Below are positions 1-64,000 of a DNA stretch of 64,000 nt, one piece after another (within the stretch, counting starts at the first letter, position 1; the number at the start of each line of letters is the position of its first letter). This DNA comes from Treponema sp. Its GTDB lineage: Bacteria > Spirochaetota > Spirochaetia > Treponematales > Breznakiellaceae. The stretch lies in the NCBI GenBank assembly GCA_009780855.1, contig WQZG01000003.1:21875-85874 (forward strand). Reading direction: 5' to 3'. The notes beneath the pieces are model-generated. The model was not told the DNA's origin. It did no database searches and saw only the letters and a program-made list of their open reading frames with translations. The position numbers and the translations under genes are program-made.

Positions 1-657
1 AAAAACTATGATTCTGTACCTCCGCTGGCAGGGCCCAACGGCGTTCGTTTCGCGGTTTATAATCCTGAGGCTTCATATTCTTCCGGTCAGTTTATTATTA
101 CCAAAAGTATGAAGAATCCGGAAGTCGCGTGCCGCTGGATCGATTATTTTTATACATGGGAAGGCGGCCTGGAAGCCAGATACGGACGGGAAGGCCAGGA
201 ATGGGAAAGAACTGCTCCGGATGTAATGGCTTCTTCCGGACTGCCTGCATTGTGGAGACCGCTGACAGCACTGGCAGGAGTTCAGAATATCTGCTGGAGA
301 ACAAATATAGGGCAGTATTATCCGCAGGATAAACAGGCCTCAAATTTTAATGATATATACGCATCGGACGGACTTGAGGCACGGCTTTATAACGCGACTC
401 ACGATAATTATGCACCGTACGCTCCCAAGAAATATATTCCCATGCTTTACATGACTACTGATGTTATTAAGAAGATAAATCAGCCGTCAATTGACATGAG
501 GAGTTATGTACAGGAGTATGTTGTGCAGTTCCTGACCGGCGGCTTAAGCCTTGATAAAGACTGGGATGCATATGTCGCGAATTTCCAAAAGATGGGAATA
601 AATGATATCCTTGCAGCGTACCAGGGACCTTATGACGCGTTCATCAAAAATAATTAA
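1..657 (+). CDS. Extracellular (sugar) solute-binding protein, C-terminal part; 5' end lies outside the window
   Basis: Frame is open to base 1 (KNYDSVPPLAGPNGVRFAVYNPEASYSSGQFIITKSMKNPEVACRWIDYFY...), upstream of sulfatases; SBP-like C-terminus. Confidence 0.65.
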   Translation, partial: KNYDSVPPLAGPNGVRFAVYNPEASYSSGQFIITKSMKNPEVACRWIDYFYTWEGGLEARYGREGQEWERTAPDVMASSGLPALWRPLTALAGVQNICWRTNIGQYYPQDKQASNFNDIYASDGLEARLYNATHDNYAPYAPKKYIPMLYMTTDVIKKINQPSIDMRSYVQEYVVQFLTGGLSLDKDWDAYVANFQKMGINDILAAYQGPYDAFIKNN

Positions 658-671
658 ATAAAAGTTAATAA

Positions 672-2111
672 ATGAACCGCAAACCCAATGTACTTTTTAT
701 TGTAACAGACGATCAGCGGTATAATACCATCGCGGCCCTTGGTAACAGGGAGATAATTACTCCCAGCATGGACCGCCTGGTCAGGATGGGTACGTCTTTT
801 ACAAGCGCCCATATACCCTGCGGTACTGTCGGCGCGGTCTGCATGCCAAGCCGCGCCATGATCCATTCCGGCCGCAGTCTTTTCCATATTGATGATGTGG
901 GCCAGCAGATACCGCAGACCCATACCACACTGGGAGAGCACCTGCGCGGGCATGGTTATAATTGTTTTGGGACCGGCAAATGGCATAACGGCCCCAAGGC
1001 ATTTAACCGCAGTTTTAACGGCGGTGACAATATCTTTTTTGGCGGAATGTGGGATCACTGGAATGTCCCTATGAATTTTTATGATCCCACCGCCGAGTAT
1101 GACAATGTAATCAATGTGGTGGTTAATCATTTTGCCGATAACAAAATCACCAAAATGCACTGTGATAAATTTAATCCGGGCAAACATTCAAGTGAGCTCC
1201 TGACCGATACCGCCCTGAATTTTCTAAGTAACCGGCAGGCTGCCCGGCCGCAAAATCCGGGGCAGGACCCTTTTTTTCTCTATGTAGCATATCTTGCCCC
1301 GCATGATCCGCGTACAATGCCGCCCCAATTCCGGAAAATGTACAATGCCGATGATATACCGCTTCCCCAAAACTTCCTTGAAGAACACCCGGTTGATTTT
1401 GGGTTTAAAACGATACGCGACGAAAAGCTGGCCGCTTATCCAAGAAATTCCGGTGAAGTCAGGGAACAGCTGGCCGATTATTACGCCATGATAACACATT
1501 TGGATTTTGAAATAGGCCGTATTCTTGACAATCTGGAACAGCAGGGCATTCTGGAAAATACAATCATTATCCTGGCCGGCGACAACGGCCTGGCAATGGG
1601 CAGCCACGGACTTATGGGCAAGCAGAACAATTACGAACATTCTGTGCGTGTCCCCCTTGTTATGGCAGGCCCCGGAATTCCGGTTAACCAGACGAGGGAT
1701 CAATATGTTTATTTGTTTGATATATTTCCCACTCTCTGCGAAATGCTTGATGTTGAAATACCGGACTCGGTAGAGGGATTGAGTTTTAAAAAGATGTTAA
1801 GCGATCCCTCTTATGTAACGCGCAAGGAACTTTATTTTGCCTATAGCGATCTTATCCGCAGTATCAAAACAGACCGGTTTAAACTGATTGAATACCGCAA
1901 TACCGTCAACGCGACCCAGCTTTTTAATCTGCGCGATGATCCGTATGAATGCCGCAGCCTTTTTGGCCAGGCCGGATATGACGATACTGTCAAACAGCTT
2001 CGCGCGCAATTATTGCGCCTGGCCGGCGAGTGGGGAGATATTCTGCATCCCATAGGCAAAAGATTCTGGAAATCCTGGGAAGAATATGAAACCAGGACAG
2101 GACTAACCTGA
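672..2111 (+). CDS. Sulfatase (alkaline phosphatase superfamily), Cys-type
   Basis: RKPNVLFIVTDDQR N-terminus, CMPSR (C-x-P-x-R) formylglycine motif, GDNGLAMGSHGLMGKQNNYEHSVRVPL. Confidence 0.93.
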   Translation: MNRKPNVLFIVTDDQRYNTIAALGNREIITPSMDRLVRMGTSFTSAHIPCGTVGAVCMPSRAMIHSGRSLFHIDDVGQQIPQTHTTLGEHLRGHGYNCFGTGKWHNGPKAFNRSFNGGDNIFFGGMWDHWNVPMNFYDPTAEYDNVINVVVNHFADNKITKMHCDKFNPGKHSSELLTDTALNFLSNRQAARPQNPGQDPFFLYVAYLAPHDPRTMPPQFRKMYNADDIPLPQNFLEEHPVDFGFKTIRDEKLAAYPRNSGEVREQLADYYAMITHLDFEIGRILDNLEQQGILENTIIILAGDNGLAMGSHGLMGKQNNYEHSVRVPLVMAGPGIPVNQTRDQYVYLFDIFPTLCEMLDVEIPDSVEGLSFKKMLSDPSYVTRKELYFAYSDLIRSIKTDRFKLIEYRNTVNATQLFNLRDDPYECRSLFGQAGYDDTVKQLRAQLLRLAGEWGDILHPIGKRFWKSWEEYETRTGLT

Positions 2112-2122
2112 ACGGGGTTAAC

Positions 2123-3430
2123 ATGAACGGAATTAACATTAAACGGCCCAATTTTTTATTTTTGTTTCCCGATTCGCACAGGGGAGACTGGCTGCCTTTT
2201 GACAAAGATACCTTTGGCAGAATGGGTTTGCCTATGCTCCCCATAAAAATGCCCAATATTAAAAAATTGATGGAAACCGGCATTACTTTTACCCGCGCGG
2301 TTACGCCTTCTCCCCTCTGCGCGCCGGCACGGGCCTGTCTGGCTGCAGGATTAAAATATGAGAACTGCCGCGTTCCGGACAATCAGCATGATTATCCGCC
2401 TGATCTGCCCAGTTTTTACAATGTTTTAAAAAATTCAGGTTACAGAGTCGCCGGAGCCGGAAAGTTTGATCTGCATAAAAATACACAATTTTGGGGGCTT
2501 GACGGCTGGGTTGATTTGCTTGGAAAAATCGGTTTTACGGACAGCATAGACAATGCCGGCAAAATAGACGCGGTTAACAGCGGAGCGGAAGAGCCGGGGA
2601 ATTTTAATCCCAGGGACCCTTATATGAAATTTCTTATAAATCGCGGTTATGCGGAATCTTATATAAAAGATATGAAAACCCGCAAACATGCCGTACATCC
2701 TTCTGTACTGCCGCAGGATCTGTATTGCGATAATTATTTAACAGATAACGCGCTGGGACTCCTGCGGAATTTTCCGGCCAATCAGCCGTGGTTTTTACAG
2801 GTAAATTTTGCGGGCCCGCACGGTCCCTGGGATGTTACAGAAGAAATGCGGAGCCGGTGGAAGAATGTTGATTTTCCCCTGCCCAATCATTGGACTGACA
2901 TCAAAGATACAGATATAAACGGAATACGGCAAAATTACGCTGCCATGCTTGAGAATATTGACAGTATGGCAGGTAAACTTATCAATGAGGTTGCCGCCCG
3001 CAATGAGCTGGATAATACCGTAATTATTTATTCATCTGATCACGGGGAAATGCTCGGTGATTTTGGAATGTTCGGCAAAACCAGGCCGCAGAGGGCCTCC
3101 ATTCATATCCCCCTTATTATCTCGCTGCCGGATACGGCGGCAAAAGGCGTTCTGGATAATTCCCTTGTTGAACTGCAGGATTTGGCTGCGACTTTTTTGG
3201 AATTGGCCGGCTGCGGTAAAGAACCGGCAATGCAGTCCAAATCCCTTGTACCATTGTTAAACGCCAAAGCGGCGGCCCATCGCAAAATACAGGAATCTTC
3301 ATACGGGGACTGGTCTGTAAAAATAATCGGAAATCATAAATTGGTATTTAATAAAGGTTTATTACAGGAAATTTACGATCTGGAGACTGATGTTTGGGAA
3401 AACGAAAATTTGCTTTTTACGGGAGAATAG
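2123..3430 (+). CDS. Sulfatase, Cys-type
   Basis: RPNFLFLFPDSHRGDWL; LCAPARACLAAG formylglycine motif; YSSDHGEMLGDFGMFGKT. Confidence 0.92.
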   Translation: MNGINIKRPNFLFLFPDSHRGDWLPFDKDTFGRMGLPMLPIKMPNIKKLMETGITFTRAVTPSPLCAPARACLAAGLKYENCRVPDNQHDYPPDLPSFYNVLKNSGYRVAGAGKFDLHKNTQFWGLDGWVDLLGKIGFTDSIDNAGKIDAVNSGAEEPGNFNPRDPYMKFLINRGYAESYIKDMKTRKHAVHPSVLPQDLYCDNYLTDNALGLLRNFPANQPWFLQVNFAGPHGPWDVTEEMRSRWKNVDFPLPNHWTDIKDTDINGIRQNYAAMLENIDSMAGKLINEVAARNELDNTVIIYSSDHGEMLGDFGMFGKTRPQRASIHIPLIISLPDTAAKGVLDNSLVELQDLAATFLELAGCGKEPAMQSKSLVPLLNAKAAAHRKIQESSYGDWSVKIIGNHKLVFNKGLLQEIYDLETDVWENENLLFTGE

Positions 3431-3481
3431 TTTAAACAAGGTGAATAGTTAAAATGAAAAATATTCTGAAAGGAGAATGGA

Positions 3482-4534
3482 TTGACAGGAAAAACGCCTT
3501 CTTATCTGGAAAATTATAAAGAACTATACGCGAAAAATCCGCGGCAAGCCAATATTGAATGGTTTAAAAACGCACGGTACGGCCTTTTTTTACATTACGG
3601 CCTATATTCCATTCTGGGCCGTCATGAATGGGTGCAATTGCGCGAACTTATACCTGTAGCCGAATACGCCAAATTAAAGGAGCAATTCCATCCCGATAAA
3701 TTCGACGCAGTAAAAATTGTTTCTTTTGCCAAAAAATGCGGAATGAAATACATAAACATTACAACCAGGCATCATGATTGCTTTTGCCTTTGGGATACAA
3801 AAGAAACCGATTTTAATTCCGTCAATAGTCCGGCGCGCAGGGATTTGATAGCGGAATTGGCAGTGGAATGTGAAAAACAGGAGATGGGGTTTTTTCTGTA
3901 TTACAGCCACGGCAGGGACTGGAAACATCCGCATGCTCCAAATAATGATGAATGGGGCGGAAGCGCCAGGCCCAATTACAATCCGCCTGAACCTTCATAT
4001 GCAGTTGGTAAAGACCACGATCTAAATATATATCTGGAATTTATGAAACGTCAGATTAAGGAATTAATTACCCTGGTTCCCGATACGGCAGGAATCTGGC
4101 TGGACGGAATTGCCGTTCCCCAATCCGGCGATTACAGTCTTTTTAAGATTGATGAACTTTATTCATACATCAGAAGTTTATCTCCCCATGTTCTTGTATC
4201 GTATAAGCAGGGAATTCTGGGCAGCGAGGATTTTTTCTCTTCAGAACATCATGTACCAACCAAAGATGATACCGCCAGTAAACACGGAAAAATTACCGGA
4301 TCCAGCATGGTAGAATTATGTACAACCATGACCGAAAATCCAGGTTCCTGGGGTTATTCAATTATTGGCGCCCATAAAACCAAAGATCAGGTTTGGGCCC
4401 AGCTGGCAGAAAGCAAACGTAAAGGCCATAATCTGCTTCTTAACACAGGCCCCATGGCTGACGGATCGCTTGACGCCAGGGATACCGATACATTGCTTGC
4501 CGTCGGCGAAAGACTCTTCGCGGAAGGTTTTTAA
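3482..4534 (+). CDS. Alpha-L-fucosidase (GH29), TTG start
   Basis: NARYGLFLHYGLYS, ITTRHHDCFCLWDTKETDFN, LLLNTGPMADGSL; AGGAG upstream of TTG. Confidence 0.9.
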   Translation: MTGKTPSYLENYKELYAKNPRQANIEWFKNARYGLFLHYGLYSILGRHEWVQLRELIPVAEYAKLKEQFHPDKFDAVKIVSFAKKCGMKYINITTRHHDCFCLWDTKETDFNSVNSPARRDLIAELAVECEKQEMGFFLYYSHGRDWKHPHAPNNDEWGGSARPNYNPPEPSYAVGKDHDLNIYLEFMKRQIKELITLVPDTAGIWLDGIAVPQSGDYSLFKIDELYSYIRSLSPHVLVSYKQGILGSEDFFSSEHHVPTKDDTASKHGKITGSSMVELCTTMTENPGSWGYSIIGAHKTKDQVWAQLAESKRKGHNLLLNTGPMADGSLDARDTDTLLAVGERLFAEGF

Positions 4535-4552
4535 AATTAATCGTTAACGATT

Positions 4553-5584
4553 CTAATCGTTAAGGTTCTGCCTGATAATTATTTGAAAGTCGACATAAAT
4601 TTCGCGCTGTGCCGGCAAAATACCGGTTACAATATAATTATAAATGCGTTTTACCGTTAAATAGGAATGCTGATAGGAATTTTGGTAAATTGTCGCCGCA
4701 ATATTGTTATTCCTTATATTGTTAATTATGGTTTCCGACAAATCAAAAGATATTATGGGTATTTTTCCCAATATTCCAAGTTCAGTAAAAGCGGCAAAAC
4801 AGGCTTTAACCGCGCCAGAATTTAAAAAGAGGGAGTCTATGTCACGGTTTTTACGCAGCATCTCATATACATTTTTGTATGCGATATCATCATCATTTAT
4901 GGCCGTGATTTCGCATTGAATTATATCTTTTCCATAAAGTTGTTTTAGTTTCTCTTTAAATCCCTGTGAACGCCTTAAATTGCCGAGCATCGAAAGCGAA
5001 GATGAGATAAACGCCATTTTATGCAGTTTTGGATTTATTAAATGGAACAGGCCCGCAACGGTTTCGCCCGCTTTATATGTATTTATACCGGCAAAATAAT
5101 GAGGATAATCATTGGGTATATCATTTGAATAACAAAATACCGGTATTTCCAGCGAAGAAATTTTTTCCAATAAGGCTTCGCTGGAAATTGGCTGTATCAT
5201 CAGCGCTACAATTCCGTCTTTTACCAGATCGTCTATCAGGGTTATCTGATGATTAATATCAAAATTCCGGCTGTATACATGACAAAAATTTATTCCCGAA
5301 CCTTCTATCTCCGATATGGCAGCTTTAATTCCCAATTCACTTTGTTCTATCGCGTAGTTGGAAAAATTTGGCTGTACGTGTGATACTATGCCTACCGTAG
5401 CCGGGTGTCTGCGCAATGCAAGCGACTTTGCCATCGCGTTTGGCTGAAAATTTAAATTTTCCAGGATACTGGTAATTTTTTCCCTGGTCTGCGCGCTGAC
5501 TCTGCCCCGGTTATACAGCACCCTGTCTACAGTACCGACCGATACTCCCGATAATTTTGCTATTTCTTTTATTGTATATACCAT
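4553..5584 (-). CDS. LacI-family transcriptional regulator
   Basis: N-terminal HTH YTIKEIAKLSGVSVGTVDRVLYNRGRVSAQTREKI plus periplasmic-binding-like sensor domain. Confidence 0.95.
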   Translation of the reverse strand: MVYTIKEIAKLSGVSVGTVDRVLYNRGRVSAQTREKITSILENLNFQPNAMAKSLALRRHPATVGIVSHVQPNFSNYAIEQSELGIKAAISEIEGSGINFCHVYSRNFDINHQITLIDDLVKDGIVALMIQPISSEALLEKISSLEIPVFCYSNDIPNDYPHYFAGINTYKAGETVAGLFHLINPKLHKMAFISSSLSMLGNLRRSQGFKEKLKQLYGKDIIQCEITAINDDDIAYKNVYEMLRKNRDIDSLFLNSGAVKACFAAFTELGILGKIPIISFDLSETIINNIRNNNIAATIYQNSYQHSYLTVKRIYNYIVTGILPAQREIYVDFQIIIRQNLND

Positions 5585-5723
5585 ATTAGTTCAATAATCC
5601 GATTTTTTTTTAGTTTATTTTAAACCGAATTATTCATCAAGTCATTATAAATTAATCTTTATAAATTAATTGTGGATAATATATGTTTTTTATGGTATAA
5701 TTTTCAAAAGGAACGGTGAATTT

Positions 5724-6461
5724 ATGATTAATGTGATGATTTACAATGAATTTGTTCACGAATTAAAGGATGAAAAGGTTAAAGCCGTTTATCCGGACGG
5801 TATCCATAGTGTTATTAAGTCATTCCTGGAAAAGGACAGTTCCATCGGGAAAATTCGCTGCGCAGTACTCGAGGATCACAGACAGACCCTTAGCAAAGAG
5901 GCCCTTGACGATACTGACGTTCTGGTCTGGTGGGGGCATATGAGGCATCAGGAGGTTGATGACGAAGCTGTTGCCAGGGTATGCCGCCGTGTTCTGGACG
6001 GCATGGGCCTGGTGGTTCTGCATTCCGGCCACGCTTCCAAGCCTTTTAAGGCGCTTATGGGAACAGATACCCATTTGCTGCGCTGGCGGGAAGCCGGCGA
6101 AAAAGTACGGCTGTGGAATATAGCCAAAAATCATCCGATTACCCGCGGGCTAAGCGAAACTTTTACCATTCCCCATGATGAGACTTACGGAGAACCTTTT
6201 GGTATCCCAAACCCTGATGAACTTATTTTTTTAAGCTGGTTCCAGGGCGGCGAAGTTTTCCGCAGCGGCTGTACATGGCGGCGCGGAGAGGGTAAAGTTT
6301 TCTATTTCCAGAGCGGCCATGAGACATTCCCGATCTATTACCAGAATGAAGTCCAGCTTGTAATAACCAACGCCGTAAAATGGGCCTGTCCTGTCGAAAG
6401 GCATTGTGTTGCAGACAGGGGCAAAGGCAATACGCCTGCACTGGAACAAATTCGGAATTAA
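5724..6461 (+). CDS. ThuA-like (trehalose utilization) domain protein
   Basis: DDTDVLVWWGHMRHQEV, LVVLHSGHASKPFKALMGT, GEGKVFYFQSGHETFPIYY; ATG at 5724 fits better than the 5670 start. Confidence 0.85.
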   Translation: MINVMIYNEFVHELKDEKVKAVYPDGIHSVIKSFLEKDSSIGKIRCAVLEDHRQTLSKEALDDTDVLVWWGHMRHQEVDDEAVARVCRRVLDGMGLVVLHSGHASKPFKALMGTDTHLLRWREAGEKVRLWNIAKNHPITRGLSETFTIPHDETYGEPFGIPNPDELIFLSWFQGGEVFRSGCTWRRGEGKVFYFQSGHETFPIYYQNEVQLVITNAVKWACPVERHCVADRGKGNTPALEQIRN

Positions 6462-7404
6462 AGATTCGGTATATCAGGTTAAATTTTCATATATGCGCAG
6501 ATTTTTTTCTCATTTTTTAATTTTTAATTTTTCATTTTTAATTTTATTTGTTGTTTATCCGCAATCACCGCCCGCGCCTTCCAACCGGGCCGAACTTGTT
6601 ATGAAGGCCCTGGCTGCCGCTTATCCGGACCGGGTAGGGCCGGCTGTTTACCGCAACGGGGACTGGGCTGTTTTTTTGGCAGGCAAGTGGTTTTATTACG
6701 CTGACGGCAAACTCCTGCCGGAAAATCTTTTGGCCCAGGCTTCGCAATACAGCGGCCAGCCGTTTTATAATTATGCTGCCGAGCTGCCGCCCTGGAAAGA
6801 TCCGACAGCGGAAGAATCCGATCGGATGCGGCAGATGACCGAACGCCGCAAGCAGCAGTCAGGTTCTTCGGTCAAGCGCACTACACAATTTTATGACGAT
6901 CTTTTAAGGGTCCATAACAGCAGCGAGTCCTGGGACAGGGTTAAATCCATAAAGTTTCTTGGTTTTACCGTTATGGTTCATTACTCCATACTTACCCAGT
7001 TAAGCCTGGTTGAGGAGGCGATACTTGCGGCGTCAAAAACCAGCGCTTCCGTGCGTCAATGGATTGGCAGCATCAGTTCGGTAGACGGCTAGAACTGGCG
7101 CAATATTGCCGATACCGAGAGCCGGAGTTTCCACGCTTACGGGACCGCGATTGATATCATTCCCAAATCCACTAACGGTCTGGCCACTTATTGGCTGTGG
7201 ACTTCCCAGTATAATCCGGAGTGGTGGGCTGTCCCCTATTCCAAACGCCTTAATCCCCCGGCGGAGGTAATCAAGGCTTTTGAATCGTTTGGCTTTGTCT
7301 GGGGCGGCAAATGGACCGTTTACGATACCATGCATTTTGAATACCGCCCGGAGATTTTAATTTTCAGCAATATCGCCATGACAGATACCAAAGACCTTAA
7401 ATAA
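6406..7404 (+). pseudogene. M15-type (VanY/CwlK-like) D-Ala-D-Ala carboxypeptidase family protein interrupted by in-frame TAG at 7090-7092
   Basis: Same frame continues after the TAG: NWRNIADTESRSFHAYGTAIDIIP...FGFVWGGKWTVYDTMHFEYRPE to TAA at 7402-7404; SxHxxGxAxDI and MHFEY are M15 zinc-ligand motifs. Likely real start near 6493 (MRRFFSHFLIF signal peptide). Confidence 0.8.
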
Positions 7405-7492
7405 CGGACTTGCCCATAACGATATTTATATATAAATCCTTCATAAAAACAAAAAATTATTATTAAAAATCCCAATGGCGACATCAAAATCG

Positions 7493-7527
7493 CCTGCGGT
7501 TATTTGCGTGTATTGTTGTAACGCAGG
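7493..7527. promoter_or_regulatory. Inverted repeat upstream of XRE regulator (possible autoregulatory site or hairpin)
   Basis: CCTGCGgTTA ... TAACGCAGG arms immediately upstream of ATG 7539. Confidence 0.35.
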
Positions 7528-7538
7528 ATAATCCGGAT

Positions 7539-7904
7539 ATGGACGGCGAAAATGTATTTAATATCCGGAACCTCTTCAGCAGAAACTTAAAACGCTTGCG
7601 CAATGCGGCCAATATTTCCCAGCTTGCTTTGGCGGGCAGGGCAAATCTAACCCATAATTTTATCAACGACATTGAAAACGGCAAGAAGTGGGTCTCCGAC
7701 GAAACCATCGGAAAACTGGCGACCGCCCTCAGGGCGGAACCTTACCAGTTTTTTCTTTCGGAATCCAGGTGGAATGAAAAAAGCGCGGAGATACTTGCGA
7801 CTTACCTTGGTGATATTCAGAGCAGTTTTATTAAATTGACTGAAGACTACCGCCTTCGTTTTATTCCCGACAATGCCGGCAGAACAGACGAAGAACATCT
7901 TTAA
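7539..7904 (+). CDS. XRE-family HTH transcriptional regulator
   Basis: NLKRLRNAANISQLALAGRANLTHNFINDIENGKKWVSDETIGKLATAL. Confidence 0.9.
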   Translation: MDGENVFNIRNLFSRNLKRLRNAANISQLALAGRANLTHNFINDIENGKKWVSDETIGKLATALRAEPYQFFLSESRWNEKSAEILATYLGDIQSSFIKLTEDYRLRFIPDNAGRTDEEHL

Positions 7905-8002
7905 ATCGGGCAGCATTAATCATTGCAGCATAAAAAATACAGTTTCTATTGAAACTGGCAGCTTTGTGCCGGACGGTTTGGAATTTTTTATTCTGCGCCG
8001 GC

Positions 8003-9976
8003 CTAAGCTGCCATCCCGATTAATTCCCTGAATTCCTTTTCGTCCAGGGTTTCTTTTTCCAGTAATTTTTCTGCCAGGGTATTTAAAAGATCCTTGTGGC
8101 CGGAAAGGGTTTCCTTTGTCTTCGCGTATTCTTCTTCCACCATGCGGGCGATCTCTTCATCCACGTATTGCTGGGTTGTTTCCGCGTATTCGCGCTGGAA
8201 CATGGGTTCCTGCCGTTCGGCTGCCGGAATTCCTGAACCCCGCGATGTCAGCGCCACATTGCGGAACCTCGCACTCATGCCGTAGTCGGTGATCATTTTG
8301 CGCGCGATATCTGTGGCCTTGGTCAAATCGTTTGCGGCGCCGGTGGAAAACTCCCCGGAGATCATTTCTTCGGCAATGCGGCCGCCCAGCAGAATGTCTA
8401 TTCTTCCAAGCAGATCGGACTGGGTCATGGTATAACGATCTTCAACCGGCATCTGCAGGGTATATCCCAGGGCCATGCCGCGCGGAATAATCGAAATCTT
8501 TTGTACCGGATCGGCGTTTTTGGTAAAAGCGGCGACAAGGGCGTGGCCGGCTTCGTGGAAAGCTGTAAGTCTGCGTTCTTCCGCCTTGAGCACCCTGGTC
8601 TTCTTTTGCAGTCCCGCGACTGTCTTTTCTATGGCTTCGTCAAAATCGCACTGGGCTACCAGCTTCCTGCCGCCCCGCACCGCCAGGAGGGCGGCTTCGT
8701 TGACGATGTTTGCCAGATCCGCGCCGGAAAATCCCGATGTTATGCGGGCCACTATCGCCAGATCAACTTCCGGGGCCAGTTTTACCGGCTTTGAATGGAT
8801 CTTTAATATTTCTTCCCTGCCCTTGAGATCCGGCCTGTCCACAAGTACCTGGCGGTCAAATCTGCCGGGCCGCAGGAGCGCCGGGTCCAGAACGTCGGGC
8901 CGGTTGGTTGCCGCCAAAATTATTATTCCGGTAGCCGCGTCAAAACCGTCCATTTCGACAAGGAGCTGGTTAAGGGTCTGTTCGCGTTCGTCGTTGCCGC
9001 CGGCAATGTTATTGATGCGGCTTTTGCCGATTGCGTCCAGTTCATCTATAAAAATAATGCAGCGCTTTTTTTCTCTGGCCTGTTTGAACAAATCCCGCAC
9101 CCTGGCAGCGCCCACGCCAACGAACATTTCCACAAATTCTGCGCCGGAAATCCTGAAGAACGAAACTCCGGCTTCTCCTGCGACTGCCCTGGCAAGAAGG
9201 GTTTTCCCCGTTCCCGGAGGCCCTACCAGCAGAACGCCCCTGGGAATTTTGCCTCCTATGTCTATGTACTTTTGGGGGCTTTTTAGGAAGTCTACCACTT
9301 CCACCAGCTCGTCTTTGGCCTCGTCAACACCGGCTACATCTGTAAAACGGGTCTTTATGTCGCCCTCGGCTACAATTACCGCGCGGTTTTGCCCTACCGA
9401 AAGCACATTCCCGCCCATGTTGCCAAGCCGCTTCATGACAAAACGCCAGATAAAAATAAAGAACGCTATTGGCAGCACCCAGGAAAAAATTATGTTTAAA
9501 ACAGTGCTTCCTTCCCTTGATACCGCGTAATAGGAAACGTTTTTATCGTCCATAAGTTTAATAAAACTGTCGTCATTGATGGGAACAGTCCGGTAAACGG
9601 ACTCGGGAGCCTGGGAGTAGGGGCTTTTTATAATGGGATTCTGGGAAACCTGCGGTTTATCCGCTGTTGTATATCCGGTAAAATACGAATCGGTCATTTC
9701 GACCCGTTTTATGTCTCCGCTGGAGATTAGGGCCTTAAATTCAGAAAAATCTATGGTCGGGTTTACTTTTGATAAAAATACATAATTAAAGAGACTTAAT
9801 CCTATTATCAGTATGAGTATGTAGATGATTGAAAATTTCCATGATCCAAAGGGCTTAAAATCAGGTAACTTCGGCCCGCCGCCGTTACCTCCGCCGCCTC
9901 CAAACGGAAATTGAGGGCCGGAATTGTTGGGCTGCCGGTTCTCGTTCCGGGGATCTTCAGAATTATTATCATCCAT
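8003..9976 (-). CDS. ftsH: ATP-dependent zinc metalloprotease FtsH
   Basis: [51 protein letters not shown] zinc motif, two N-terminal TM segments. Confidence 0.98.
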
Positions 9977-10113
9977 GCAATACTCCTTGAATATTAATTG
10001 GAAATAATCTTATACTACTATCTACTTTTTATAACACTTTATCAACATATAAAGTTAGGGTTTTTCCCAAGTTTTATTTTTTTACAGGAGCCAATACCTC
10101 CGAAGGAGCAGGT

Positions 10114-11061
10114 GTGATAGAAGTTACAAATCTGGTCAGGCGATACGGACCGCATATAGCGGTGGACCACGCTAATTTTAAAATTGAAAAGGGCGAAATA
10201 GTGGGTTTTTTGGGGCCCAACGGCGCCGGCAAATCGACTACGATGAATATTCTGACAGGATATCTTTCCTCTACCGAAGGTTCAGTAAAGGTTGACGGAC
10301 AGGACATTCTGGAACATCCCATGGAAATCAAAAAGAAGATCGGTTATCTTCCGGAGAATCCTCCGCTGTATATGGATATGACTGTCAGGGAGTACCTGAC
10401 TTTTACGGGCGAAATCAAAAAGATTCCCAAATCCGAGAAAAAAGACAGATTAAACCGGATTATGCAGACAGTCGGGATTGAAGATGTCAGCAAACGGCTA
10501 ATCAAGAACCTTTCCAAAGGCTACAAGCAGCGGGTAGGACTCGCCCAGGCAATGATCGGAGATCCCCAGGTCCTTATTATGGACGAGCCGACAGCCGGCC
10601 TTGACCCCAAACAGATTCTGGAAATCCGCGATCTTATAACCGCGCTTGGAAAAGATCATACCATTATTCTCAGTTCCCATATTCTGCCGGAAGTCAGCGC
10701 AGTCTGCCGCCGGGTTCTTATTATCAACCGCGGCATTATTATTGCCGACGACACTCCGGAGAACCTGGCCCGCCACCTGCTTGGCGGCAGCCACATTTTC
10801 CTGCGCCTGGACGGCAGCGAAACTACCGTTTCCAAAGCGCTTGGAAAAGTTACCACAATTGTCAAGCTGGATTTCCAGCAGTCACAGGAAGAAGGCACGG
10901 TGCAATTAATCGCCGAGGCCGCTCCGGATACCGATATCCGGCGCGATGTCTTTAGGGCATTGTCGGCCGCCAATATTCCCATTCTTATGATGCGCTCCCA
11001 GGACATGAGCCTGGAAGAAATATTCCTTGATCTTACTACCCGCGAGGAGGCAACAGCATGA
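10114..11061 (+). CDS. ABC transporter ATP-binding protein (GldA-like)
   Basis: GPNGAGKSTTMNILTG Walker A, LSKGYKQRVGLAQAM signature, VLIMDEPTAGLDP. Confidence 0.95.
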   Translation: MIEVTNLVRRYGPHIAVDHANFKIEKGEIVGFLGPNGAGKSTTMNILTGYLSSTEGSVKVDGQDILEHPMEIKKKIGYLPENPPLYMDMTVREYLTFTGEIKKIPKSEKKDRLNRIMQTVGIEDVSKRLIKNLSKGYKQRVGLAQAMIGDPQVLIMDEPTAGLDPKQILEIRDLITALGKDHTIILSSHILPEVSAVCRRVLIINRGIIIADDTPENLARHLLGGSHIFLRLDGSETTVSKALGKVTTIVKLDFQQSQEEGTVQLIAEAAPDTDIRRDVFRALSAANIPILMMRSQDMSLEEIFLDLTTREEATA

Positions 11062-11942
11062 TTGCCATATTTAAACGCGAAATTAAAGCGTATTTTGTAA
11101 CTCCCATAGGCTATCTTTACATGGGGCTTTTCCTTCTGATTACCGGAATCTTTTTTACCTTCAGCAATATTTTTTCGCAGAGTTCCTATTATTCCGGCTT
11201 CCTTGGAAGCGTTCTCTTTATTTACCTTTTTGCGATTCCCCTTTTAACCATGAGGCTGTTCTCCGAGGAAAGGCGGCAAAAAACCGACCAGCTTCTGCTT
11301 ACCAGCCCGGTTTCCATACCCGCTATTGTCTGCGGAAAATTCCTGGCCGCGCTGACCCTCTACGCGTTTACGATTGTTGTTACGATCCTTTACGCGGTTA
11401 TTATAGCGGTTTACGGTGATTTGATAGTTACAGAGACAGTGGGCAGTTATATAGGCTTCCTTTTCCTGGGCGCCTGCTATATCGCGATCGGGGTTTTTAT
11501 TTCCGCCAGCACCGAGAACCAGCTTACCGCGGCTCTGGTTACCTTCTTCTCCCTGATGGTAATCTGGTTAATCGATCCTATCGCACAGATGATTCCGTCC
11601 GACGCCTTGTCCGGGGTTATTTCCGCCGGCGCGCTTGCGCTTATTGTTGTTGTCTTTTTGTTTATAAGCACACGGAACTGGTTTATCACCCTGATAACCG
11701 CCGTATTGGCGGCAGCCGTAATTCTGTTTATGTATTTCTTTACCAGCAATTATTATTACTTGTTCAGAAATGTTTTTTCCGGCTTCCTCCAGAATTTTTT
11801 GGGCTGGTTCTCGCTTAACCGCCGGTATCAGAATTTCTCAATGGGTCTGCTGAAATTTGATTCACTTCTTTATTATATCTCGTTCAGCGGTTTATTCCTT
11901 TTCTTGACCATACGGCTCATAGAAAAGCGGCGGTGGAATTAG
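11058..11942 (+). CDS. ABC transporter permease (GldF/ABC-2 like)
   Basis: Multi-TM; IAIFKREIKAYFVTPIGYLYMG; LLTMRLFSEERRQKTDQLLLTSPVS; overlaps upstream ATPase. Confidence 0.92.
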   Translation: MIAIFKREIKAYFVTPIGYLYMGLFLLITGIFFTFSNIFSQSSYYSGFLGSVLFIYLFAIPLLTMRLFSEERRQKTDQLLLTSPVSIPAIVCGKFLAALTLYAFTIVVTILYAVIIAVYGDLIVTETVGSYIGFLFLGACYIAIGVFISASTENQLTAALVTFFSLMVIWLIDPIAQMIPSDALSGVISAGALALIVVVFLFISTRNWFITLITAVLAAAVILFMYFFTSNYYYLFRNVFSGFLQNFLGWFSLNRRYQNFSMGLLKFDSLLYYISFSGLFLFLTIRLIEKRRWN

Positions 11943-11946
11943 GAGT

Positions 11947-13413
11947 ATGGCAATGAAAATGAAAGATATCAAAGGCTTAAAAAACATCCGGGAATCCTTT
12001 AAAACCCGGCAGGTTAAATACGGCGGATATGCGGCTCTAATAACAATCGCGGTTATCGTGGGCCTCATTCTTATAAACCTTATCATCGGACAGTTATCCC
12101 CGCAGATCGACATGACAGAGAGCGGACTCTTTTCCCTTTCGGATCAGAGCACACAGGTTGTCGACCTGATCAAGTCTCCCGTAAACTTTTACGGCATGTG
12201 GCGGCCGGGCGACGAGAACCAGCAGCTTACCGAAGTAATCGATCTCTACCTGGCCCGGAATAAAAACATCAGGCTGCAGGTTGTTGACCCCAACAAGAAT
12301 CCGGCCCTTGTTTCCAAATACGACAAGACCAATCAGGGAATACAGCCCGGGTCCCTTATTGTCGAAGGTGAGAAAGGTTTCAAAATCATCGCCCCTTCTG
12401 ACATGTATGATTATACGACCAACCAGAACAATCAGCAGAATGTAACCGGTCTGGCGATGGAAAGACGCATTACAGCCGCCCTTCTCTTTGTGGCGACCGG
12501 CCAGACCCCTGTTGTTTACGAGATTCTTGGGCACCAGGAATATACGCTGAATGATCTGCAGGTACAAACCCTGGTTGAGCGGGAAAACTTTACAGTCAAT
12601 CAGCTTAACCTGGTTCAGTCCGATATACCGTCGGATGCTTCGGTTCTTATACTGAACGCTCCCCGCGCGGATCTCTCCCAGGGCGAGGCCGACAAAATTC
12701 TGGCATACCTGGACAACGGCGGCCGTCTGCTGATTCTGGCGGATTACAGGATCCGCGAGCTTCCCGTTCTAAACCAGATAATGGCCAGTTACGGCATGCA
12801 GTTTGACTTTGGGCTCCTTATGGAAACCAATACGAATTATACTGCCGGCGCCTATTACCTGGAAATTCCGGATGTGCCTGACCACGATATTACCAAACCT
12901 TTGACGGATCAGCGGACTCCTGTTCTGCTGCCCTTTGCCATGGGGGTTTCACAGCTATCGGCAGTAAGGCGTTCAATCGAACTTAAACCGCTTTTTACAT
13001 CATCAAGCGATTCGTTCCTCCGCACCAATCTTGATGAGACATCAACATCCAAAGTCAGCACCGATGTATCAGGTCCGATCACCCTCGGCATGACCGCCAT
13101 GGATCCTTCCTGGATCGATCCCAATAATCCCCAGCCCCAGGCCCGTGTTGTAGCGATTGGCTGCGGCAGCCTGCTGGAGCCTGTGAGTTACTTCGGCCAG
13201 ATTCCCGGCAATCTCGACGTTTTTATGAACAGCGTTACCTGGCTGCAGGATCGTCCGGAAACCTTGTCGGTGCGTTCCAAGAGTCTGTTCCTGCTGCCCA
13301 TGAGAATCAACGGAACCCTGATGATAATTTACGGGATTTTCTTTGTAATAATAATTCCTGTGGGATTCTTTATCGCCGGGTTTATTGTCTGGCTCAGGCG
13401 GCGGCACTTATAA
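11947..13413 (+). CDS. Gld-like ABC-type auxiliary protein (GldG-like)
   Basis: Position after GldF-like gene; NLIIGQLSPQIDMTESGLFSLSDQSTQVV N-terminus and C-terminal TM. Confidence 0.88.
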   Translation: MAMKMKDIKGLKNIRESFKTRQVKYGGYAALITIAVIVGLILINLIIGQLSPQIDMTESGLFSLSDQSTQVVDLIKSPVNFYGMWRPGDENQQLTEVIDLYLARNKNIRLQVVDPNKNPALVSKYDKTNQGIQPGSLIVEGEKGFKIIAPSDMYDYTTNQNNQQNVTGLAMERRITAALLFVATGQTPVVYEILGHQEYTLNDLQVQTLVERENFTVNQLNLVQSDIPSDASVLILNAPRADLSQGEADKILAYLDNGGRLLILADYRIRELPVLNQIMASYGMQFDFGLLMETNTNYTAGAYYLEIPDVPDHDITKPLTDQRTPVLLPFAMGVSQLSAVRRSIELKPLFTSSSDSFLRTNLDETSTSKVSTDVSGPITLGMTAMDPSWIDPNNPQPQARVVAIGCGSLLEPVSYFGQIPGNLDVFMNSVTWLQDRPETLSVRSKSLFLLPMRINGTLMIIYGIFFVIIIPVGFFIAGFIVWLRRRHL

Positions 13414-13423
13414 GGCGGGAGTC

Positions 13424-14851
13424 ATGACCAGAAAGAACATCACCGTTATCGCGGCATTGGCCGCAGTTGTTGTGTGCGTCGGGGTTTATCTGTTCCTGAC
13501 GCAATCGAAAATCGGCAAGGACTGGGTTAAGTCGTTAAAGCCCGGTCCTTCCTATGATTTTTCCAATTATCCGGAATCACCGCGTCTTACGGATTTTGAT
13601 TCCAATAAATTAAACCGGATCGAAAACAGGGGCGAAGGTTATTCCCTTGTGCGTAATGGAGATACCTGGACTCTTACTTCGTCTGTTGTTCCCGTCAATT
13701 TGGTTAAGCTTGATCAGAGTATTATTTCCAATAAACTCTGGTCAATTTCCAGCATTTATGCTGAAGAACTAATCGAAGATAATCCGGCGGATTTAACTAT
13801 TTACGGCCTTGATAATCCTTATGGAGATGTGCTCCTCGGAGATACTGACGGCAAGAGCGTAGAAATTATTTTTGGCAATTTTACTCCTACTAAAGCTTCG
13901 CGTTATGTAATGGTCGCGGGGAGTCCCAATGTATACAGCCTGTCTACATATTCAACAGACAATCTGCTTTTTAGCCTGGACAGTGTAAGGGATAAAACCT
14001 TAATCGCTTCTCTTGATCCGCAAAAAGTTACCCGTTTTATCCTGGAACCCAAACCGGACAATAATCCCAACGGTTACGGGAAAATCGACATAGCAACCAA
14101 AGACGCAGACAACGTTTATATTTCCAGTTTTACCGGTTTTACAATGAGTTCTCCCTACGCCGACGTATGCGGAGTAGACAGTGAAAAATTCGGGGCTGTA
14201 CTTGACGCGCTGCCTAACCTGCAGATCCGCGCATATGTTGACGATACTCCCGGATCTCTTGCGTCCTACGGTCTGGATAAACCCGGCCGTGTTTATTTTG
14301 AAACACCGGACGGCAAGCTGGACATCCTGTTTGGCAACAGCGACAGCGGCGCCTATTACGCCAGATACAACGGCGATCCTTCAATATTTTTGCTTGAAGG
14401 CCTTGACCCGATTATAAGTCCTTCGCCTTTCTCATTAATGGATAAATTCGCCATGATATTCAACATTGACAATGTGGACGCGTTTACCGTTGAAGGCGAC
14501 GGCCAGAAACTGGACGTGACTATCGACGGCAAGGGCGATGACGCTATTTTCCATGTAAACGGAAAGAGGGCGATGGACAAGGAGTTCAGGGCGTTTTACC
14601 AGGCGGTTATTGGCCTTTTGATTGACGCCGAATATACCGGTCCCGCAAATCCGCCCCGCGGCGACGGCACAGACTGGACAATTCAGTATAAACTCAATAC
14701 TCCCGCAGGTGTCCAGTTATCCATCCGGCTTATTCCGTATAACAGGGATTTTTATATTCTTGAAAGGGACGGACACCGTGAATTCATGATTGCGCGGACC
14801 CAGGCCAGGCGTATTTTTGATACCGAGGCGAAACTGGTCTATACTGAATAA
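13424..14851 (+). CDS. DUF4340 domain-containing protein
   Basis: Follows GldG-like gene; one N-terminal TM and YGLDNPYGDVLLGDTDGKSVEIIFGN repeats; ATG at 13424 preferred. Confidence 0.82.
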   Translation: MTRKNITVIAALAAVVVCVGVYLFLTQSKIGKDWVKSLKPGPSYDFSNYPESPRLTDFDSNKLNRIENRGEGYSLVRNGDTWTLTSSVVPVNLVKLDQSIISNKLWSISSIYAEELIEDNPADLTIYGLDNPYGDVLLGDTDGKSVEIIFGNFTPTKASRYVMVAGSPNVYSLSTYSTDNLLFSLDSVRDKTLIASLDPQKVTRFILEPKPDNNPNGYGKIDIATKDADNVYISSFTGFTMSSPYADVCGVDSEKFGAVLDALPNLQIRAYVDDTPGSLASYGLDKPGRVYFETPDGKLDILFGNSDSGAYYARYNGDPSIFLLEGLDPIISPSPFSLMDKFAMIFNIDNVDAFTVEGDGQKLDVTIDGKGDDAIFHVNGKRAMDKEFRAFYQAVIGLLIDAEYTGPANPPRGDGTDWTIQYKLNTPAGVQLSIRLIPYNRDFYILERDGHREFMIARTQARRIFDTEAKLVYTE

Positions 14852-14877
14852 GGCTATTATCCCCAAAGGATAATACG

Positions 14878-15996
14878 ATGGATAAAAAAATTTTTTTTGA
14901 TCGCGGCCGGATGAATTATTTTCCGCTCCGGCAGCGGTTTAGTAAAGTAGACATAACCAATGCCGCTGTGCTGCCGGAAAAAATTAAAGGTTTGCATGAG
15001 CGGCAAACACTTCCGGATCTGGATGAAAAAGTCCGCCCCCTGGCCGCGCAGATACTGGCCGCCAAAAAAAATAAAAGTTCGGTAATTTGTACATTCGGGG
15101 CCCATGCCATTAAAAACGGTCTGGGCCCGCTTCTTGGCGATATGCTGGAAAGGGGCTGGTTTACCCATCTTGCTTCAAACGGCGCCGCCATTATCCATGA
15201 TTGGGAATTTTCCTGGCTTGGCAGGTCCAGCGAGGATGTCCGGGAAAACGCCGCTGCCGGGCGTTTTGGCGCCTGGGAAGAAACCGGGCTCTATATAAAT
15301 CTGGCCCTTGCCTGCGGAGCCTGGCAGGGATTCGGTTACGCGGCTTCTGTCGGGAAAATGATCGCTGACGGCGGAATAAAAATTCCTGACAAAAGGGAGT
15401 TAAATGAACCGCCTACAGCAGCGGCAATGGATTTATCGGAATTAATCGAAAGTCTTGGATTGGAACCGGGCTTTATTGCCATACCTCATCCGTTTAAAAA
15501 ATACAGTCTCCTTGCCGCGGCCTTTGAAGCCGGCAAACCTTTTACCTGCCATCCCATGTTCGGCCATGACATTATCTACACCCACAAAGCCAACCGCGGG
15601 GCAGTCATAGGCCGGACAGCGGAACGCGACTTTTTGGAATTTGTTTCTTCTGTGGAAAACCTGGAAGGCGGTGTTTATCTGTCTGTAGGTTCCGCCGTAA
15701 TGTCTCCCATGATTTTTGAAAAAGCCCTGTCCATGGCCCGCAACGCTGTGATTGCAGAAGGCGGACCGGCAGAGCCCATACGGAACTGCGGAATTTATGT
15801 AGTTGACCTTCAGCATTCTGCATGGGACTGGTCAAAGGGAGAACCTCCCATGGAAAATCCGGCGTATTACTTGCGCTACATGAAAACTTTTAACCGTATG
15901 GGCTGCAGGGCCGAATACATCACCGCTGACAACCGGGATTTTTTAATAAGCCTGTATAATACGCTGGATAAAATGGACAGGCAGGGCGGTTTATGA
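14878..15996 (+). CDS. Conserved protein with deoxyhypusine synthase-like motifs (function uncertain)
   Basis: TFGAHAIKNGLGPLL, ASNGAAIIHDWEFSWLGRSSEDVRENAAAGRFGAWEETG; clear DHS catalytic-Lys region not seen. Confidence 0.5.
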   Translation: MDKKIFFDRGRMNYFPLRQRFSKVDITNAAVLPEKIKGLHERQTLPDLDEKVRPLAAQILAAKKNKSSVICTFGAHAIKNGLGPLLGDMLERGWFTHLASNGAAIIHDWEFSWLGRSSEDVRENAAAGRFGAWEETGLYINLALACGAWQGFGYAASVGKMIADGGIKIPDKRELNEPPTAAAMDLSELIESLGLEPGFIAIPHPFKKYSLLAAAFEAGKPFTCHPMFGHDIIYTHKANRGAVIGRTAERDFLEFVSSVENLEGGVYLSVGSAVMSPMIFEKALSMARNAVIAEGGPAEPIRNCGIYVVDLQHSAWDWSKGEPPMENPAYYLRYMKTFNRMGCRAEYITADNRDFLISLYNTLDKMDRQGGL

Positions 15997-16979
15997 AGAT
16001 CGACGCCGCAGGGTCAAGCGCCGCAAAGTCAAATGATATTTTTATCGGGGTAGATATAGGCGGGACCAAAACCGCTATCTGCGCGGGCAGTAAAACCGGG
16101 CAAGTATTTGAAAAGAATGTCTTCCCAACAGATAAAAATCCCGCGACCGCCCAGGACAATATCCTGTCCGCCTGTAATTTTTTGTTCGAAAAATACACAG
16201 GCACTGCTGCTGGCGGCAATCCTGGAAACTCCGGTGGTAAAATCGCCGCCATAGGTGTTTCCTGCGGAGGCCCCCTGGACGCCGGCCTGGGAATAATACA
16301 ATCCCCTCCCAACCTGCCCGGCTGGGACAATGTTCCGATTGTAGAAATGCTTCGGAGGAGGTTCTCTGTACCGGCTTTTATCGAAAACGACGCAAATGCC
16401 TGTGCCCTTGCCGAGTACCTGTACGGTGCGGGCCGCGGATGCGCCAACATGGTTTTTTTAACATTTGGCACAGGCCTGGGCGCCGGCCTGATATTGGACG
16501 GGAAACTCTACCGCGGCTCAAGCGGACTGGCAGGGGAAGCCGGCCATATAAGGATGAGCAAAGACGGACCAGCAGGATACGGCAAACACGGTGCTTTGGA
16601 AGGCTGGTGTTCCGGGGGCGGCCTAAGCGAAGCGTATAATGATACTTTTGGCGAACGAATCTCCGGCGGGGAAGTCTGCATCCGCGCAGAGGGCGGCGAC
16701 GCCAAAGCTTTAAAAATAATTGAAAAAAGCGCGCAGATGCTCGGCTATTTCCTGGCCGCAGTCATTGATTTTATAAATCCGGACCGGATAATAATAGGCA
16801 GCATCTTTGTCCGCAGCGAAAAATTATTCCGCGCTTGTCTGGAAAAAATTATAGCCGCCGAATGCCTGCCCCAAACAGCTGCAGTCTGCAAAGTTCTGCC
16901 GGCCGCGTTAGGTGAGAATCTTGGCGATGTTGCCGCCCTGTCGGCAGCCGCCAACGGGATTGGGTTTTTGGGTAAATAA
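15993..16979 (+). CDS. ROK-family sugar kinase/regulator-like protein
   Basis: GVDIGGTKTAICAG, GVSCGGPLDAG, ENDANACALAEYLYGAGRG, FGTGLGAGLILDG; ATGA overlap with upstream gene. Confidence 0.92.
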   Translation: MKIDAAGSSAAKSNDIFIGVDIGGTKTAICAGSKTGQVFEKNVFPTDKNPATAQDNILSACNFLFEKYTGTAAGGNPGNSGGKIAAIGVSCGGPLDAGLGIIQSPPNLPGWDNVPIVEMLRRRFSVPAFIENDANACALAEYLYGAGRGCANMVFLTFGTGLGAGLILDGKLYRGSSGLAGEAGHIRMSKDGPAGYGKHGALEGWCSGGGLSEAYNDTFGERISGGEVCIRAEGGDAKALKIIEKSAQMLGYFLAAVIDFINPDRIIIGSIFVRSEKLFRACLEKIIAAECLPQTAAVCKVLPAALGENLGDVAALSAAANGIGFLGK

Positions 16980-16982
16980 TTC

Positions 16983-17294
16983 CTAAATTTCAATGCCTGT
17001 TTTTTGAATCTCGGACAGGAAACCGGCATAATCTTCATTGGGATCAATAATATGCGGTTCTATTCTGAAATCAACATCTTTTCGCAGCCGCCAGATTGGA
17101 ACAATTGTTTCTTCATAATTACCGGTCCATTCACTTACAATTAAAGCGATGTCAATATCGCTGTCTTTCCTGGAGCATTCTTTGGCGTATGAACCAAACA
17201 GATAAGCCTTGTCCACTTGTATTGGTATATCACTTGCTCTAACCAGTTTAATATATTTTTTTGCGATAGATATTACATCATCTTTTTTATCCAT
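16983..17294 (-). CDS. MNT-type nucleotidyltransferase domain protein
   Basis: AYLFGSYAKECSRKDSDIDIALI (GSYA..SDIDI). Confidence 0.9.
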   Translation of the reverse strand: MDKKDDVISIAKKYIKLVRASDIPIQVDKAYLFGSYAKECSRKDSDIDIALIVSEWTGNYEETIVPIWRLRKDVDFRIEPHIIDPNEDYAGFLSEIQKTGIEI

Positions 17295-17665
17295 TGCAGG
17301 AATTCCTTAGTTTGTTCGTATATTTTTTGGGTTATTTCTTTAGTCATATATTGAGCTATTTTATTTTTATAATCCGGGTAACGGGCTTCAATATTCAGGG
17401 GGGTTAATCTTTCTAAAAAGATTATTTGCTCTTTTGATAATAAATTATAAAGACCGGATTGCTGAGCTAAAAATTCTAAATCATGTTTAAATGGAGGTGT
17501 TTCATCTTTTCCCTTGATGAAGTAACCTTTTAAAATTTTTTCTATTGCTTGATGACACATAAATCCGGTATATGTATAATGTCCATTCATTAATAATGTT
17601 TCCGCTACCGCAAAATCATTATTGGATAATTCAATCCAATATGACATTTTTTCTTCTATTGTCAA
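17273..17665 (-). CDS. HEPN domain-containing protein
   Basis: WIELSNNDFAVAETLLMNGHYTYTGFMCHQAIEKILKGYFI, IEARYPDY; overlaps MNT gene. Confidence 0.9.
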   Translation of the reverse strand: MTIEEKMSYWIELSNNDFAVAETLLMNGHYTYTGFMCHQAIEKILKGYFIKGKDETPPFKHDLEFLAQQSGLYNLLSKEQIIFLERLTPLNIEARYPDYKNKIAQYMTKEITQKIYEQTKEFLQWIKKMM

Positions 17666-17811
17666 TCAATTTTCCTTTTTATTTTTTAATAATAATAATT
17701 ATTTATTAAAGATGTCCAGTCATCCAGTTGTTTAAATATTTTTTTATTAAACGAGTCGAAATAATATGGTATTGTCAGATTTCTTTGCTTATGATATACA
17801 TAATTTAATCT

Positions 17812-17882
17812 GCGGACGTCATATAACGGTATTATCCAAGCTTCCCAAGCTTGTGACGCGGGTTCGACTCCCGTCGTCCGCT
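17812..17882 (+). tRNA. tRNA-Gly(CCC)
   Basis: Acceptor GCGGACG/CGTCCGC with T discriminator; anticodon stem CAAGC-TTCCCAA-GCTTG; T-arm GCGGG-TTCGACT-CCCGT; CCA not encoded. Confidence 0.9.
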
Positions 17883-17940
17883 AATAAATTCGTAGTCTGC
17901 AAAAGAAATTCACTATAATAAAAAAATTATTATATTGCAG

Positions 17941-18160
17941 AATAAACCGGGAGTCGAAACGTAGCCGCGGCGTCTGAGGGTATGAAATACCCGAAGAGGC
18001 AAACTGCCATGGATGCCGTGGCACCGCTGAATAGCGGTGCAGTAAATCCTTCCAATCGCCAAACGGCCCGAAGGGACGTATGGCAGTTTAGCGGTGGAGA
18101 CGGTCTGGAGGGAGCTGCCAGGAGGTCAGCGACTAGAAGGGACTCCCGTCGTCCGCTGAA
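17941..18160 (+). ncRNA. Putative structured RNA-like repeat element, copy 1 (about 220 nt)
   Basis: Aligns with 20114-20255; hairpin GGGUAU-gaa-AUACCC, enclosing GUCU/AGGC, CCGC/GCGG, CAGUUU/AGCUG, GACGG/CCGUC pairings; extra GCACCGCT-gaat-AGCGGTGC hairpin absent from copy 2. Confidence 0.6.
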
Positions 18161-18376
18161 AAATTTTTACACAACAGAAAACCTTATGTAGAAAAAATTA
18201 TCGAATTGTCAATTATTTTCGAGGGATTTTTATGGATTTGATAGACAGCTTCGCCGATACCAATATCAATTTGGTGAAGATTCCGTATTCCGGCATAGCT
18301 TCATGGTTGCTGATAACACATAGTTTCTGTGAAAATCACCGGCTAATAAAATTAACATTAATTCCTTTTTTTCCGC

Positions 18377-18428
18377 ATTCGTCAAATAGCGAATTTTTTT
18401 ATATGAAAAATATCGTTATTTGACGAAT
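18377..18428. repeat. 16-bp-stem inverted repeat (terminator-like or MITE remnant)
   Basis: attcgtcaaatagcga ... tcgttatttgacgaat, one mismatch (G-U in RNA), 20-nt loop. Confidence 0.7.
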
Positions 18429-18539
18429 TTTATTATTATAACAATTAGAAGTATTTGATTGTTTAGCCATATATTTTGATCCCATCTCTTGTCACTTTTT
18501 GTTCAAGTGTTAAATCGTCCATACGATTTAATATCTGCT

Positions 18540-19103
18540 TCAACCAATTTCGCTGAGTCTGTCACAAGTAAAATTCGGGATTTCCTGCGGTGTCCTGGGT
18601 TCCTGGTTTTTGTGCATACCGGTCCTGTGTCTGATTGTCCTCATTCCGATTGCTTTTGCCGGAATTATGTCCTTGTCAATGCGGCGGCCGATCATGACGC
18701 TTTGGGCGGGGAGGCAGCCGCATTTGTTCAATACTGCTTCAAAGTACCGCAGGTCCGGTTTGGTAATTTGGTAGTTTTCCTGGGTCTCTGTAAATTTAAA
18801 ATACTGCAGCAGATTTTCGTTTTGCAGAAATAGTTTAAGTGCCTGCCCGTATTGGCCCATTATACCGATTTTATATTGTTTGGAATATTTTATTAGAAAA
18901 TCTTTTATCCCGTCCATCAGTTTTAAACCGCTGTTGAGATTTTTTGCTTCTTCTGCGTCGGCCAGGTATTGCGAGGCGGAGTAATCCGGAATATGTTTCT
19001 GAATTGCCGCTGTAATGGCCCTGGCCATATTACGCTCAAATTCAGTTTCGTCCAGGATAACTCCGCCCGCATCAAGAAAAATATTTTTTATAGTTATTTT
19101 CAA
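18540..19103 (-). pseudogene. HAD-superfamily hydrolase, decayed copy A
   Basis: Near-identical to 20229..20924 but with a net 35-codon in-frame deletion and motif IV changed from MIGDRIDKD to MIGRRIDKD. Confidence 0.7.
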
Positions 19104-19158
19104 AAAGCACTTGATAAATGAATAGTAATATTTTATTATAACTGTTAAGGAAGATAAT

Positions 19159-19779
19159 ATGAATGTATTTTTATATGTACTTGATACGCTGGCGGATTGG
19201 GAAATAAGTTATCTTACATCAGAAATAAACAGCGGAAGATATTTAAAGAAGAATATTGAAAAACCAAAAATTATTAAAATTGGAAAAAATCTAAAGTCAA
19301 TTAAAACAATGGGGGGAATGGAAATAACTCCTGACATTTGCGTTAAAGACATTAAGGCCCGGGAAGGTGATTTACTTATACTGCCCGGAGCAGATACCTG
19401 GCTGAATGGAGATAATAATGAGATTTTAAATTTTGTAAATGAAAATGTAAATTCAAATTTAACAATCGCAGCAATTTGCGGTGCAACAATCGGTTTGGCT
19501 AATATTGGTTTCTTAAATGAAATAAAACATACAAGCAATAGTTTGGATTATTTAAAAATGATATGTCCGAATTATAAAGGTGAAAAATATTTTTGCAATC
19601 AACCGATCGTTATCTGCAATAATATAATAACTGCTACAGGTTTGGCGCCATTGGAGTTTACATATGAAAAATTAAAAAAGGTTAATATTATGGAGAGTAA
19701 TACCATTGAAGCATGGTATTATTTATATAAAACAAGGGAAGATAAATATTTTTTTGAATTATTGGAATCAATTAAATAA
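19159..19779 (+). CDS. DJ-1/PfpI family protein
   Basis: EGDLLILPGADTW, TIAAICGATIGLANIGFL nucleophile-elbow motif, NIITATGLAPLEFTYE. Confidence 0.87.
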   Translation: MNVFLYVLDTLADWEISYLTSEINSGRYLKKNIEKPKIIKIGKNLKSIKTMGGMEITPDICVKDIKAREGDLLILPGADTWLNGDNNEILNFVNENVNSNLTIAAICGATIGLANIGFLNEIKHTSNSLDYLKMICPNYKGEKYFCNQPIVICNNIITATGLAPLEFTYEKLKKVNIMESNTIEAWYYLYKTREDKYFFELLESIK

Positions 19780-19903
19780 AAATTATAAAGTGAAGTTATT
19801 TCATTTATTTCAAAAATTATATACAAGTTTGTTTTACACACAACCTAATGGCTCATTTCTATTGAACGCCGCATCAGAGGGGCTATGGTTAGATTTAACG
19901 TGA

Positions 19904-20062
19904 GGCATCGCGATTATAGCACCTGATGCATATAAACATGAAAAAAATATTCTTTTTAAAAATAGAAAACGTTCTCACTTAGAAACTGATTCGGTCGAAA
20001 ATTGGAAAATAAATGTTTTTTCATTAATAAAAAAAAATAAAAAATATATTGATCATAAATAG
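19904..20062 (+). pseudogene. Gene remnant, possibly the C-terminus of an alpha/beta hydrolase-like protein
   Basis: Conceptual frame GIAIIAPDAYKHEKNILFKNRKRSHLETDSVENWKINVFSLIKKNKKYIDHK*, preceded by an in-frame TGA. Confidence 0.35.
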
Positions 20063-20113
20063 TTATATTTAGGATATGGAATACATCTTTTAACAGATAT
20101 TTTTATATAGCCG

Positions 20114-20255
20114 GATAAACCAGAAGTCAAAACAGAGCCGCGGTTCCGTAGGTATGTAAATACCCGTAAGAACGTATGGCAGTTTCGTGGCTGAGACGAC
20201 CTGGAGGGAACTGAAAGGAAGTCAGTGATCAGAAGAGACTCCAGTCGTCCGCTGA
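20114..20255 (+). ncRNA. Putative structured RNA-like repeat element, copy 2 (about 142 nt)
   Basis: AGCCGCG/CGUGGCU, GUUC/GAAC, GGUAU-guaa-AUACC, GACGAC/GUCGUC and possible CAGUUU/GAACUG pseudoknot; same order as copy 1. Confidence 0.6.
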
Positions 20256-20924
20256 AATTTCACCAAGTCTGTCACAGGTAAAATCCGGAATTTCCTGCGG
20301 TGTTCTGGGTTCCTGGTTTTTGTGCATGCCGGTCCTGTGTCTGATCGTCCTCATTCCGATTGTTTTTGCCGGAATTATGTCCTTATCGATACGGTCGCCG
20401 ATCATGACGCTTTGAGCGGGGAGGCAGCCGCATTTATTCAATACAGCTTCAAAGTACCGCGGGTCCGGTTTTGTAATTTGGAAATTTTCCTGGGTCTCGG
20501 TAAATTTAAAATACTGCAGCAGATTTTCGTTTTGCAGAAATAGTTTAAGTGCCTGCCCGTATTGGCCCAGTATACCGATTTTATATTGTTTGGAATATTT
20601 TATTAGAAAATCTTTTATCCCGTCCATCAGTTTCAAACCGCTGTTGAGATTTTCTGCTTCTTCATTTTTAATGTTCCTTTTGGTTACGTTAAACTCATCA
20701 ATATTTTTTATGTACTTAAATAAAATGTAATCATAAATATTTGGGACGAATCTGTAAACAGCTTCTTCTGCGTCAGCCAGGTATTGCGAGGCGGAGTAAT
20801 CTGGAATATGTTTCTGAATTGCCGCAGTAATGGCCCTGGCCATATTACGCTCAAATTCAGTTTCGTCCAGGATAACCCCGCCCGCATCAAGAAAAATATT
20901 TTTTATTTCCTTAAAATTATTCAT
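20229..20924 (-). CDS. HAD-superfamily hydrolase, copy B (full length; C-terminus runs into RNA-like element)
   Basis: NIFLDAGGVILDE motif I, ITKPDPRYF, MIGDRIDKDIIPAKTIGM motif IV. Confidence 0.87.
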   Translation of the reverse strand: MNNFKEIKNIFLDAGGVILDETEFERNMARAITAAIQKHIPDYSASQYLADAEEAVYRFVPNIYDYILFKYIKNIDEFNVTKRNIKNEEAENLNSGLKLMDGIKDFLIKYSKQYKIGILGQYGQALKLFLQNENLLQYFKFTETQENFQITKPDPRYFEAVLNKCGCLPAQSVMIGDRIDKDIIPAKTIGMRTIRHRTGMHKNQEPRTPQEIPDFTCDRLGEISADDWSLF

Positions 20925-21162
20925 TGGCTTTTGAATCCTTATTTATAAAGACAATATTACAGGATTTTTTTCTTTTTACCTAATGTTATTGAATGGAAAT
21001 TAAACGTATCATTATCACCTGATATAATAATTTTTTCGTAATCTATTATTGTAAAGACTTTTATTAATATTTTCTTTGAAATTTATTTTATCCATTTATT
21101 TCTCCGGTAAATTCATTATATCCCATGTGGACTTAAAGTCCAAGTGAGGTATAATACTGTAA

Positions 21163-24100
21163 ATGGATAATGAACAGGAACTTGCAGTAACACTACGTAA
21201 AAACGGGATTATTACGGCCGGCGCGGGATCGGGCAAAACCATGGTGCTGGCTAACCGTTATGTTTGGCTGTTAACCGGGAGCGGGGAAGATCTAAATCCT
21301 GATGAAATTCTTGCCCTTACATTTACCAATAAAGCTGTCAGCGAAATGTACAACCGCATTTACAGGATTCTGCTTGAAAAAGCGGTTAATACTGACGGAA
21401 AAAACCCGGCGGGACAATTGGCTGCAAGGGCGCTTAACAATTTTTACAGGGCCCGTATTTCTACCCTGGATTCGTTCTCCGCAAACATTGCCCGCATTGC
21501 CGCTCCCCGTTACGGCATCAGCCCGGATTTTAAAAATGACGATTTGGCGTTAAAGAACCTTGCCCGGGAAGCCGCCCTGCAATTTGTCCTTGATAACAGG
21601 GAAACCGCGGCAATCAGGCAGCTATTGCCTGACCATAAAATCAGAAGTATCGCAGAAGGGTTATTTGCGGAAGCAGTTCTTAAATACAGTCCGGTCTCCA
21701 GTCCGCTGGATCTGGATAAATTTCTTTTAACGCAAAAAATATTTATAAAGGAACATTGGCATAAAAAAATCAAATCGATGGAAGAAGTAATTTCCAATCT
21801 TAAAAATGCCCTGCGCGAGCTTGATGAAACCCAAATTTCCAAAAGTTTTCCCAGGTCGCTCAATGTTATTTTATGCGGAAATGCGCTGCCGGCAGTTCCG
21901 GACATTGATCCTCTTTTGGAAATTGATAATTTTAATATAACAGCGGAAGAAGATTCCGATCCTGTCAGACAGAATGTGCGGCAGCAAATTAAAAACTATT
22001 TTGATTATTATTCCGGCCTTGCCGCGGTTAATATGTCCGGCAACTATGGTGAGGCATACGCCGATCTCAAGGAAAACTTCCGTTGTTTTAAAGGTACAAA
22101 CAATGACGGTCTGTTCCATGAACTGCGGTCCATCGCAAATTATTGTCTTAATTTTGGCCTCTGCGGCGGAGTGTATGAGCTTTTAAAAATTTTCCAGGCA
22201 GAATTCAATAATGCAAAAAGAACAAATTCGATATTAAGTTTTAATGATATTGCCCATTTGGCGGCAGATGCCCTTAAAGATCATCCGGACATAAGGAAAG
22301 TTTACAAGGATTCCGTAAAAATGATCCTGATTGACGAGTTCCAGGACAACAACGCGCTCCAGAGGGATTTGGTTTATCTGTTGGCCGAAAAATCCGGCCG
22401 AACAGAAAAAAGTATTCCTTCCGCTGATGAACTGGAAAACAACCGCCTGTTTTTTGTTGGTGACGAAAAGCAGTCCATCTACCGTTTCCGGGGCGCTGAT
22501 GTGGCTGTTTTCCGCACATTGGGAAAGGACTTGTTTAAGGGCCGGCGCAACGGCGGGCAGGAGAGCGGCTTTGATGGCGCGTCCGGAAGCGGCATTAGCC
22601 TTGTTCATAATTACCGTTCCTCGCCCGTTCTGATTAACGCGTTTAATCACATTTTTGATAAAATTTTTTTAACTGCGCGTCCGGAATTATCAGGACAGCC
22701 GGATTTGGCCGGGCAGCCGGATTCATCTGATATTCCGGATTATGAAGCCGTTTATGTTCCCGCACTCCCGCCGGAAGACTCTGAGCAATATTATCCGGAA
22801 GCCAAACCTCCGGTGCATTTTTGTTTTCTCGACAGCGATGAACTGCCCGATGATGATTACAGCGGAATTAAATCCTATGATTTGGAAGCCATTTATATAG
22901 CAAAAAAAATTCGGGACCTTATTGATTCGGGAGAAAAAGTTCCCAGAAGACGTACGGTTTACGGTACTGTAAACGGGACTGCAGGCGGGACCGCAAACGG
23001 TATTGAATGGACACCGTGCGTCCCCGGCGATTTCGCGGTTCTGCAGCGATCCTATACCCATCAAAGCAGCCTGGAAAAATACTTTAGGGAATTCGGAATA
23101 CCCTGCAGTACCGACAGGCCTTCCGGTCTTTTTAATGACTCCCCGGTTTTGGATATGCGTGCCTATCTGCGTCTGCTGGTTTATCCCGGCGACCGGATTG
23201 CTTATGCGGCGCTTATCCGTTCGCCGTTCATGCGTTTAAGTGATAATTGCCTTGCCGTTTGCATGTTAAGCAAAAACCCGGATCCCTTTACCGAAGAAAA
23301 CGACGAACTAATACCGGAAGACGAGCTGCAGTCCTATCGCCGGGCCAGAGATCGTTACCGGGCAATGCGGGAGGCAAGCCGCGTTCTTCCGGTTACCGGT
23401 TTATTAATAAAGTTATGGTATGAAGAAGGCTATTGTTACGAGACTTTATGGACACAATCCGCGCAGGTATACGAAAATTTATTTGATATGTTCTTTGGCC
23501 TGGCTTCTGATTCCGACGCGCGCGGCAATAACCTGGCCGAATTTATCGATTACCTGGAAGATGTAATTAACAGGGAAGAGAAACCTGACGATAAAGATAT
23601 TCCCGGCGAAGGGGAACCCGGGGTTAAAATAATGTCCATTCACAAGGCCAAGGGCCTGGAATTTCCTTTTGTATTTATTTATAACGCCGCCAAAGCCGCA
23701 AATTTCCGAAGAGCCGGCGGGCTTGTAAATTTCCATCCGCTCTGCGGCCCTATATTTGATTTGCCCGCGGCTGACGAATTGCCGGCCGGAGGAAATTTTT
23801 TACGGGAAGTATTTCAAAGGGAAGAAAAACAAAAAGAACTTGCGGAACTGCGCCGCCTGCTATACGTGGCCATGACCAGAGCGGAGTATCAGGTATATCT
23901 TACCTTTACTTTGCCCGGAGAAACCATAGAAAAAATCAAAAACCGCGATACTCAGTATTTTTATACACAGGAAAGCGGCACCTTTTTGAAACTTCTTATG
24001 CCGGTATTTAATACCTGTCCGCCGGAACTTTATGTTTTGGAATCCATTCCTGTTACATCCGGACAAGATTCTGTCCGGCATGAAAATACCAGACATAACA

Positions 24101-24852
24101 ATGTCAGACATGACAATGCCGGATATACCGCGGGTGAGACAATAACAGAGCGCCAAAAAAATTCAGCTTTGATCGCTTCCTCTTTTTATGACAGCGCTGC
24201 AATAATTCCGCAGGGAGAAGCATTCCCTGGCAGTATTGAGGCGGGCAGACTGCGTTATGAAACTTTTGATGCCGCAGCAGGAATTTCTGTCTCTTTAAAT
24301 ACCCAGCCGGAAAATGATTCGGATATTTCCGCGCAGATAAATCCGGCGGACTTTGGCAGTTTTGTCCACGAAGTACTTGAAGCAAGGCTTAAAGGGCAGG
24401 AGCCAAAGGTTTCGCAAAAAATTCAGTCCGCGGCGGGCAGCGAAAAAGCACTGCTGTTATTGCAGGCACAGGCCATGGGAATGGCTGATTTATTTTTTGA
24501 CTCGGTATTGGGGAAGCGGTTTATGCTTTCAATAAATCATGAAACTGAATTTCCGGTTATTACTTCGGTTGTCATAAACGGCAAACCTGTTGCCATAACA
24601 GGCAGGATGGATCTTTTTTTTGAAGAAGAGAATGAGATAGTAATCGTTGATTTTAAAACAGACAAAATTAAGAACCCAGAGGATCATTACGGCCAAATGG
24701 CGGCTTACTACAGGGCGGCCGTTGATATTTTTAATAAGCCGGTTTCAGTCTGGCTGTTCTATCTGCGCAGGGATGAGACAGCCGGCAACGCAGTAAATGT
24801 TACTGATAAAATACGGGACCTGCCGCTTGAGGAAATGGCAGCACGGGTGTAA
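21163..24852 (+). CDS. UvrD/REP-family helicase with C-terminal PD-(D/E)XK-like nuclease (AddA/RecB-like)
   Basis: TAGAGSGKTMVLANRYVWLL, LTFTNKAVSEM, MILIDEFQDNN, VGDEKQSIYRFRGADV, VKIMSIHKAKGLEFPFVF, EIVIVDFKTDKI. Confidence 0.9.
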   Translation: MDNEQELAVTLRKNGIITAGAGSGKTMVLANRYVWLLTGSGEDLNPDEILALTFTNKAVSEMYNRIYRILLEKAVNTDGKNPAGQLAARALNNFYRARISTLDSFSANIARIAAPRYGISPDFKNDDLALKNLAREAALQFVLDNRETAAIRQLLPDHKIRSIAEGLFAEAVLKYSPVSSPLDLDKFLLTQKIFIKEHWHKKIKSMEEVISNLKNALRELDETQISKSFPRSLNVILCGNALPAVPDIDPLLEIDNFNITAEEDSDPVRQNVRQQIKNYFDYYSGLAAVNMSGNYGEAYADLKENFRCFKGTNNDGLFHELRSIANYCLNFGLCGGVYELLKIFQAEFNNAKRTNSILSFNDIAHLAADALKDHPDIRKVYKDSVKMILIDEFQDNNALQRDLVYLLAEKSGRTEKSIPSADELENNRLFFVGDEKQSIYRFRGADVAVFRTLGKDLFKGRRNGGQESGFDGASGSGISLVHNYRSSPVLINAFNHIFDKIFLTARPELSGQPDLAGQPDSSDIPDYEAVYVPALPPEDSEQYYPEAKPPVHFCFLDSDELPDDDYSGIKSYDLEAIYIAKKIRDLIDSGEKVPRRRTVYGTVNGTAGGTANGIEWTPCVPGDFAVLQRSYTHQSSLEKYFREFGIPCSTDRPSGLFNDSPVLDMRAYLRLLVYPGDRIAYAALIRSPFMRLSDNCLAVCMLSKNPDPFTEENDELIPEDELQSYRRARDRYRAMREASRVLPVTGLLIKLWYEEGYCYETLWTQSAQVYENLFDMFFGLASDSDARGNNLAEFIDYLEDVINREEKPDDKDIPGEGEPGVKIMSIHKAKGLEFPFVFIYNAAKAANFRRAGGLVNFHPLCGPIFDLPAADELPAGGNFLREVFQREEKQKELAELRRLLYVAMTRAEYQVYLTFTLPGETIEKIKNRDTQYFYTQESGTFLKLLMPVFNTCPPELYVLESIPVTSGQDSVRHENTRHNNVRHDNAGYTAGETITERQKNSALIASSFYDSAAIIPQGEAFPGSIEAGRLRYETFDAAAGISVSLNTQPENDSDISAQINPADFGSFVHEVLEARLKGQEPKVSQKIQSAAGSEKALLLLQAQAMGMADLFFDSVLGKRFMLSINHETEFPVITSVVINGKPVAITGRMDLFFEEENEIVIVDFKTDKIKNPEDHYGQMAAYYRAAVDIFNKPVSVWLFYLRRDETAGNAVNVTDKIRDLPLEEMAARV

Positions 24853-24909
24853 AAAACTAACCATTGCGACTTATTGTTTTTTCTCCTTTTTTGGTATATA
24901 ATCGCCTAA

Positions 24910-25428
24910 ATGAAAAATATCTTAATCCTGTGTTTTATTTTCCTGTTTACAGCTTTTCTTTCTGCACAGACCGCAGATAAACTGGAAGAACTCCTTGCAA
25001 GCCCCGTTATAAATTACGAACAGGCGGCCTGGCTTGCGCTTGAAGCGGCAGATATCTGGGACGTCTCCGGCAAGGAAGCCGCGCCGGATTCCTGGGAGTC
25101 TTTTGTTGTCGCCGGTGAACAGCAATGGCTTCCCGCCGGAACAGAGAGCACAGACAATGCCAGGCTTGATACGGTTTCGATGCTGTTAATGCGATCTTTT
25201 GGATTAAAGGGCGGACTTTTTTATTCTTTACTGCCAAATCCCCATTACGCTTACCGTGAACTTGTTTACCGCGGGATTATCCAGGGCAGAGCCGATCCCG
25301 CAATGGATGTTTCCGGCAGTATGATGGTATTCATGGTTAACGGAATTCTTGCCGGACTGGAAACAGGGGATTGGTCTCCGGTTATTTCTGTCAAACCCAG
25401 GGGCCTTATCAATAAAACGGAGAACTGA
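24910..25428 (+). CDS. Exported hypothetical protein
   Basis: Signal peptide MKNILILCFIFLFTAFLSAQ; first gene of an apparent four-gene operon. Confidence 0.75.
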   Translation: MKNILILCFIFLFTAFLSAQTADKLEELLASPVINYEQAAWLALEAADIWDVSGKEAAPDSWESFVVAGEQQWLPAGTESTDNARLDTVSMLLMRSFGLKGGLFYSLLPNPHYAYRELVYRGIIQGRADPAMDVSGSMMVFMVNGILAGLETGDWSPVISVKPRGLINKTEN

Positions 25429-25430
25429 TA

Positions 25431-26633
25431 ATGAAAAAATTAATTCTGTTGGTATGTGTTTTATTGGTTTTCTTTGCCGGCCAGGGGCTTTGGTCCGCCG
25501 ACTTTGGGCTGCTGCTTGATCAGAGCGCGGGATTCGGCGGCTATGGGACAAATCCCGGATTTGATTATACCGGAATGCTTATTCCGCGTTTTTCTGCGCT
25601 GATCGGAGACAGGGGAGATTTTTATTTTTCCGCCGGGTTAAAAGCCGATTACTCGAATGGTTTTTCTTTTGTGCCTGAACTGCTGCGCACTGAATTTTCC
25701 TGGCAGTTTGACAGCGGTATACTAGACGCCGGGCGCATGTATTATTCGGACCCAGCCGGTTTTGCTGTGTCCGGATTGTTTGACGGTTTGCGCTATTCTT
25801 TTGATACTGATATCGGGACATTCGGCGCGGGCGCCTGGTACACAGGGTTTCTTTACAAACAAAGGGCAAATATCGGCATGACCAAAGATGAGCAGGTTAA
25901 GCTCAATGATCCGCTGGATTACGGTGATTTTATTAATACTTATTTTTCTTCCCGCCGCGCCATCGCCGCCATTGACTGGTACAATCCCGGAATTGCCGAT
26001 TTTGCCGGCGTTGGTCTTGGGCTTTTGGGGCAGTTTGATTTAAATAATCCGCAAAAGCTGGCGGACGGTATTCACACCCAGTATTTATCCGGGAAAGTTA
26101 CTCTGCCCTTTAATCCGTTTACACTGAACATCGGAGCGTGTTTTGAACTGGCCGAGACTTCCGGACAAATAAATACCGCAATAGCCGGAGAACTGGCGGC
26201 TGTAATTAATCTGCCTACTCCGATTGAAGATCAGCTGACTGTGACCGGACGTTATTCCGGCGGCAAATGGGACAACAGCTCCGTGATTGCGTTTTTGCCT
26301 GTTACAAACCAGAACCAGGGTGAACTTCTAAAGCCAAAGTTTTCCGGTATTTCCCTGATCTCCCTGGATTATCTTGCCAGGATTAACGGCACCATGTCGG
26401 TTCAGGGAACATCTACGTATTTTATCCGCAACGATTTGGGTACCTACCAGGGTTATGGTTCAAACGGTTATTTTTTGGGCAATGAATTTTTCGCTCATTT
26501 TTTTTGGAATCCTGTTTCTGATTTACAGCTTAACGCCGGAGCCGGTATTTTTTTACCGTCGCTTGGGAATGCGGCGGGTTCCGCAGATTCACTCTGGCGT
26601 ATTGAGCTCGGCATAATCCTGTCACTTTATTGA
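25431..26633 (+). CDS. Exported protein, probable outer-membrane-type
   Basis: Signal peptide MKKLILLVCVLLVFFAGQGLWSA, aromatic/glycine-rich alternating strands, C-terminal LGIILSLY. Confidence 0.65.
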   Translation: MKKLILLVCVLLVFFAGQGLWSADFGLLLDQSAGFGGYGTNPGFDYTGMLIPRFSALIGDRGDFYFSAGLKADYSNGFSFVPELLRTEFSWQFDSGILDAGRMYYSDPAGFAVSGLFDGLRYSFDTDIGTFGAGAWYTGFLYKQRANIGMTKDEQVKLNDPLDYGDFINTYFSSRRAIAAIDWYNPGIADFAGVGLGLLGQFDLNNPQKLADGIHTQYLSGKVTLPFNPFTLNIGACFELAETSGQINTAIAGELAAVINLPTPIEDQLTVTGRYSGGKWDNSSVIAFLPVTNQNQGELLKPKFSGISLISLDYLARINGTMSVQGTSTYFIRNDLGTYQGYGSNGYFLGNEFFAHFFWNPVSDLQLNAGAGIFLPSLGNAAGSADSLWRIELGIILSLY

Positions 26634-26674
26634 TTGCCGGTGCAGAGGGGAGTATATTGCAAAGGAAGTATATA

Positions 26675-27391
26675 ATGAAAAAATTTTTATTTGGATTTTT
26701 AATAATAATAATAACTGCCGGCTGTGTCTTTGCGCAGAACAACACCGGCAGTGTTGGAGGCTCCGGATTGATCCGCGAGCTTGCCGGCACTGTTGAAATA
26801 AAAAAACCCGGGGATACGGCGTTCAGCGCGGCAAATGCCGGAGACTTGATCAGCCGGGATACGATAATTTCGACCGGATTCAAAAGCACTGCCATTGTTG
26901 AAGTCGGCAGCGCCGTTATCAATGTCCGGCCCCTTACCCGTCTTTCGCTGACAGAAATTGCCGCTTCCTCAGGCATAGAGACCATTAATGTAAACCTACA
27001 GGCAGGCAGGGTTCGCGTTGACGTAAATCCGCCGGCAGGCACAAGGGCCGCCATGACTGTTTCCAGCCCGGTCGCAACCGCTTCCGTGCGCGGGACAAGT
27101 TTTGAGTTTGATACCAGAAACCTGAGTGTTAATCACGGGACTGTTTCTTTTTCCGGGAACCGCGGTCCGTCGGTGCGGGTAAACGGCGGAAACCAGAGCA
27201 GTGTTGAACAGGACGGCAGAACCGCCGATCCGGCAAAGGCAAAAAGCGGCAGACTGCGGCCGCAGGCTCCTGTCGGCGCAGATCCGTCATCCGGAACCGG
27301 CGGTGATACAGCCGGCAAATCAGGCGGGACTATTACTGTGTTAATCGATTATTCCGGCCGCGGAGAAGATACCCCAACAGGAAATAAATGA
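26675..27391 (+). CDS. FecR domain-containing exported protein
   Basis: Signal peptide MKKFLFGFLIIIITAGCVFAQ; GDLISRDTIISTGFKSTAIVEVGSAVINVRPLTRLSLTEI; RGTSFEF; ATG 26675 preceded by AAGGAAG. Confidence 0.87.
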   Translation: MKKFLFGFLIIIITAGCVFAQNNTGSVGGSGLIRELAGTVEIKKPGDTAFSAANAGDLISRDTIISTGFKSTAIVEVGSAVINVRPLTRLSLTEIAASSGIETINVNLQAGRVRVDVNPPAGTRAAMTVSSPVATASVRGTSFEFDTRNLSVNHGTVSFSGNRGPSVRVNGGNQSSVEQDGRTADPAKAKSGRLRPQAPVGADPSSGTGGDTAGKSGGTITVLIDYSGRGEDTPTGNK

Positions 27392-30102
27392 ACCTCAAGA
27401 ATCTGCTGACAGGGCTGGGCTGCGCTTTATTTTTTTCGTTTGTTTTGTTGCTGGGAATTTTTGACAGCCTGGGAGATCAGGTTTACAATTTTTTTCTTAA
27501 TTTCAGACCTGACAGGGAATTATCACCGGATGTTGTATTCCTTGATGTTGATGACGCTGCCATTGCTTATAACGGCGTTTTTCCCTGGCCCCGCTCTGTC
27601 AACGCCGACGGACTTTTGCGGCTCAAGGAATTCGGCGCGCGCGCTGCAATTTTCGATATTGAATTTATTGACAAGGGCCCGCAGGGTGTCGATACAATCT
27701 ACCTTAACCAGGGATTGTCGGCCGATTTTAGGCAGAGTTTTTCCGGAATAAACCAATCGCTTGCGGATATGGTTTCTGCCCTGAGAGCCGGCAGGATAAG
27801 TCTTGCGGATATTGATGACTACGCTGCCGAGCTTTCTGACTATGTTAACAGCGAAGAAAATAATTTATTTACAAAAGCCCAGGGAATCGCCAGGGACAAT
27901 GATCAGTACCTTATTGATGCGTCAGCCCTTTACGGCAAAAGCTGGACGACCCTTAATCTGCGCAAGGAGCCTCTGCAGGGAGAACAGGCCGATCGCCGGC
28001 CCCTGGCCGAAGAACATTTTGCGTATCCGGTAAACGCGGCGCCCAACACCAACCGCGGAATCAATGTTGATGTTCTGCCTCCAATCCCGGGTTTTTTACT
28101 GGCCGCTAAGGGCGCTGGTTTTACTAACGTGGAAATCGATCCGGACGGAATAAGGCGCAGGATTTTTCTCGCCCAGAACATCAACAATCACTGGTACCTT
28201 CAGCTTGCATTTGCTCCCCTGATCGATTACCTGGGAAATCCGCCGATTGAACTGAACAACAACAGGCTTACCATCCGGGGCGCCAAAATGCCGGACAATA
28301 CTGTCAGGGACATTGTCATTCCCCTGGACGGTCAGGCTAAAATGCTGCTTGACTGGCCCAAAAAAAAATATGTTGACAGTTACACCCATATTTCGTTTAC
28401 CGAGTTTTCACTGCTTGAAGATTTTGAGGCAAGTCTGGAAAAGTACGCCAGGGCCCTTAGTGATGTTGATATAAATTTTTTCGTGCAGTTTGACGATTCA
28501 CTGATGAGGATTCCGATTATTATCGGCGATTTGGCGCAGACCTACGATTCGATTCAGTCATACAAAGCCCTTGCTCTGGACAACAGTTCCGATGAATATT
28601 TTGGCAAATACCTTGACAGCCGGGAGCAGAGCCGCAGTTTAATCAAGGAACTTCTGGATCTTGAACCGGCCGCCAAAATCAACGCGATGCTTCCCGATCT
28701 GACCGAAACTTTCCCGGAAAGCGCCGCCGCAATTAACGACGAAGCCGGATATATTACCGATCTGACAAACGTTCTTGGCGAATATCTTGATGAATACAAC
28801 AGCCAGAGAACAATGATCGAGAACAAGGTAAGGGACAAATTCTGTATTTTGGGCAGGGTTGATACGGGAACCACCGATATCGGAGCCAATCCATTTGATC
28901 CTGAATATGTTAATGTGGGAACCCACGGCGTAATTCTGGATATGATACTTTCCCAGTCATTTATTACCCCTGTTGCCCCGTACTGGGAAATTCTTTTTAC
29001 CATTGTTTTTATGGCGCTATTTTTTATTGTCAGCGTAAAACTGCCGCCCATTCCCAGAGCTGTGACGGGGCTGGCTGTTACCGCCGCGATTGTCGCGGGC
29101 ACGATTCTGCTTTTCCGTTATTCAGGAATTTTTATCAATCCCATAATGCCGGTTTTTACCATGATAACCGCCGTTATACTGCGGGAAATTATCTCTTACG
29201 CAGGTTCCGAGCGTGAGAAGGAATTTATCCGCAAGGCTTTTTCCACGTATGTTTCTGATGATGTTGTAAAGGAAATTATCGCGGATCCGTCCAGGCTCCA
29301 GCTCGGCGGCACCATGCGCCACATGAGCGCCCTGTTTACCGACCTCCAGGGTTTCTCCGGCATTGCAGAAAAACTCGACGCCGAACAGCTTGTAAGCCTG
29401 CTTAACCGTTATCTGACCGAGATGAGCGATGTTATTCTTGAGGAGAAGGGAACCATAGACAAATACGAAGGCGACGCGATCATCGCGTTCTTTGGAGCGC
29501 CGGTGGATTTAAGTGATCACGCGCTTAGGGCGTGTACAAGCGCCATTCATATGAAGCGGATTGAGCAAACGTTAAACGCGAAATTACTGGAAGAAAAACT
29601 GACTCCCGCGCCGCTGCATACAAGGATAGGCATCAATACCGGAAGCATGGTTGCGGGCAACATGGGAACCGGCAACAAAATGAACTATACGATTATGGGG
29701 AACGCCGTCAATGTGTCGGCCCGTCTGGAAGGCGTTAACAAACAATACAATACCTGGATACTTGCCAACGAAGACACAATAGCGGAGACCAACGGCAAGA
29801 TACTTACCCGCAGACTCGATCGAATCCGTGTAATCGGAGTAAAAGAACCCATACGCATTTACGAATTAATCAATATCGCCGGTGAAGCGGACGAGCAGGA
29901 AAAGAAACTGGTAAAAATTTTTGGAGAAGCCCTTGATTATTACGAGAAACGGAACTGGAGAGCGGCGGCCCAGGGATTCAGGGAAACACACGCCATAGAG
30001 AAGGGCGGTCCTTCAGCCATATTTTTTGAACGCTGCCGGCTTTACGCCAAAACACCGCCCCCGGATAACTGGGACGGTGTGCATAACCTGACCGAGAAAT
30101 AA
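27388..30102 (+). CDS. CHASE2-domain adenylate/guanylate cyclase
   Basis: CHASE2 N-terminus (VVFLDVDDAAIAYNGVFPWPR), TM region, cyclase domain MSALFTDLQGFSGIAEKLD, GDAIIAFFGAP, RIGINTGSMVAGNMG. Confidence 0.94.
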   Translation: MNLKNLLTGLGCALFFSFVLLLGIFDSLGDQVYNFFLNFRPDRELSPDVVFLDVDDAAIAYNGVFPWPRSVNADGLLRLKEFGARAAIFDIEFIDKGPQGVDTIYLNQGLSADFRQSFSGINQSLADMVSALRAGRISLADIDDYAAELSDYVNSEENNLFTKAQGIARDNDQYLIDASALYGKSWTTLNLRKEPLQGEQADRRPLAEEHFAYPVNAAPNTNRGINVDVLPPIPGFLLAAKGAGFTNVEIDPDGIRRRIFLAQNINNHWYLQLAFAPLIDYLGNPPIELNNNRLTIRGAKMPDNTVRDIVIPLDGQAKMLLDWPKKKYVDSYTHISFTEFSLLEDFEASLEKYARALSDVDINFFVQFDDSLMRIPIIIGDLAQTYDSIQSYKALALDNSSDEYFGKYLDSREQSRSLIKELLDLEPAAKINAMLPDLTETFPESAAAINDEAGYITDLTNVLGEYLDEYNSQRTMIENKVRDKFCILGRVDTGTTDIGANPFDPEYVNVGTHGVILDMILSQSFITPVAPYWEILFTIVFMALFFIVSVKLPPIPRAVTGLAVTAAIVAGTILLFRYSGIFINPIMPVFTMITAVILREIISYAGSEREKEFIRKAFSTYVSDDVVKEIIADPSRLQLGGTMRHMSALFTDLQGFSGIAEKLDAEQLVSLLNRYLTEMSDVILEEKGTIDKYEGDAIIAFFGAPVDLSDHALRACTSAIHMKRIEQTLNAKLLEEKLTPAPLHTRIGINTGSMVAGNMGTGNKMNYTIMGNAVNVSARLEGVNKQYNTWILANEDTIAETNGKILTRRLDRIRVIGVKEPIRIYELINIAGEADEQEKKLVKIFGEALDYYEKRNWRAAAQGFRETHAIEKGGPSAIFFERCRLYAKTPPPDNWDGVHNLTEK

Positions 30103-30124
30103 TTTCTGTCCGCGCCGGGATTTT

Positions 30125-31864
30125 TTAAAGCAGGGCTTCGATATCGATCTCGGCGGCAATGCAGGGAACTACAATACCCCAGTTTTCAAGGACTTCAGGA
30201 TGTATTTCCCCGTAAACGCCTATGGATTTCCCCCCGTACATTACCGACGCTGCCCTGCCCGCGATAAACCTTGGATCAGCGGTTTCTTCCACCGTATATT
30301 CGCGGTTGATGTAATAAAATAAAGTCTGAATCTGGGCGGCGGCGATGTTGAAGTTGGCGTCCCTGTCCGCGAGCAAAAAGCCAAGATGATGGCGCGTTAC
30401 GCAGCCATAGTTGTCGTTTTGGTCGAGATAGGCGACTTTGCCGGTTTCGAAAATCCGGTGCGGGTAAACTGAGTGGGCCGAGACAGATTCACTGTCAATC
30501 AGGGAAGCAAGTACTGTATCGCGTACGTATTCGTAGTTCTCTGTCATGGGGTTTGATATGCGTATGATGCGGTCTCCCGTACCCCTCATTTTTTCTACCA
30601 GGTCTTTGCGCGAACCCAGGTAATTGTAAATCATTTCCTGGTAACCAAGGCCTGTCATTATTTCTTTGACCAGACGGTTAAAACGTGTAAGCGGCAGAAG
30701 ACGTCCGACAGTAAAATCACTGGGACGTTCCGGTTTGAAGTTCTGCAGGCCGCATCCAATCATTATGTCTTCGGCGACATCGGCCGCGTGCAAAAAATCA
30801 TTGCGGTATTCCGGCGGCCATGCGTATACGCCCTCGGATCTGTCCGCGCTGTCCTGCTCCGCATCAATGGCTTTTTCGGCCTTAACGCCCATCTTTTTAA
30901 GGGCCGCGACACATTCAGCCGCGCTTTGTTTTTTACCCAGGAATTTTTCCACGCGGGCAAGCGAGCAAAAAACCGGTTTTTGGAAATAAAACGGCGTGGT
31001 AGCTGTTTTGCCGAAAGGTGTTTCAGCTTTATACTGAATTTCTACTGGTTCGATTGTAAATCCGTTGTCGGCCATATCGCATGCAACAATCGAAGCGGCC
31101 AGAACCACCGAGGCCATATCTGTACCGGTAAGTTCTACAAAAAGATCACTGTCACCGACTTCAACAGCTCCCAGATCTGCGGAATTTATTATCGGCGGGT
31201 AGGACAATACCCTGTTCTGCGAATCCACAAGCAAGGGATGGATGCTTTCGTGTTCCTGGATAAACGCGTATTCTTTCCCCTTTGGGTGCTGTTTTAAAAT
31301 CTCGCGCAGTGTAAGCGGTTTATCCCATTGGAGCGGCACAAAAGAAACACTGTCCGGGTCAACGCCTTTGTATGTAATCGGCCACTTGATTATTGCGCTG
31401 CGGTATATTCCCATGGATACAGAACGCCGTTTGCGCCCGAAATTCCAGGCGAGTTTTTCCTGGGTCTGGATCATGTCGCGCAGCATGGAGTTTGTAACTT
31501 TTATGCCCGTTGCGACAAAGCCGGACAGAAAGGGCCTTACTGTTGAAATACTTTTTTCTACAATTACTTTATATTTTGCCGGCTTTATTGAACCCGGCGC
31601 CGAAAAAAACCGATATTCCGGAATCGGGGCTCCGCCGTATACCTTGAGCTGTCTTGCGACGCCTGCCGAACTCCATAAATCCGGGCGGTTGGTATCGTTA
31701 AGCTCGATTTTAATCGTCCGTTCATCTTCCGGGAGGCTCTTGTCGCTGTCACTGTCGAGCTCGGCCTTGGCGCATGTCAGCGCCTGCTCGAATTCTTCGC
31801 CGGAGTTCCATTTGCGGCCTGCGAGCGAATAAAATATTTTTTCGTTGACTTCAATCTTGGGCAT
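30125..31864 (-). CDS. pheT: Phenylalanyl-tRNA synthetase beta subunit (short type)
   Basis: PKIEVNEKIFYSLAG, IELNDTNRPDLWSSAGVARQL, EYRNDFLHAADVAEDIMIGCGLQ. Confidence 0.95.
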   Translation of the reverse strand: MPKIEVNEKIFYSLAGRKWNSGEEFEQALTCAKAELDSDSDKSLPEDERTIKIELNDTNRPDLWSSAGVARQLKVYGGAPIPEYRFFSAPGSIKPAKYKVIVEKSISTVRPFLSGFVATGIKVTNSMLRDMIQTQEKLAWNFGRKRRSVSMGIYRSAIIKWPITYKGVDPDSVSFVPLQWDKPLTLREILKQHPKGKEYAFIQEHESIHPLLVDSQNRVLSYPPIINSADLGAVEVGDSDLFVELTGTDMASVVLAASIVACDMADNGFTIEPVEIQYKAETPFGKTATTPFYFQKPVFCSLARVEKFLGKKQSAAECVAALKKMGVKAEKAIDAEQDSADRSEGVYAWPPEYRNDFLHAADVAEDIMIGCGLQNFKPERPSDFTVGRLLPLTRFNRLVKEIMTGLGYQEMIYNYLGSRKDLVEKMRGTGDRIIRISNPMTENYEYVRDTVLASLIDSESVSAHSVYPHRIFETGKVAYLDQNDNYGCVTRHHLGFLLADRDANFNIAAAQIQTLFYYINREYTVEETADPRFIAGRAASVMYGGKSIGVYGEIHPEVLENWGIVVPCIAAEIDIEALL

Positions 31865-31996
31865 GGGGATATGATATTATATTATTGACAAAAAAATATA
31901 GAGGTTTATCCGGTGAAATTTGTAATTTATTGACCATGTACTTTCCTGGTGATATACTTGTATACGAGTTAATTTTTTATTTTTCAAGAGGTCAAC

Positions 31997-33205
31997 ATGT
32001 TGAACATTGCAATCATCGGAACCGGAAACATTTCCGGCTCGCATATCGCCGCTTATTTGTCCTTTCCCAAAAGATGCAAAATTACCCATCTGGTAGATAT
32101 TTACCCGGAGAAAGCCGATCAAAAAAACCTAGAATTCAAACTTGACGCGAAAGTATTCGACAGCCATAAAAAAATTCTTGATGACCCTTCAATAGATCTT
32201 GTGAGTATCTGCACACCCCCCTTTGTTCACGCGGAAATCGCCATTGATTTCCTTAAAGCTGGTAAGAATGTAATCGTAGAAAAACCCATGGCCGCCTCGC
32301 TGCAGGAATGCGACGCCATGATTAATGCTGCCAAAAAAAGCGGCAAGGTATTTTCGCCGATTGCGCAGAACCGGTTCCGCGATCCGATTATGACTCTCAA
32401 AAAGACCCTGGACTCCGGTCTTATCGGCAAGGTTGTCCATGCCCAGATTGATTCGTACTGGTGGAGGGGCCACTGTTATTACGATCTCTGGTGGCGCGGC
32501 ACCTGGGAAAAGGAAGGCGGCGGCTGCACGCTCAACCACGCGGTTCATCATATAGATATGCTGGGCTGGATGCTTGGCAGGCCCTCCGAAGTAAGCGCCA
32601 TTTTAAGCAACGCCTCCCATGACAACGCGGAAGTTGAAGATATTTCTATCGCCGCAATGAAGTACGATGCCGGGCCGCAGTGCGCAAAGGGTTCATTGGC
32701 CCAGGTCACAAGCTCGGTGATTCACCACGGCGAAGAACAGCAGTTGATTTTCCAGGGGGAGAAGGCCAGGATTTCCGCGCCGTGGAAGGTTTATGCCTCC
32801 GTTTCCAAACCAAACGGTTTCCCGGAGGAAAATATCGCCCTGGAAAAAAAGCTGGACGCGTTTGTTAAAAAGCAGCCAAAACTTAAATACATTGCACATA
32901 CCGGCCAGATTGACAATGTGCTTACCGCCATCGAAAAGAAAAAGGATTGGCTGATAAAGGGCGAGGACGGCAGGCTGACTATCGAGCTCATTACTTCAAT
33001 TTATAAGGCCGGCGCTGAAGGCAAAACCATCAAACTTCCAATAAAAAAAACTGATCCATTCTATACTGTTGAAGGCATAAAATCGGGTGTCCCGCATTTT
33101 TATAAAAAATCCGCGTCGGTTAAGGAACTGGCAGGTAACATAACTACCGGAAGTGATTATAATGGTAAGGTAGTAAAGAAACAAATCAATCGCGGAGGAA
33201 AATAA
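31997..33205 (+). CDS. Gfo/Idh/MocA family oxidoreductase
   Basis: AIIGTGNISGSHIAAY Rossmann motif, VIVEKPMAASLQECDAMI, NHAVHHIDMLGWMLG. Confidence 0.93.
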   Translation: MLNIAIIGTGNISGSHIAAYLSFPKRCKITHLVDIYPEKADQKNLEFKLDAKVFDSHKKILDDPSIDLVSICTPPFVHAEIAIDFLKAGKNVIVEKPMAASLQECDAMINAAKKSGKVFSPIAQNRFRDPIMTLKKTLDSGLIGKVVHAQIDSYWWRGHCYYDLWWRGTWEKEGGGCTLNHAVHHIDMLGWMLGRPSEVSAILSNASHDNAEVEDISIAAMKYDAGPQCAKGSLAQVTSSVIHHGEEQQLIFQGEKARISAPWKVYASVSKPNGFPEENIALEKKLDAFVKKQPKLKYIAHTGQIDNVLTAIEKKKDWLIKGEDGRLTIELITSIYKAGAEGKTIKLPIKKTDPFYTVEGIKSGVPHFYKKSASVKELAGNITTGSDYNGKVVKKQINRGGK

Positions 33206-33206
33206 A

Positions 33207-34289
33207 ATGGCAAAAGCATCAGAAGGCATGAATTACGCTCCCAAAGGCAAACCCAATCCGGTAGTCAAAAAGGGAGAATTTGCCATCGCGGCAATCGGCC
33301 TTGATCACGGGCATGTTTACGGAATGTGCAACGGTCTCCTGGAAGCCGGAGCGGATCTCAAGTGGGTATACGATCCCGATCCCAAAAAAGTCAAAGCATT
33401 TATCGAAAAATTCCCCCAGGCAAAAAAAGCTCGTTCCGAGGCCGAAGTTTATGACGACAAAGAAGTTCGCCTGGTAGCCGGCGCCGCTGTTACTTCCGAA
33501 CGCTGTTCCCTTGGTCTGCGCGTGATGGAAGCGGGCAAGGACTACTTTACCGATAAAGCGCCGCTTACAAGTCTTGAACAGTTAAAACAGGCCAAGGCCA
33601 TGGTCAAAAAAACCAAAAAGAAATATATGTGTTATTACAGCGAACGTCTCCATGTAGAGAGCGCCATGTTCGCGGGAGAACTCATCGCCCAGGGAGCGAT
33701 AGGCAGGGTGATTCAGGTTATGGGAACCGGCCCGCACCGGATAGGTGATCCAAAATCACGTCCCGACTGGTTCTATGTCAAGGAAAAATACGGCGGCATA
33801 CTCTGCGATATAGGCAGCCATCAAATCGAGCAGTTTTTGTTTTACGCCGGCTGCAAAGACGCCAAAGTAGTCCGCAGCCAGGTTGCCAACTACAACCACC
33901 CCAAATATCCTGAACTCGAAGACTTCGGCGACGCAATGCTGGTCGGTGACAACGGCGCCGTCAATTACTTTAGGGTTGACTGGTTTACACCCGACGGACT
34001 GCAGAACTGGGGCGACGGCCGCACCATAATACTGGGCACGGAAGGCTTTATCGAACAGCGCAAGTACATGAACCTGGGGCAAAAGGACTCCGGCGGCAAT
34101 CATCTTTTCCTTGCCAATAAAAAAGAAGAAACCTACTTTAATCTGACAGGAAAAGTCGGCTATCCGTACTTTGGCCAGTTAATCCTTGACTGCATTAACC
34201 GCACCGAAAACGCGATGACCCAGGATCACTGCTTCAAAGCCGCGGAACTCTGCGTGCGCGCGGAAGCCCAGGCTGTAAAAATTCAGTGA
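33207..34289 (+). CDS. Gfo/Idh/MocA family oxidoreductase
   Basis: AAIGLDHGHVYGMCNGLLEAGADLKWVYDPDPKKV, YFTDKAPLTSLEQLKQAKAM, CDIGSHQIEQFLFYAG. Confidence 0.9.
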   Translation: MAKASEGMNYAPKGKPNPVVKKGEFAIAAIGLDHGHVYGMCNGLLEAGADLKWVYDPDPKKVKAFIEKFPQAKKARSEAEVYDDKEVRLVAGAAVTSERCSLGLRVMEAGKDYFTDKAPLTSLEQLKQAKAMVKKTKKKYMCYYSERLHVESAMFAGELIAQGAIGRVIQVMGTGPHRIGDPKSRPDWFYVKEKYGGILCDIGSHQIEQFLFYAGCKDAKVVRSQVANYNHPKYPELEDFGDAMLVGDNGAVNYFRVDWFTPDGLQNWGDGRTIILGTEGFIEQRKYMNLGQKDSGGNHLFLANKKEETYFNLTGKVGYPYFGQLILDCINRTENAMTQDHCFKAAELCVRAEAQAVKIQ

Positions 34290-34319
34290 TATTAATTTAG
34301 TGATATTATAGAGGCAATC

Positions 34320-34748
34320 ATGATAAAAGGTTTGGGGCATCTGGCCCTGAGGGCAAAAGATATCGAAGCTGCTGCTGCGTTCTACCGCGACATAATCGGG
34401 TTTAAGGAAGCATTCCGCATGCATAATGCCGAAGGAAAATTCAGCGGGATTTATATGTACATTGCGCCCGGTCAGTTTATTGAAATTTTTCCCAACGGCG
34501 AGGGCGTGCAGGCTGACAATAAAAACATCGGTATTAAACACCTCTGTATCGAAGTGGATAATGCCGCGGCTTTCCAGGAAACACTGCGAAAACGCGGAGC
34601 GCCGATAGACACCGAGCTCAAGACCGGCATTTCCAAATGTATCCAGTTCTGGACCCATGATCCGGACGGCAACAGGATCGAGTTTATGGAGCTGCCGCCG
34701 GAGAGTCTGCAGGCTCAGGCGAACAAGCGTTTGGCGGCGCATGAATGA
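34320..34748 (+). CDS. VOC/glyoxalase family protein
   Basis: LGHLALRAKDIEAAAAFYRDIIGFKEAF, HLCIEVDNAAAFQ, DPDGNRIEFMELPP. Confidence 0.92.
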   Translation: MIKGLGHLALRAKDIEAAAAFYRDIIGFKEAFRMHNAEGKFSGIYMYIAPGQFIEIFPNGEGVQADNKNIGIKHLCIEVDNAAAFQETLRKRGAPIDTELKTGISKCIQFWTHDPDGNRIEFMELPPESLQAQANKRLAAHE

Positions 34749-35901
34749 TCCGCTGATTACAACTGTAGAAGGACTCCCGCAGCCGCTTGCCGCTTTTGTC
34801 AGCCCCGAAGAAAAAAAATATATTGAAGAAATAAAGCGGCGCGGCGGACTTCCGTTTGCGGTTACCCAGCATTTTGCCTCCCTTGCCCGCCCGTTAAAAG
34901 ATGATCCGATAAGACGGCAGTTCTTTCCAGACCCGGCAGAAGCCCTGCCGGATTCTTTTGGCCTCGATGATCCGCTGGGCGAACACCTGTACAACGCGGC
35001 GCCGCGGCTGGTTCACCAATACAAAGACCGCGCATTGCTTCTTGCGTGCGGCGCCTGTTTTGGTTATTGCCGGTATTGTTTTAGGAGGATGTGGCTGGCC
35101 GGCGGTTTGCCGTTTATTAATACCGATGATGAATCCGCAAAATTACGGCCTGCCGAACTGCGGTCCGCAATTCTGCGGCCAGCAATTTTGCCGCCGATTC
35201 TTGCGTATCTTTGCTCTCATCCGGAAATAAATGAAATTCTTGTATCTGGCGGCGATCCTCTAACCGCCGGGAATGACCGGCTTGGTAAGCTGTTTGCCGC
35301 GCTGCGCCGCGCCCGGCCCGCAATCCTGCTGCGTGTCTGCACCAGGGCGCCGGTTACAAACCCTGCACGGCTTTGCGAAGAAACCATTGCCATGTTCCGG
35401 CAATACCGCCCGCTGCGTGTCGTAATCCATCTCAATCATCCGCGCGAACTATCGGTTCCATGCCGCGAACGGCTTGCCGCCTGCGCTGCCTCCGGTATCC
35501 CTGTATTGGTGCAGACGGTTCTGCTGCGCGGAATCAATGACGATCCCGCAGTCCTGGCGGAACTGATTGAAAACTGTCTGGATTTAAAATTGATCCCGTA
35601 TTATCTGTTCCAGCTTGACCTGGCGCCCGGTACAAGGCATTTCAGGGTTCCGCTGGAACAGGGACTGGCCGTTTACCGGGATTTAGAAAAAATGTTTGGC
35701 CGCCCCGGCGCAGCCGCCGGTTTTGGTCCGGGCCCGGACCTTGACAGAAAGCTGCCGGTTTACGCTGTTGACCTACCTGGCGGCGGCGGTAAAATCAGGC
35801 TGCATGATGGCGTCATTGCCGGCCGCAGGACAACGGCGGCAGGGCAGGTTTATCTGTTACGGGACAGCAACGGGAAGCTGTGGGAGTATCCGGAGAATTA
35901 A
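34741..35901 (+). CDS. KamA/EpmB-like lysine 2,3-aminomutase family radical SAM protein
   Basis: ACGACFGYCRYCFRR radical SAM cluster, EILVSGGDPLTAGND, RVVIHLNHPREL; ATG 34741 overlaps the VOC gene. Confidence 0.9.
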   Translation: MNDPLITTVEGLPQPLAAFVSPEEKKYIEEIKRRGGLPFAVTQHFASLARPLKDDPIRRQFFPDPAEALPDSFGLDDPLGEHLYNAAPRLVHQYKDRALLLACGACFGYCRYCFRRMWLAGGLPFINTDDESAKLRPAELRSAILRPAILPPILAYLCSHPEINEILVSGGDPLTAGNDRLGKLFAALRRARPAILLRVCTRAPVTNPARLCEETIAMFRQYRPLRVVIHLNHPRELSVPCRERLAACAASGIPVLVQTVLLRGINDDPAVLAELIENCLDLKLIPYYLFQLDLAPGTRHFRVPLEQGLAVYRDLEKMFGRPGAAAGFGPGPDLDRKLPVYAVDLPGGGGKIRLHDGVIAGRRTTAAGQVYLLRDSNGKLWEYPEN

Positions 35902-35971
35902 AAGCAATTAAGTTGCAATTAAAAGCAATTAAAAGCAATTAAAAGCAATTAAAAGCAATTAAAAGCAATTA
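35896..35971. repeat. 10-bp tandem repeat (aaaagcaatt; five perfect units plus degenerate ones)
   Basis: Read directly between convergent genes; spans both stop codons. Confidence 0.97.
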
Positions 35972-37576
35972 AGTCAAAACCCATTTTGCACCGTGTGTTT
36001 TACCATTCAGTTTGATCTTCTTTTCGTCTCTGAGTTCACGTAATAAAATTTGGAGTTGTGTCCGGGAATGGCCCGGTAATACTTGGTATAATTCCTTTAA
36101 TTGAGTGCCTTCATTTCCATTTTTTCGGATATGCTTCAGAATCAGCTCTTTATTTGTCTCTCTGTCCAGCCCAACAATCCTGGTATGTACTCCTGATTTC
36201 CCTGCCGCAGTATATAAACTCCTGGCCAGTACATATTTATTCCGGCTTATTTTTTCGATTATGCCCATATCTATTAAATTTTTTATGCGTAAATGCATAT
36301 TTTTTGAGAGTTTTTCTTCATGAAAAAGTGCATTTATTGTTAAAAAATCATCAGTTGACAGTGATTCCAGGCGCTCATTGCCAATTTTATTTATTAATAA
36401 TAACATTTGCTTATCGAGGATCATACCGTTTAACGTAATACATACAAAGTAGTCATCCGTTCCCCCAAAGTCAGGTAATGGTTTTGCTTCCTTTACACTT
36501 AATTCATATATCAGGTTCATACCCTGGCCCGATCGTTCAACCAAACCGCAAAGTGCGAATATTTGTGCGATTCTGCGGTTCCTAGGAGACTGCCTGTCAC
36601 GAATATTTGAAAGAGTTACGCCTGCCGGTAAACCGCCCGGATTTTCCACAACAAGTCTGTCACGGTATTGGCGTATGAATATACTTCCGTTTAGCTGATA
36701 ATTTCTGTGACTGACCGCATTTAATAACGACTCTCGAACAACCCGTTCGTTGAATGTTGGTATATCAAAAATAAATAAACCATCCTGATAATGCTGTTTA
36801 TCGTTGCGCAAATTTATGAGTTCCCATATGCGATTATAATAAGAAAAAAATCCCATGCGGAATTCTTCTCTTTGCTGTGCTGGGCCGGAAGCCTCGGATG
36901 ATCGGTATTCAAAAATAATCTCCGATTGCGGCAAAAGGCGTCCCAGAGAGGATCTTTTTCCAAATAATACCAACGCTGCATATGTAATCTCATCATCAAT
37001 CATAGCTTCAATATCATTCAATAACTGATAAATTGTTAGATTTTTACTACTGGTGTTACCGCTTTTTTCCATCCATTTTTTACGGAATACTTCAATTGCT
37101 TCTATATCCAAATCATTAACAGAAGCGCCCGGGCAAATGTCATTGGAAAAGTCGTGGCCGGTTTCATCAAATATTTTACGTAATTCTTCCGCAGGCATGG
37201 GTACAAGGCTGTCCCCCTGCCGCCACCAAAATCTGCCGTCTGCCTGTACAGGCATCCCGGCTGGACGGCCTGCAATCTCAAAGACAAGGACCCGTTTCCC
37301 CAGATATTCATAAAGCTGAAAATCTACATTGATATGCAGTTTTTCAATTAATCCCTTTCTTGTACGTTCCGGCTGTTCAAATGCTGCACTCCCAACTATC
37401 TTACGGGGACGGCTGTCTGTTATACCGAGTACCAGTTTACCGCCGCCGCAATTTGCCAATGCGCAGCAATATTTTAAGGTCTCCTGGATGTCAAATTTGT
37501 TTCTGGCTTCTTTGAACTCATAGTGTTCTCCTTCAGGGGCGTTTAGCAGTTCTTCAATGGTTTCGTTGAATTTCAT
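35969..37576 (-). CDS. AlbA_2/Schlafen-like ATP-binding/putative DNA-binding protein
   Basis: EGEHYEFKEARNKFDIQETLKYCCALANCGGGKLVLGITD, LLNAVSHRNYQLNGSIFIRQYRDRLVVENPGGLPAGV. Confidence 0.88.
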   Translation of the reverse strand: MKFNETIEELLNAPEGEHYEFKEARNKFDIQETLKYCCALANCGGGKLVLGITDSRPRKIVGSAAFEQPERTRKGLIEKLHINVDFQLYEYLGKRVLVFEIAGRPAGMPVQADGRFWWRQGDSLVPMPAEELRKIFDETGHDFSNDICPGASVNDLDIEAIEVFRKKWMEKSGNTSSKNLTIYQLLNDIEAMIDDEITYAALVLFGKRSSLGRLLPQSEIIFEYRSSEASGPAQQREEFRMGFFSYYNRIWELINLRNDKQHYQDGLFIFDIPTFNERVVRESLLNAVSHRNYQLNGSIFIRQYRDRLVVENPGGLPAGVTLSNIRDRQSPRNRRIAQIFALCGLVERSGQGMNLIYELSVKEAKPLPDFGGTDDYFVCITLNGMILDKQMLLLINKIGNERLESLSTDDFLTINALFHEEKLSKNMHLRIKNLIDMGIIEKISRNKYVLARSLYTAAGKSGVHTRIVGLDRETNKELILKHIRKNGNEGTQLKELYQVLPGHSRTQLQILLRELRDEKKIKLNGKTHGAKWVLT

Positions 37577-38277
37577 TTTTCCGCAATCACCGGATTGCTT
37601 AAAATACCGATTTTTTCGATCTCGACTTCAACAGTATCTCCGGGTACTATGGGGCTCACTCCCGCAGGCGTTCCTGTGGCGATGATGTCGCCTTCTTCAA
37701 GGGTAAATTGTTTTGAAATAAACGCGATTAAAACCGGTATGGAAAAAATCATGTCAGCGGTATTTGCCGATTGTTTGACAACTCCGTTTATCCGGCCTTT
37801 GATTTCAAGGTTCTGCGGATCTCCTATGTCCTTGTGTAAAACTACAACCGGCCCGATTGGCCCAAAGGTATCAAAAGATTTTCCCCTGAACCAGCCGGAA
37901 GTATCGGACTTCTGAATGTTCCGTTGGCTTACATCGTTAAAACATGAGTAACCCAGCACATAATCATAGGCCTTTTGAACAGGAATATGCCGCCCCTTTT
38001 TGCCGATAATCACGGCGAGTTCGGCTTCCGGATCAACACGCTCGTCCTTGAAATTGTATTCTTTTATGTGAGCCGGAATGATTATTGGTTCTCCGGGGCC
38101 GGCGAACACGTTGCAGGTTTTGGCGAAGAGCACTGGTTCGGACGGAACGTCCTGCTCTTTATTGCCAAAGACTTTGCTTTCTTTTACATGGGCCCTGTAA
38201 TTAAGCCCGACCGCGATTATTTTGGATGGGTTGATTGTGATTTTTTTATTGCTTCCTGCCAGCGGTAACTGTATCAT
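37573..38277 (-). CDS. Fumarylacetoacetate hydrolase (FAH) family protein
   Basis: IIAVGLNYRAHVKES, DPEAELAVIIGKKGRHI, LGYSCFNDVSQRNIQ, GDIIATGTPAGVSP. Confidence 0.94.
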   Translation of the reverse strand: MIQLPLAGSNKKITINPSKIIAVGLNYRAHVKESKVFGNKEQDVPSEPVLFAKTCNVFAGPGEPIIIPAHIKEYNFKDERVDPEAELAVIIGKKGRHIPVQKAYDYVLGYSCFNDVSQRNIQKSDTSGWFRGKSFDTFGPIGPVVVLHKDIGDPQNLEIKGRINGVVKQSANTADMIFSIPVLIAFISKQFTLEEGDIIATGTPAGVSPIVPGDTVEVEIEKIGILSNPVIAEK

Positions 38278-38479
38278 ATTTTTCTCCTGTTATTTTTTCA
38301 TTTATCGGTGAACAACAACTTCATTATATATTAATGCTATTTCAAAAATAAATAAATGCAGCGTATTAATGCCTTTGGCTTATCTGCGGGCGGATAAAAA
38401 ATCGCTCGCGGATGTTTGCATTAAAATTAAAAACCCCTGATCATTACCGCAATCCGGCTTTAAATCCGGGGTAACAAAG

Positions 38480-38893
38480 ATGGAAAACAAAAAAGATGTA
38501 AATATCAGGGACAAACACGAAAAATATATCAGGAGTTTGTTCGCCAAAAATTTAAAAAGAATGCGCAGCGACCGCCATTTGTCCCAAATGGAATTGAGTA
38601 AAATCGTTGATATTTCTCCCAACTTTATCAATGATATAGAAAATGAAAAGAAATGGCCTTCAATTACAACCATATCCAAACTTGTAAAAGCGCTTGGCAT
38701 AGAACCTTACCGTTTGTTTGCTCCGGAACCCATGATTAAAATTGACAACCAGGCAATCTTTAAAACTGAACTAAGCGATTTAATAGCCGCAATGGTCAGT
38801 GAGAGGGTTGCCAGATATTCCGCAGATGGTTCATCAGATGATTCCGCGGAATTATCCGGCGCCGAACCTGATCCCGGTAAATCCGCTGTTTAA
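38480..38893 (+). CDS. XRE-family HTH transcriptional regulator (paralogue of 7539..7904)
   Basis: NLKRMRSDRHLSQMELSKIVDISPNFINDIENEKKWPSITTISKLVKALGIEPYRLF. Confidence 0.9.
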   Translation: MENKKDVNIRDKHEKYIRSLFAKNLKRMRSDRHLSQMELSKIVDISPNFINDIENEKKWPSITTISKLVKALGIEPYRLFAPEPMIKIDNQAIFKTELSDLIAAMVSERVARYSADGSSDDSAELSGAEPDPGKSAV

Positions 38894-38983
38894 TATGCCT
38901 TATTAAACCTGTCTGTCCCAAAGTTAATCTTTTCCTGTATAATAAAATCAAGTTTTATCTTCCCGGTTTAAGGAGAATTGGCC

Positions 38984-39880
38984 ATGTTAAAGACAAACAA
39001 AGAATTTTTACCGGTACAGTCGGTTCAGGGAAAGGTGCATCACCCTACCCTTAAATCCGTTTACAGGCTCGGCAGGGACGGCGACAGCAGAATTCTGGCC
39101 GCGACCGGCGGAATCACATACAACGCAAAAATCGGCGATAATTGCATGAAGTGGGTCTCGGATCACCTGGAGCCTGGGGTTAGCCTGCGCAACGAAAACA
39201 AGGAAGAAAACGACGCTATCCAGGCTTTTGCCTGTATCGGTAATACGGCCATCGTGGTTTCCGGTGAAGCCAAGGGCGCCAAAGGCTATGTTACCGGCAA
39301 ACACGGCGGCATTGAACACTGCATGATTTATTTTCCGGATGAAGCCATTCAGAAAATGTCGATTGAAGATTCAATCCTGATAAGGGCAACGGGCGCAGGT
39401 TTACGCGTTGATGGTTTCCCTGATGTTTTTTGTGAAAGCATCGATCCTGAACTTTTTGACAAGCTTGGCATTACCGAAAAAGACGGCGTGCTGGAAGTGC
39501 CGGTAGCTTTTGAGATACCGGCTGTACTGATGGGCTCCGGCATCGGATCAAGAACCAGCCACACCGGTGATTACGACATTACAACCGGAGACAGGGACGC
39601 TTACAAAAAACTCGGGCTGGAAGATATGCGTTTTGGAGATATTGTGCTTTTACAGGACTGTGACAATACATACGGACGCGAGTATGTTAAAGGCGCTGTT
39701 TCGATCGGAGTGGTCATCCACGGAGACAGCACTATCCAGGGCCACGGTCCAGGTATTACCACGATTATGACCTGTAAAACCGCGAAGATCAGGGGCAAGA
39801 TTTCCAAAGACGCCAATATCGCTACTTATTTGCTTAAGGCAAAGAAATCCAAAAAAGACGCGCCCGGAAAAGCGTCATAA
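38984..39880 (+). CDS. DUF4438 domain-containing protein
   Basis: MLKTNKEFLPVQSVQGKVHHP; GSGIGSRTSHTGDYDITT; ATG 38984 after AAGGAG. Confidence 0.8.
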   Translation: MLKTNKEFLPVQSVQGKVHHPTLKSVYRLGRDGDSRILAATGGITYNAKIGDNCMKWVSDHLEPGVSLRNENKEENDAIQAFACIGNTAIVVSGEAKGAKGYVTGKHGGIEHCMIYFPDEAIQKMSIEDSILIRATGAGLRVDGFPDVFCESIDPELFDKLGITEKDGVLEVPVAFEIPAVLMGSGIGSRTSHTGDYDITTGDRDAYKKLGLEDMRFGDIVLLQDCDNTYGREYVKGAVSIGVVIHGDSTIQGHGPGITTIMTCKTAKIRGKISKDANIATYLLKAKKSKKDAPGKAS

Positions 39881-39895
39881 AAAATAAAAATACTG

Positions 39896-41074
39896 ATGGA
39901 GCGCGGCATGGGTACTGCAAAAGTTTATTTTACCGATATGAGGGTTAAAGTGGGCGAGAGCCTTCTGATTAAACTGGACAGGCTGATTCAAAAGGCGGGA
40001 ATCAAGGAAATTGACTTTAGCCAAAAATACACGGCCATAAAACTCCACTTTGGCGAGCCCGGGAACCTTGCGTTTTTGCGGCCAAATTTCGCCAAAACTG
40101 TTGCCGATCGTGTTAAAAAATTGGGAGGAATGCCATTTCTTACCGACTGCAATACCCTCTATGTTGGCCGCCGCAACAACGCGCTCCTTCACCTGGACGC
40201 CGCCGCAGAAAACGGTTATTCTCCTTTGTCTACAGGGTGTCAGAATATTATTGCTGACGGCATCCGCGGTACCGATGATACCGAAGTACCTGTAAACGGC
40301 GGCGAGTACTGCAAAACCGCGCACATCGGCAAGGCAATTATGGACGCCGATATTTTTATCTCGCTTACCCATTTTAAGGGACATGAAGGCGCCGGATTCG
40401 GCGGCGCGCTCAAGAATATCGGCATGGGCTGCGGAAGCCGCGCTGGCAAAATGATTATGCATAACGACGGCAAGCCTTTTGTAAACCAAAATAAATGCAT
40501 AGGCTGCAAAATCTGCGCGCGTTTCTGCGCTCACGGCGCGATCGGTTTCAGTAAAAATAATGAAACAGGCGGAGTCAGGGCTGCTATCGACCACAAAAAA
40601 TGCACCGGCTGCGGATACTGTATCGGCGGCTGCGGCCCGAACGCAATTTACCAGAACTGGGACTCCGGCGCCAAAGCGTTATGCTGCAAAATTGCCGAGT
40701 ACACCAAAGCCGTGCTTGACGGGCGGCCGAATTTCCATATAAGCGTGGTTACCCAGGTTTCTCCCAACTGTGACTGCCATGACGAAAGCGACGCTGCGAT
40801 TGTTCCGGATATCGGGATTTTCGCCGGTTTCGATCCTGTCGCTTTGGACCAGGCCTGCATCGACGCTGTGAACGCCGCGCCGGCAATAACAGCGAGCGCG
40901 GTTTTTGACAATAAAAAACCTGCGCCCAACAAGGTTGACAGCAAGGCTGACAGCGGGAAAGGTCAGGATTATTTTTCAGACATTTATCCTGCAACTGACT
41001 GGCGGTATCAGCTCGCCCATGCCGAAAAAATCGGTCTTGGAACAACCAAATATGAACTTGTTACGGTTAAATAA
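39896..41074 (+). CDS. DUF362 domain 4Fe-4S ferredoxin-type protein
   Basis: Two clusters CIGCKICARFCAHGAI and CTGCGYCIGGCGPNAI; IALKLHFGEPGN-like N-terminus. Confidence 0.92.
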   Translation: MERGMGTAKVYFTDMRVKVGESLLIKLDRLIQKAGIKEIDFSQKYTAIKLHFGEPGNLAFLRPNFAKTVADRVKKLGGMPFLTDCNTLYVGRRNNALLHLDAAAENGYSPLSTGCQNIIADGIRGTDDTEVPVNGGEYCKTAHIGKAIMDADIFISLTHFKGHEGAGFGGALKNIGMGCGSRAGKMIMHNDGKPFVNQNKCIGCKICARFCAHGAIGFSKNNETGGVRAAIDHKKCTGCGYCIGGCGPNAIYQNWDSGAKALCCKIAEYTKAVLDGRPNFHISVVTQVSPNCDCHDESDAAIVPDIGIFAGFDPVALDQACIDAVNAAPAITASAVFDNKKPAPNKVDSKADSGKGQDYFSDIYPATDWRYQLAHAEKIGLGTTKYELVTVK

Positions 41075-41089
41075 AACAGAATTAACCAA

Positions 41090-41959
41090 GTGAAAAAGAT
41101 CGAGCCTTTTGAGGTTATTTTTGAAAATGAAAACATAATCGCTGTTAACAAGGTTTCCGGCATAGCCGTCTGCGCCGACCGCTGGGACGATTCCAAAGAA
41201 CGGCTTGACCGGCTGGTTGGTGCGCTGCCTGGTGCGGGCAAAATTTTTATTATTCACCGCATTGACCGCGATACATCAGGGCTGGTCGTGTTCGCCAAAA
41301 ATTCCGATACCCATAAAAAACTTTCCGCAGCTTTTGAAGGCAGAAAAATCGTCAAGCGTTATTTGGCCGTGATCCGCGGCAGGCCGGCCTGGAAAGAAAC
41401 GGTCTGTGATTTGCCCCTGGTTCCGGACGGCAATAAAAAACACCTGACCATAATAGACAAGTACCAAGGGAAAAAATCCCTGACCCGTTTCCGTCTTTTA
41501 TGCACCGCCGGCAATTACAGCATTGTCGAAGCAATTCCTGAGACCGGCAGAACCCACCAGATCCGCGTCCACCTCGCCAGCATGGGGCATTCCGTTGTCT
41601 GTGATGAATTTTACGGCAACACGAAACCCCTTTTTTTATCCGCCATAAAATCCGGCTGGCGCGGCAACCCCGCAGAAGAGCGGCCGCTGCTTGCCCGTCT
41701 TGGCCTGCACGCCGCTGAACTTTTAATACCGGATTTCTTTGCAGCCGCTGCCTCGGCTCCGGCTGACATGACTCCGGCGGGCGCGGTTGCCGCTGCGGAA
41801 ACTGCTGCCCCGGCAGATACTGCCGCGGGGATTGCCGCTGGCAGAGACCTATTATTGCGGGCCCCTGTACCCAGAGACATGGCCGCCCTGATAAACCAAA
41901 TGGAAAAATGCTCGGGCGTTTCTTTTAATGATTCGCTTTTCGGCGGCGCTGTTTCCTGA
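41090..41959 (+). CDS. RluA-family pseudouridine synthase
   Basis: HRIDRDTSGLVVFAKNSDTHKKL, PETGRTHQIRVHLASMGHSVVCDEFYG. Confidence 0.94.
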   Translation: MKKIEPFEVIFENENIIAVNKVSGIAVCADRWDDSKERLDRLVGALPGAGKIFIIHRIDRDTSGLVVFAKNSDTHKKLSAAFEGRKIVKRYLAVIRGRPAWKETVCDLPLVPDGNKKHLTIIDKYQGKKSLTRFRLLCTAGNYSIVEAIPETGRTHQIRVHLASMGHSVVCDEFYGNTKPLFLSAIKSGWRGNPAEERPLLARLGLHAAELLIPDFFAAAASAPADMTPAGAVAAAETAAPADTAAGIAAGRDLLLRAPVPRDMAALINQMEKCSGVSFNDSLFGGAVS

Positions 41960-43698
41960 TGGCCGCATTAAAGCCGTTTGTTAAATGGGCCGGAGGCAAG
42001 CGCCAGATATTACCGGAGATTCACAAATACCTGCCTCCCGATATTGAAGGCCGCACCTATTATGAACCTTTTATCGGCGGCGGCGCCCTGTTGTTTGATC
42101 TTATGCCAAAAAAAGCGATAATTAACGATATTAACTCCGAATTGATGCTCTCGTACACGGTTATACGGGACAATGCAGAAGATTTAATTTCAATACTAAA
42201 AGAACACCAAAGGCAATATAACGCCGATTATTATTATAATATCCGCGGCCAGACTAATTTGCAGAATAATATTGAAAAGGCCGGCCGTTTTATTTTTCTG
42301 AATAAAACATGTTATAACGGATTGTACCGCGTCAATTCGCAGGGGTTCTTTAATGTTCCGGCAGGGAAACATAAAACACTTAATATCTGCGAAGAACAGC
42401 TCCTGCGTTCTGTAAGCGCATATTTAATGTCCGCCGAAATCAAAATTACCAATACAGATTTTGCGGAAGCAGTTGCCGGCGCTGATAAAAATTCATTTGT
42501 ATATTTTGATCCGCCGTATCACAGTCTTAAAAAAACAGGTTTCAGCGCGTACCAGGCCGGCGGGTTCGGTGAAGCTGAGCAGATCCGTCTGCGTGACCTG
42601 TTTGTGCGTCTTACTGCTCAGGGAATTCCATGTTTACTTTCCAACGCGGACACTCCTTTTATCCGTGAAATATATGGGCAGAAAGATATCCATTTGGTCA
42701 GTGTAAAGTCCCGCCGTTTTATCAATTCGGACAAGGGCGGACGCGGCAGTGTATATGAATTGTTAATCATGAATTACGACTGCGGACATGAAAATAATTT
42801 AGGACAGGATAATTTTGGACATGACAAAACAGATCAAATGAACATTACTTATAAACAGTTTGAACCTGAAAATTTATCGGCGGTAATGGAACTTCAGAAT
42901 GAATGGTTTTTTGAAAACATTACTTGCGGAGTTGTGCCGGACGCGGCTGACGAAATACTGCGATTCCCAAAAGAATTTTTTTTTATAGCCGCAGATAATA
43001 AAAAAGTAATCGGCTATGCGGCTTCAGAAGTTATCAAAGACAATAAATATAACGTGTTTCCAAAAGGCGCAGAATATTTAAGCGTAAATGACCTTTATAT
43101 TTCCAAAGATTACCGCAGCAAGGGTATTGGCGCAAATTTGCTTTCCATGACCGAGGAAAAAGCCCGGGAATATGGCTTGCAGGACATTTTTATATCATCG
43201 GCAACGAAGGACGCGGCTGCTGTTAGGGAGTTCTACCAGCGTAACGGATATGGCGTCTGGACAACATTGTTTTATAAACGCAATGAATGGGACACGCGTA
43301 CTTATCCGCTTGGCGAACTGGACGGTTACCGATTTGTGGTAATTTTCGCCCGTTACATGGACAAATGGCTTTACTGCCGCGCCAGGGAACGGAATGTTTA
43401 TGAAACTCCCGGCGGGCATATCGAAAAAGATGAAACGCCACTGGAAGCCGCCAAACGCGAGCTATTCGAAGAGACCGGCGCCGCAGAATACGAAATAAAA
43501 CCGGCTTTTGATTACTCGGTTCATACGCCGGAGGAGTTTTCCAACGGCCAGGTCTTCCTGGCAAATATCCAAAAACTGGGCGCTATGCCGGATTACGAAA
43601 TGGCGGAAGTCAAACTTTTTGACACTATACCCGAAAAAATGCGGTTCCCGCAGATATTGCCCGTGCTGTTTAAGAAGATTTTGGATTTTTCTGATTGA
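41959..43698 (+). CDS. Tri-domain fusion: Dam-type DNA adenine methylase - GNAT acetyltransferase - Nudix hydrolase
   Basis: FVKWAGGKRQILPEI, YFDPPYHSL (DPPY); GNAT DLYISKDYRSKGIGANLLSMTEEKA; Nudix box GGHIEKDETPLEAAKRELFEETGA; one uninterrupted ORF. Confidence 0.93.
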   Translation: MAALKPFVKWAGGKRQILPEIHKYLPPDIEGRTYYEPFIGGGALLFDLMPKKAIINDINSELMLSYTVIRDNAEDLISILKEHQRQYNADYYYNIRGQTNLQNNIEKAGRFIFLNKTCYNGLYRVNSQGFFNVPAGKHKTLNICEEQLLRSVSAYLMSAEIKITNTDFAEAVAGADKNSFVYFDPPYHSLKKTGFSAYQAGGFGEAEQIRLRDLFVRLTAQGIPCLLSNADTPFIREIYGQKDIHLVSVKSRRFINSDKGGRGSVYELLIMNYDCGHENNLGQDNFGHDKTDQMNITYKQFEPENLSAVMELQNEWFFENITCGVVPDAADEILRFPKEFFFIAADNKKVIGYAASEVIKDNKYNVFPKGAEYLSVNDLYISKDYRSKGIGANLLSMTEEKAREYGLQDIFISSATKDAAAVREFYQRNGYGVWTTLFYKRNEWDTRTYPLGELDGYRFVVIFARYMDKWLYCRARERNVYETPGGHIEKDETPLEAAKRELFEETGAAEYEIKPAFDYSVHTPEEFSNGQVFLANIQKLGAMPDYEMAEVKLFDTIPEKMRFPQILPVLFKKILDFSD

Positions 43699-45081
43699 CT
43701 ATAACTGCGGCATTGCAAATTCATCGCCTGTATCAGTTATCCATTTTGAGAGTCTTGCGTGGCATTCTTCACGTTTCTTATTAAATACATTATCAAAACA
43801 TAGATTTGCCAGCTCATATGGATCTGAAAAGGTATCAAATAGCAGCCAATCATTGCCTGGCATACACACATATTTCCAGCCGTCTCTCATTAAAACACCG
43901 CGCCATGGGCGGTTTACGGAATGTCTGTGAAATTTCCGCGGGATCTGCTGTAGATATGCAGAATCGGGTTCTGAATTTTTGCTATGCTCCTTGTATTCCT
44001 GTCGTTTTGGTAGTATACAAAGATTACTGTAATCATGTCCAACCATCCCCTGTGGCGTTTCAATTCCGCATAAACCAAGGGTAGTGGGTGCTATATCAAC
44101 GTGGTTTAATACTGCGGTGCTTTCTCCGGTTTTGATATTATATGGGCCGCCTACCATTGAAATTATAAAAGGGATCTTTATCGCTTCTTCCCAGGGCGAA
44201 GATTTTTCCCACTGTGCGTGAGAGCCCAGACAGTCTCCATGATCCGAAAAAAAGATAATATATGTATCTCGATCAATGTCCAGTTCTTTTAAAGCCATTC
44301 TTATTCTGCCGACATTATAATCTATGTTTTCAATCATTCCATAATAACCAGCATAATCAAGCAATGCTTCATGCTTTACCCAGTCGACCGGTGGTACATT
44401 AGGCCGTAGTTGCATTTTTTCAGGGTTGTGATAATAATCAAATCCGGGAGTTGTCGGGGGCACATAAGGACTGTGTGGCGGCTGAACCGACAATACGGAA
44501 AAAAACGGTTGGTATCCGTCTTTTGAAGCAGTTGTCTTTATATGTTTTCTTATTTGTTCAAGAAAAAGATCCGTGAGTGAATCTGTTTCGTATCCTAATA
44601 ATCTTTGCGGTTTTTCTCCATCAGTACCGTATATGTAAACTTCGTTTTGATTATTATTGTTTTCATAACCCATCCAATAATCAAAATTTCCACGTCGTTC
44701 TGACGGAACATAATGTTCGCGGTTATTTGAACCGTCAAGATGCCATTTTCCTATCCAGGAGGTATGGTATCCTGCTGCCTTAAATGGTCCGGTGATTATC
44801 GGTATCGTAGGGTCCAGGGGAGATGGCGTTTTAGTAACTCCATTTTGATGTGGGTATAGTCCGGTAAGTAATGAACCTCTGAAAGGGCAGCACCAGGGTG
44901 CGCCTGCAACGGCACTGTTAAAACACATACCTTCGCGAGCCAAGTTGTCAATATTAGGTGTACGGACATTAGGATCTCCGCGGTAGCCAAATGCCTGCCC
45001 TCGGAGCTGATCGGTTAAAATCCAGATAACATTGGCACGGGCTTGCGTGCCAAAAGACAAATCATTATTATTTTCCGGCAT
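43699..45081 (-). CDS. Sulfatase, Cys-type
   Basis: ANVIWILTDQLRGQAFGYRGDPNVRTPNIDNLA, CCPFR formylglycine motif, FFSDHGDCLGSHAQWEKS. Confidence 0.93.
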   Translation of the reverse strand: MPENNNDLSFGTQARANVIWILTDQLRGQAFGYRGDPNVRTPNIDNLAREGMCFNSAVAGAPWCCPFRGSLLTGLYPHQNGVTKTPSPLDPTIPIITGPFKAAGYHTSWIGKWHLDGSNNREHYVPSERRGNFDYWMGYENNNNQNEVYIYGTDGEKPQRLLGYETDSLTDLFLEQIRKHIKTTASKDGYQPFFSVLSVQPPHSPYVPPTTPGFDYYHNPEKMQLRPNVPPVDWVKHEALLDYAGYYGMIENIDYNVGRIRMALKELDIDRDTYIIFFSDHGDCLGSHAQWEKSSPWEEAIKIPFIISMVGGPYNIKTGESTAVLNHVDIAPTTLGLCGIETPQGMVGHDYSNLCILPKRQEYKEHSKNSEPDSAYLQQIPRKFHRHSVNRPWRGVLMRDGWKYVCMPGNDWLLFDTFSDPYELANLCFDNVFNKKREECHARLSKWITDTGDEFAMPQL

Positions 45082-45123
45082 TGTTACAATTTATATTGTT
45101 TAAATTATTTTAACAAGGCTCGC

Positions 45124-45249
45124 TTACAAGGCTAGTGCACTTATCTGATAATAACTCTGCGAACGAACCGTAAGCCGTTCAATATCTTCACTCGATAAAA
45201 TTTTTGGCCCTTCGTGTGTGTTGGTTTCGAAAGTTAATATGAAAATCTA
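45124..45249 (-). pseudogene. Short gene remnant (C-terminal fragment)
   Basis: Minus-strand frame IFILTFETNTHEGPKILSSEDIERLTVRSQSYYQISALAL*, stop immediately upstream; reads as protein-like. Confidence 0.35.
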
Positions 45250-45347
45250 ATACGGCTAACTACGCATCATTTTTCATGATCGAAGATGATATTATTTTTT
45301 CCTTGACATTTAATAGATCAACTGGTAAATTTTATCTGGAGGATTAA

Positions 45348-47006
45348 ATGAAAAAAATTTCGTTCGTTATATTGGCTATGTTAATTCTGGTTTCAATGAT
45401 TTATGGCGGTGGCGGCTCTCAACAGTCTGCTGCGCCTGCTAAAACCGCAGCTGTTGGTGTATTCAAAGCACCCGACAATGATAATGTTAATGGAGCGGTT
45501 TTAATAAATACTGTTCCGCTTGTATTTGGAATTTCCCAAAGCCCTGTGGTACAAGATTATGAAACCAACAAACTTACCAGAGTAATTGAGAAGAGTGTGA
45601 ATGTGGATCTTTCCTTTGAATACTACCCCAGTAACGAAGCGGCGGCTAAAGTACGCATATTAATTTTTTCGGGCTCCAAACTTCCCGATGTTATTACAGG
45701 ATTTAACATAGACGATTTGGATTTGTTGGAATATGGCTCCCAGGGTGCTATTATTCCTCTTAATAACTATGTTGATACTTATGGAACTTATTGCAGAGAT
45801 ATGTATAATGAAAAACCACTGTACAAGCAATGTATGACATCTCCTGACGGTAATATATATGCAATGCCGAATGTTTATGAACAAACCCGTAATGAATGGG
45901 GCTGTCTGGCCTGGATAAATCAAAATTGGCTTGATAAAGTTAATAAACCTATACCGAAAACGACCGCTGATTTTTATGATGTATTGAAGGCTTTCAGGGA
46001 CGGTGACCCGAACGGTAATGGTAAAAAGGATATAATCCCGTTTATTGGTTCTGTTGATAGTTTGTGTTATGATTTTATCATCAATGCATTTACCTATTTC
46101 CCACCAAACAGCGCCAAAAGAATACAGGTAAAAGATGGAAAGTTAAACCCGGCTTACACAACAAATGAATGGCGTGATGCCCTGATCTATATGAATATGC
46201 TGTGTAAAGAAGATCTTTTTTCACCCCTCACTTTTACCCAAAACAACGCGACCTATCAAGCAATGCTTCGTAACAAAGATTACGCTCTGGTTGGTGTAGC
46301 TACTGGTACTGCGAATAATCTCGCTGCCAACGCGGATAGGCTTTTGGAATATACCGATTTACCTCCCCTTGTAGGCCCCAAAGGTGTAAAATGGTCAACA
46401 TGGACTCCTTCGTTTCTACCAACAAATCAATATGTAATCACAAAGGATTGTAAAACCCCCGCGGCAGCTTATCTGGTAGCTGATTTTATGATGAGTCCGG
46501 AAATCGGATATTACAACCGTTTTGGCGAACCTGGGGTTGATTGGGTAAAACCGGAACCGGGCGCGAAAGGCTATCTGTCAGATTTGGGTTATCCCGCTAC
46601 TGTTGTGCCGATTCTGGTATGGGGCAGTAACCAAAACTCGCATTGGCAGCAGGGAGGACCTGGATACGGAACTTATGAAAATGGTAACGGACAGGTCTGG
46701 GACGGTAATCCCGCTAACGGTCCATATTACAACCATAAAGCTGTATATACCAGGATTGGATTAAGACCGGATGAAGTGGTATATAAGTTCATTTACAACA
46801 ATAAAGAAGCAGACGAAATGAAAGACCTTGATATCACTATTAACAATTATGTTAAAGAAAGTACGGCGAGATTCATAACAGGTGATCTTGATATCAATGG
46901 AAAAGCATGGGACACTTACCTTGCTGAACTTAAAAATATGGGACTTGATCGTTATATGCAGATTAATCAGGCCGCTTATGACAGAATGCAGTTGCAATTT
47001 AAATAA
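45348..47006 (+). CDS. Extracellular solute-binding protein (LplA-like sugar ABC transporter)
   Basis: Signal-like N-terminus, DGNIYAMPNVYEQTRNEWGCLAWINQNWLDKVNKPIPKTTADFYDVLKAF; followed by two permeases. Confidence 0.9.
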   Translation: MKKISFVILAMLILVSMIYGGGGSQQSAAPAKTAAVGVFKAPDNDNVNGAVLINTVPLVFGISQSPVVQDYETNKLTRVIEKSVNVDLSFEYYPSNEAAAKVRILIFSGSKLPDVITGFNIDDLDLLEYGSQGAIIPLNNYVDTYGTYCRDMYNEKPLYKQCMTSPDGNIYAMPNVYEQTRNEWGCLAWINQNWLDKVNKPIPKTTADFYDVLKAFRDGDPNGNGKKDIIPFIGSVDSLCYDFIINAFTYFPPNSAKRIQVKDGKLNPAYTTNEWRDALIYMNMLCKEDLFSPLTFTQNNATYQAMLRNKDYALVGVATGTANNLAANADRLLEYTDLPPLVGPKGVKWSTWTPSFLPTNQYVITKDCKTPAAAYLVADFMMSPEIGYYNRFGEPGVDWVKPEPGAKGYLSDLGYPATVVPILVWGSNQNSHWQQGGPGYGTYENGNGQVWDGNPANGPYYNHKAVYTRIGLRPDEVVYKFIYNNKEADEMKDLDITINNYVKESTARFITGDLDINGKAWDTYLAELKNMGLDRYMQINQAAYDRMQLQFK

Positions 47007-47067
47007 ACTGGCCAGAGGAAAATAAAAATTTGCTATTTCTACTCCGTTAGTTACAGGATGTAATATT

Positions 47068-47988
47068 ATGGCCAAGCTATATAAAAAACCGGTGAAAATA
47101 TTGGCGCGCTGGCAGCTTTACCTTATGCTTGTTTTACCAATGATTTACCTGTTGATTTTTCAATATTATCCGATGCTTGGCCTTCAAATAGCGTTTAAGA
47201 AATTTACCATTTCGCAGGGTATATGGGGAAGCCCGTGGGTAGGGTTTTCCCAATTTATTAAATTTTTTAAATCATATCAGTTTAGCCGTGTGCTTACAAA
47301 TACGCTTACAGTTTCGTTTTACAGACTTTTGGCTGGGTTCCCTGCTCCACTGTTGTTTGCTCTCTGTTTAAATGTGATTCGTGTAAGATGGTTTAAAAAA
47401 ACAGTTCAAACTATTACGTATATTCCTCATTTTATTTCAGTTATTGTTATTGTAGGAATTCTAATGCAGTTATTTAACCCGAGAATTGGTATATACGGTT
47501 CCATTTTTAAAATATTAACAGGTGAGAATGCTCCTGATTTGTTTGGCAGGCCAACTGCATTTAAACATATGTATGTTTTGTCCGGTATATGGCAGAGTCT
47601 TGGATGGAGAAGCATTATTTATCTAGCGGCGCTGGCTGGGATAGATCCACAGCTTCATGAAGCAGCTTCTATTGATGGGGCGAACCGTTTCAAACGCGCA
47701 AGAATTATTGATTTCCCGTTGATTCTGCCTACTGCTACGATTTTGTTAATTCTGGATGCAGGTCAAATAATGTCTGTTGGTTTTGAAAAAGTATTCCTTC
47801 TCCAAAATGATTTAAATCTGTCCAAAAGTGAAGTGATCAGTACTTATGTTTATAGGGTATCATTGGGGACAGGTACTGATTTTTCATACGGTACGGCAAT
47901 CGGATTTTTCAATTCCATTGTAAATTTTGGAATGGTTATATTAGTTAACTACATTTCCCGCCATGTCAGTGAAAATAGTCTGTGGTAA
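47068..47988 (+). CDS. Sugar ABC transporter permease (LplB-like)
   Basis: Six-TM; AALAGIDPQLHEAASIDGANRFKRARIIDFPLILPT EAA motif. Confidence 0.93.
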   Translation: MAKLYKKPVKILARWQLYLMLVLPMIYLLIFQYYPMLGLQIAFKKFTISQGIWGSPWVGFSQFIKFFKSYQFSRVLTNTLTVSFYRLLAGFPAPLLFALCLNVIRVRWFKKTVQTITYIPHFISVIVIVGILMQLFNPRIGIYGSIFKILTGENAPDLFGRPTAFKHMYVLSGIWQSLGWRSIIYLAALAGIDPQLHEAASIDGANRFKRARIIDFPLILPTATILLILDAGQIMSVGFEKVFLLQNDLNLSKSEVISTYVYRVSLGTGTDFSYGTAIGFFNSIVNFGMVILVNYISRHVSENSLW

Positions 47989-48000
47989 GGAAGCTTTTAA

Positions 48001-48903
48001 ATGAATAATTCCCAAGAAAAAATAAAAACAGCTGCAGATGATAGATTATTCTATATAATAATTACAATAATTTTAACTTTTATTCTTATTGTTACACTTT
48101 ATCCTTTATTATACGTTTTAAGTTCTTCAATTTCAGATCCTGAGGCGGTGTCGTCCGGACAGGTTTTAATTTTTCCAGTAGGTTTCAGTTTACGGGGGTA
48201 CTCGGTTGTTTTTGAAGATCCAAGGGTTTTGACGGGATTTTTAAATACTTTTTTTTATGCAGGGTTTGGTACCGCCATAAATCTTTTTATGACTCTGCTT
48301 GCCTCATATCCGCTTTCCAGAAAAGATTTGTTTGGCCGCGGCCCAATAATGATGATTTTTACATTTACTATGCTTTTCAGCGGAGGAATGATTCCGAGTT
48401 ATATTTTAATGCGTAATCTCGGGTTACTTAACACAAGATGGGCTCTTTTGCTTCCAGGTGCGATATCTGTTTATAATATGATTATTGCACGAACTTTTTT
48501 TATGAGTACAATTCCGGATGAATTATTGGAAGCTTCCCAAATTGATGGATGCAGTGATTTTAGATATGTATGGAGTGTTGTGTTACCTTTATCAAAAAGT
48601 ATTCTCGCAGTTCTGGTTATGTTTTATTTTATAGATCATTGGAACAATTTTTTTAATGCCTTTTTATATTTAAGTGACAGGAAATTGTTCCCCTTACAGA
48701 TTGTTTTACGTGAAATATTGGTAATGAGCCAGATTAGGGCTACTGCCATTGAGGATCCTGATTTGGCTTTTGCAATGCAGGGTCTGGCAGAATTAATGAA
48801 GTATTCCCTGATTGTTATAGCAAGTGTGCCTGTTCTTTTCCTTTATCCCCTTGCGCAAAGATATTTCGTAAAAGGTGTAATGATCGGATCCATTAAAGGT
48901 TAA
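48001..48903 (+). CDS. Sugar ABC transporter permease (YtcP/LplC-like)
   Basis: PDELLEASQIDGCSDFRYVWSVVLPLSK EAA motif; RYFVKGVMIGSIKG C-terminus. Confidence 0.93.
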   Translation: MNNSQEKIKTAADDRLFYIIITIILTFILIVTLYPLLYVLSSSISDPEAVSSGQVLIFPVGFSLRGYSVVFEDPRVLTGFLNTFFYAGFGTAINLFMTLLASYPLSRKDLFGRGPIMMIFTFTMLFSGGMIPSYILMRNLGLLNTRWALLLPGAISVYNMIIARTFFMSTIPDELLEASQIDGCSDFRYVWSVVLPLSKSILAVLVMFYFIDHWNNFFNAFLYLSDRKLFPLQIVLREILVMSQIRATAIEDPDLAFAMQGLAELMKYSLIVIASVPVLFLYPLAQRYFVKGVMIGSIKG

Positions 48904-48940
48904 AAAACCACACCCTAACTTAACACTCCAATAAATTCCC

Positions 48941-48969
48941 TTGACCAAACAGGCATTTCCCCGTATCTT
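48941..48969 (+). promoter_or_regulatory. Predicted sigma70-type promoter of arsR-P1B ATPase operon
   Basis: TTGACC - 17 bp - TATCTT. Confidence 0.6.
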
Positions 48970-48972
48970 AAA

Positions 48973-48998
48973 AATAGTTGAACAATTGCTCAACTATT
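48973..48998. promoter_or_regulatory. ArsR/SmtB-type operator palindrome
   Basis: AATAGTTGAACAATTGCTCAACTATT, 26 bp, palindromic except one symmetrical mismatch pair, immediately downstream of the predicted -10. Confidence 0.8.
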
Positions 48999-49024
48999 CA
49001 TTTAATGGAGTTAGGAGAATTAGT

Positions 49025-49402
49025 ATGAAAATAGACCATCGAAATACCGGTGATTCTTCTGAACTCTGTATTTGTGCGGCAATACACAGGGAAACTACCG
49101 ATCGTGTCCTGTCCATAATGCCGGACAGTGCTGTTTTTCTAAAATTGGCCGATCTGTATAAATCGTTTTCGGACAGTACAAGGCTAAGGATTTTATGGGC
49201 GCTTTCAAACAACAGAATGTGTGTCTGTGATTTGGCCGTTTTGCTCGGAATGACCAAATCTGCGATATCCCATCAGCTGCGATCCCTGCGGCTGGCAAAC
49301 CTGGTTAAATTTACCAAACAGGGAAAAATTGTCTGGTATTCGCTGGCCGACGATCATGTAAAAAAGATTTTTAAAATGGGCTTTGAGCATATAAAGGAAT
49401 AG
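49025..49402 (+). CDS. ArsR/SmtB-family metal-sensing repressor (CadC-like)
   Basis: LADLYKSFSDSTRLRILWALSNNRMCVCDLAVLLGMTKSAISHQLRSLRLANLV; CVCD metal motif and N-terminal CIC. Confidence 0.92.
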   Translation: MKIDHRNTGDSSELCICAAIHRETTDRVLSIMPDSAVFLKLADLYKSFSDSTRLRILWALSNNRMCVCDLAVLLGMTKSAISHQLRSLRLANLVKFTKQGKIVWYSLADDHVKKIFKMGFEHIKE

Positions 49403-49406
49403 GCGA

Positions 49407-51233
49407 ATGATCAGAATAATCGCAGGGGCCTGTATATTTATAATCGCCGTAATCTGTGAAAATTTTGGTAATTTTTCATCATATTTTTTACTTGGTATAT
49501 TTTTAACGGCTTTTGTATTGCTTGGTTACGATATCATTTTCTGCGCTGTCAGGAACTTAATCAAAGGGCATTTTTTTGACGAGAATTTCTTTATGGGCTT
49601 TGCGTCAACAGGAGCCTTTGCTATCGGGCAAATGGCGGAGGCTGTCGGCGTTGTATTGTTTTACCAAATCGGCGAATGTTTGCAGGAAACCGCGGTGCAC
49701 AGATCCAGGAAGTCCATCACTGCACTTATGGATATTCGTCCGGAATTTGCGAATTTAAAAAACGGCGGCTCCGTTACGAGAGCCGCGCCGGAGACAGTCA
49801 ATCCCGGTGATATTATTATTGTAAGACCGGGAGAAAAAATTCCGCTGGACGGCAATGTGATTGAAGGCGATTCCATGCTGGACACAAGATCTCTTACCGG
49901 CGAGTCTGTCCCACGGCGTGTGACAGCAGGAGGCGCTGTACTTTCAGGATGTGTAAATCTTAACAGCCTATTGACCATCGAAGTAACCAAAACCTGCAGT
50001 GAGTCTGCTGCTTCCAAAATACTGGAGCTTGCGGAAAATGCCGTTGAAAAAAAGGCGCCGGTGGAAAAATTTATCACCAGGTTCGCCGAATATTATACTC
50101 CGGGCGTTGTAATTCTTGCGTTTCTGGTTTTCCTGGCCGGGACTGCAGTCCTTGGAGGACCATGGCAGGACTGGTTAAGGCGGGCCCTGATTATGCTTGT
50201 AATTTCATGTCCCTGCGCATTAATTATTTCCATACCCCTGGGCTTTTTTGGAGGGATTGGCGCGGCGTCAAGGAATGGGATTCTGGTCAAGGGCGGCAAT
50301 TATCTGGACGCACTCAATTACGTCGATACAGTTGTATTTGACAAAACCGGCACATTAACCAAAGGTGTTTTTAATGTAACCGGTCTTTATCCTGCAGACG
50401 GGTTTGATTCGGAACAGCTGCTGGAGCTGGCAGCTGCGGCCGAATCCCATTCAGTTCATCCCATTGCGCTCTCAATAAAGAAAAAATTCGGCAGGGAAAC
50501 CGGGCTTAATGATATTTCAGAATATGAAGAATTGGCCGGATACGGAGTGCGCGCCAAATTGCGGGGAAAATTAATTTACGCTGGCAGCGAAAAATTTATG
50601 CACAAAATGAATATTGCCATTGTTGAAAATGAAAGTCCCGGAACTGCAGTTTACGTCGCTGCTGAAAATACCTATGCCGGGTGCATCGTGATTTCTGATG
50701 AGTTCAAGCCTGACAGTAAAGACACAATCGGTGCTTTGCGTAACAGGGGAGCCGATAAAATTATTATGCTTAGCGGAGACGATCCGGAAATCGTGCGCGC
50801 TGTAACAAAGGAACTGGAACTGGATGAAGTTTATGGGGGGGTGCTGCCGCAGCAGAAGATGGAGAAACTGGAACAAATACTCAGGCAAAAAAAGACAAAC
50901 AAAAAGGTTGCCTATGTGGGAGACGGTATCAATGACGCTCCGAGCCTTGCATTGGCCGATGTAGGAATCGCCATGGGAGGACTCGGGTCGGACGCGGCAA
51001 TCGAAGCCGCAGATATAGTTTTGATGACCGATGAACCTTCCAAACTCGCAAAGGCCATGGACATTGCCGGTTTTACCAAACGCATTGTCTGGCAGAATAT
51101 TGTTTTGGCGCTGGGGGTAAAAGGTATTTTTTTGATACTGGGCGCAGCCGGGATCGCCGGTATGTGGGAAGCGGTTTTTGCGGATGTCGGAGTCGCGTTA
51201 CTTGCGGTATTCAATTCAACCAGAGTAAGATAA
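49407..51233 (+). CDS. Heavy-metal P1B-type ATPase (Cd/Zn/Pb type)
   Basis: SCPCALIISIPLGFF CPC motif, DKTGTLTKG, SHSVHPIALSI, GDGINDAPSLALADVGIAMG; no N-terminal HMA domain. Confidence 0.95.
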   Translation: MIRIIAGACIFIIAVICENFGNFSSYFLLGIFLTAFVLLGYDIIFCAVRNLIKGHFFDENFFMGFASTGAFAIGQMAEAVGVVLFYQIGECLQETAVHRSRKSITALMDIRPEFANLKNGGSVTRAAPETVNPGDIIIVRPGEKIPLDGNVIEGDSMLDTRSLTGESVPRRVTAGGAVLSGCVNLNSLLTIEVTKTCSESAASKILELAENAVEKKAPVEKFITRFAEYYTPGVVILAFLVFLAGTAVLGGPWQDWLRRALIMLVISCPCALIISIPLGFFGGIGAASRNGILVKGGNYLDALNYVDTVVFDKTGTLTKGVFNVTGLYPADGFDSEQLLELAAAAESHSVHPIALSIKKKFGRETGLNDISEYEELAGYGVRAKLRGKLIYAGSEKFMHKMNIAIVENESPGTAVYVAAENTYAGCIVISDEFKPDSKDTIGALRNRGADKIIMLSGDDPEIVRAVTKELELDEVYGGVLPQQKMEKLEQILRQKKTNKKVAYVGDGINDAPSLALADVGIAMGGLGSDAAIEAADIVLMTDEPSKLAKAMDIAGFTKRIVWQNIVLALGVKGIFLILGAAGIAGMWEAVFADVGVALLAVFNSTRVR

Positions 51234-51237
51234 GGGA

Positions 51238-52203
51238 ATGGAAACCCTCAATTCACAGTTCATGAATTATATCAGGCAGGTTATAAGTTTATCCAAATCA
51301 TCTACATATATAACCGAAAGCAATGTTTACCAGGAAGCGGCGGAAGACATTACCCCGTTTCTTGATAAAATGGTAGACGAACTGGTACTGCCCGGTTCCG
51401 GCGTTGACGGCATGGATAATCTTGTTGATCTCTTTGAAAAAGCCGAATCCGGTAAATCCTGCCTCCTTTTCCCGGAGCATTACAGTAATCTTGATCTCTC
51501 ACTTATCGCGAGGCTTGTAGCCAAAGAAGGCGGCTCCGGAGAGGCAATCGCAAAGTCCATTGTCGCCATTGCCGGTATGAAACTCAACGAAGAAAGTCCG
51601 GTTGTTTCCGCATTTGCCAGCGCGTATACCAGGCTTGTAATTTATCCAAGCCGTTCCCTGCTTGGCCTTGACCCTGTAAAGAACAAACAAGAGATAGTCC
51701 GCAGCAACGCCATCAACAGGGCTGCACTCAAAATCCTTATGGATATTAAAGTAAAAGGGAAGCTTATTCTGGTTTTTCCTTCCGGTACCCGGTACCGTCC
51801 CTGGGATCCCAATTCCAAAAAAGGAGTGCGGGAGATTGATTCCTACATCAAGTCCTTTGATTATATGTGTCCTGTTGCTATTAACGGAGAAGTCCTCCAT
51901 GTCCGCCAGGGAGACATGATGGAAGATTCGGTGAGTCAGGATGTGGTGCGTATAACCGCGGGCCCGGTAATTTCCTGCAAGGAATTCCGGGATAAGATCC
52001 GCGATAAGTGCGCTTCTGCAGAAAGCGGCGCCTCTGCAGGAAGCGGCGCCGGGGCCAAAGGCAGCGCTGGAGCTAATGGCAACACTGGAACCAATGGCAG
52101 TGCCGAAGACAAGAAGCAGGCCGTAGCTGACGCCATTATGGCCATACTGGAAGAAATGCACATCAGCGGCGAAAAGAACCGGCAGAGCCTGTTAAAGAAA
52201 TAA
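51238..52203 (+). CDS. Glycerol-phosphate acyltransferase-like protein
   Basis: CLLFPEHYSNLDLSLIARL and LILVFPSGTRYRPW resemble PlsC-like blocks. Confidence 0.65.
   Translation: METLNSQFMNYIRQVISLSKSSTYITESNVYQEAAEDITPFLDKMVDELVLPGSGVDGMDNLVDLFEKAESGKSCLLFPEHYSNLDLSLIARLVAKEGGSGEAIAKSIVAIAGMKLNEESPVVSAFASAYTRLVIYPSRSLLGLDPVKNKQEIVRSNAINRAALKILMDIKVKGKLILVFPSGTRYRPWDPNSKKGVREIDSYIKSFDYMCPVAINGEVLHVRQGDMMEDSVSQDVVRITAGPVISCKEFRDKIRDKCASAESGASAGSGAGAKGSAGANGNTGTNGSAEDKKQAVADAIMAILEEMHISGEKNRQSLLKK
52012..52110 (+). repeat. In-frame ~18-bp degenerate tandem repeat in acyltransferase gene
   Basis: ASAESG/ASAGSG/AGAKG/SAGANG/NTGTNG/SAED. Confidence 0.85.
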
Positions 52204-52227
52204 TTCAGATACCGCGGGAGATTTATC

Positions 52228-54771
52228 ATGACTATCCAAAAAATCCATGACAACTGGAAAATGCGCCAATTGCAACCGCAAACGAAGCTGCCTTCGCAGG
52301 CGGGGCTCCAATCGCAACCGAAGCCGCAGCAAAAGCAGCCGGGGCATGCATCAAACGAATGGCTGCCTGCAGTTGTTCCCGGTTCAGTTTACAGCGACCT
52401 GCTACGAAACGGGAAAATGGAAGATCCCTTTTGGCGGTACAATGAAGACGCCGCATTTGCCCTAATGGAAAACGACTGGGAGTACTGTACCGAATTTTCG
52501 GTACCGCAAAAAATGCTCGGCTGTGACCTTGTTCTGCTTCGCTGCGAAGGCCTTGATACACTGGCAGAGATCAGCGTTAACGGTGCGGAAATCGCGCAGA
52601 CCAACAACATGCACCGGACCTGGGAATTCGATGTTACCGGTATTTTAAAGAGCGAGCAAAATCAAATCAAAATAATTTTCCGTTCACCGGTTAAATTTGC
52701 TGCCGAGGCCAACAGGAAAATAAAGGTTGATGGTTCTTCGGACGCGCTGGAAGGTTTCCCGCAGATTCGCAAGGCCCATTGCATGTTCGGCTGGGATTGG
52801 GGCCCCAGGCTCCCGGATGCCGGTATCTGGCGCAGCATTAGCCTGGTCGGCGTTCATATGGCAAGGTTAACCGGAGTCCATATTATTCAGAATCATAAAA
52901 AAGATCTGGTTGATCTTGATATTTCTGTTGAGATAGAAACCGCTGTTGATCTTCCCCATGGCGGTGAATACGGCTGGAAATGCATTATTACAGATCCGGA
53001 CGGCAAGACTTCTGAATTTGACAAATCATGTAAAACCATTTCCATAAAAAATCCGCAGCTTTGGTGGCCCAACGGTTTTGGCAAAAAGACCGGCGGCTGT
53101 CAGCCCCTGTATACCGTAAAAGTGATCCTGCTGAGCCCCAAGGGCGCGGAGCTGGATAGCTGGCAGAGACGCATCGGGCTGCGGACCATGACGGTAAGAC
53201 GGCAAAAAGACAAGTGGGGTGAAAGCTTTGCCACCGAGGTCAACGGCGTACAAATTTTTGCCATGGGCGCCGACTATATTCCGGAAGACAACATTCTCTC
53301 CCGTGTAAACCCCAAACGCACAAGGCGCCTGCTCCAGCAATGCGCTGCCGCCAATTTCAATTCAATAAGGGTCTGGGGCGGCGGCCATTATCCCCCGGAT
53401 TATTTCTACGACATTTGCGATGAGCTTGGTCTTGTAGTTTGGCAGGATTTTATGTTCGCCTGCGCGGTTTACGAACTTACAGAAGAATTTGAATACAACA
53501 TAAGGGCGGAGCTTACAGACAATATCAAGCGCATACGCCACCACGCTTCTCTTGGATTGTGGTGCGGCAACAATGAAATGGAAATGTTTGTGGATCAGAT
53601 GACCTGGGTGAGTACGTTAAAACAAAAAGCCGACTACATAAAAATGTACGAATACATCTTCCCCCAGATTCTCAAAGAGCTTGATCCCCAAACCTTCTAC
53701 TGGCCGGCCAGCCCGTCGTCGGGCGGCAGCTTTGACTCCCCCAATGATCCCAACCGCGGCGATGTTCATTATTGGGATGTGTGGCACGGCAACAAGCCCT
53801 TCTCCGAATACCGCAAGTTCTTTTTCCGATATGCCTCGGAGTTTGGTTTCCAGTCCTTCCCCGTTTTAAAAACCGTGGAGAGTTTTACCCTGCCGCAAGA
53901 CCGCAATGTTTTTTCCTACGTAATGGAGAGGCACCAGCGCAATAACTCGGCCAACGGCAAGATCATGAATTACATGTACCAGACCTTCCTCTACCCCAAC
54001 AGCTTTGATACTCTGCTCTACGCTTCCCAGCTTCTGCAGGCTGAAGCCATAAAGTACGGGGTTGAGCATTTCCGCCGCAACAGGGGCCGCTGCATGGGCG
54101 CGATCTACTGGCAGTTAAATGACTGCTGGCCGGTCGCCTCATGGTCTTCGATCGATTATTTCTTTAGATGGAAAGCCCTTCATTATTTTGCCAAACGGTT
54201 TTTTTCGCCTGTAATGATCTCCTGCCAGGAAGAAGGCATCCTTACCCAGAACCCCAACGCCAACCATCAGCCGCAGGTTAAAGCCGCAATCGAAAAGAGC
54301 TTTAGCCTCTGCGTCGCCAATGAGACAGTTGATGAGAAGAAACTGACTGTAAAATGGGAAATCCGGGATAGAAAAGCAAAGGTTAAACAGGAAAAAACCA
54401 TACCTGTAAAAGTACCTGCCCTTTCTTCAATGTGGCTGGAAAAGGTTGAAGTTCCCGGCATTGCCCTTGACGACGAGTATCTAAGTTACCATCTGCTTGA
54501 CGGGAGTAACGTAATTTCTGAAGGGACAGTGATCTTCTCGCTGCCCAAATTTTTCCATTGGGAAGATCCGGCCCTAAGTTATAAAATTTGCGGAGATACA
54601 ATTACTGTCAAAGCAGCCTCTTACGCAAAAAGCGTTGAGATACAGAACAATAACCAGGACCTCGTGCTGTCGGATAATTACTTTGACATGAACGCAGGCG
54701 AGAAAAAGGTTAAAATCATCAGCGGCAGACCGGGGAAACTAAGACTGCGCAGCGTTTGGGATATAAGGTAG
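52228..54771 (+). CDS. Beta-mannosidase-like glycoside hydrolase family 2 protein
   Basis: [67 protein letters not shown]. Confidence 0.95.
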
Positions 54772-54795
54772 AGGGATTTCATAAAGGGGGATTTT

Positions 54796-55386
54796 TTGCC
54801 GGGTAATTTTGATACTGCAAAAAATATTTTTTTTAAGGAATTGACTCTGAATGATATAAACGACAGCCTGCTTGATTTTTATGACAGGTATCAGAAAGTG
54901 GACAGATACTGGAGCAATGAGAACGGAACATGGACGCTTCTTGAAAAAGGTTATACCGAAGACTGGGACATCAAAAAAAAATACGCCAAGATACAAATGT
55001 TTAAAAACGTTTTATCAAAAAACGAAGGTGTTATTTTTGGAGCTTTTTTGAATAATGGAAATGGCGATAACAGCAATGGCAATAAAAGGCTTATCGGTTT
55101 TGCGGTTTTGCTGAATAAGAAATTTGGTTCGCAAAAACAATATGTTCAGTTAACGCAGATGCATGTATCCAACGGCTGCAGGCACAAGGGAATAGGCAAG
55201 GAGCTTTTTCGGTTATGCGTTATTAAGACACATGATTTTGGAGCCCAAAAAATTTATATATCTGCAAATGATTCAGAAGACACGCAAAGATTTTATCTGG
55301 GAATAGGATGTGCAGACGCTGTCGAGATTGACGCGGAGTCCGCGAAGGCCGAGCCCTGTGACAGACAGATGGAGTTTGTTTTATAA
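54796..55386 (+). CDS. GNAT-family N-acetyltransferase
   Basis: LTQMHVSNGCRHKGIGKELFRLCVIKTHDFGAQKIYISANDSEDTQRFYLGIGC. Confidence 0.88.
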   Translation: MPGNFDTAKNIFFKELTLNDINDSLLDFYDRYQKVDRYWSNENGTWTLLEKGYTEDWDIKKKYAKIQMFKNVLSKNEGVIFGAFLNNGNGDNSNGNKRLIGFAVLLNKKFGSQKQYVQLTQMHVSNGCRHKGIGKELFRLCVIKTHDFGAQKIYISANDSEDTQRFYLGIGCADAVEIDAESAKAEPCDRQMEFVL

Positions 55387-55420
55387 CACTGCATTAAAAA
55401 GTTTTAAAAGGAGTTTTTAC

Positions 55421-55858
55421 ATGAAGAAATCAATATTTTTTATTTTGATCATTGCCGGATTATCATTTTCTGCCTATGGCCAGACAAAGAATGAAGATAT
55501 TATTAAACTATTGGAATTAATGGATGTTAAGTCACAGGCAGGGCAAACTTTGGACCTCATGCTGCCCAGTTTTATTCAGCTTTTGCCTGATGTACCTGCA
55601 GTATACTGGAATACCCTCAAAGACAAATTGAACCTGGATTCTTTTATGGATATTTATGTTCCCATTTACGATAAATATTTTACGCAGGATGATATAAAAC
55701 AATTGATTGAATTTTATGAAAGTCCCATCGGTAAAAAACTTATTGAGCAAACACCGTCAATTATTAATGAATCTTACGCAGGCGGACAGGCATGGGGTCA
55801 GCAAATAGGGGAAGAAATAGTAAATGAGCTGATAAAAGACGGGTATATTGATTCGTGA
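55421..55858 (+). CDS. DUF2059-like exported protein
   Basis: Signal peptide MKKSIFFILIIAGLSFSAYGQ; YDKYFTQDDIKQLIEFYESPIGKKLIEQTPSIINES. Confidence 0.85.
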   Translation: MKKSIFFILIIAGLSFSAYGQTKNEDIIKLLELMDVKSQAGQTLDLMLPSFIQLLPDVPAVYWNTLKDKLNLDSFMDIYVPIYDKYFTQDDIKQLIEFYESPIGKKLIEQTPSIINESYAGGQAWGQQIGEEIVNELIKDGYIDS

Positions 55859-55895
55859 AAAAAAATTGCAGTGTAAGGTTTGTGCTTTTATTCAG

Positions 55896-56894
55896 TTAAA
55901 ACCAAACAGTCTTCCCTGTCTTGCCGCTCTCCCGTATCGCGTCAATCATGCGCAGCGAGGGCATTCCTTCTTCAGGGTGGATATAGCCGCTGCCGCCGGT
56001 TTCCAGCGCATGATAGAATTTGTCGATTAACTTGCCGTGGCCGGAGCCGTAAACTTCCTTGCCTGCGAAATCGTGCGAGTCAGCCGCTATCTCTTTTTCG
56101 ATGCCGTCATGCACCCTGAACAATTTTTTGTCGCGCAGAACAAAATCGCCCTTTTCGCAGCGCACGCTTATTTCTACATTTTCGTCGGTGTAATTTGCCA
56201 CTGATGCGGTAAAAAGACCGCTGGCGCCGTTTTTAAAAACGATGTGGCCTGTGGCGGTGTCTTCTACTTCGATTCCGTAATCGAGAACCTGTCCGGTTGT
56301 TCCCTTGATGCTGACAATGGGGCTGCCGGCAAAGTACTGCATAAGGTCCATGGTGTGTATTGCCTGGTTGATCATGGCGCCGCCGCCTGACTCCGCCATG
56401 ATGCCGCGCCATGGACCGGCTTCGTAGTATTCCTTTGAACGGTACCACGCGACCGATCCCCGCACTCCCGTTACCTTCCCGTATTCACCGCTGCGCAGTA
56501 AATTTACCAGAGTTTCTGTTGTTGTATTGAGGCGGTTCTGCAGGCAAAGGCATATTTTTACGTTGTATTGTTTTTCCAGTTTGCAGTATTCTTCGCCTTC
56601 TTTGGCGTTAAGAGCAAGCGGTTTTTCCGCAAATACATTGAGACCGGCCTGCGCTATTTTTTTTGCAGTTGGATAATGCAGAAAATGCGGGAGGCAAATA
56701 TGAACAACATCAAGTTTTTCTTTTTTAAGCAGTTCATCCATATCGGTATAAAAAACTGTGCCGCCGGGCGCCAGTTCTTTTTTTGATGGATTGGTATCGC
56801 ATACCGCAACAAGGCGGGCGTTCTTTAACGAAGTAATTGCGGAGATATGGACTTTGCCTATAACTCCCAAACCTATTATTGCTGCATTAATCAT
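55896..56894 (-). CDS. Gfo/Idh/MocA family oxidoreductase
   Basis: AAIIGLGVIGKVHISAI, VFAEKPLALNAKEGEEYCKLE, GGGAMINQAIHTMDLMQYFAG. Confidence 0.94.
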   Translation of the reverse strand: MINAAIIGLGVIGKVHISAITSLKNARLVAVCDTNPSKKELAPGGTVFYTDMDELLKKEKLDVVHICLPHFLHYPTAKKIAQAGLNVFAEKPLALNAKEGEEYCKLEKQYNVKICLCLQNRLNTTTETLVNLLRSGEYGKVTGVRGSVAWYRSKEYYEAGPWRGIMAESGGGAMINQAIHTMDLMQYFAGSPIVSIKGTTGQVLDYGIEVEDTATGHIVFKNGASGLFTASVANYTDENVEISVRCEKGDFVLRDKKLFRVHDGIEKEIAADSHDFAGKEVYGSGHGKLIDKFYHALETGGSGYIHPEEGMPSLRMIDAIRESGKTGKTVWF

Positions 56895-56911
56895 ATACGT
56901 ATAATACCATA

Positions 56912-57370
56912 TCAGGCAGGGATTTTAAATACCGCCTTGATTGTCTTTTCCGGGGCGCCTGCCGCCTGCAGGTTGGGCATGTGGACATCATCGGGAAAAT
57001 AAACGGCAAAAAATCCGCTGTTTAAAACAAGGCTGCTGCCGGCGCCTTCATAAACTGTCAAATCTTTTTCTTCGTTATAGGGAACAGTAAGGCGCAGATC
57101 GCCGCAATTCGCAAAATTTTGGCGTTCCCTGCCGCTTATAATATATTGCAAATCAATATATTTGCGGTGCGCTTCAAACATACCCTGCGATTGTGGTTTT
57201 GTTTCATATTCCTGCACCAGGCAATAAACTCCGCCGGCCAAGTCATGGCGGCCTATAGGTAATTTTGCCATACCGATACCGCCGGTTTTATTGATAAATT
57301 CAAACGCCTCTTTAAACCCCGGACCCAGACCTGTGTACAGACAGCCGTTTTTTATTGAATCAAAAATCAT
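56912..57370 (-). CDS. YhcH/YjgK/YiaL family protein
   Basis: EAHRKYIDLQYIISGRER, FAVYFPDDVHMPNL, KAVFKI; ATG at 57370 preceded by GGAGAG. Confidence 0.9.
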   Translation of the reverse strand: MIFDSIKNGCLYTGLGPGFKEAFEFINKTGGIGMAKLPIGRHDLAGGVYCLVQEYETKPQSQGMFEAHRKYIDLQYIISGRERQNFANCGDLRLTVPYNEEKDLTVYEGAGSSLVLNSGFFAVYFPDDVHMPNLQAAGAPEKTIKAVFKIPA

Positions 57371-57414
57371 TTTTATCTCTCCATTTTCGTCTTGTTTTTT
57401 AATTAAATAATACT

Positions 57415-59055
57415 TCAAAATTTTTCTAGAATGCCAAGCAGCCGTTCCTTGCTTATCGACCGCAGGAAATTCGCAAGGCGGGGCCCCTGGTCTTTGCCGA
57501 TTAACGCCTGGTATGCCGCGCGGAACAGGGCCTTGCCGTCAATACCGCATTTTGCTGCGATGCCGTAAATTGCCTCTGCGCAGGATTTATCATCGTTAAA
57601 ATTTTCAATAACAGAAATTACTTCATCACGCAGGCTGCGTACAGCGGTCTTTTCAGCCTCTGTCAAATCCGCGCCTGGTTCTGCACCCGCCGCTTTAAGC
57701 TTAAAGCGGAATTCCTCCGGCGCGCATTCCTGCACCCAGTATTTGGCGCATTCCGCGCGCGCGCGCAGTTTGGGAAGCTGCTGCGGTGAGGGACCGTCTG
57801 CTGTTTCCGCAAGAGAGGCCAGCGCCTTATCAATGTCGCCGTCCGCTATCTGGATCAGGTTGCAAAGATGTCTAAAAGGTACCTGGTAGGGCATTACCGC
57901 AAGCGGCATTGTCCTGCCGTCTTCGGAGGTTTGCGGCTGCGACAGTTCGTAAATGCGTTTTTCGCGCAGGTACGTTTCCTCGTTTTTTGCCGGTTCGATT
58001 TTCCAGGCTATGCGTTCGGTCTTGTCGTAATCTTCGTATATTTTAATTACATCGAGATCAAAGGAAATGGTGAATTCAGTATTGGGCCGTGTACCTGCAA
58101 AAAGATAACGCGTGACTTCCGGCGTGTAAATTTTTAGGACATCCGGCAGGTCGACTACTTTACCTTTGGAACTGGACATCTTGCCCGGAGTTCCCTTGAG
58201 GCCGATAAAATCGTAGCGGAAGGTCACCGGAGCTTCAAAGCCGTAAACGTCTTTGCAGACATGGCGTGCCGTATCAAAACTCCCGCCGGAGCTGTGGTGC
58301 TCCTTGCCGGCAGGCTCAAAGTCAACTTTCTCATAGGCCCAGCGCATTGGCCAGTCAACCCGCCATACCAGCTTTGCGATCTTTGTACTGCGCAAATCAA
58401 CTGTTTCTTTATGGCCGCAGGCATTGCAATGGTAGGTTAAACCCCACTGGCCGTCCCAGCCGTCTATATCGGTTTCGTCTTTATTGCATGCTGAACAAAA
58501 AACACTTACCGGCCACCATTCACCCTGGATCTTGTGTTCTTCGTCGCGGAATTTGTCTAGGATTTTTTTTAGGTCTTCCCTGTGTTCCAGCGCCCTGCGC
58601 ATCCCCTCTGCGTATTTGGAAGCCTGATAATTTGCCGCCTGGTATAAATATTCGGGGTTAATCCCAACAAGCGGCAGCACGGATTCAACTTCAGCCTCAT
58701 GGTGTCGGGCGTAACTGGTATCGCGGTTCCACGGGTCCGGAACCATGGTAATAGGGTAACGCAGATATTTTGCAAGCATTTCCTGGTTGGGCATGTTCTG
58801 CGGAACTTTGCGAAATACATCGTAATCGTCCCATGAGTAAATAAAACGGACTTTTTTTCCCTTGTCCCGCAGCGCCCTTACTACCAGCTCTACAGAAATA
58901 ATTTCGCGGAAGTTTCCGATATGTACAGTACCTGACGGCGTGATTCCGGAGGCGCAGGTATATAATTCCTTCCCGTCCCGGCTGCCTTTTTCAAAAATTA
59001 CCCTGTCCGCGATTTCGTCGGCCCAGTGGGCCTTATTGGTATGCTGTTCTTCCAT
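57415..59055 (-). CDS. lysS: Class I lysyl-tRNA synthetase
   Basis: SGTVHIGNFREI (HIGN), KMSSSKGKVV (KMSKS), zinc-finger cysteine pairs. Confidence 0.95.
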   Translation of the reverse strand: MEEQHTNKAHWADEIADRVIFEKGSRDGKELYTCASGITPSGTVHIGNFREIISVELVVRALRDKGKKVRFIYSWDDYDVFRKVPQNMPNQEMLAKYLRYPITMVPDPWNRDTSYARHHEAEVESVLPLVGINPEYLYQAANYQASKYAEGMRRALEHREDLKKILDKFRDEEHKIQGEWWPVSVFCSACNKDETDIDGWDGQWGLTYHCNACGHKETVDLRSTKIAKLVWRVDWPMRWAYEKVDFEPAGKEHHSSGGSFDTARHVCKDVYGFEAPVTFRYDFIGLKGTPGKMSSSKGKVVDLPDVLKIYTPEVTRYLFAGTRPNTEFTISFDLDVIKIYEDYDKTERIAWKIEPAKNEETYLREKRIYELSQPQTSEDGRTMPLAVMPYQVPFRHLCNLIQIADGDIDKALASLAETADGPSPQQLPKLRARAECAKYWVQECAPEEFRFKLKAAGAEPGADLTEAEKTAVRSLRDEVISVIENFNDDKSCAEAIYGIAAKCGIDGKALFRAAYQALIGKDQGPRLANFLRSISKERLLGILEKF

Positions 59056-59204
59056 AGAAAATTTATTATAGACAAACGGCGGTTTATGGACAAGAGAATT
59101 TTGATTTTATGCTTTGACAATTTATTAAAATTAATCTAATAATGAACTAATATATACATTTAGTTATTGATTTTTAATAAAAAAAAGGATTAAGGGATTT
59201 AAAA

Positions 59205-60713
59205 ATGAACCGAATCATTATCAATGTAGCCGGAGCAAGTTCACGGATAAGCCGCCACATTTACGGCCATTTTTCCGAGCACCTTGGCCGCTGTATTTAC
59301 GGCGGTTACTGGGTAGGGCCGGATTCCCCGATTCCCAATGTCCGGGGTATACGCAAAGATGTTGTGGATGCGTTAAAAAAGATAAAAATTCCCAATCTGC
59401 GCTGGCCCGGCGGTTGTTTCGCCGACGAGTACCACTGGAAAGACGGAATCGGCCCGCGCCCCGGACGCCCCAAAATGATAAATACCCACTGGGGCGGCGT
59501 TATAGAAGATAATGGTTTTGGCACCCACGAATTCCTTGATTTATGCGAACAGCTTTCCGAGCTGGGCAGTCCTCGCTGCGAGCCCTATATCTGCGGAAAT
59601 GTCGGCAGCGGTACTGTGCAGGAACTGTCGCAATGGGTGGAATATTGCAATTTTGACGGCATTAGCCCCATGGCCGAGCTTCGCAGAAAAAACGGCCGTG
59701 AAAATCCCTGGAAAGTCAGGTTCTGGGGAATCGGCAACGAGAACTGGGGCTGCGGCGGGAACATGACCCCGGAATTCTACGCCGACAATTACCGCCGTTA
59801 CGCGGTTTATACCAGAAAATACGAAGATACAACTCCATTTAAAATTGCCTGCGGCCCCAACAGCGATAACTACAGATGGACAAAAGTTATGATGGAAAAA
59901 ACCTGCTCGGAACGCGGCAATAACCCGGACGGTCTGGCCCTTCATTATTATACTGTCCCCGGCGAATGGGGCCATAAGGGTTCGGCCGTGCATTTCAACG
60001 AAGCTGAATGGTACGCGACCATGCACAAGGCCAATTTTATGGACGAGCTTATAACCAGGCACTGCGCGATAATGGACGAGTACGATCCCAAGAAAAAGGT
60101 TTCCCTGATTGTGGACGAATGGGGAACCTGGTACGACGTGGAACCCGGAACCAATCCCGGCTTTTTGTACCAGCAGAATACCATCCGCGACGCCCTGGTA
60201 GCCGGCATTCATTTAAATATTTTCAACAATCATTCTGAACGTGTAAGCATGGCCAACATTGCCCAGACAATAAATGTGCTGCAGTCGGTCATTTTTACAG
60301 ACGGCGATAAAATGATGCTTACCCCTACATACCATGTTTTTGATATGTATAAGGTGCATCAGGATGCCCTAAAACTGCCGGTTCATGTTGAATCAAAAAC
60401 CAACCACACCGGCCCGTCAACCGTTCCGGCGATTACGGCCAGCGCCTCCGAGGATGACAACCGCAAGGTTCATATTTCCCTGACCAATATTGAACTGAAT
60501 AATGAACTGCCGGTTCAGCTTGATATCCGGGGCATACCGCTCAAATATAACGGCGGCACCATAATTACATCGGAGAACATGAACGATCACAATACATTTG
60601 AGCAGGGGAGCAAAGTCAGGATAGGTGAATTCAAAGGCGCTGTGACATCGCACGGCGGCAGATATACCCTCAATTTGCCCCCCAAATCAGTTGTTACACT
60701 GGAACTGGAATAA
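59205..60713 (+). CDS. Alpha-N-arabinofuranosidase (GH51)
   Basis: [66 protein letters not shown]. Confidence 0.95.
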
Positions 60714-60776
60714 CGACGGCTCTGCAAGAGACGACGGCTCTGCAAGAGACGACGGCTCTGCAAGAGACGACGGCTC
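60714..60776. repeat. 18-bp tandem repeat cgacggctctgcaagaga x3.5
   Basis: Perfect copies read directly between convergent GH51 and serA-like genes. Confidence 0.98.
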
Positions 60777-60781
60777 CGGAA

Positions 60782-61948
60782 TTACGCAATTGTTCTGACC
60801 CTTATAATGCCTTCCACTTTTTTTAGCTGCTCCAGGGCTGCCGCCGGGATTTGCTGCGCCGTATCAATGATATTGTAGGCGTAATCGTCCCTGTGATGGT
60901 TTATTAGGTCAAGAATGTTTATGTTGGCAGCCGCGAGTATTGTGGTAATCTGGCCGACCATGTTTGGTATATTGCGGTTTATGGCAATTAAACGGTTGGA
61001 AGATCCGCGGTCCAGGCGGCAGCGGGGCAGATTGACCGAGTTCAGGATGGCGCCTGTTTCCAGGTAATCCATTAACTGACGGACTGCCATGACAGCGCAG
61101 TTGTCTTCCGCCTCCGGTGTAGAAGCGCCCAGATGCGGTATGCAGATCACCTTTGGATTGGCCAGCAGTTCGGCGTTGGGGAAATCTGTTACGTACGAGG
61201 CGACATGGCCGCTGTTCAGGGCGGCAATCATATCCGCGTCGTTGACCAGGCCTCCTCTGGCCAGGTTAATAATGCGCGCGCCTTTTTTTGCGTACTTTAG
61301 TTTTTCGCCGTTTAAAATAGCTTTAGTATCCTGGCTAAGCGGCAGATGCAGGCTGATGTAGTCGGATCTTGCCAGCAGCCCTTCCAGGGTTTCCGCGCGG
61401 GCTACCGCTTTTCCCAGACCCCAGGCGCCCTCTACCGAGATGAACGGATCGTAGCCGATTACATGCATGCCCATTGCGACAGCGTCTTCCGCGACCAATA
61501 CTCCTATGGCTCCAAGGCCAACGATTCCCAGGACTTTCCCGGTGAGTTCCGGTCCTTCAAATTTTGCCTTTTCTTTTTCCACAATATCCGGTACTTCATC
61601 GGCTTTGCCGGCAATGGTTTTGCACCAGGCAATGCCGCCTGCAATATTCCTAGATGATAAAAGCATTGCTGCGATTGCCAGTTCTTTTACTGCGTTGGCG
61701 TTCCCTCCCGGTGTATTGAATACCGCGATGCCCCTTGAGCTGCAGGCCTGAACCGGGATGTTGTTATACCCGGCGCCCGCTCTCGCGATGGCAAGAACGT
61801 TTACCGGAATTTCAACTGAATTGAGATCCGCGCTCCGCACCACAATGGCGTCAGGGTTTGGTATATCGCTTGCCACTTCGTATTTATCCCTGGAAAAAAG
61901 TTCCAGTCCCAGAGGCGAGATTTTATTCATAGTCCTAATCTTGAACAT
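60782..61948 (-). CDS. serA: D-3-phosphoglycerate dehydrogenase
   Basis: GKVLGIVGLGAIGVLVAEDAVAMGMHVIGYDPF, INLARGGLVNDADMI, PHLGASTPEAEDNCAVMA, C-terminal ACT-like region; adjacent to serC. Confidence 0.92.
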   Translation of the reverse strand: MFKIRTMNKISPLGLELFSRDKYEVASDIPNPDAIVVRSADLNSVEIPVNVLAIARAGAGYNNIPVQACSSRGIAVFNTPGGNANAVKELAIAAMLLSSRNIAGGIAWCKTIAGKADEVPDIVEKEKAKFEGPELTGKVLGIVGLGAIGVLVAEDAVAMGMHVIGYDPFISVEGAWGLGKAVARAETLEGLLARSDYISLHLPLSQDTKAILNGEKLKYAKKGARIINLARGGLVNDADMIAALNSGHVASYVTDFPNAELLANPKVICIPHLGASTPEAEDNCAVMAVRQLMDYLETGAILNSVNLPRCRLDRGSSNRLIAINRNIPNMVGQITTILAAANINILDLINHHRDDYAYNIIDTAQQIPAAALEQLKKVEGIIRVRTIA

Positions 61949-61957
61949 GCTTTACTC

Positions 61958-63061
61958 CTAAAGTGTCTTTTCGAATTTTTCCATAAAGGCGATGAGTGCT
62001 TTGACTCCGTCAATCGGCATTGCGTTGTAAATGCTGGCCCTCATGCCGCCGACAAGCCTGTGGCCCGCGAGGTTAACAAGCCCTGCTGCCGCCGCTTCTT
62101 TTACAAAACGCTTTTCAATATCTTTTACCTTGTCCGGATTTTTTTCCCGCGGAACAAAAGTTATGTTCATAAGGCTGCGGCAGGATTTTTCTACCGGTGA
62201 CAGGAAGTTTTTGCTGCTTTCCAGGTATGAATAAAACAGTGCGGCTTTTTGGGTATTTATTTTTGCCATTTCCGGTACTCCGCCCTGAGCTTTGAGCCAG
62301 TCCAGTACCAGTCCGATAATGTAAATCCCGTAACAGGGAGGCGTATTGTACATAGAGCCTTCTGAAGCGTGAATATCGTAGCGGAGCAGGGCCGGAGCCC
62401 AGGGCGCCGCATGGCCGATAAGATCTTCCCGGATAATTACCACTGTGGTTCCGGCAGGCCCCAGGTTCTTTTGGGCGCCGGCATAAAGGATTCCGAATTT
62501 TGACACATCAAGCGGTTCAGAAACTATGCAGCTTGAAATATCTGCAACCAGCGGAACAGAACCGGTCTTTGGAAGATACGGCCATTTTGTCCCGACAATG
62601 GTATTGTTCAGTGTAATATGGCAATAAGCATCGCCTGAGTCGGCCTGTGCGTTTGCCGGAATATAAGAATAAGCCTTATCTTTTGAAGAGGCCCTGACAA
62701 TGACATCAGCGTATTTGGCAGCCTCATCGGCAGCCTTCCCGGCCCAGACGCCGGTATCCATGTAGGAAACTTTTTTCTTCTGACCGTCGATATCGGCAGC
62801 GGCTAGGTTAATGGGAACCATGGAAAACTGCAGCGATGCTCCGCCCTGTAAAAAAAGTACTTTGTAATTGGCCGGAATCCCCATCAGTTCCCTTAATAGG
62901 GCCTCTGTTTTTTCGATAATGGGTTTAAAATCACCTGAACGGTGGCTCATTTCCATTACGGACTGGCCGGTTCCGTTCGCGTCCGTCATTTCGGCGGCCG
63001 CTTTTTCCAGTACCTTTAGCGGCAGTACGGACGGCCCGGGAGAAAAGTTGTAAACACGCAT
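61958..63061 (-). CDS. serC: Phosphoserine aminotransferase
   Basis: VYNFSPGPSVLPLKVLEKA, FLQGGASLQFSMVPINL, GILYAGAQKNLGPAGTTVVIIREDL, MRASIYNAMPIDGVKALIAFM. Confidence 0.96.
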   Translation of the reverse strand: MRVYNFSPGPSVLPLKVLEKAAAEMTDANGTGQSVMEMSHRSGDFKPIIEKTEALLRELMGIPANYKVLFLQGGASLQFSMVPINLAAADIDGQKKKVSYMDTGVWAGKAADEAAKYADVIVRASSKDKAYSYIPANAQADSGDAYCHITLNNTIVGTKWPYLPKTGSVPLVADISSCIVSEPLDVSKFGILYAGAQKNLGPAGTTVVIIREDLIGHAAPWAPALLRYDIHASEGSMYNTPPCYGIYIIGLVLDWLKAQGGVPEMAKINTQKAALFYSYLESSKNFLSPVEKSCRSLMNITFVPREKNPDKVKDIEKRFVKEAAAAGLVNLAGHRLVGGMRASIYNAMPIDGVKALIAFMEKFEKTL

Positions 63062-63162
63062 AAAAAACTCCTCTTTTGTACAGCATTAAAGCTGAAAATA
63101 TTTAAAATGGCGCCAGGCGCCGTTTTTCCTGTTTTTGCACAGTTAAACCGGTATAAACCGGC

Positions 63163-63771
63163 CTAATTTTCCATTCGAACAGCCAGAGTCCGCAATTCAT
63201 CGGTCACATAAACATTGCGGACTTTAATTGCGGGCGGCAGGTTAAGCACTGCCGGCGCGAAGTTGACAATGCCCCTAATGCCTGCCGCTGCCAGTTTCTC
63301 CGCCGCGGTCTGTGCCGAGGCTGCCGGTACGCAGAGCAGGGCAATCTCTATGCCCAACCGGCTTATTACCTCTGCCATCTTATATGCCGGATACAGCGGC
63401 GCAGGGGATGGCAGTATTTCGATGCGGTTAACATTTGTATCAAAACCCGCGGCCAGTTCAAATCCGTCCAGAACACCCATATTGAGGTAGGCGGAACCCA
63501 GCCTGCCAAGGCCGGTAATACAGTACTTGCGGCTTCTGTCCAGGCCAAGCGCCTTTTTTATGACCGGTAAAAGGGTTTCCCTGTCATAACCGGTAACTGA
63601 ACCGATTGTCTGGCCCTCGCCAAGGTAAGAAATATCCTTGCGGATTGTATGGCTGGACCAGCCGGTAATAATCTCAATCTGTGCCGAACTCAGCGTTTTT
63701 TCCGCAGAATGTTCCAGGATTCGCATTAACGCCAGAAGCCTTTCCCTTGCCGGCGTTGGTATCTGTTCCAT
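63163..63771 (-). CDS. rex: Redox-sensing transcriptional repressor Rex
   Basis: IPTPARERLLALMRILEH winged helix, TIRKDISYLGEG, YCITGLGRLGSAYLNMGVLDGFELAAGFD NAD(H)-binding fold. Confidence 0.9.
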   Translation of the reverse strand: MEQIPTPARERLLALMRILEHSAEKTLSSAQIEIITGWSSHTIRKDISYLGEGQTIGSVTGYDRETLLPVIKKALGLDRSRKYCITGLGRLGSAYLNMGVLDGFELAAGFDTNVNRIEILPSPAPLYPAYKMAEVISRLGIEIALLCVPAASAQTAAEKLAAAGIRGIVNFAPAVLNLPPAIKVRNVYVTDELRTLAVRMEN

Positions 63772-63801
63772 ATTTTCCTTTTCGATTTATATTGCATTAA
63801 G

Positions 63802-63819
63802 CTGTGAAATATTTCACAG
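63802..63819. promoter_or_regulatory. Rex operator-like palindrome upstream of rex
   Basis: CTGTGAAATATTTCACAG, perfect 18-bp palindrome close to Rex consensus TTGTGAANNNNTTCACAA. Confidence 0.87.
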
Positions 63820-63889
63820 ATTGATTATTTGATAGATTATAAAAAAAAATTATTTGTGTCAAGTGATTGTGGGGTTTATTGTCGCCATG

Positions 63890-64000
63890 CAATAGAAATG
63901 TCCCCTGTTTCCGTTCAGTAGAAATGTCCCCCTGCGTTCAATAGAAATGTCCCCCTTGTAAGATGAGTCAGGAGGAAGAATGGGTACCAGACGATCAAAG
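63890..64000 (+). mobile_element. Putative insertion-sequence end: three direct repeats (cA(A/G)TAGAAATGTCCCC) followed by a probable transposase start (ATG 63980, MGTRRSK...)
   Basis: Repeats gcaatagaaatgtcccc / tcagtagaaatgtcccc / tcaatagaaatgtcccc, then GGAGG and an ATG truncated by the window. Confidence 0.6.

What the first reader, a model, noticed from the sequence alone, without database searches (positions are those of the whole stretch)
17941..20255. Two diverged copies of an unassigned, apparently structured RNA-like element with compensatory changes
Seen: 17941-18160 and 20114-20255 share a common order of blocks (aataaacc..gtc..agccgcgg..ggtat-loop-ataccc..cgtatggcagttt..ggagggaactg..gtcag..agactcc-gtcgtccgctga). 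Pairings are kept while bases change: GUCU/AGGC vs GUUC/GAAC; CCGC/GCGG vs AGCCGCG/CGUGGCU; GACGG/CCGUC vs GACGAC/GUCGUC. CAGUUU can pair with the later (A/G)ACUG/AGCUG segment across the CCGC/GCGG stem, which would be a pseudoknot. Copy 1 has about 78 nt extra, with a perfect GCACCGCT-gaat-AGCGGTGC hairpin, as expected of an optional arm. Inference: a compact mobile or regulatory structured RNA. HEARO/IscB omegaRNA-like or IS200/IS605-type non-autonomous elements are hypotheses only; no IscB/TnpB/TnpA ORF is in the window.
Basis: partly seen in the sequence, partly recalled or inferred. Interest (0 to 1): 0.82.

Follow-up and report, generated by a model that had tools for sequence, protein, structure and literature searches.

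The report
Mobile RNA genes behind tRNA genes
The two look-alike stretches belong to a large, apparently undescribed family of small folded-RNA genes that sit right behind tRNA (and tmRNA) genes in spirochaetes and some other bacteria, each carrying a start complementary to, and an end copied from, the particular tRNA beside it, which points to an unrecognised kind of mobile or tRNA-linked RNA.

Summary
Copies 17946-18150 and 20119-20246 belong to a structured-RNA family with overwhelming covariation (34 of 35 pairs with double changes, 0/500 shuffles). It matches no Rfam family. The own genome has 14 copies and 38 of 59 relatives have some; another group labelled Deltaproteobacteria has multi-copy genomes too. 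Each copy starts with a 9-23 nt arm antisense to that tRNA's T-loop and 3' end, and ends in a duplicate of that tRNA's 3' end, usually exactly T-loop to discriminator base (18 nt). In the window the tRNA is tRNA-Gly(CCC), 17812-17882. A core-only model lacking tRNA-derived bases still finds 38/38 hits at tRNAs. Near-identical cores at different tRNAs carry different, matching arms, and orthologous empty sites exist. Best reading: a mobile promoter-bearing RNA gene that inserts at the T-loop with target duplication. The enzyme is unknown; RT and Y1 or IS110 transposases are absent from the host, and no IscB was found there. Copy 2 is a degenerate remnant. HEARO and IS605 are not supported.

The parts
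17812..17882 (+). tRNA-Gly(CCC) gene, the anchor of the array; its last 18 nt (17865-17882) are the target/duplicated part
   Evidence: Rfam tRNA 57.3 bits; ARAGORN
17909..17936 (+). Promoter-like TTCACT-16-TATATT just upstream of copy 1 (weak evidence: promoter-like sites in this region are not above chance)
   Evidence: family-wide TATAAT-like enrichment 11-15 nt upstream of units, 15 observed vs 5.3 +- 2.1
17946..18157 (+). Copy 1: complete unit (arm, core with optional domain, tRNA-end copy)
   Evidence: R2 79 bits E 4.9e-18 for 17946-18150; core-only R3 40.6 bits; R1 E 4.1e-16
17948..17958 (+). 5' arm CGGGAGTCGAA, antisense to T-loop/T-stem of tRNA-Gly 17812-17882
   Evidence: exact 11-nt reverse-complement match (L034)
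18001..18089 (+). Stem P4 (AAACTGCCAT 18001-18010 / ATGGCAGTTT 18080-18089) carrying the optional domain 18011-18079, with hairpin GCACCGCT-gaat-AGCGGTGC 18021-18040
   Evidence: sequence; optional domain also in L028 and L027 units
18114..18130 (+). P6 hairpin GCTGCC-AGGAG-GTCAGC with conserved AGGA loop
   Evidence: covarying helix 8; alignment
18141..18157 (+). Direct copy of the 3' end of tRNA-Gly (GACTCCCGTCGTCCGCT)
20119..20253 (+). Copy 2: degenerate unit of the same array (P4 5' strand and optional domain deleted), ending in GACTCCAGTCGTCCGCT (20237-20253)
   Evidence: R2 49 bits E 1.8e-10; tRNA-end copy with 2 mismatches

Best explanation
Each copy is a small, non-coding, mobile RNA gene that lives behind tRNA and tmRNA genes. 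SHOWN: the DNA layout is tRNA - short spacer (often with the tRNA terminator and a -10-like box) - [5' arm antisense to that tRNA's T-loop/3' end - covarying RNA core - direct copy of the tRNA from T-loop to discriminator, sometimes on into the spacer], repeated up to six times. The fold is conserved. Related cores occur at different tRNAs with correspondingly different arms. The same tRNA locus is filled in some species and empty in others. INFERRED: the unit is transcribed from its own promoter (or behind the tRNA) into a 110-210 nt RNA closed by the arm/tRNA-end helix. It inserts with a fixed 3' junction in the T-loop and a variable second cut roughly 31-58 nt downstream, which duplicates the tRNA 3' end and native terminator, so the tRNA stays intact. 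The arm acts as the target-recognition guide for the T-arm and is re-matched to the new tRNA at, or soon after, insertion. The integrating enzyme acts in trans and is unidentified. Arrays then grow and shrink by recombination between the tRNA-end repeats. Confidence: near certain for the anatomy, about even for the mobile, arm-guided mechanism.
For: tRNA link: 106/116 units have a complete same-strand tRNA upstream, first-unit gap 6-77 nt with two exceptions, 25 anticodon types; checked exceptions follow tmRNA (L036, L050), truncated tRNAs or a locus edge. Core-only model: 38/38 hits in 528 kb lie in tRNA arrays, one in a locus fetched for another reason. Arm: mean 13.0 nt antisense to own tRNA vs 6.1 nt for other isotypes. 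tRNA-end copies, mode 18 nt; 42-nt duplication in L042 ending where the arm begins; about 50 nt including terminator in L103. RNA: covariation 0/500, G-U 52 vs A-C 26 cells. Mobility: filled vs empty orthologous tRNA-Gln-rplY loci, patchy multi-copy distribution in two groups. Retargeting: cores 90-92% identical at tRNA-Asn and tRNA-Gln with switched arms. Arm tracks the tRNA rather than the 3' copy (64 vs 8 sites; biased count).
Against: No transposition was observed and no enzyme found: RT absent in many carriers including the own genome. Most units share only the tRNA part (18 nt), not the spacer, which a simple target-duplication model does not predict. Terminator-bearing spacers differ completely between close species (L080/L081, L241/L242). 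Transcription of the units is not demonstrated.
Confidence: 0.5

Rival explanations
1. Gene-less satellite cassettes of tyrosine-type integrases that use the T-loop of tRNA/tmRNA genes as attachment site. The cassette (tRNA 3' end + spacer + RNA) integrates, restores the tRNA and displaces the old 3' end; the RNA is cargo or a recognition structure.
For: Identity block most often exactly T-loop to discriminator, both tRNA and tmRNA used, array structure, no RT needed. T-loop crossover in tRNA and tmRNA genes is a known integrase habit (own knowledge).
Against: One family uses every tRNA isotype; the inverted, tRNA-matched arm and native spacer duplications (L042, L103) are unexplained; no integrase recurs among the 25 commonest families beside units; no large integrase-bearing version within 18-20 kb. 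Integrases genome-wide were not searched.
Confidence: 0.22
2. Host-serving tRNA-specific regulatory or maintenance RNA: the arm can pair either with the unit's own tRNA-end copy or with the real tRNA (or precursor), a switch that acts on the maturation or level of that tRNA. Copies spread by recombination between tRNA loci.
For: Arm matches the real tRNA beyond the unit's own 3' copy (L081, L084, L085) and tracks tRNA changes (L241/L242); own promoter signal.
Against: Patchy presence at orthologous tRNAs, absence from many relatives, rapid turnover of cores at one tRNA, tandem arrays, tmRNA use, and duplicated native spacer.
Confidence: 0.2
3. Guide RNA of a known RNA-guided nuclease or recombinase (HEARO/IscB omega RNA, TnpB reRNA, IS110 bridge RNA).
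For: A 5' guide-like arm followed by a structured scaffold, non-autonomous copies, target-matched arm.
Against: No HEARO or related Rfam match at E up to 10 in the window or at E up to 1 and 0.5 in better-preserved copies. No RRXRR in 25 genomes (control silent). Y1_Tnp and IS110 absent from the window's own genome. No recurrent gene next to units. TnpB itself was not searched.
Confidence: 0.05

Closest known systems
tRNA/tmRNA-integrating elements using the T-loop (tyrosine integrases)
   Same: T-loop junction, displaced copy of the gene's 3' end, gene stays intact, tandem arrays possible
   Different: No integrase or any gene, about 110-210 nt, structured RNA, all tRNA isotypes, inverted antisense arm
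SINEs and tRNA-targeting retrotransposons of eukaryotes (e.g. Dictyostelium TRE elements)
   Same: Short non-autonomous RNA gene with promoter, target duplication, preference for tRNA neighbourhoods
   Different: Bacterial, anchored inside the tRNA (T-loop), arm matched to the target; no RT seen in many hosts
HEARO / IscB omega RNA; IS200/IS605 elements
   Same: Compact mobile structured RNA with a 5' guide-like segment, non-autonomous copies
   Different: No Rfam match, no IscB found, Y1 transposase absent in many carriers, target always a T-arm
IS110 bridge RNA
   Same: RNA of similar size with a target-complementary segment
   Different: No recombinase in cis; IS110 absent in many carriers
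Integron gene cassettes with attC sites
   Same: Arrays of units each ending in a structured site
   Different: Array starts at any tRNA/tmRNA gene; units have no ORF; RNA-strand conservation

Membership tests
Any described RNA family (Rfam 15) | Score above gathering threshold | tested here: not met
   In the window only tRNA reaches threshold; in other loci only tRNA and tmRNA
HEARO / IscB omega RNA | HEARO covariance model match | tested here: not met
   No HEARO hit at E up to 10, nor at E up to 1 and 0.5 in relatives' copies
HEARO / IscB omega RNA | IscB (RRXRR) protein in the genome | tested here: inconclusive
   0/25 genomes, but no control genome rang
IS200/IS605 or REPIN/RAYT elements | Y1 transposase available in the genome | tested here: not met
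   Absent in G000, G015, G028, G250, G180, G161, all carriers
IS110 (bridge RNA) | DEDD IS110 recombinase available in the genome | tested here: not met
   Absent in G000, G015, G022, G028, G033, G039, G180, all carriers
Retron / group II intron / RT-driven retroelement | Reverse transcriptase in the genome | tested here: not met
   RVT_1 absent in G000, G259, G022, G015, G028, G044, G047, G056, G039, G195, G302; divergent or lost RT not excluded
tRNA/tmRNA T-loop integrative element | Direct repeat of the tRNA 3' end starting in the T-loop, intact tRNA upstream | tested here: met
tRNA/tmRNA T-loop integrative element | Integrase gene in the element | tested here: not met
   Units have no room for a gene; no tRNA-end copies bounding a larger island within 18-20 kb of arrays except the window's own copy 2; no recurrent family beside units
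Structured RNA (as opposed to DNA hairpin) | Covariation with strand-specific G-U tolerance | tested here: met
Structured RNA (as opposed to DNA hairpin) | Detected transcript | not testable with these tools
   No RNA-seq available

The most novel reading that the evidence does not exclude
A gene-less bacterial mobile RNA that re-programs its own guide. The RNA inserts at the universal T-loop of any tRNA or tmRNA gene, acquires an antisense copy of the new tRNA's 3' end as its arm, and duplicates the tRNA 3' end so that the host gene survives: a bacterial, SINE-like, self-retargeting RNA parasite of tRNA loci.
Probability: 0.35. Interest if true: 0.95.

Novelty: categorically new. Interest (0 to 1): 0.86.

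Why it matters
It adds a large structured-RNA family (more than 100 units examined here, two phylum-level groups, most spirochaete relatives) whose every copy is sequence-matched to a neighbouring tRNA or tmRNA. Either it is a new kind of RNA-based mobile element with a self-renewing, target-matched guide, which would be of basic and biotechnological interest, or it is a layer of tRNA-specific RNA regulation not known in bacteria. Both are directly testable in cultured spirochaetes, and the tRNA-array configuration explains part of the variability seen at tRNA loci.

Tried and rejected
Rfam at gathering and permissive thresholds: nothing beyond tRNA/tmRNA and chance. A weak PrrB/RsmZ match (21.6 bits, cut-off 44) falls on one unit in L125, and P4/P6 loops contain GGA as CsrA sites do, but the loops also occur as ACGA, so a CsrA-sponge role was not adopted. 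RT, Y1_Tnp, RRXRR and IS110 as obligate partners: rejected or not supported by absence in carriers. Autonomous gene-bearing version: no tRNA 3'-end copies bounding islands within 18-20 kb in the other genomes tested; in the window's own 19.9 kb stretch copy 2, 2.1 kb down, is the only further copy. Recurrent flanking protein family: none. Group I-like internal guide sequence (arm pairing across the junction): rejected because only UUC of the 5' side is reliably paired and the core is too small (reasoning, not a tool test). Arm length as a mark of insertion age: only a weak inverse relation with spacer duplication. Literature searches found no description of tRNA-linked structured RNAs of this kind, within the limits of the held library. 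L206/L215 (Rhodothermia) pattern hits are not tRNA-linked, and the model finds no unit in L206's genome. IMG/VR: no hit to the strict pattern.

Full report
Check of the observation. The two stretches are real homologues. Model R2, built from 58 family members, gives exactly two hits in the window: 17946-18150 (79 bits) and 20119-20246 (49 bits). A core-only model from which the tRNA-like ends were removed (R3) also finds both (40.6 and 29.6 bits). Copy 1 is complete. Copy 2 has lost the 5' strand of stem P4 together with an optional domain, and its closing helix is degenerate, so it is a remnant rather than a second functional variant. The GACGG/CCGUC pairing and the pseudoknot are not the conserved solution: P1 (5' arm with the 3' GACUCCC) and P4 (AAACUGCCAU 18001-18010 with AUGGCAGUUU 18080-18089) are.

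What was missed. Immediately upstream of copy 1 lies tRNA-Gly(CCC), 17812-17882. The last 17 nt of that tRNA are repeated at the end of copy 1 (18141-18157) and, with one internal change, at the end of copy 2 (20237-20253). The 5' arm of copy 1 is the reverse complement of the tRNA's T-arm.

Family in the own genome and relatives. A first model from seven own-genome copies (R1) finds 14 hits at E below 1e-3 in the window's genome. It finds hits in 38 of 59 relatives and in 42 of 296 genomes drawn from the phylum with stricter filters. A pattern scan of one genome per GTDB species finds mostly Treponema/Spirochaetales, plus genomes labelled Deltaproteobacteria and two unassigned bacteria. R2 confirms 2-13 copies per genome in the latter and a patchy 8 of 198 in the phylum of one of them. 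The strict pattern has no match in IMG/VR.

RNA structure. On 58 aligned members, 92.3% of cells form standard pairs (67% after shuffling), 34 of 35 pairs show double changes, and no shuffle of 500 reaches any of the values; sliding the partners destroys the signal. The alignment was fitted to the structure, which inflates these numbers somewhat. G-U cells outnumber A-C cells 52 to 26 (p 0.002), so it is the RNA of the tRNA-sense strand that is conserved. Consensus anatomy: P1 (arm with tRNA-end copy), P2, a variable P3, P4 with loop A(N)GGA(Y) that can carry a roughly 70-nt optional domain, a GGAGGCGG linker, and P5/P6 with loop CAGGAN and the internal-loop motif UGGAGGGAG/CGACCGGAAG. TATAAT-like hexamers are enriched 11-15 nt upstream of the units (15 vs 5.3 +- 2.1). 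Terminator-like hairpins occur in about half of the longer spacers and in none of the short ones.

The tRNA link is essentially universal. Of 116 units, 106 have a same-strand complete tRNA upstream. First units of arrays start 6-77 nt after it (two at 152 and 159), and 25 anticodon types are represented. The exceptions checked follow tmRNA (L036, L050), truncated tRNAs that still contain the T-arm (L074, L077, L088), a tRNA cut by the locus edge (L092), a hit overlapping its tRNA (L037) or, for copy 2 of the window, an interrupted array. Because models R1 and R2 contain the T-arm-like P1, I built R3 without it: all 38 R3 hits in 528 kb fall in tRNA arrays. One of them is in a locus (L103) that had been fetched only because it contains a reverse transcriptase.

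Arm and end are matched to the individual tRNA. The longest exact antisense match of the arm to the 3' end of its own tRNA averages 13.0 nt, against 6.1 nt for tRNAs of other isotypes. It reaches 21-23 nt in some units (L085, L241). The end of the unit repeats its own tRNA, most often exactly from C56 to the discriminator base (18 nt), and in 16 of 77 first units at least 10 nt further into the spacer. In L042 the 42-nt duplication stops where the arm starts. In L103 about 50 nt including the terminator are duplicated with three mismatches. Arrays reach six units (L126) or five near-identical units (L128).

Mobility and retargeting. Elements occupy different positions of the syntenic Ser-Ser-Arg-Ser-Ser tRNA cluster in different genera. 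In one genus the orthologous tRNA-Gln-rplY locus is filled in several species and empty in others. Cores 90-92% identical sit behind tRNA-Asn and tRNA-Gln in related species, each with the arm and end of its own tRNA. In L241/L242 the cores are about 94% identical, the 3' copies are the same at the T-stem position where the tRNAs differ, and the arms differ there in step with their tRNAs. Where tRNA and 3' copy differ, the arm fits the tRNA at 64 sites and the copy at 8. That count is biased because arm extent was defined by the tRNA match.

Mechanism. The facts fit a mobile small-RNA gene that recognises the T-arm shared by tRNAs and tmRNA. It inserts with a fixed junction in the T-loop and a variable one 31-58 nt downstream, thereby duplicating the tRNA 3' end, and it ends up with an arm antisense to the new host. 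A fixed 3' and variable 5' junction is typical of target-primed reverse transcription (own knowledge), but no reverse transcriptase is found in many carriers, so the enzyme must come in trans, be divergent, or be of another kind. A T-loop-specific site-specific recombinase explains the exact 18-nt repeats equally well but not the inverted, tRNA-tracking arm. A host-serving, tRNA-specific antisense regulator explains the arm but not the patchiness and turnover. I rank these 0.5, 0.22 and 0.2, with known RNA-guided systems at 0.05. Unexplained: spacers between tRNA and arm can be completely different between species whose cores and downstream flanks are 94-98% identical (L080/L081, L241/L242).

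Known systems. No Rfam family matches the element. Y1 transposase and IS110 are absent from the own genome and from several carriers, and IscB was not found. No protein family recurs beside the units. Literature searches in the held library found no description; papers outside that library were not seen. On this evidence the RNA family is new, and its combination of a tRNA-antisense arm, a tRNA-end copy and tRNA-anchored arrays corresponds to no system I know.

Noticed in passing
window 18540-19103 (-) and 20229-20924 (-): HAD-family gene and a shortened copy of it (93.6-97.3% identical DNA), both next to the RNA units, with a DJ-1/PfpI gene (19159-19779) between the two units; part of the array was probably duplicated with the gene.
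   Followed up: partly
window 16983-17665 (-): MNT nucleotidyltransferase plus HEPN pair (toxin-antitoxin-like) directly upstream of tRNA-Gly.
   Followed up: partly
L018 (own genome, tRNA-Val array): A small ORF resembling a BrnA-type antitoxin (judged by eye) lies between the last unit and a further copy of the tRNA-Val 3' end, as if the array could carry a gene.
   Followed up: no
L074, L077, L088, L208, L212, L214, L235: Units preceded by tRNAs that lack their 5' half but keep the T-arm; looks like displaced 3' parts left by other elements that integrate upstream in the tRNA.
   Followed up: partly
L080, L081, L084, L066 (Treponema-type relatives): A second repeated GC-rich element downstream of units (gggggTGGCGGAAGAC...GCGGGCTGGAGCC...agggggagacttccccctc).
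   Followed up: no
L251, L252, L253, L260: Another recurring sequence between tRNA-Gln and rplY (ggaaaactctggcgtgatgaacgatggggttt) in species that lack the RNA unit there.
   Followed up: no
L125 4731-4856 (-) and P4/P6 loops generally: Hairpin loops AGGGAU/CAGGAU resemble CsrA-binding sites, and one unit gives a sub-threshold PrrB/RsmZ match.
   Followed up: partly
L103: A reverse transcriptase gene (314 aa frame) ends a few hundred bases upstream of a tRNA-Met that carries a unit with a 50-nt duplication; may be coincidence.
   Followed up: partly
L206, L215 (Rhodothermia): Two pattern matches in a GC-rich repeat that is not tRNA-linked; model R2 finds no unit in L206's genome; probably a separate repeat.
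   Followed up: partly

Follow-up and report, generated by a model that had tools for sequence, protein, structure and literature searches.

The stretch of DNA analysed here, referred to as the window, comprises 64,000 nucleotides of a contig from a Treponema sp., and one of its genes encodes a Dam-family methyltransferase, a GNAT acetyltransferase and a Nudix domain on one chain (Table 1). The frame opens with the ATG at 41959, closes with the stop codon at 43696-43698 and contains no internal stop. An initial annotation had described this locus as a single frame with a complete Dam-like domain, a GNAT and a canonical Nudix box, a description borne out by the uninterrupted 579-aa frame and by the profile matches given below. 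Judged from their sequences, all three domains are full length and carry the motifs expected of active enzymes. The gene is preceded by one for an RluA-family pseudouridine synthase, whose stop codon overlaps the Dam start (TGATG), so that the two probably form one operon with translational coupling. The next gene downstream codes for a sulfatase and lies on the opposite strand.

Table 1. Positions in the window of the fused gene, its parts and the gene upstream of it.
Feature	Position	Strand	Basis
RluA-family pseudouridine synthase, upstream of Dam	41090..41959	+	ORF and profiles
Fused ORF Dam-linker-GNAT-Nudix, 579 aa, complete	41959..43698	+	ORF reading
Dam-family adenine-N6 DNA methyltransferase, aa 1-274, full length	41959..42780	+	Profiles; relatives end at aa 272-274
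Dam catalytic motif IV DPPY, aa 184-187	42508..42519	+	Invariant in a 29-row alignment
Linker, aa 275-293, CGHENNLGQDNFGHDKTDQ	42781..42837	+	Without counterpart in Dam or GNAT relatives; low GC3
Degenerate 15-bp repeat within the linker, about 2.3 copies	42794..42827	+	16/19 matches at offset 15
GNAT acetyltransferase domain, aa 294-441, begins at M294	42838..43281	+	PF00583 profile, alignment of relatives
GNAT acyl-CoA-binding motif A, R-x-x-G-x-G-A, aa 386-392	43114..43134	+	Direct reading
Nudix domain, aa 442-579, YtkD/BsRppH-like, clostridial-type fused clade	43282..43695	+	Profiles, tree, structure model
Canonical Nudix box, aa 486-508	43414..43482	+	By eye and aligned relatives

The N-terminal part of the protein is matched by the Dam profile TIGR00571 with 278.7 bits (cut-off 114.85) over aa 5-272, which covers positions 2-267 of the 267 in the profile, and PF02086 matches aa 10-248. 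In the alignment with 28 relatives, the DPPY motif (D184 P185 P186 Y187), the FxGxG motif (F38, G40, G42) and the NG-L-x-R-x-N hairpin (N120, G121, L122, R124) are invariant. On the other hand, the window Dam departs from its relatives at 7 of the 78 columns conserved among them, N140T and P141L included, against a median of 1; some more distant Dams depart at as many of these columns or more, and a slightly relaxed constraint on the window enzyme is possible. No cognate endonuclease gene adjoins it, the neighbours being those for RluA and the sulfatase, and a search of the genome for the DpnII family of nucleases found no member. The enzyme is probably an orphan adenine-N6 methylase, and its target is probably GATC. 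The frequency of this tetramer in the window (236 observed, 246 expected) shows no depletion and is uninformative on the specificity of the enzyme. Among the other palindromic tetramers counted, CTAG is strongly scarce, with 11 occurrences in 64 kb as against 114-236 for most of the others and 64 for ACGT.

The surroundings of Dam genes vary among the relatives. At L006 (211-1503, minus strand), for example, a stand-alone Dam relative is followed directly by a gene that PADLOC assigns to a Type II restriction enzyme (DUF6996/DUF6997/DUF7226), and in two other loci (L009 and L013) the sequence past the Dam stop reads by eye like the restriction-enzyme protein of L006. Such neighbours indicate that some Dams of the family belong to restriction-modification pairs, and the window Dam does not. 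Another example is L008 (667-1455, minus strand), where a Dam relative is followed by a gene for an RluA-type pseudouridine synthase; in the window the RluA-type gene comes before Dam, and tblastn gave no match between the two synthases.

The reading of the gene as a fusion is supported by comparison with other Dams. Dam was sought (E <= 1e-20) in 200 genomes belonging to the same family and occurs in 74 of them, this one included; in the 73 others the protein stands alone, with frames of 261–405 aa for full-length matches and shorter ones for genes that are cut, whereas the frame in the window measures 588 aa. The C-termini of these relatives fall at aa 272-274 or no more than a few residues from aa 274, except for one that extends about 10 residues further. 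Four of the long frames (L093, L099, L100 and L104) were checked, and their extra length is upstream open frame with no added domains. Nor did any Dam bear a GNAT or Nudix tail when 393 genomes sampled from the phylum were searched. The search for the Dam–GNAT–Nudix architecture, which had been proposed as a check on the locus and was run on the family and on the phylum sample, thus returned this genome alone; the genomes searched held no second listed member of the genus of the window.

Between the Dam and GNAT domains lies a linker with a GC content of 0.333 and a GC3 of 0.158 (0.449 in the Dam part and 0.412 in the GNAT part), values expected of former intergenic DNA, which is what this stretch may be. 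The initial annotation had called the linker a degenerate repeat of about 15 bp. The periodicity is real: shifted by 15 bp, the sequence agrees with itself at 16 of 19 positions, a score equalled or beaten in 0.77% of 57-bp tiles of the window and in 0.05% of codon shuffles. It is also weak and short, spanning roughly 34 of the 57 bp, and Tandem Repeats Finder did not report it even at score 30. The proposal that two neighbouring genes became fused through expansion of this repeat across a former stop accordingly divides into two parts. Fusion past the Dam stop agrees with the ends of the relatives, and expansion as its mechanism is weak, because the repeat is short and degenerate and there is no unfused sister locus to compare. 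M294 had been suggested to be the ancestral GNAT start, and indeed a stand-alone GNAT relative begins at this position. An internal start at M294 that would yield two proteins was considered and rejected, there being no Shine-Dalgarno sequence ahead of it; some other genes here also have none. Other repeats occur elsewhere in the window: a perfect 18-bp tandem repeat of 3.6 copies (ACGACGGCTCTGCAAGAG) at 60713-60776, right past the stop of an arabinofuranosidase-like gene and before a convergent dehydrogenase-like gene, and a 10-bp tandem repeat of 7.6 copies (AATTAAAAGC) at 35896-35972.

The GNAT domain is matched by PF00583 over aa 308-431 (52.4 bits, cut-off 20.7) and contains RSKGIGA at aa 386-392, which we take to be the acyl-CoA-binding motif A of this superfamily. 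The stand-alone relative mentioned above (L156, a 160-aa frame with 41% identity over its full length) comes from the same clostridial family as the Nudix relatives, a match that weakly suggests a shared source for the two domains. When the GNAT part alone was used as query, in a search run without a positive control, no match was obtained in 341 genomes of the clostridial class. A ready-made GNAT–Nudix donor gene was found neither among 344 genomes from the clostridial order nor among 200 from the own family, and phages, plasmids and viral contigs yielded matches to the Nudix part and no GNAT–Nudix relatives. Since GNAT relatives and Nudix relatives occur apart, the join between these domains, which are separated by only a few residues, is in its turn a second fusion, so that the idea of two fused neighbours holds as regards fusion and falls short as regards their number.

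The Nudix domain is matched by PF00293 (40.1 bits, above the curated cut-off, aa 471-509), and the canonical Nudix box reported earlier was found intact both by eye and in the alignment (G486-x5-E492-x7-R500-E501-L-x-E504-E505-x-G507-A508), where it is conserved in the relatives. With the YtkD profile TIGR02705 it scores 57.9 bits against an equivalog cut-off of 154.4, and is therefore a relative of YtkD and not a member of that family. The best solved relative of its profile is BsRppH (E 8.9e-18), and an AlphaFold model of the domain (pLDDT over 90) has B. subtilis BsRppH/YtkD as its best structural match. On the basis of this likeness, and not of membership, its substrates are likely to be nucleotides or 5'-triphosphate RNA. 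The chain was folded from two separate alignments; the models left GNAT unfolded, few relatives having been aligned for it, and are hence uninformative on contacts between domains.

The nearest relatives of this Nudix domain are 55–67% identical and come mainly from one clostridial family, in which the GNAT–Nudix query found matches in 20 of 38 genomes. A maximum-likelihood tree built from 54 Nudix domains places that of the window within a clade of 18 rows (support 99/88), and all 17 of the others belong to multidomain proteins: 7 have a histidine phosphatase at the N-terminus, in some cases along with a second Nudix, 3 have a P-loop kinase, and 7 are Nudix–Nudix proteins (representatives were confirmed by Pfam and the rest assigned by eye from sequence). 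One clade-mate, a histidine phosphatase–Nudix protein (G178), comes from the window's own family, and the window domain pairs with a protein of the same architecture from the clostridial order (L145) with a support of 99/77, which is below the double threshold. In other branches of the same Nudix family the partners are GNAT, M24 peptidase, C39-like peptidase, HAD hydrolase and a DUF6198 membrane protein. By its sequence relationships, then, this Nudix is a module that changes partners, and as the members of the clade are mostly clostridial, it was likely passed on from Clostridia. The YtkD-like multidomain clade as a whole (L138-L151, L086/L133 and L178/L184) is found mostly in one clostridial family and in spirochaetes, often with a second Nudix at the C-terminus.

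Taken together, these data are best explained by a real gene fusion in one lineage, in which an orphan Dam, a GNAT and a YtkD/BsRppH-like Nudix would act as three largely independent tethered heads, a reading to which we give a probability of about two in three. An orphan Dam gene, the second of an RluA–dam pair, would have lost its stop codon, and its frame would now continue through a short, formerly intergenic linker and a complete GNAT, to which a YtkD/BsRppH-like Nudix pyrophosphohydrolase is joined in turn. In such a protein, Dam would add an N6-methyl group to adenine, probably in GATC, the Nudix head would strip pyrophosphate from nucleotides or from 5'-triphosphorylated RNA, and GNAT would acetylate some substrate. 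The fusion would fix the co-expression and the stoichiometry of the three heads, and chemical coupling between them would not be needed. Tethered, independent heads are favoured because the Nudix relatives pair with unrelated partners and no Dam elsewhere needs such a tail.

That a fusion took place is well supported by the sequence, and the main caveat is the draft assembly (201 contigs, 96% complete, 5.9% contamination). An artefact of assembly or binning, in which an erroneous base has erased a stop in what are really two or three separate neighbouring genes, would account for an arrangement seen in a single draft genome and nowhere else. Nevertheless, runs of 5 or more identical bases are absent from the vicinity of the linker, the junction stays in frame over 19 codons with no Shine-Dalgarno sequence before M294, each of two joins would need its own explanation, and only a few residues separate GNAT and Nudix. 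The codon usage of the three domains (log-likelihood of -1.08 for Dam, -1.03 for GNAT and -1.05 for Nudix) is uniform and equals that of the window (mean -1.105, sd 0.053), which argues against a chimeric contig, and on balance an artefact is improbable. A neutral or decaying fusion, in which the tail is baggage that the cell tolerates and either Dam or the tail alone is still of importance, is likewise unlikely. Its uniqueness to one genome and the seven departures of Dam from conserved columns would fit such a view, as would two published surveys: one (PMC6922389) counts the Nudix, acyl-CoA N-acyltransferase and SAM-methyltransferase superfamilies among the promiscuous domains of bacteria, and the other (PMC4921024) sets fusions of promiscuous domains apart as among the less functionally informative. 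Three full-length domains with intact motifs and no frameshift speak against it.

The initial annotation had also raised, as a speculation, a role in adenine hypermodification like that of phage Mom. In such a coupled DNA-modification enzyme, GNAT would acylate adenine or the product of Dam, and the Nudix head would clear modified nucleotides before they could enter DNA. The presence of three enzymes with intact motifs on one chain is compatible with this idea, and sanitising of the nucleotide pool is chemically possible in that YtkD is described as an atypical nucleoside triphosphatase in the title of a work cited in PMC5389931. However, no Dam of the family or of the phylum sample has such a tail, GNAT matches generic acetyltransferases only in Pfam, NCBIfam and PHROGs, and the adjoining RluA and sulfatase genes are neither phage nor defence genes. 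In addition, phosphatases, kinases, GNATs, peptidases and a membrane protein all occur as partners of related Nudix domains, so that the presence of this domain says little about its partner. We regard the idea as unsupported and very improbable, and equally remote is the wider proposal that methylation, acyl transfer and pyrophosphohydrolysis work together on DNA or on DNA precursors, as in the acylation of adenine or of a DNA-bound protein at GATC.

The Dam–GNAT–Nudix protein is probably undescribed, being absent from the other genomes and from the literature searched; it combines known parts in a new way in a single genome, and its biochemical coupling is unsupported. Were the coupling functional, this would be, to our knowledge, the first Dam with such a tail. 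The main value of the fusion that we favour is as a marker of a branch of YtkD-like Nudix domains whose sampled members are all fused and that swaps its partners (histidine phosphatase, P-loop kinase, a second Nudix, Dam–GNAT) across Clostridia and spirochaetes. On this branch, the question of whether promiscuous fusions serve a function is a tractable one.

Several known systems share parts of this arrangement. With Dam and DpnM (TIGR00571) the window enzyme has in common the full-length domain, DPPY, FxGxG and the GATC-reading hairpin, DpnM (2dpm) being its closest solved structure and 2g1p another solved protein of this type; the sampled relatives are stand-alone, whereas the window Dam bears a tail of 305 aa. 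YtkD/BsRppH (4jzu, 4jzs) is the best profile and structural relative across the whole of the window Nudix, but the latter scores far under the equivalog cut-off and belongs to a multidomain clade. The histidine phosphatase–Nudix(–Nudix) and P-loop kinase–Nudix proteins of Clostridia and the histidine phosphatase–Nudix proteins of spirochaetes of the same family (L086/L133) lie in the same clade, with Nudix domains 55-67% identical to that of the window, although their N-terminal partner is a phosphatase or a kinase and not Dam–GNAT. Both superfamilies of the tail occur on one chain in Nudix–GNAT proteins (L134, of the same spirochaete family, L171 and L173), so this pairing exists elsewhere; in these, however, the order is reversed, the Nudix branch is more distant and the GNATs are others (Acetyltransf_3 in L134). 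Finally, phage Mom, which modifies adenine with a GNAT fold, has been placed in a survey of jumbo phages as a family of its own inside the GNAT superfamily (PMC7824862). That superfamily is its only likeness to the window GNAT, which has a typical motif A and whose matches in Pfam, NCBIfam and PHROGs are all to ordinary acetyltransferase families, none of them labelled Mom.
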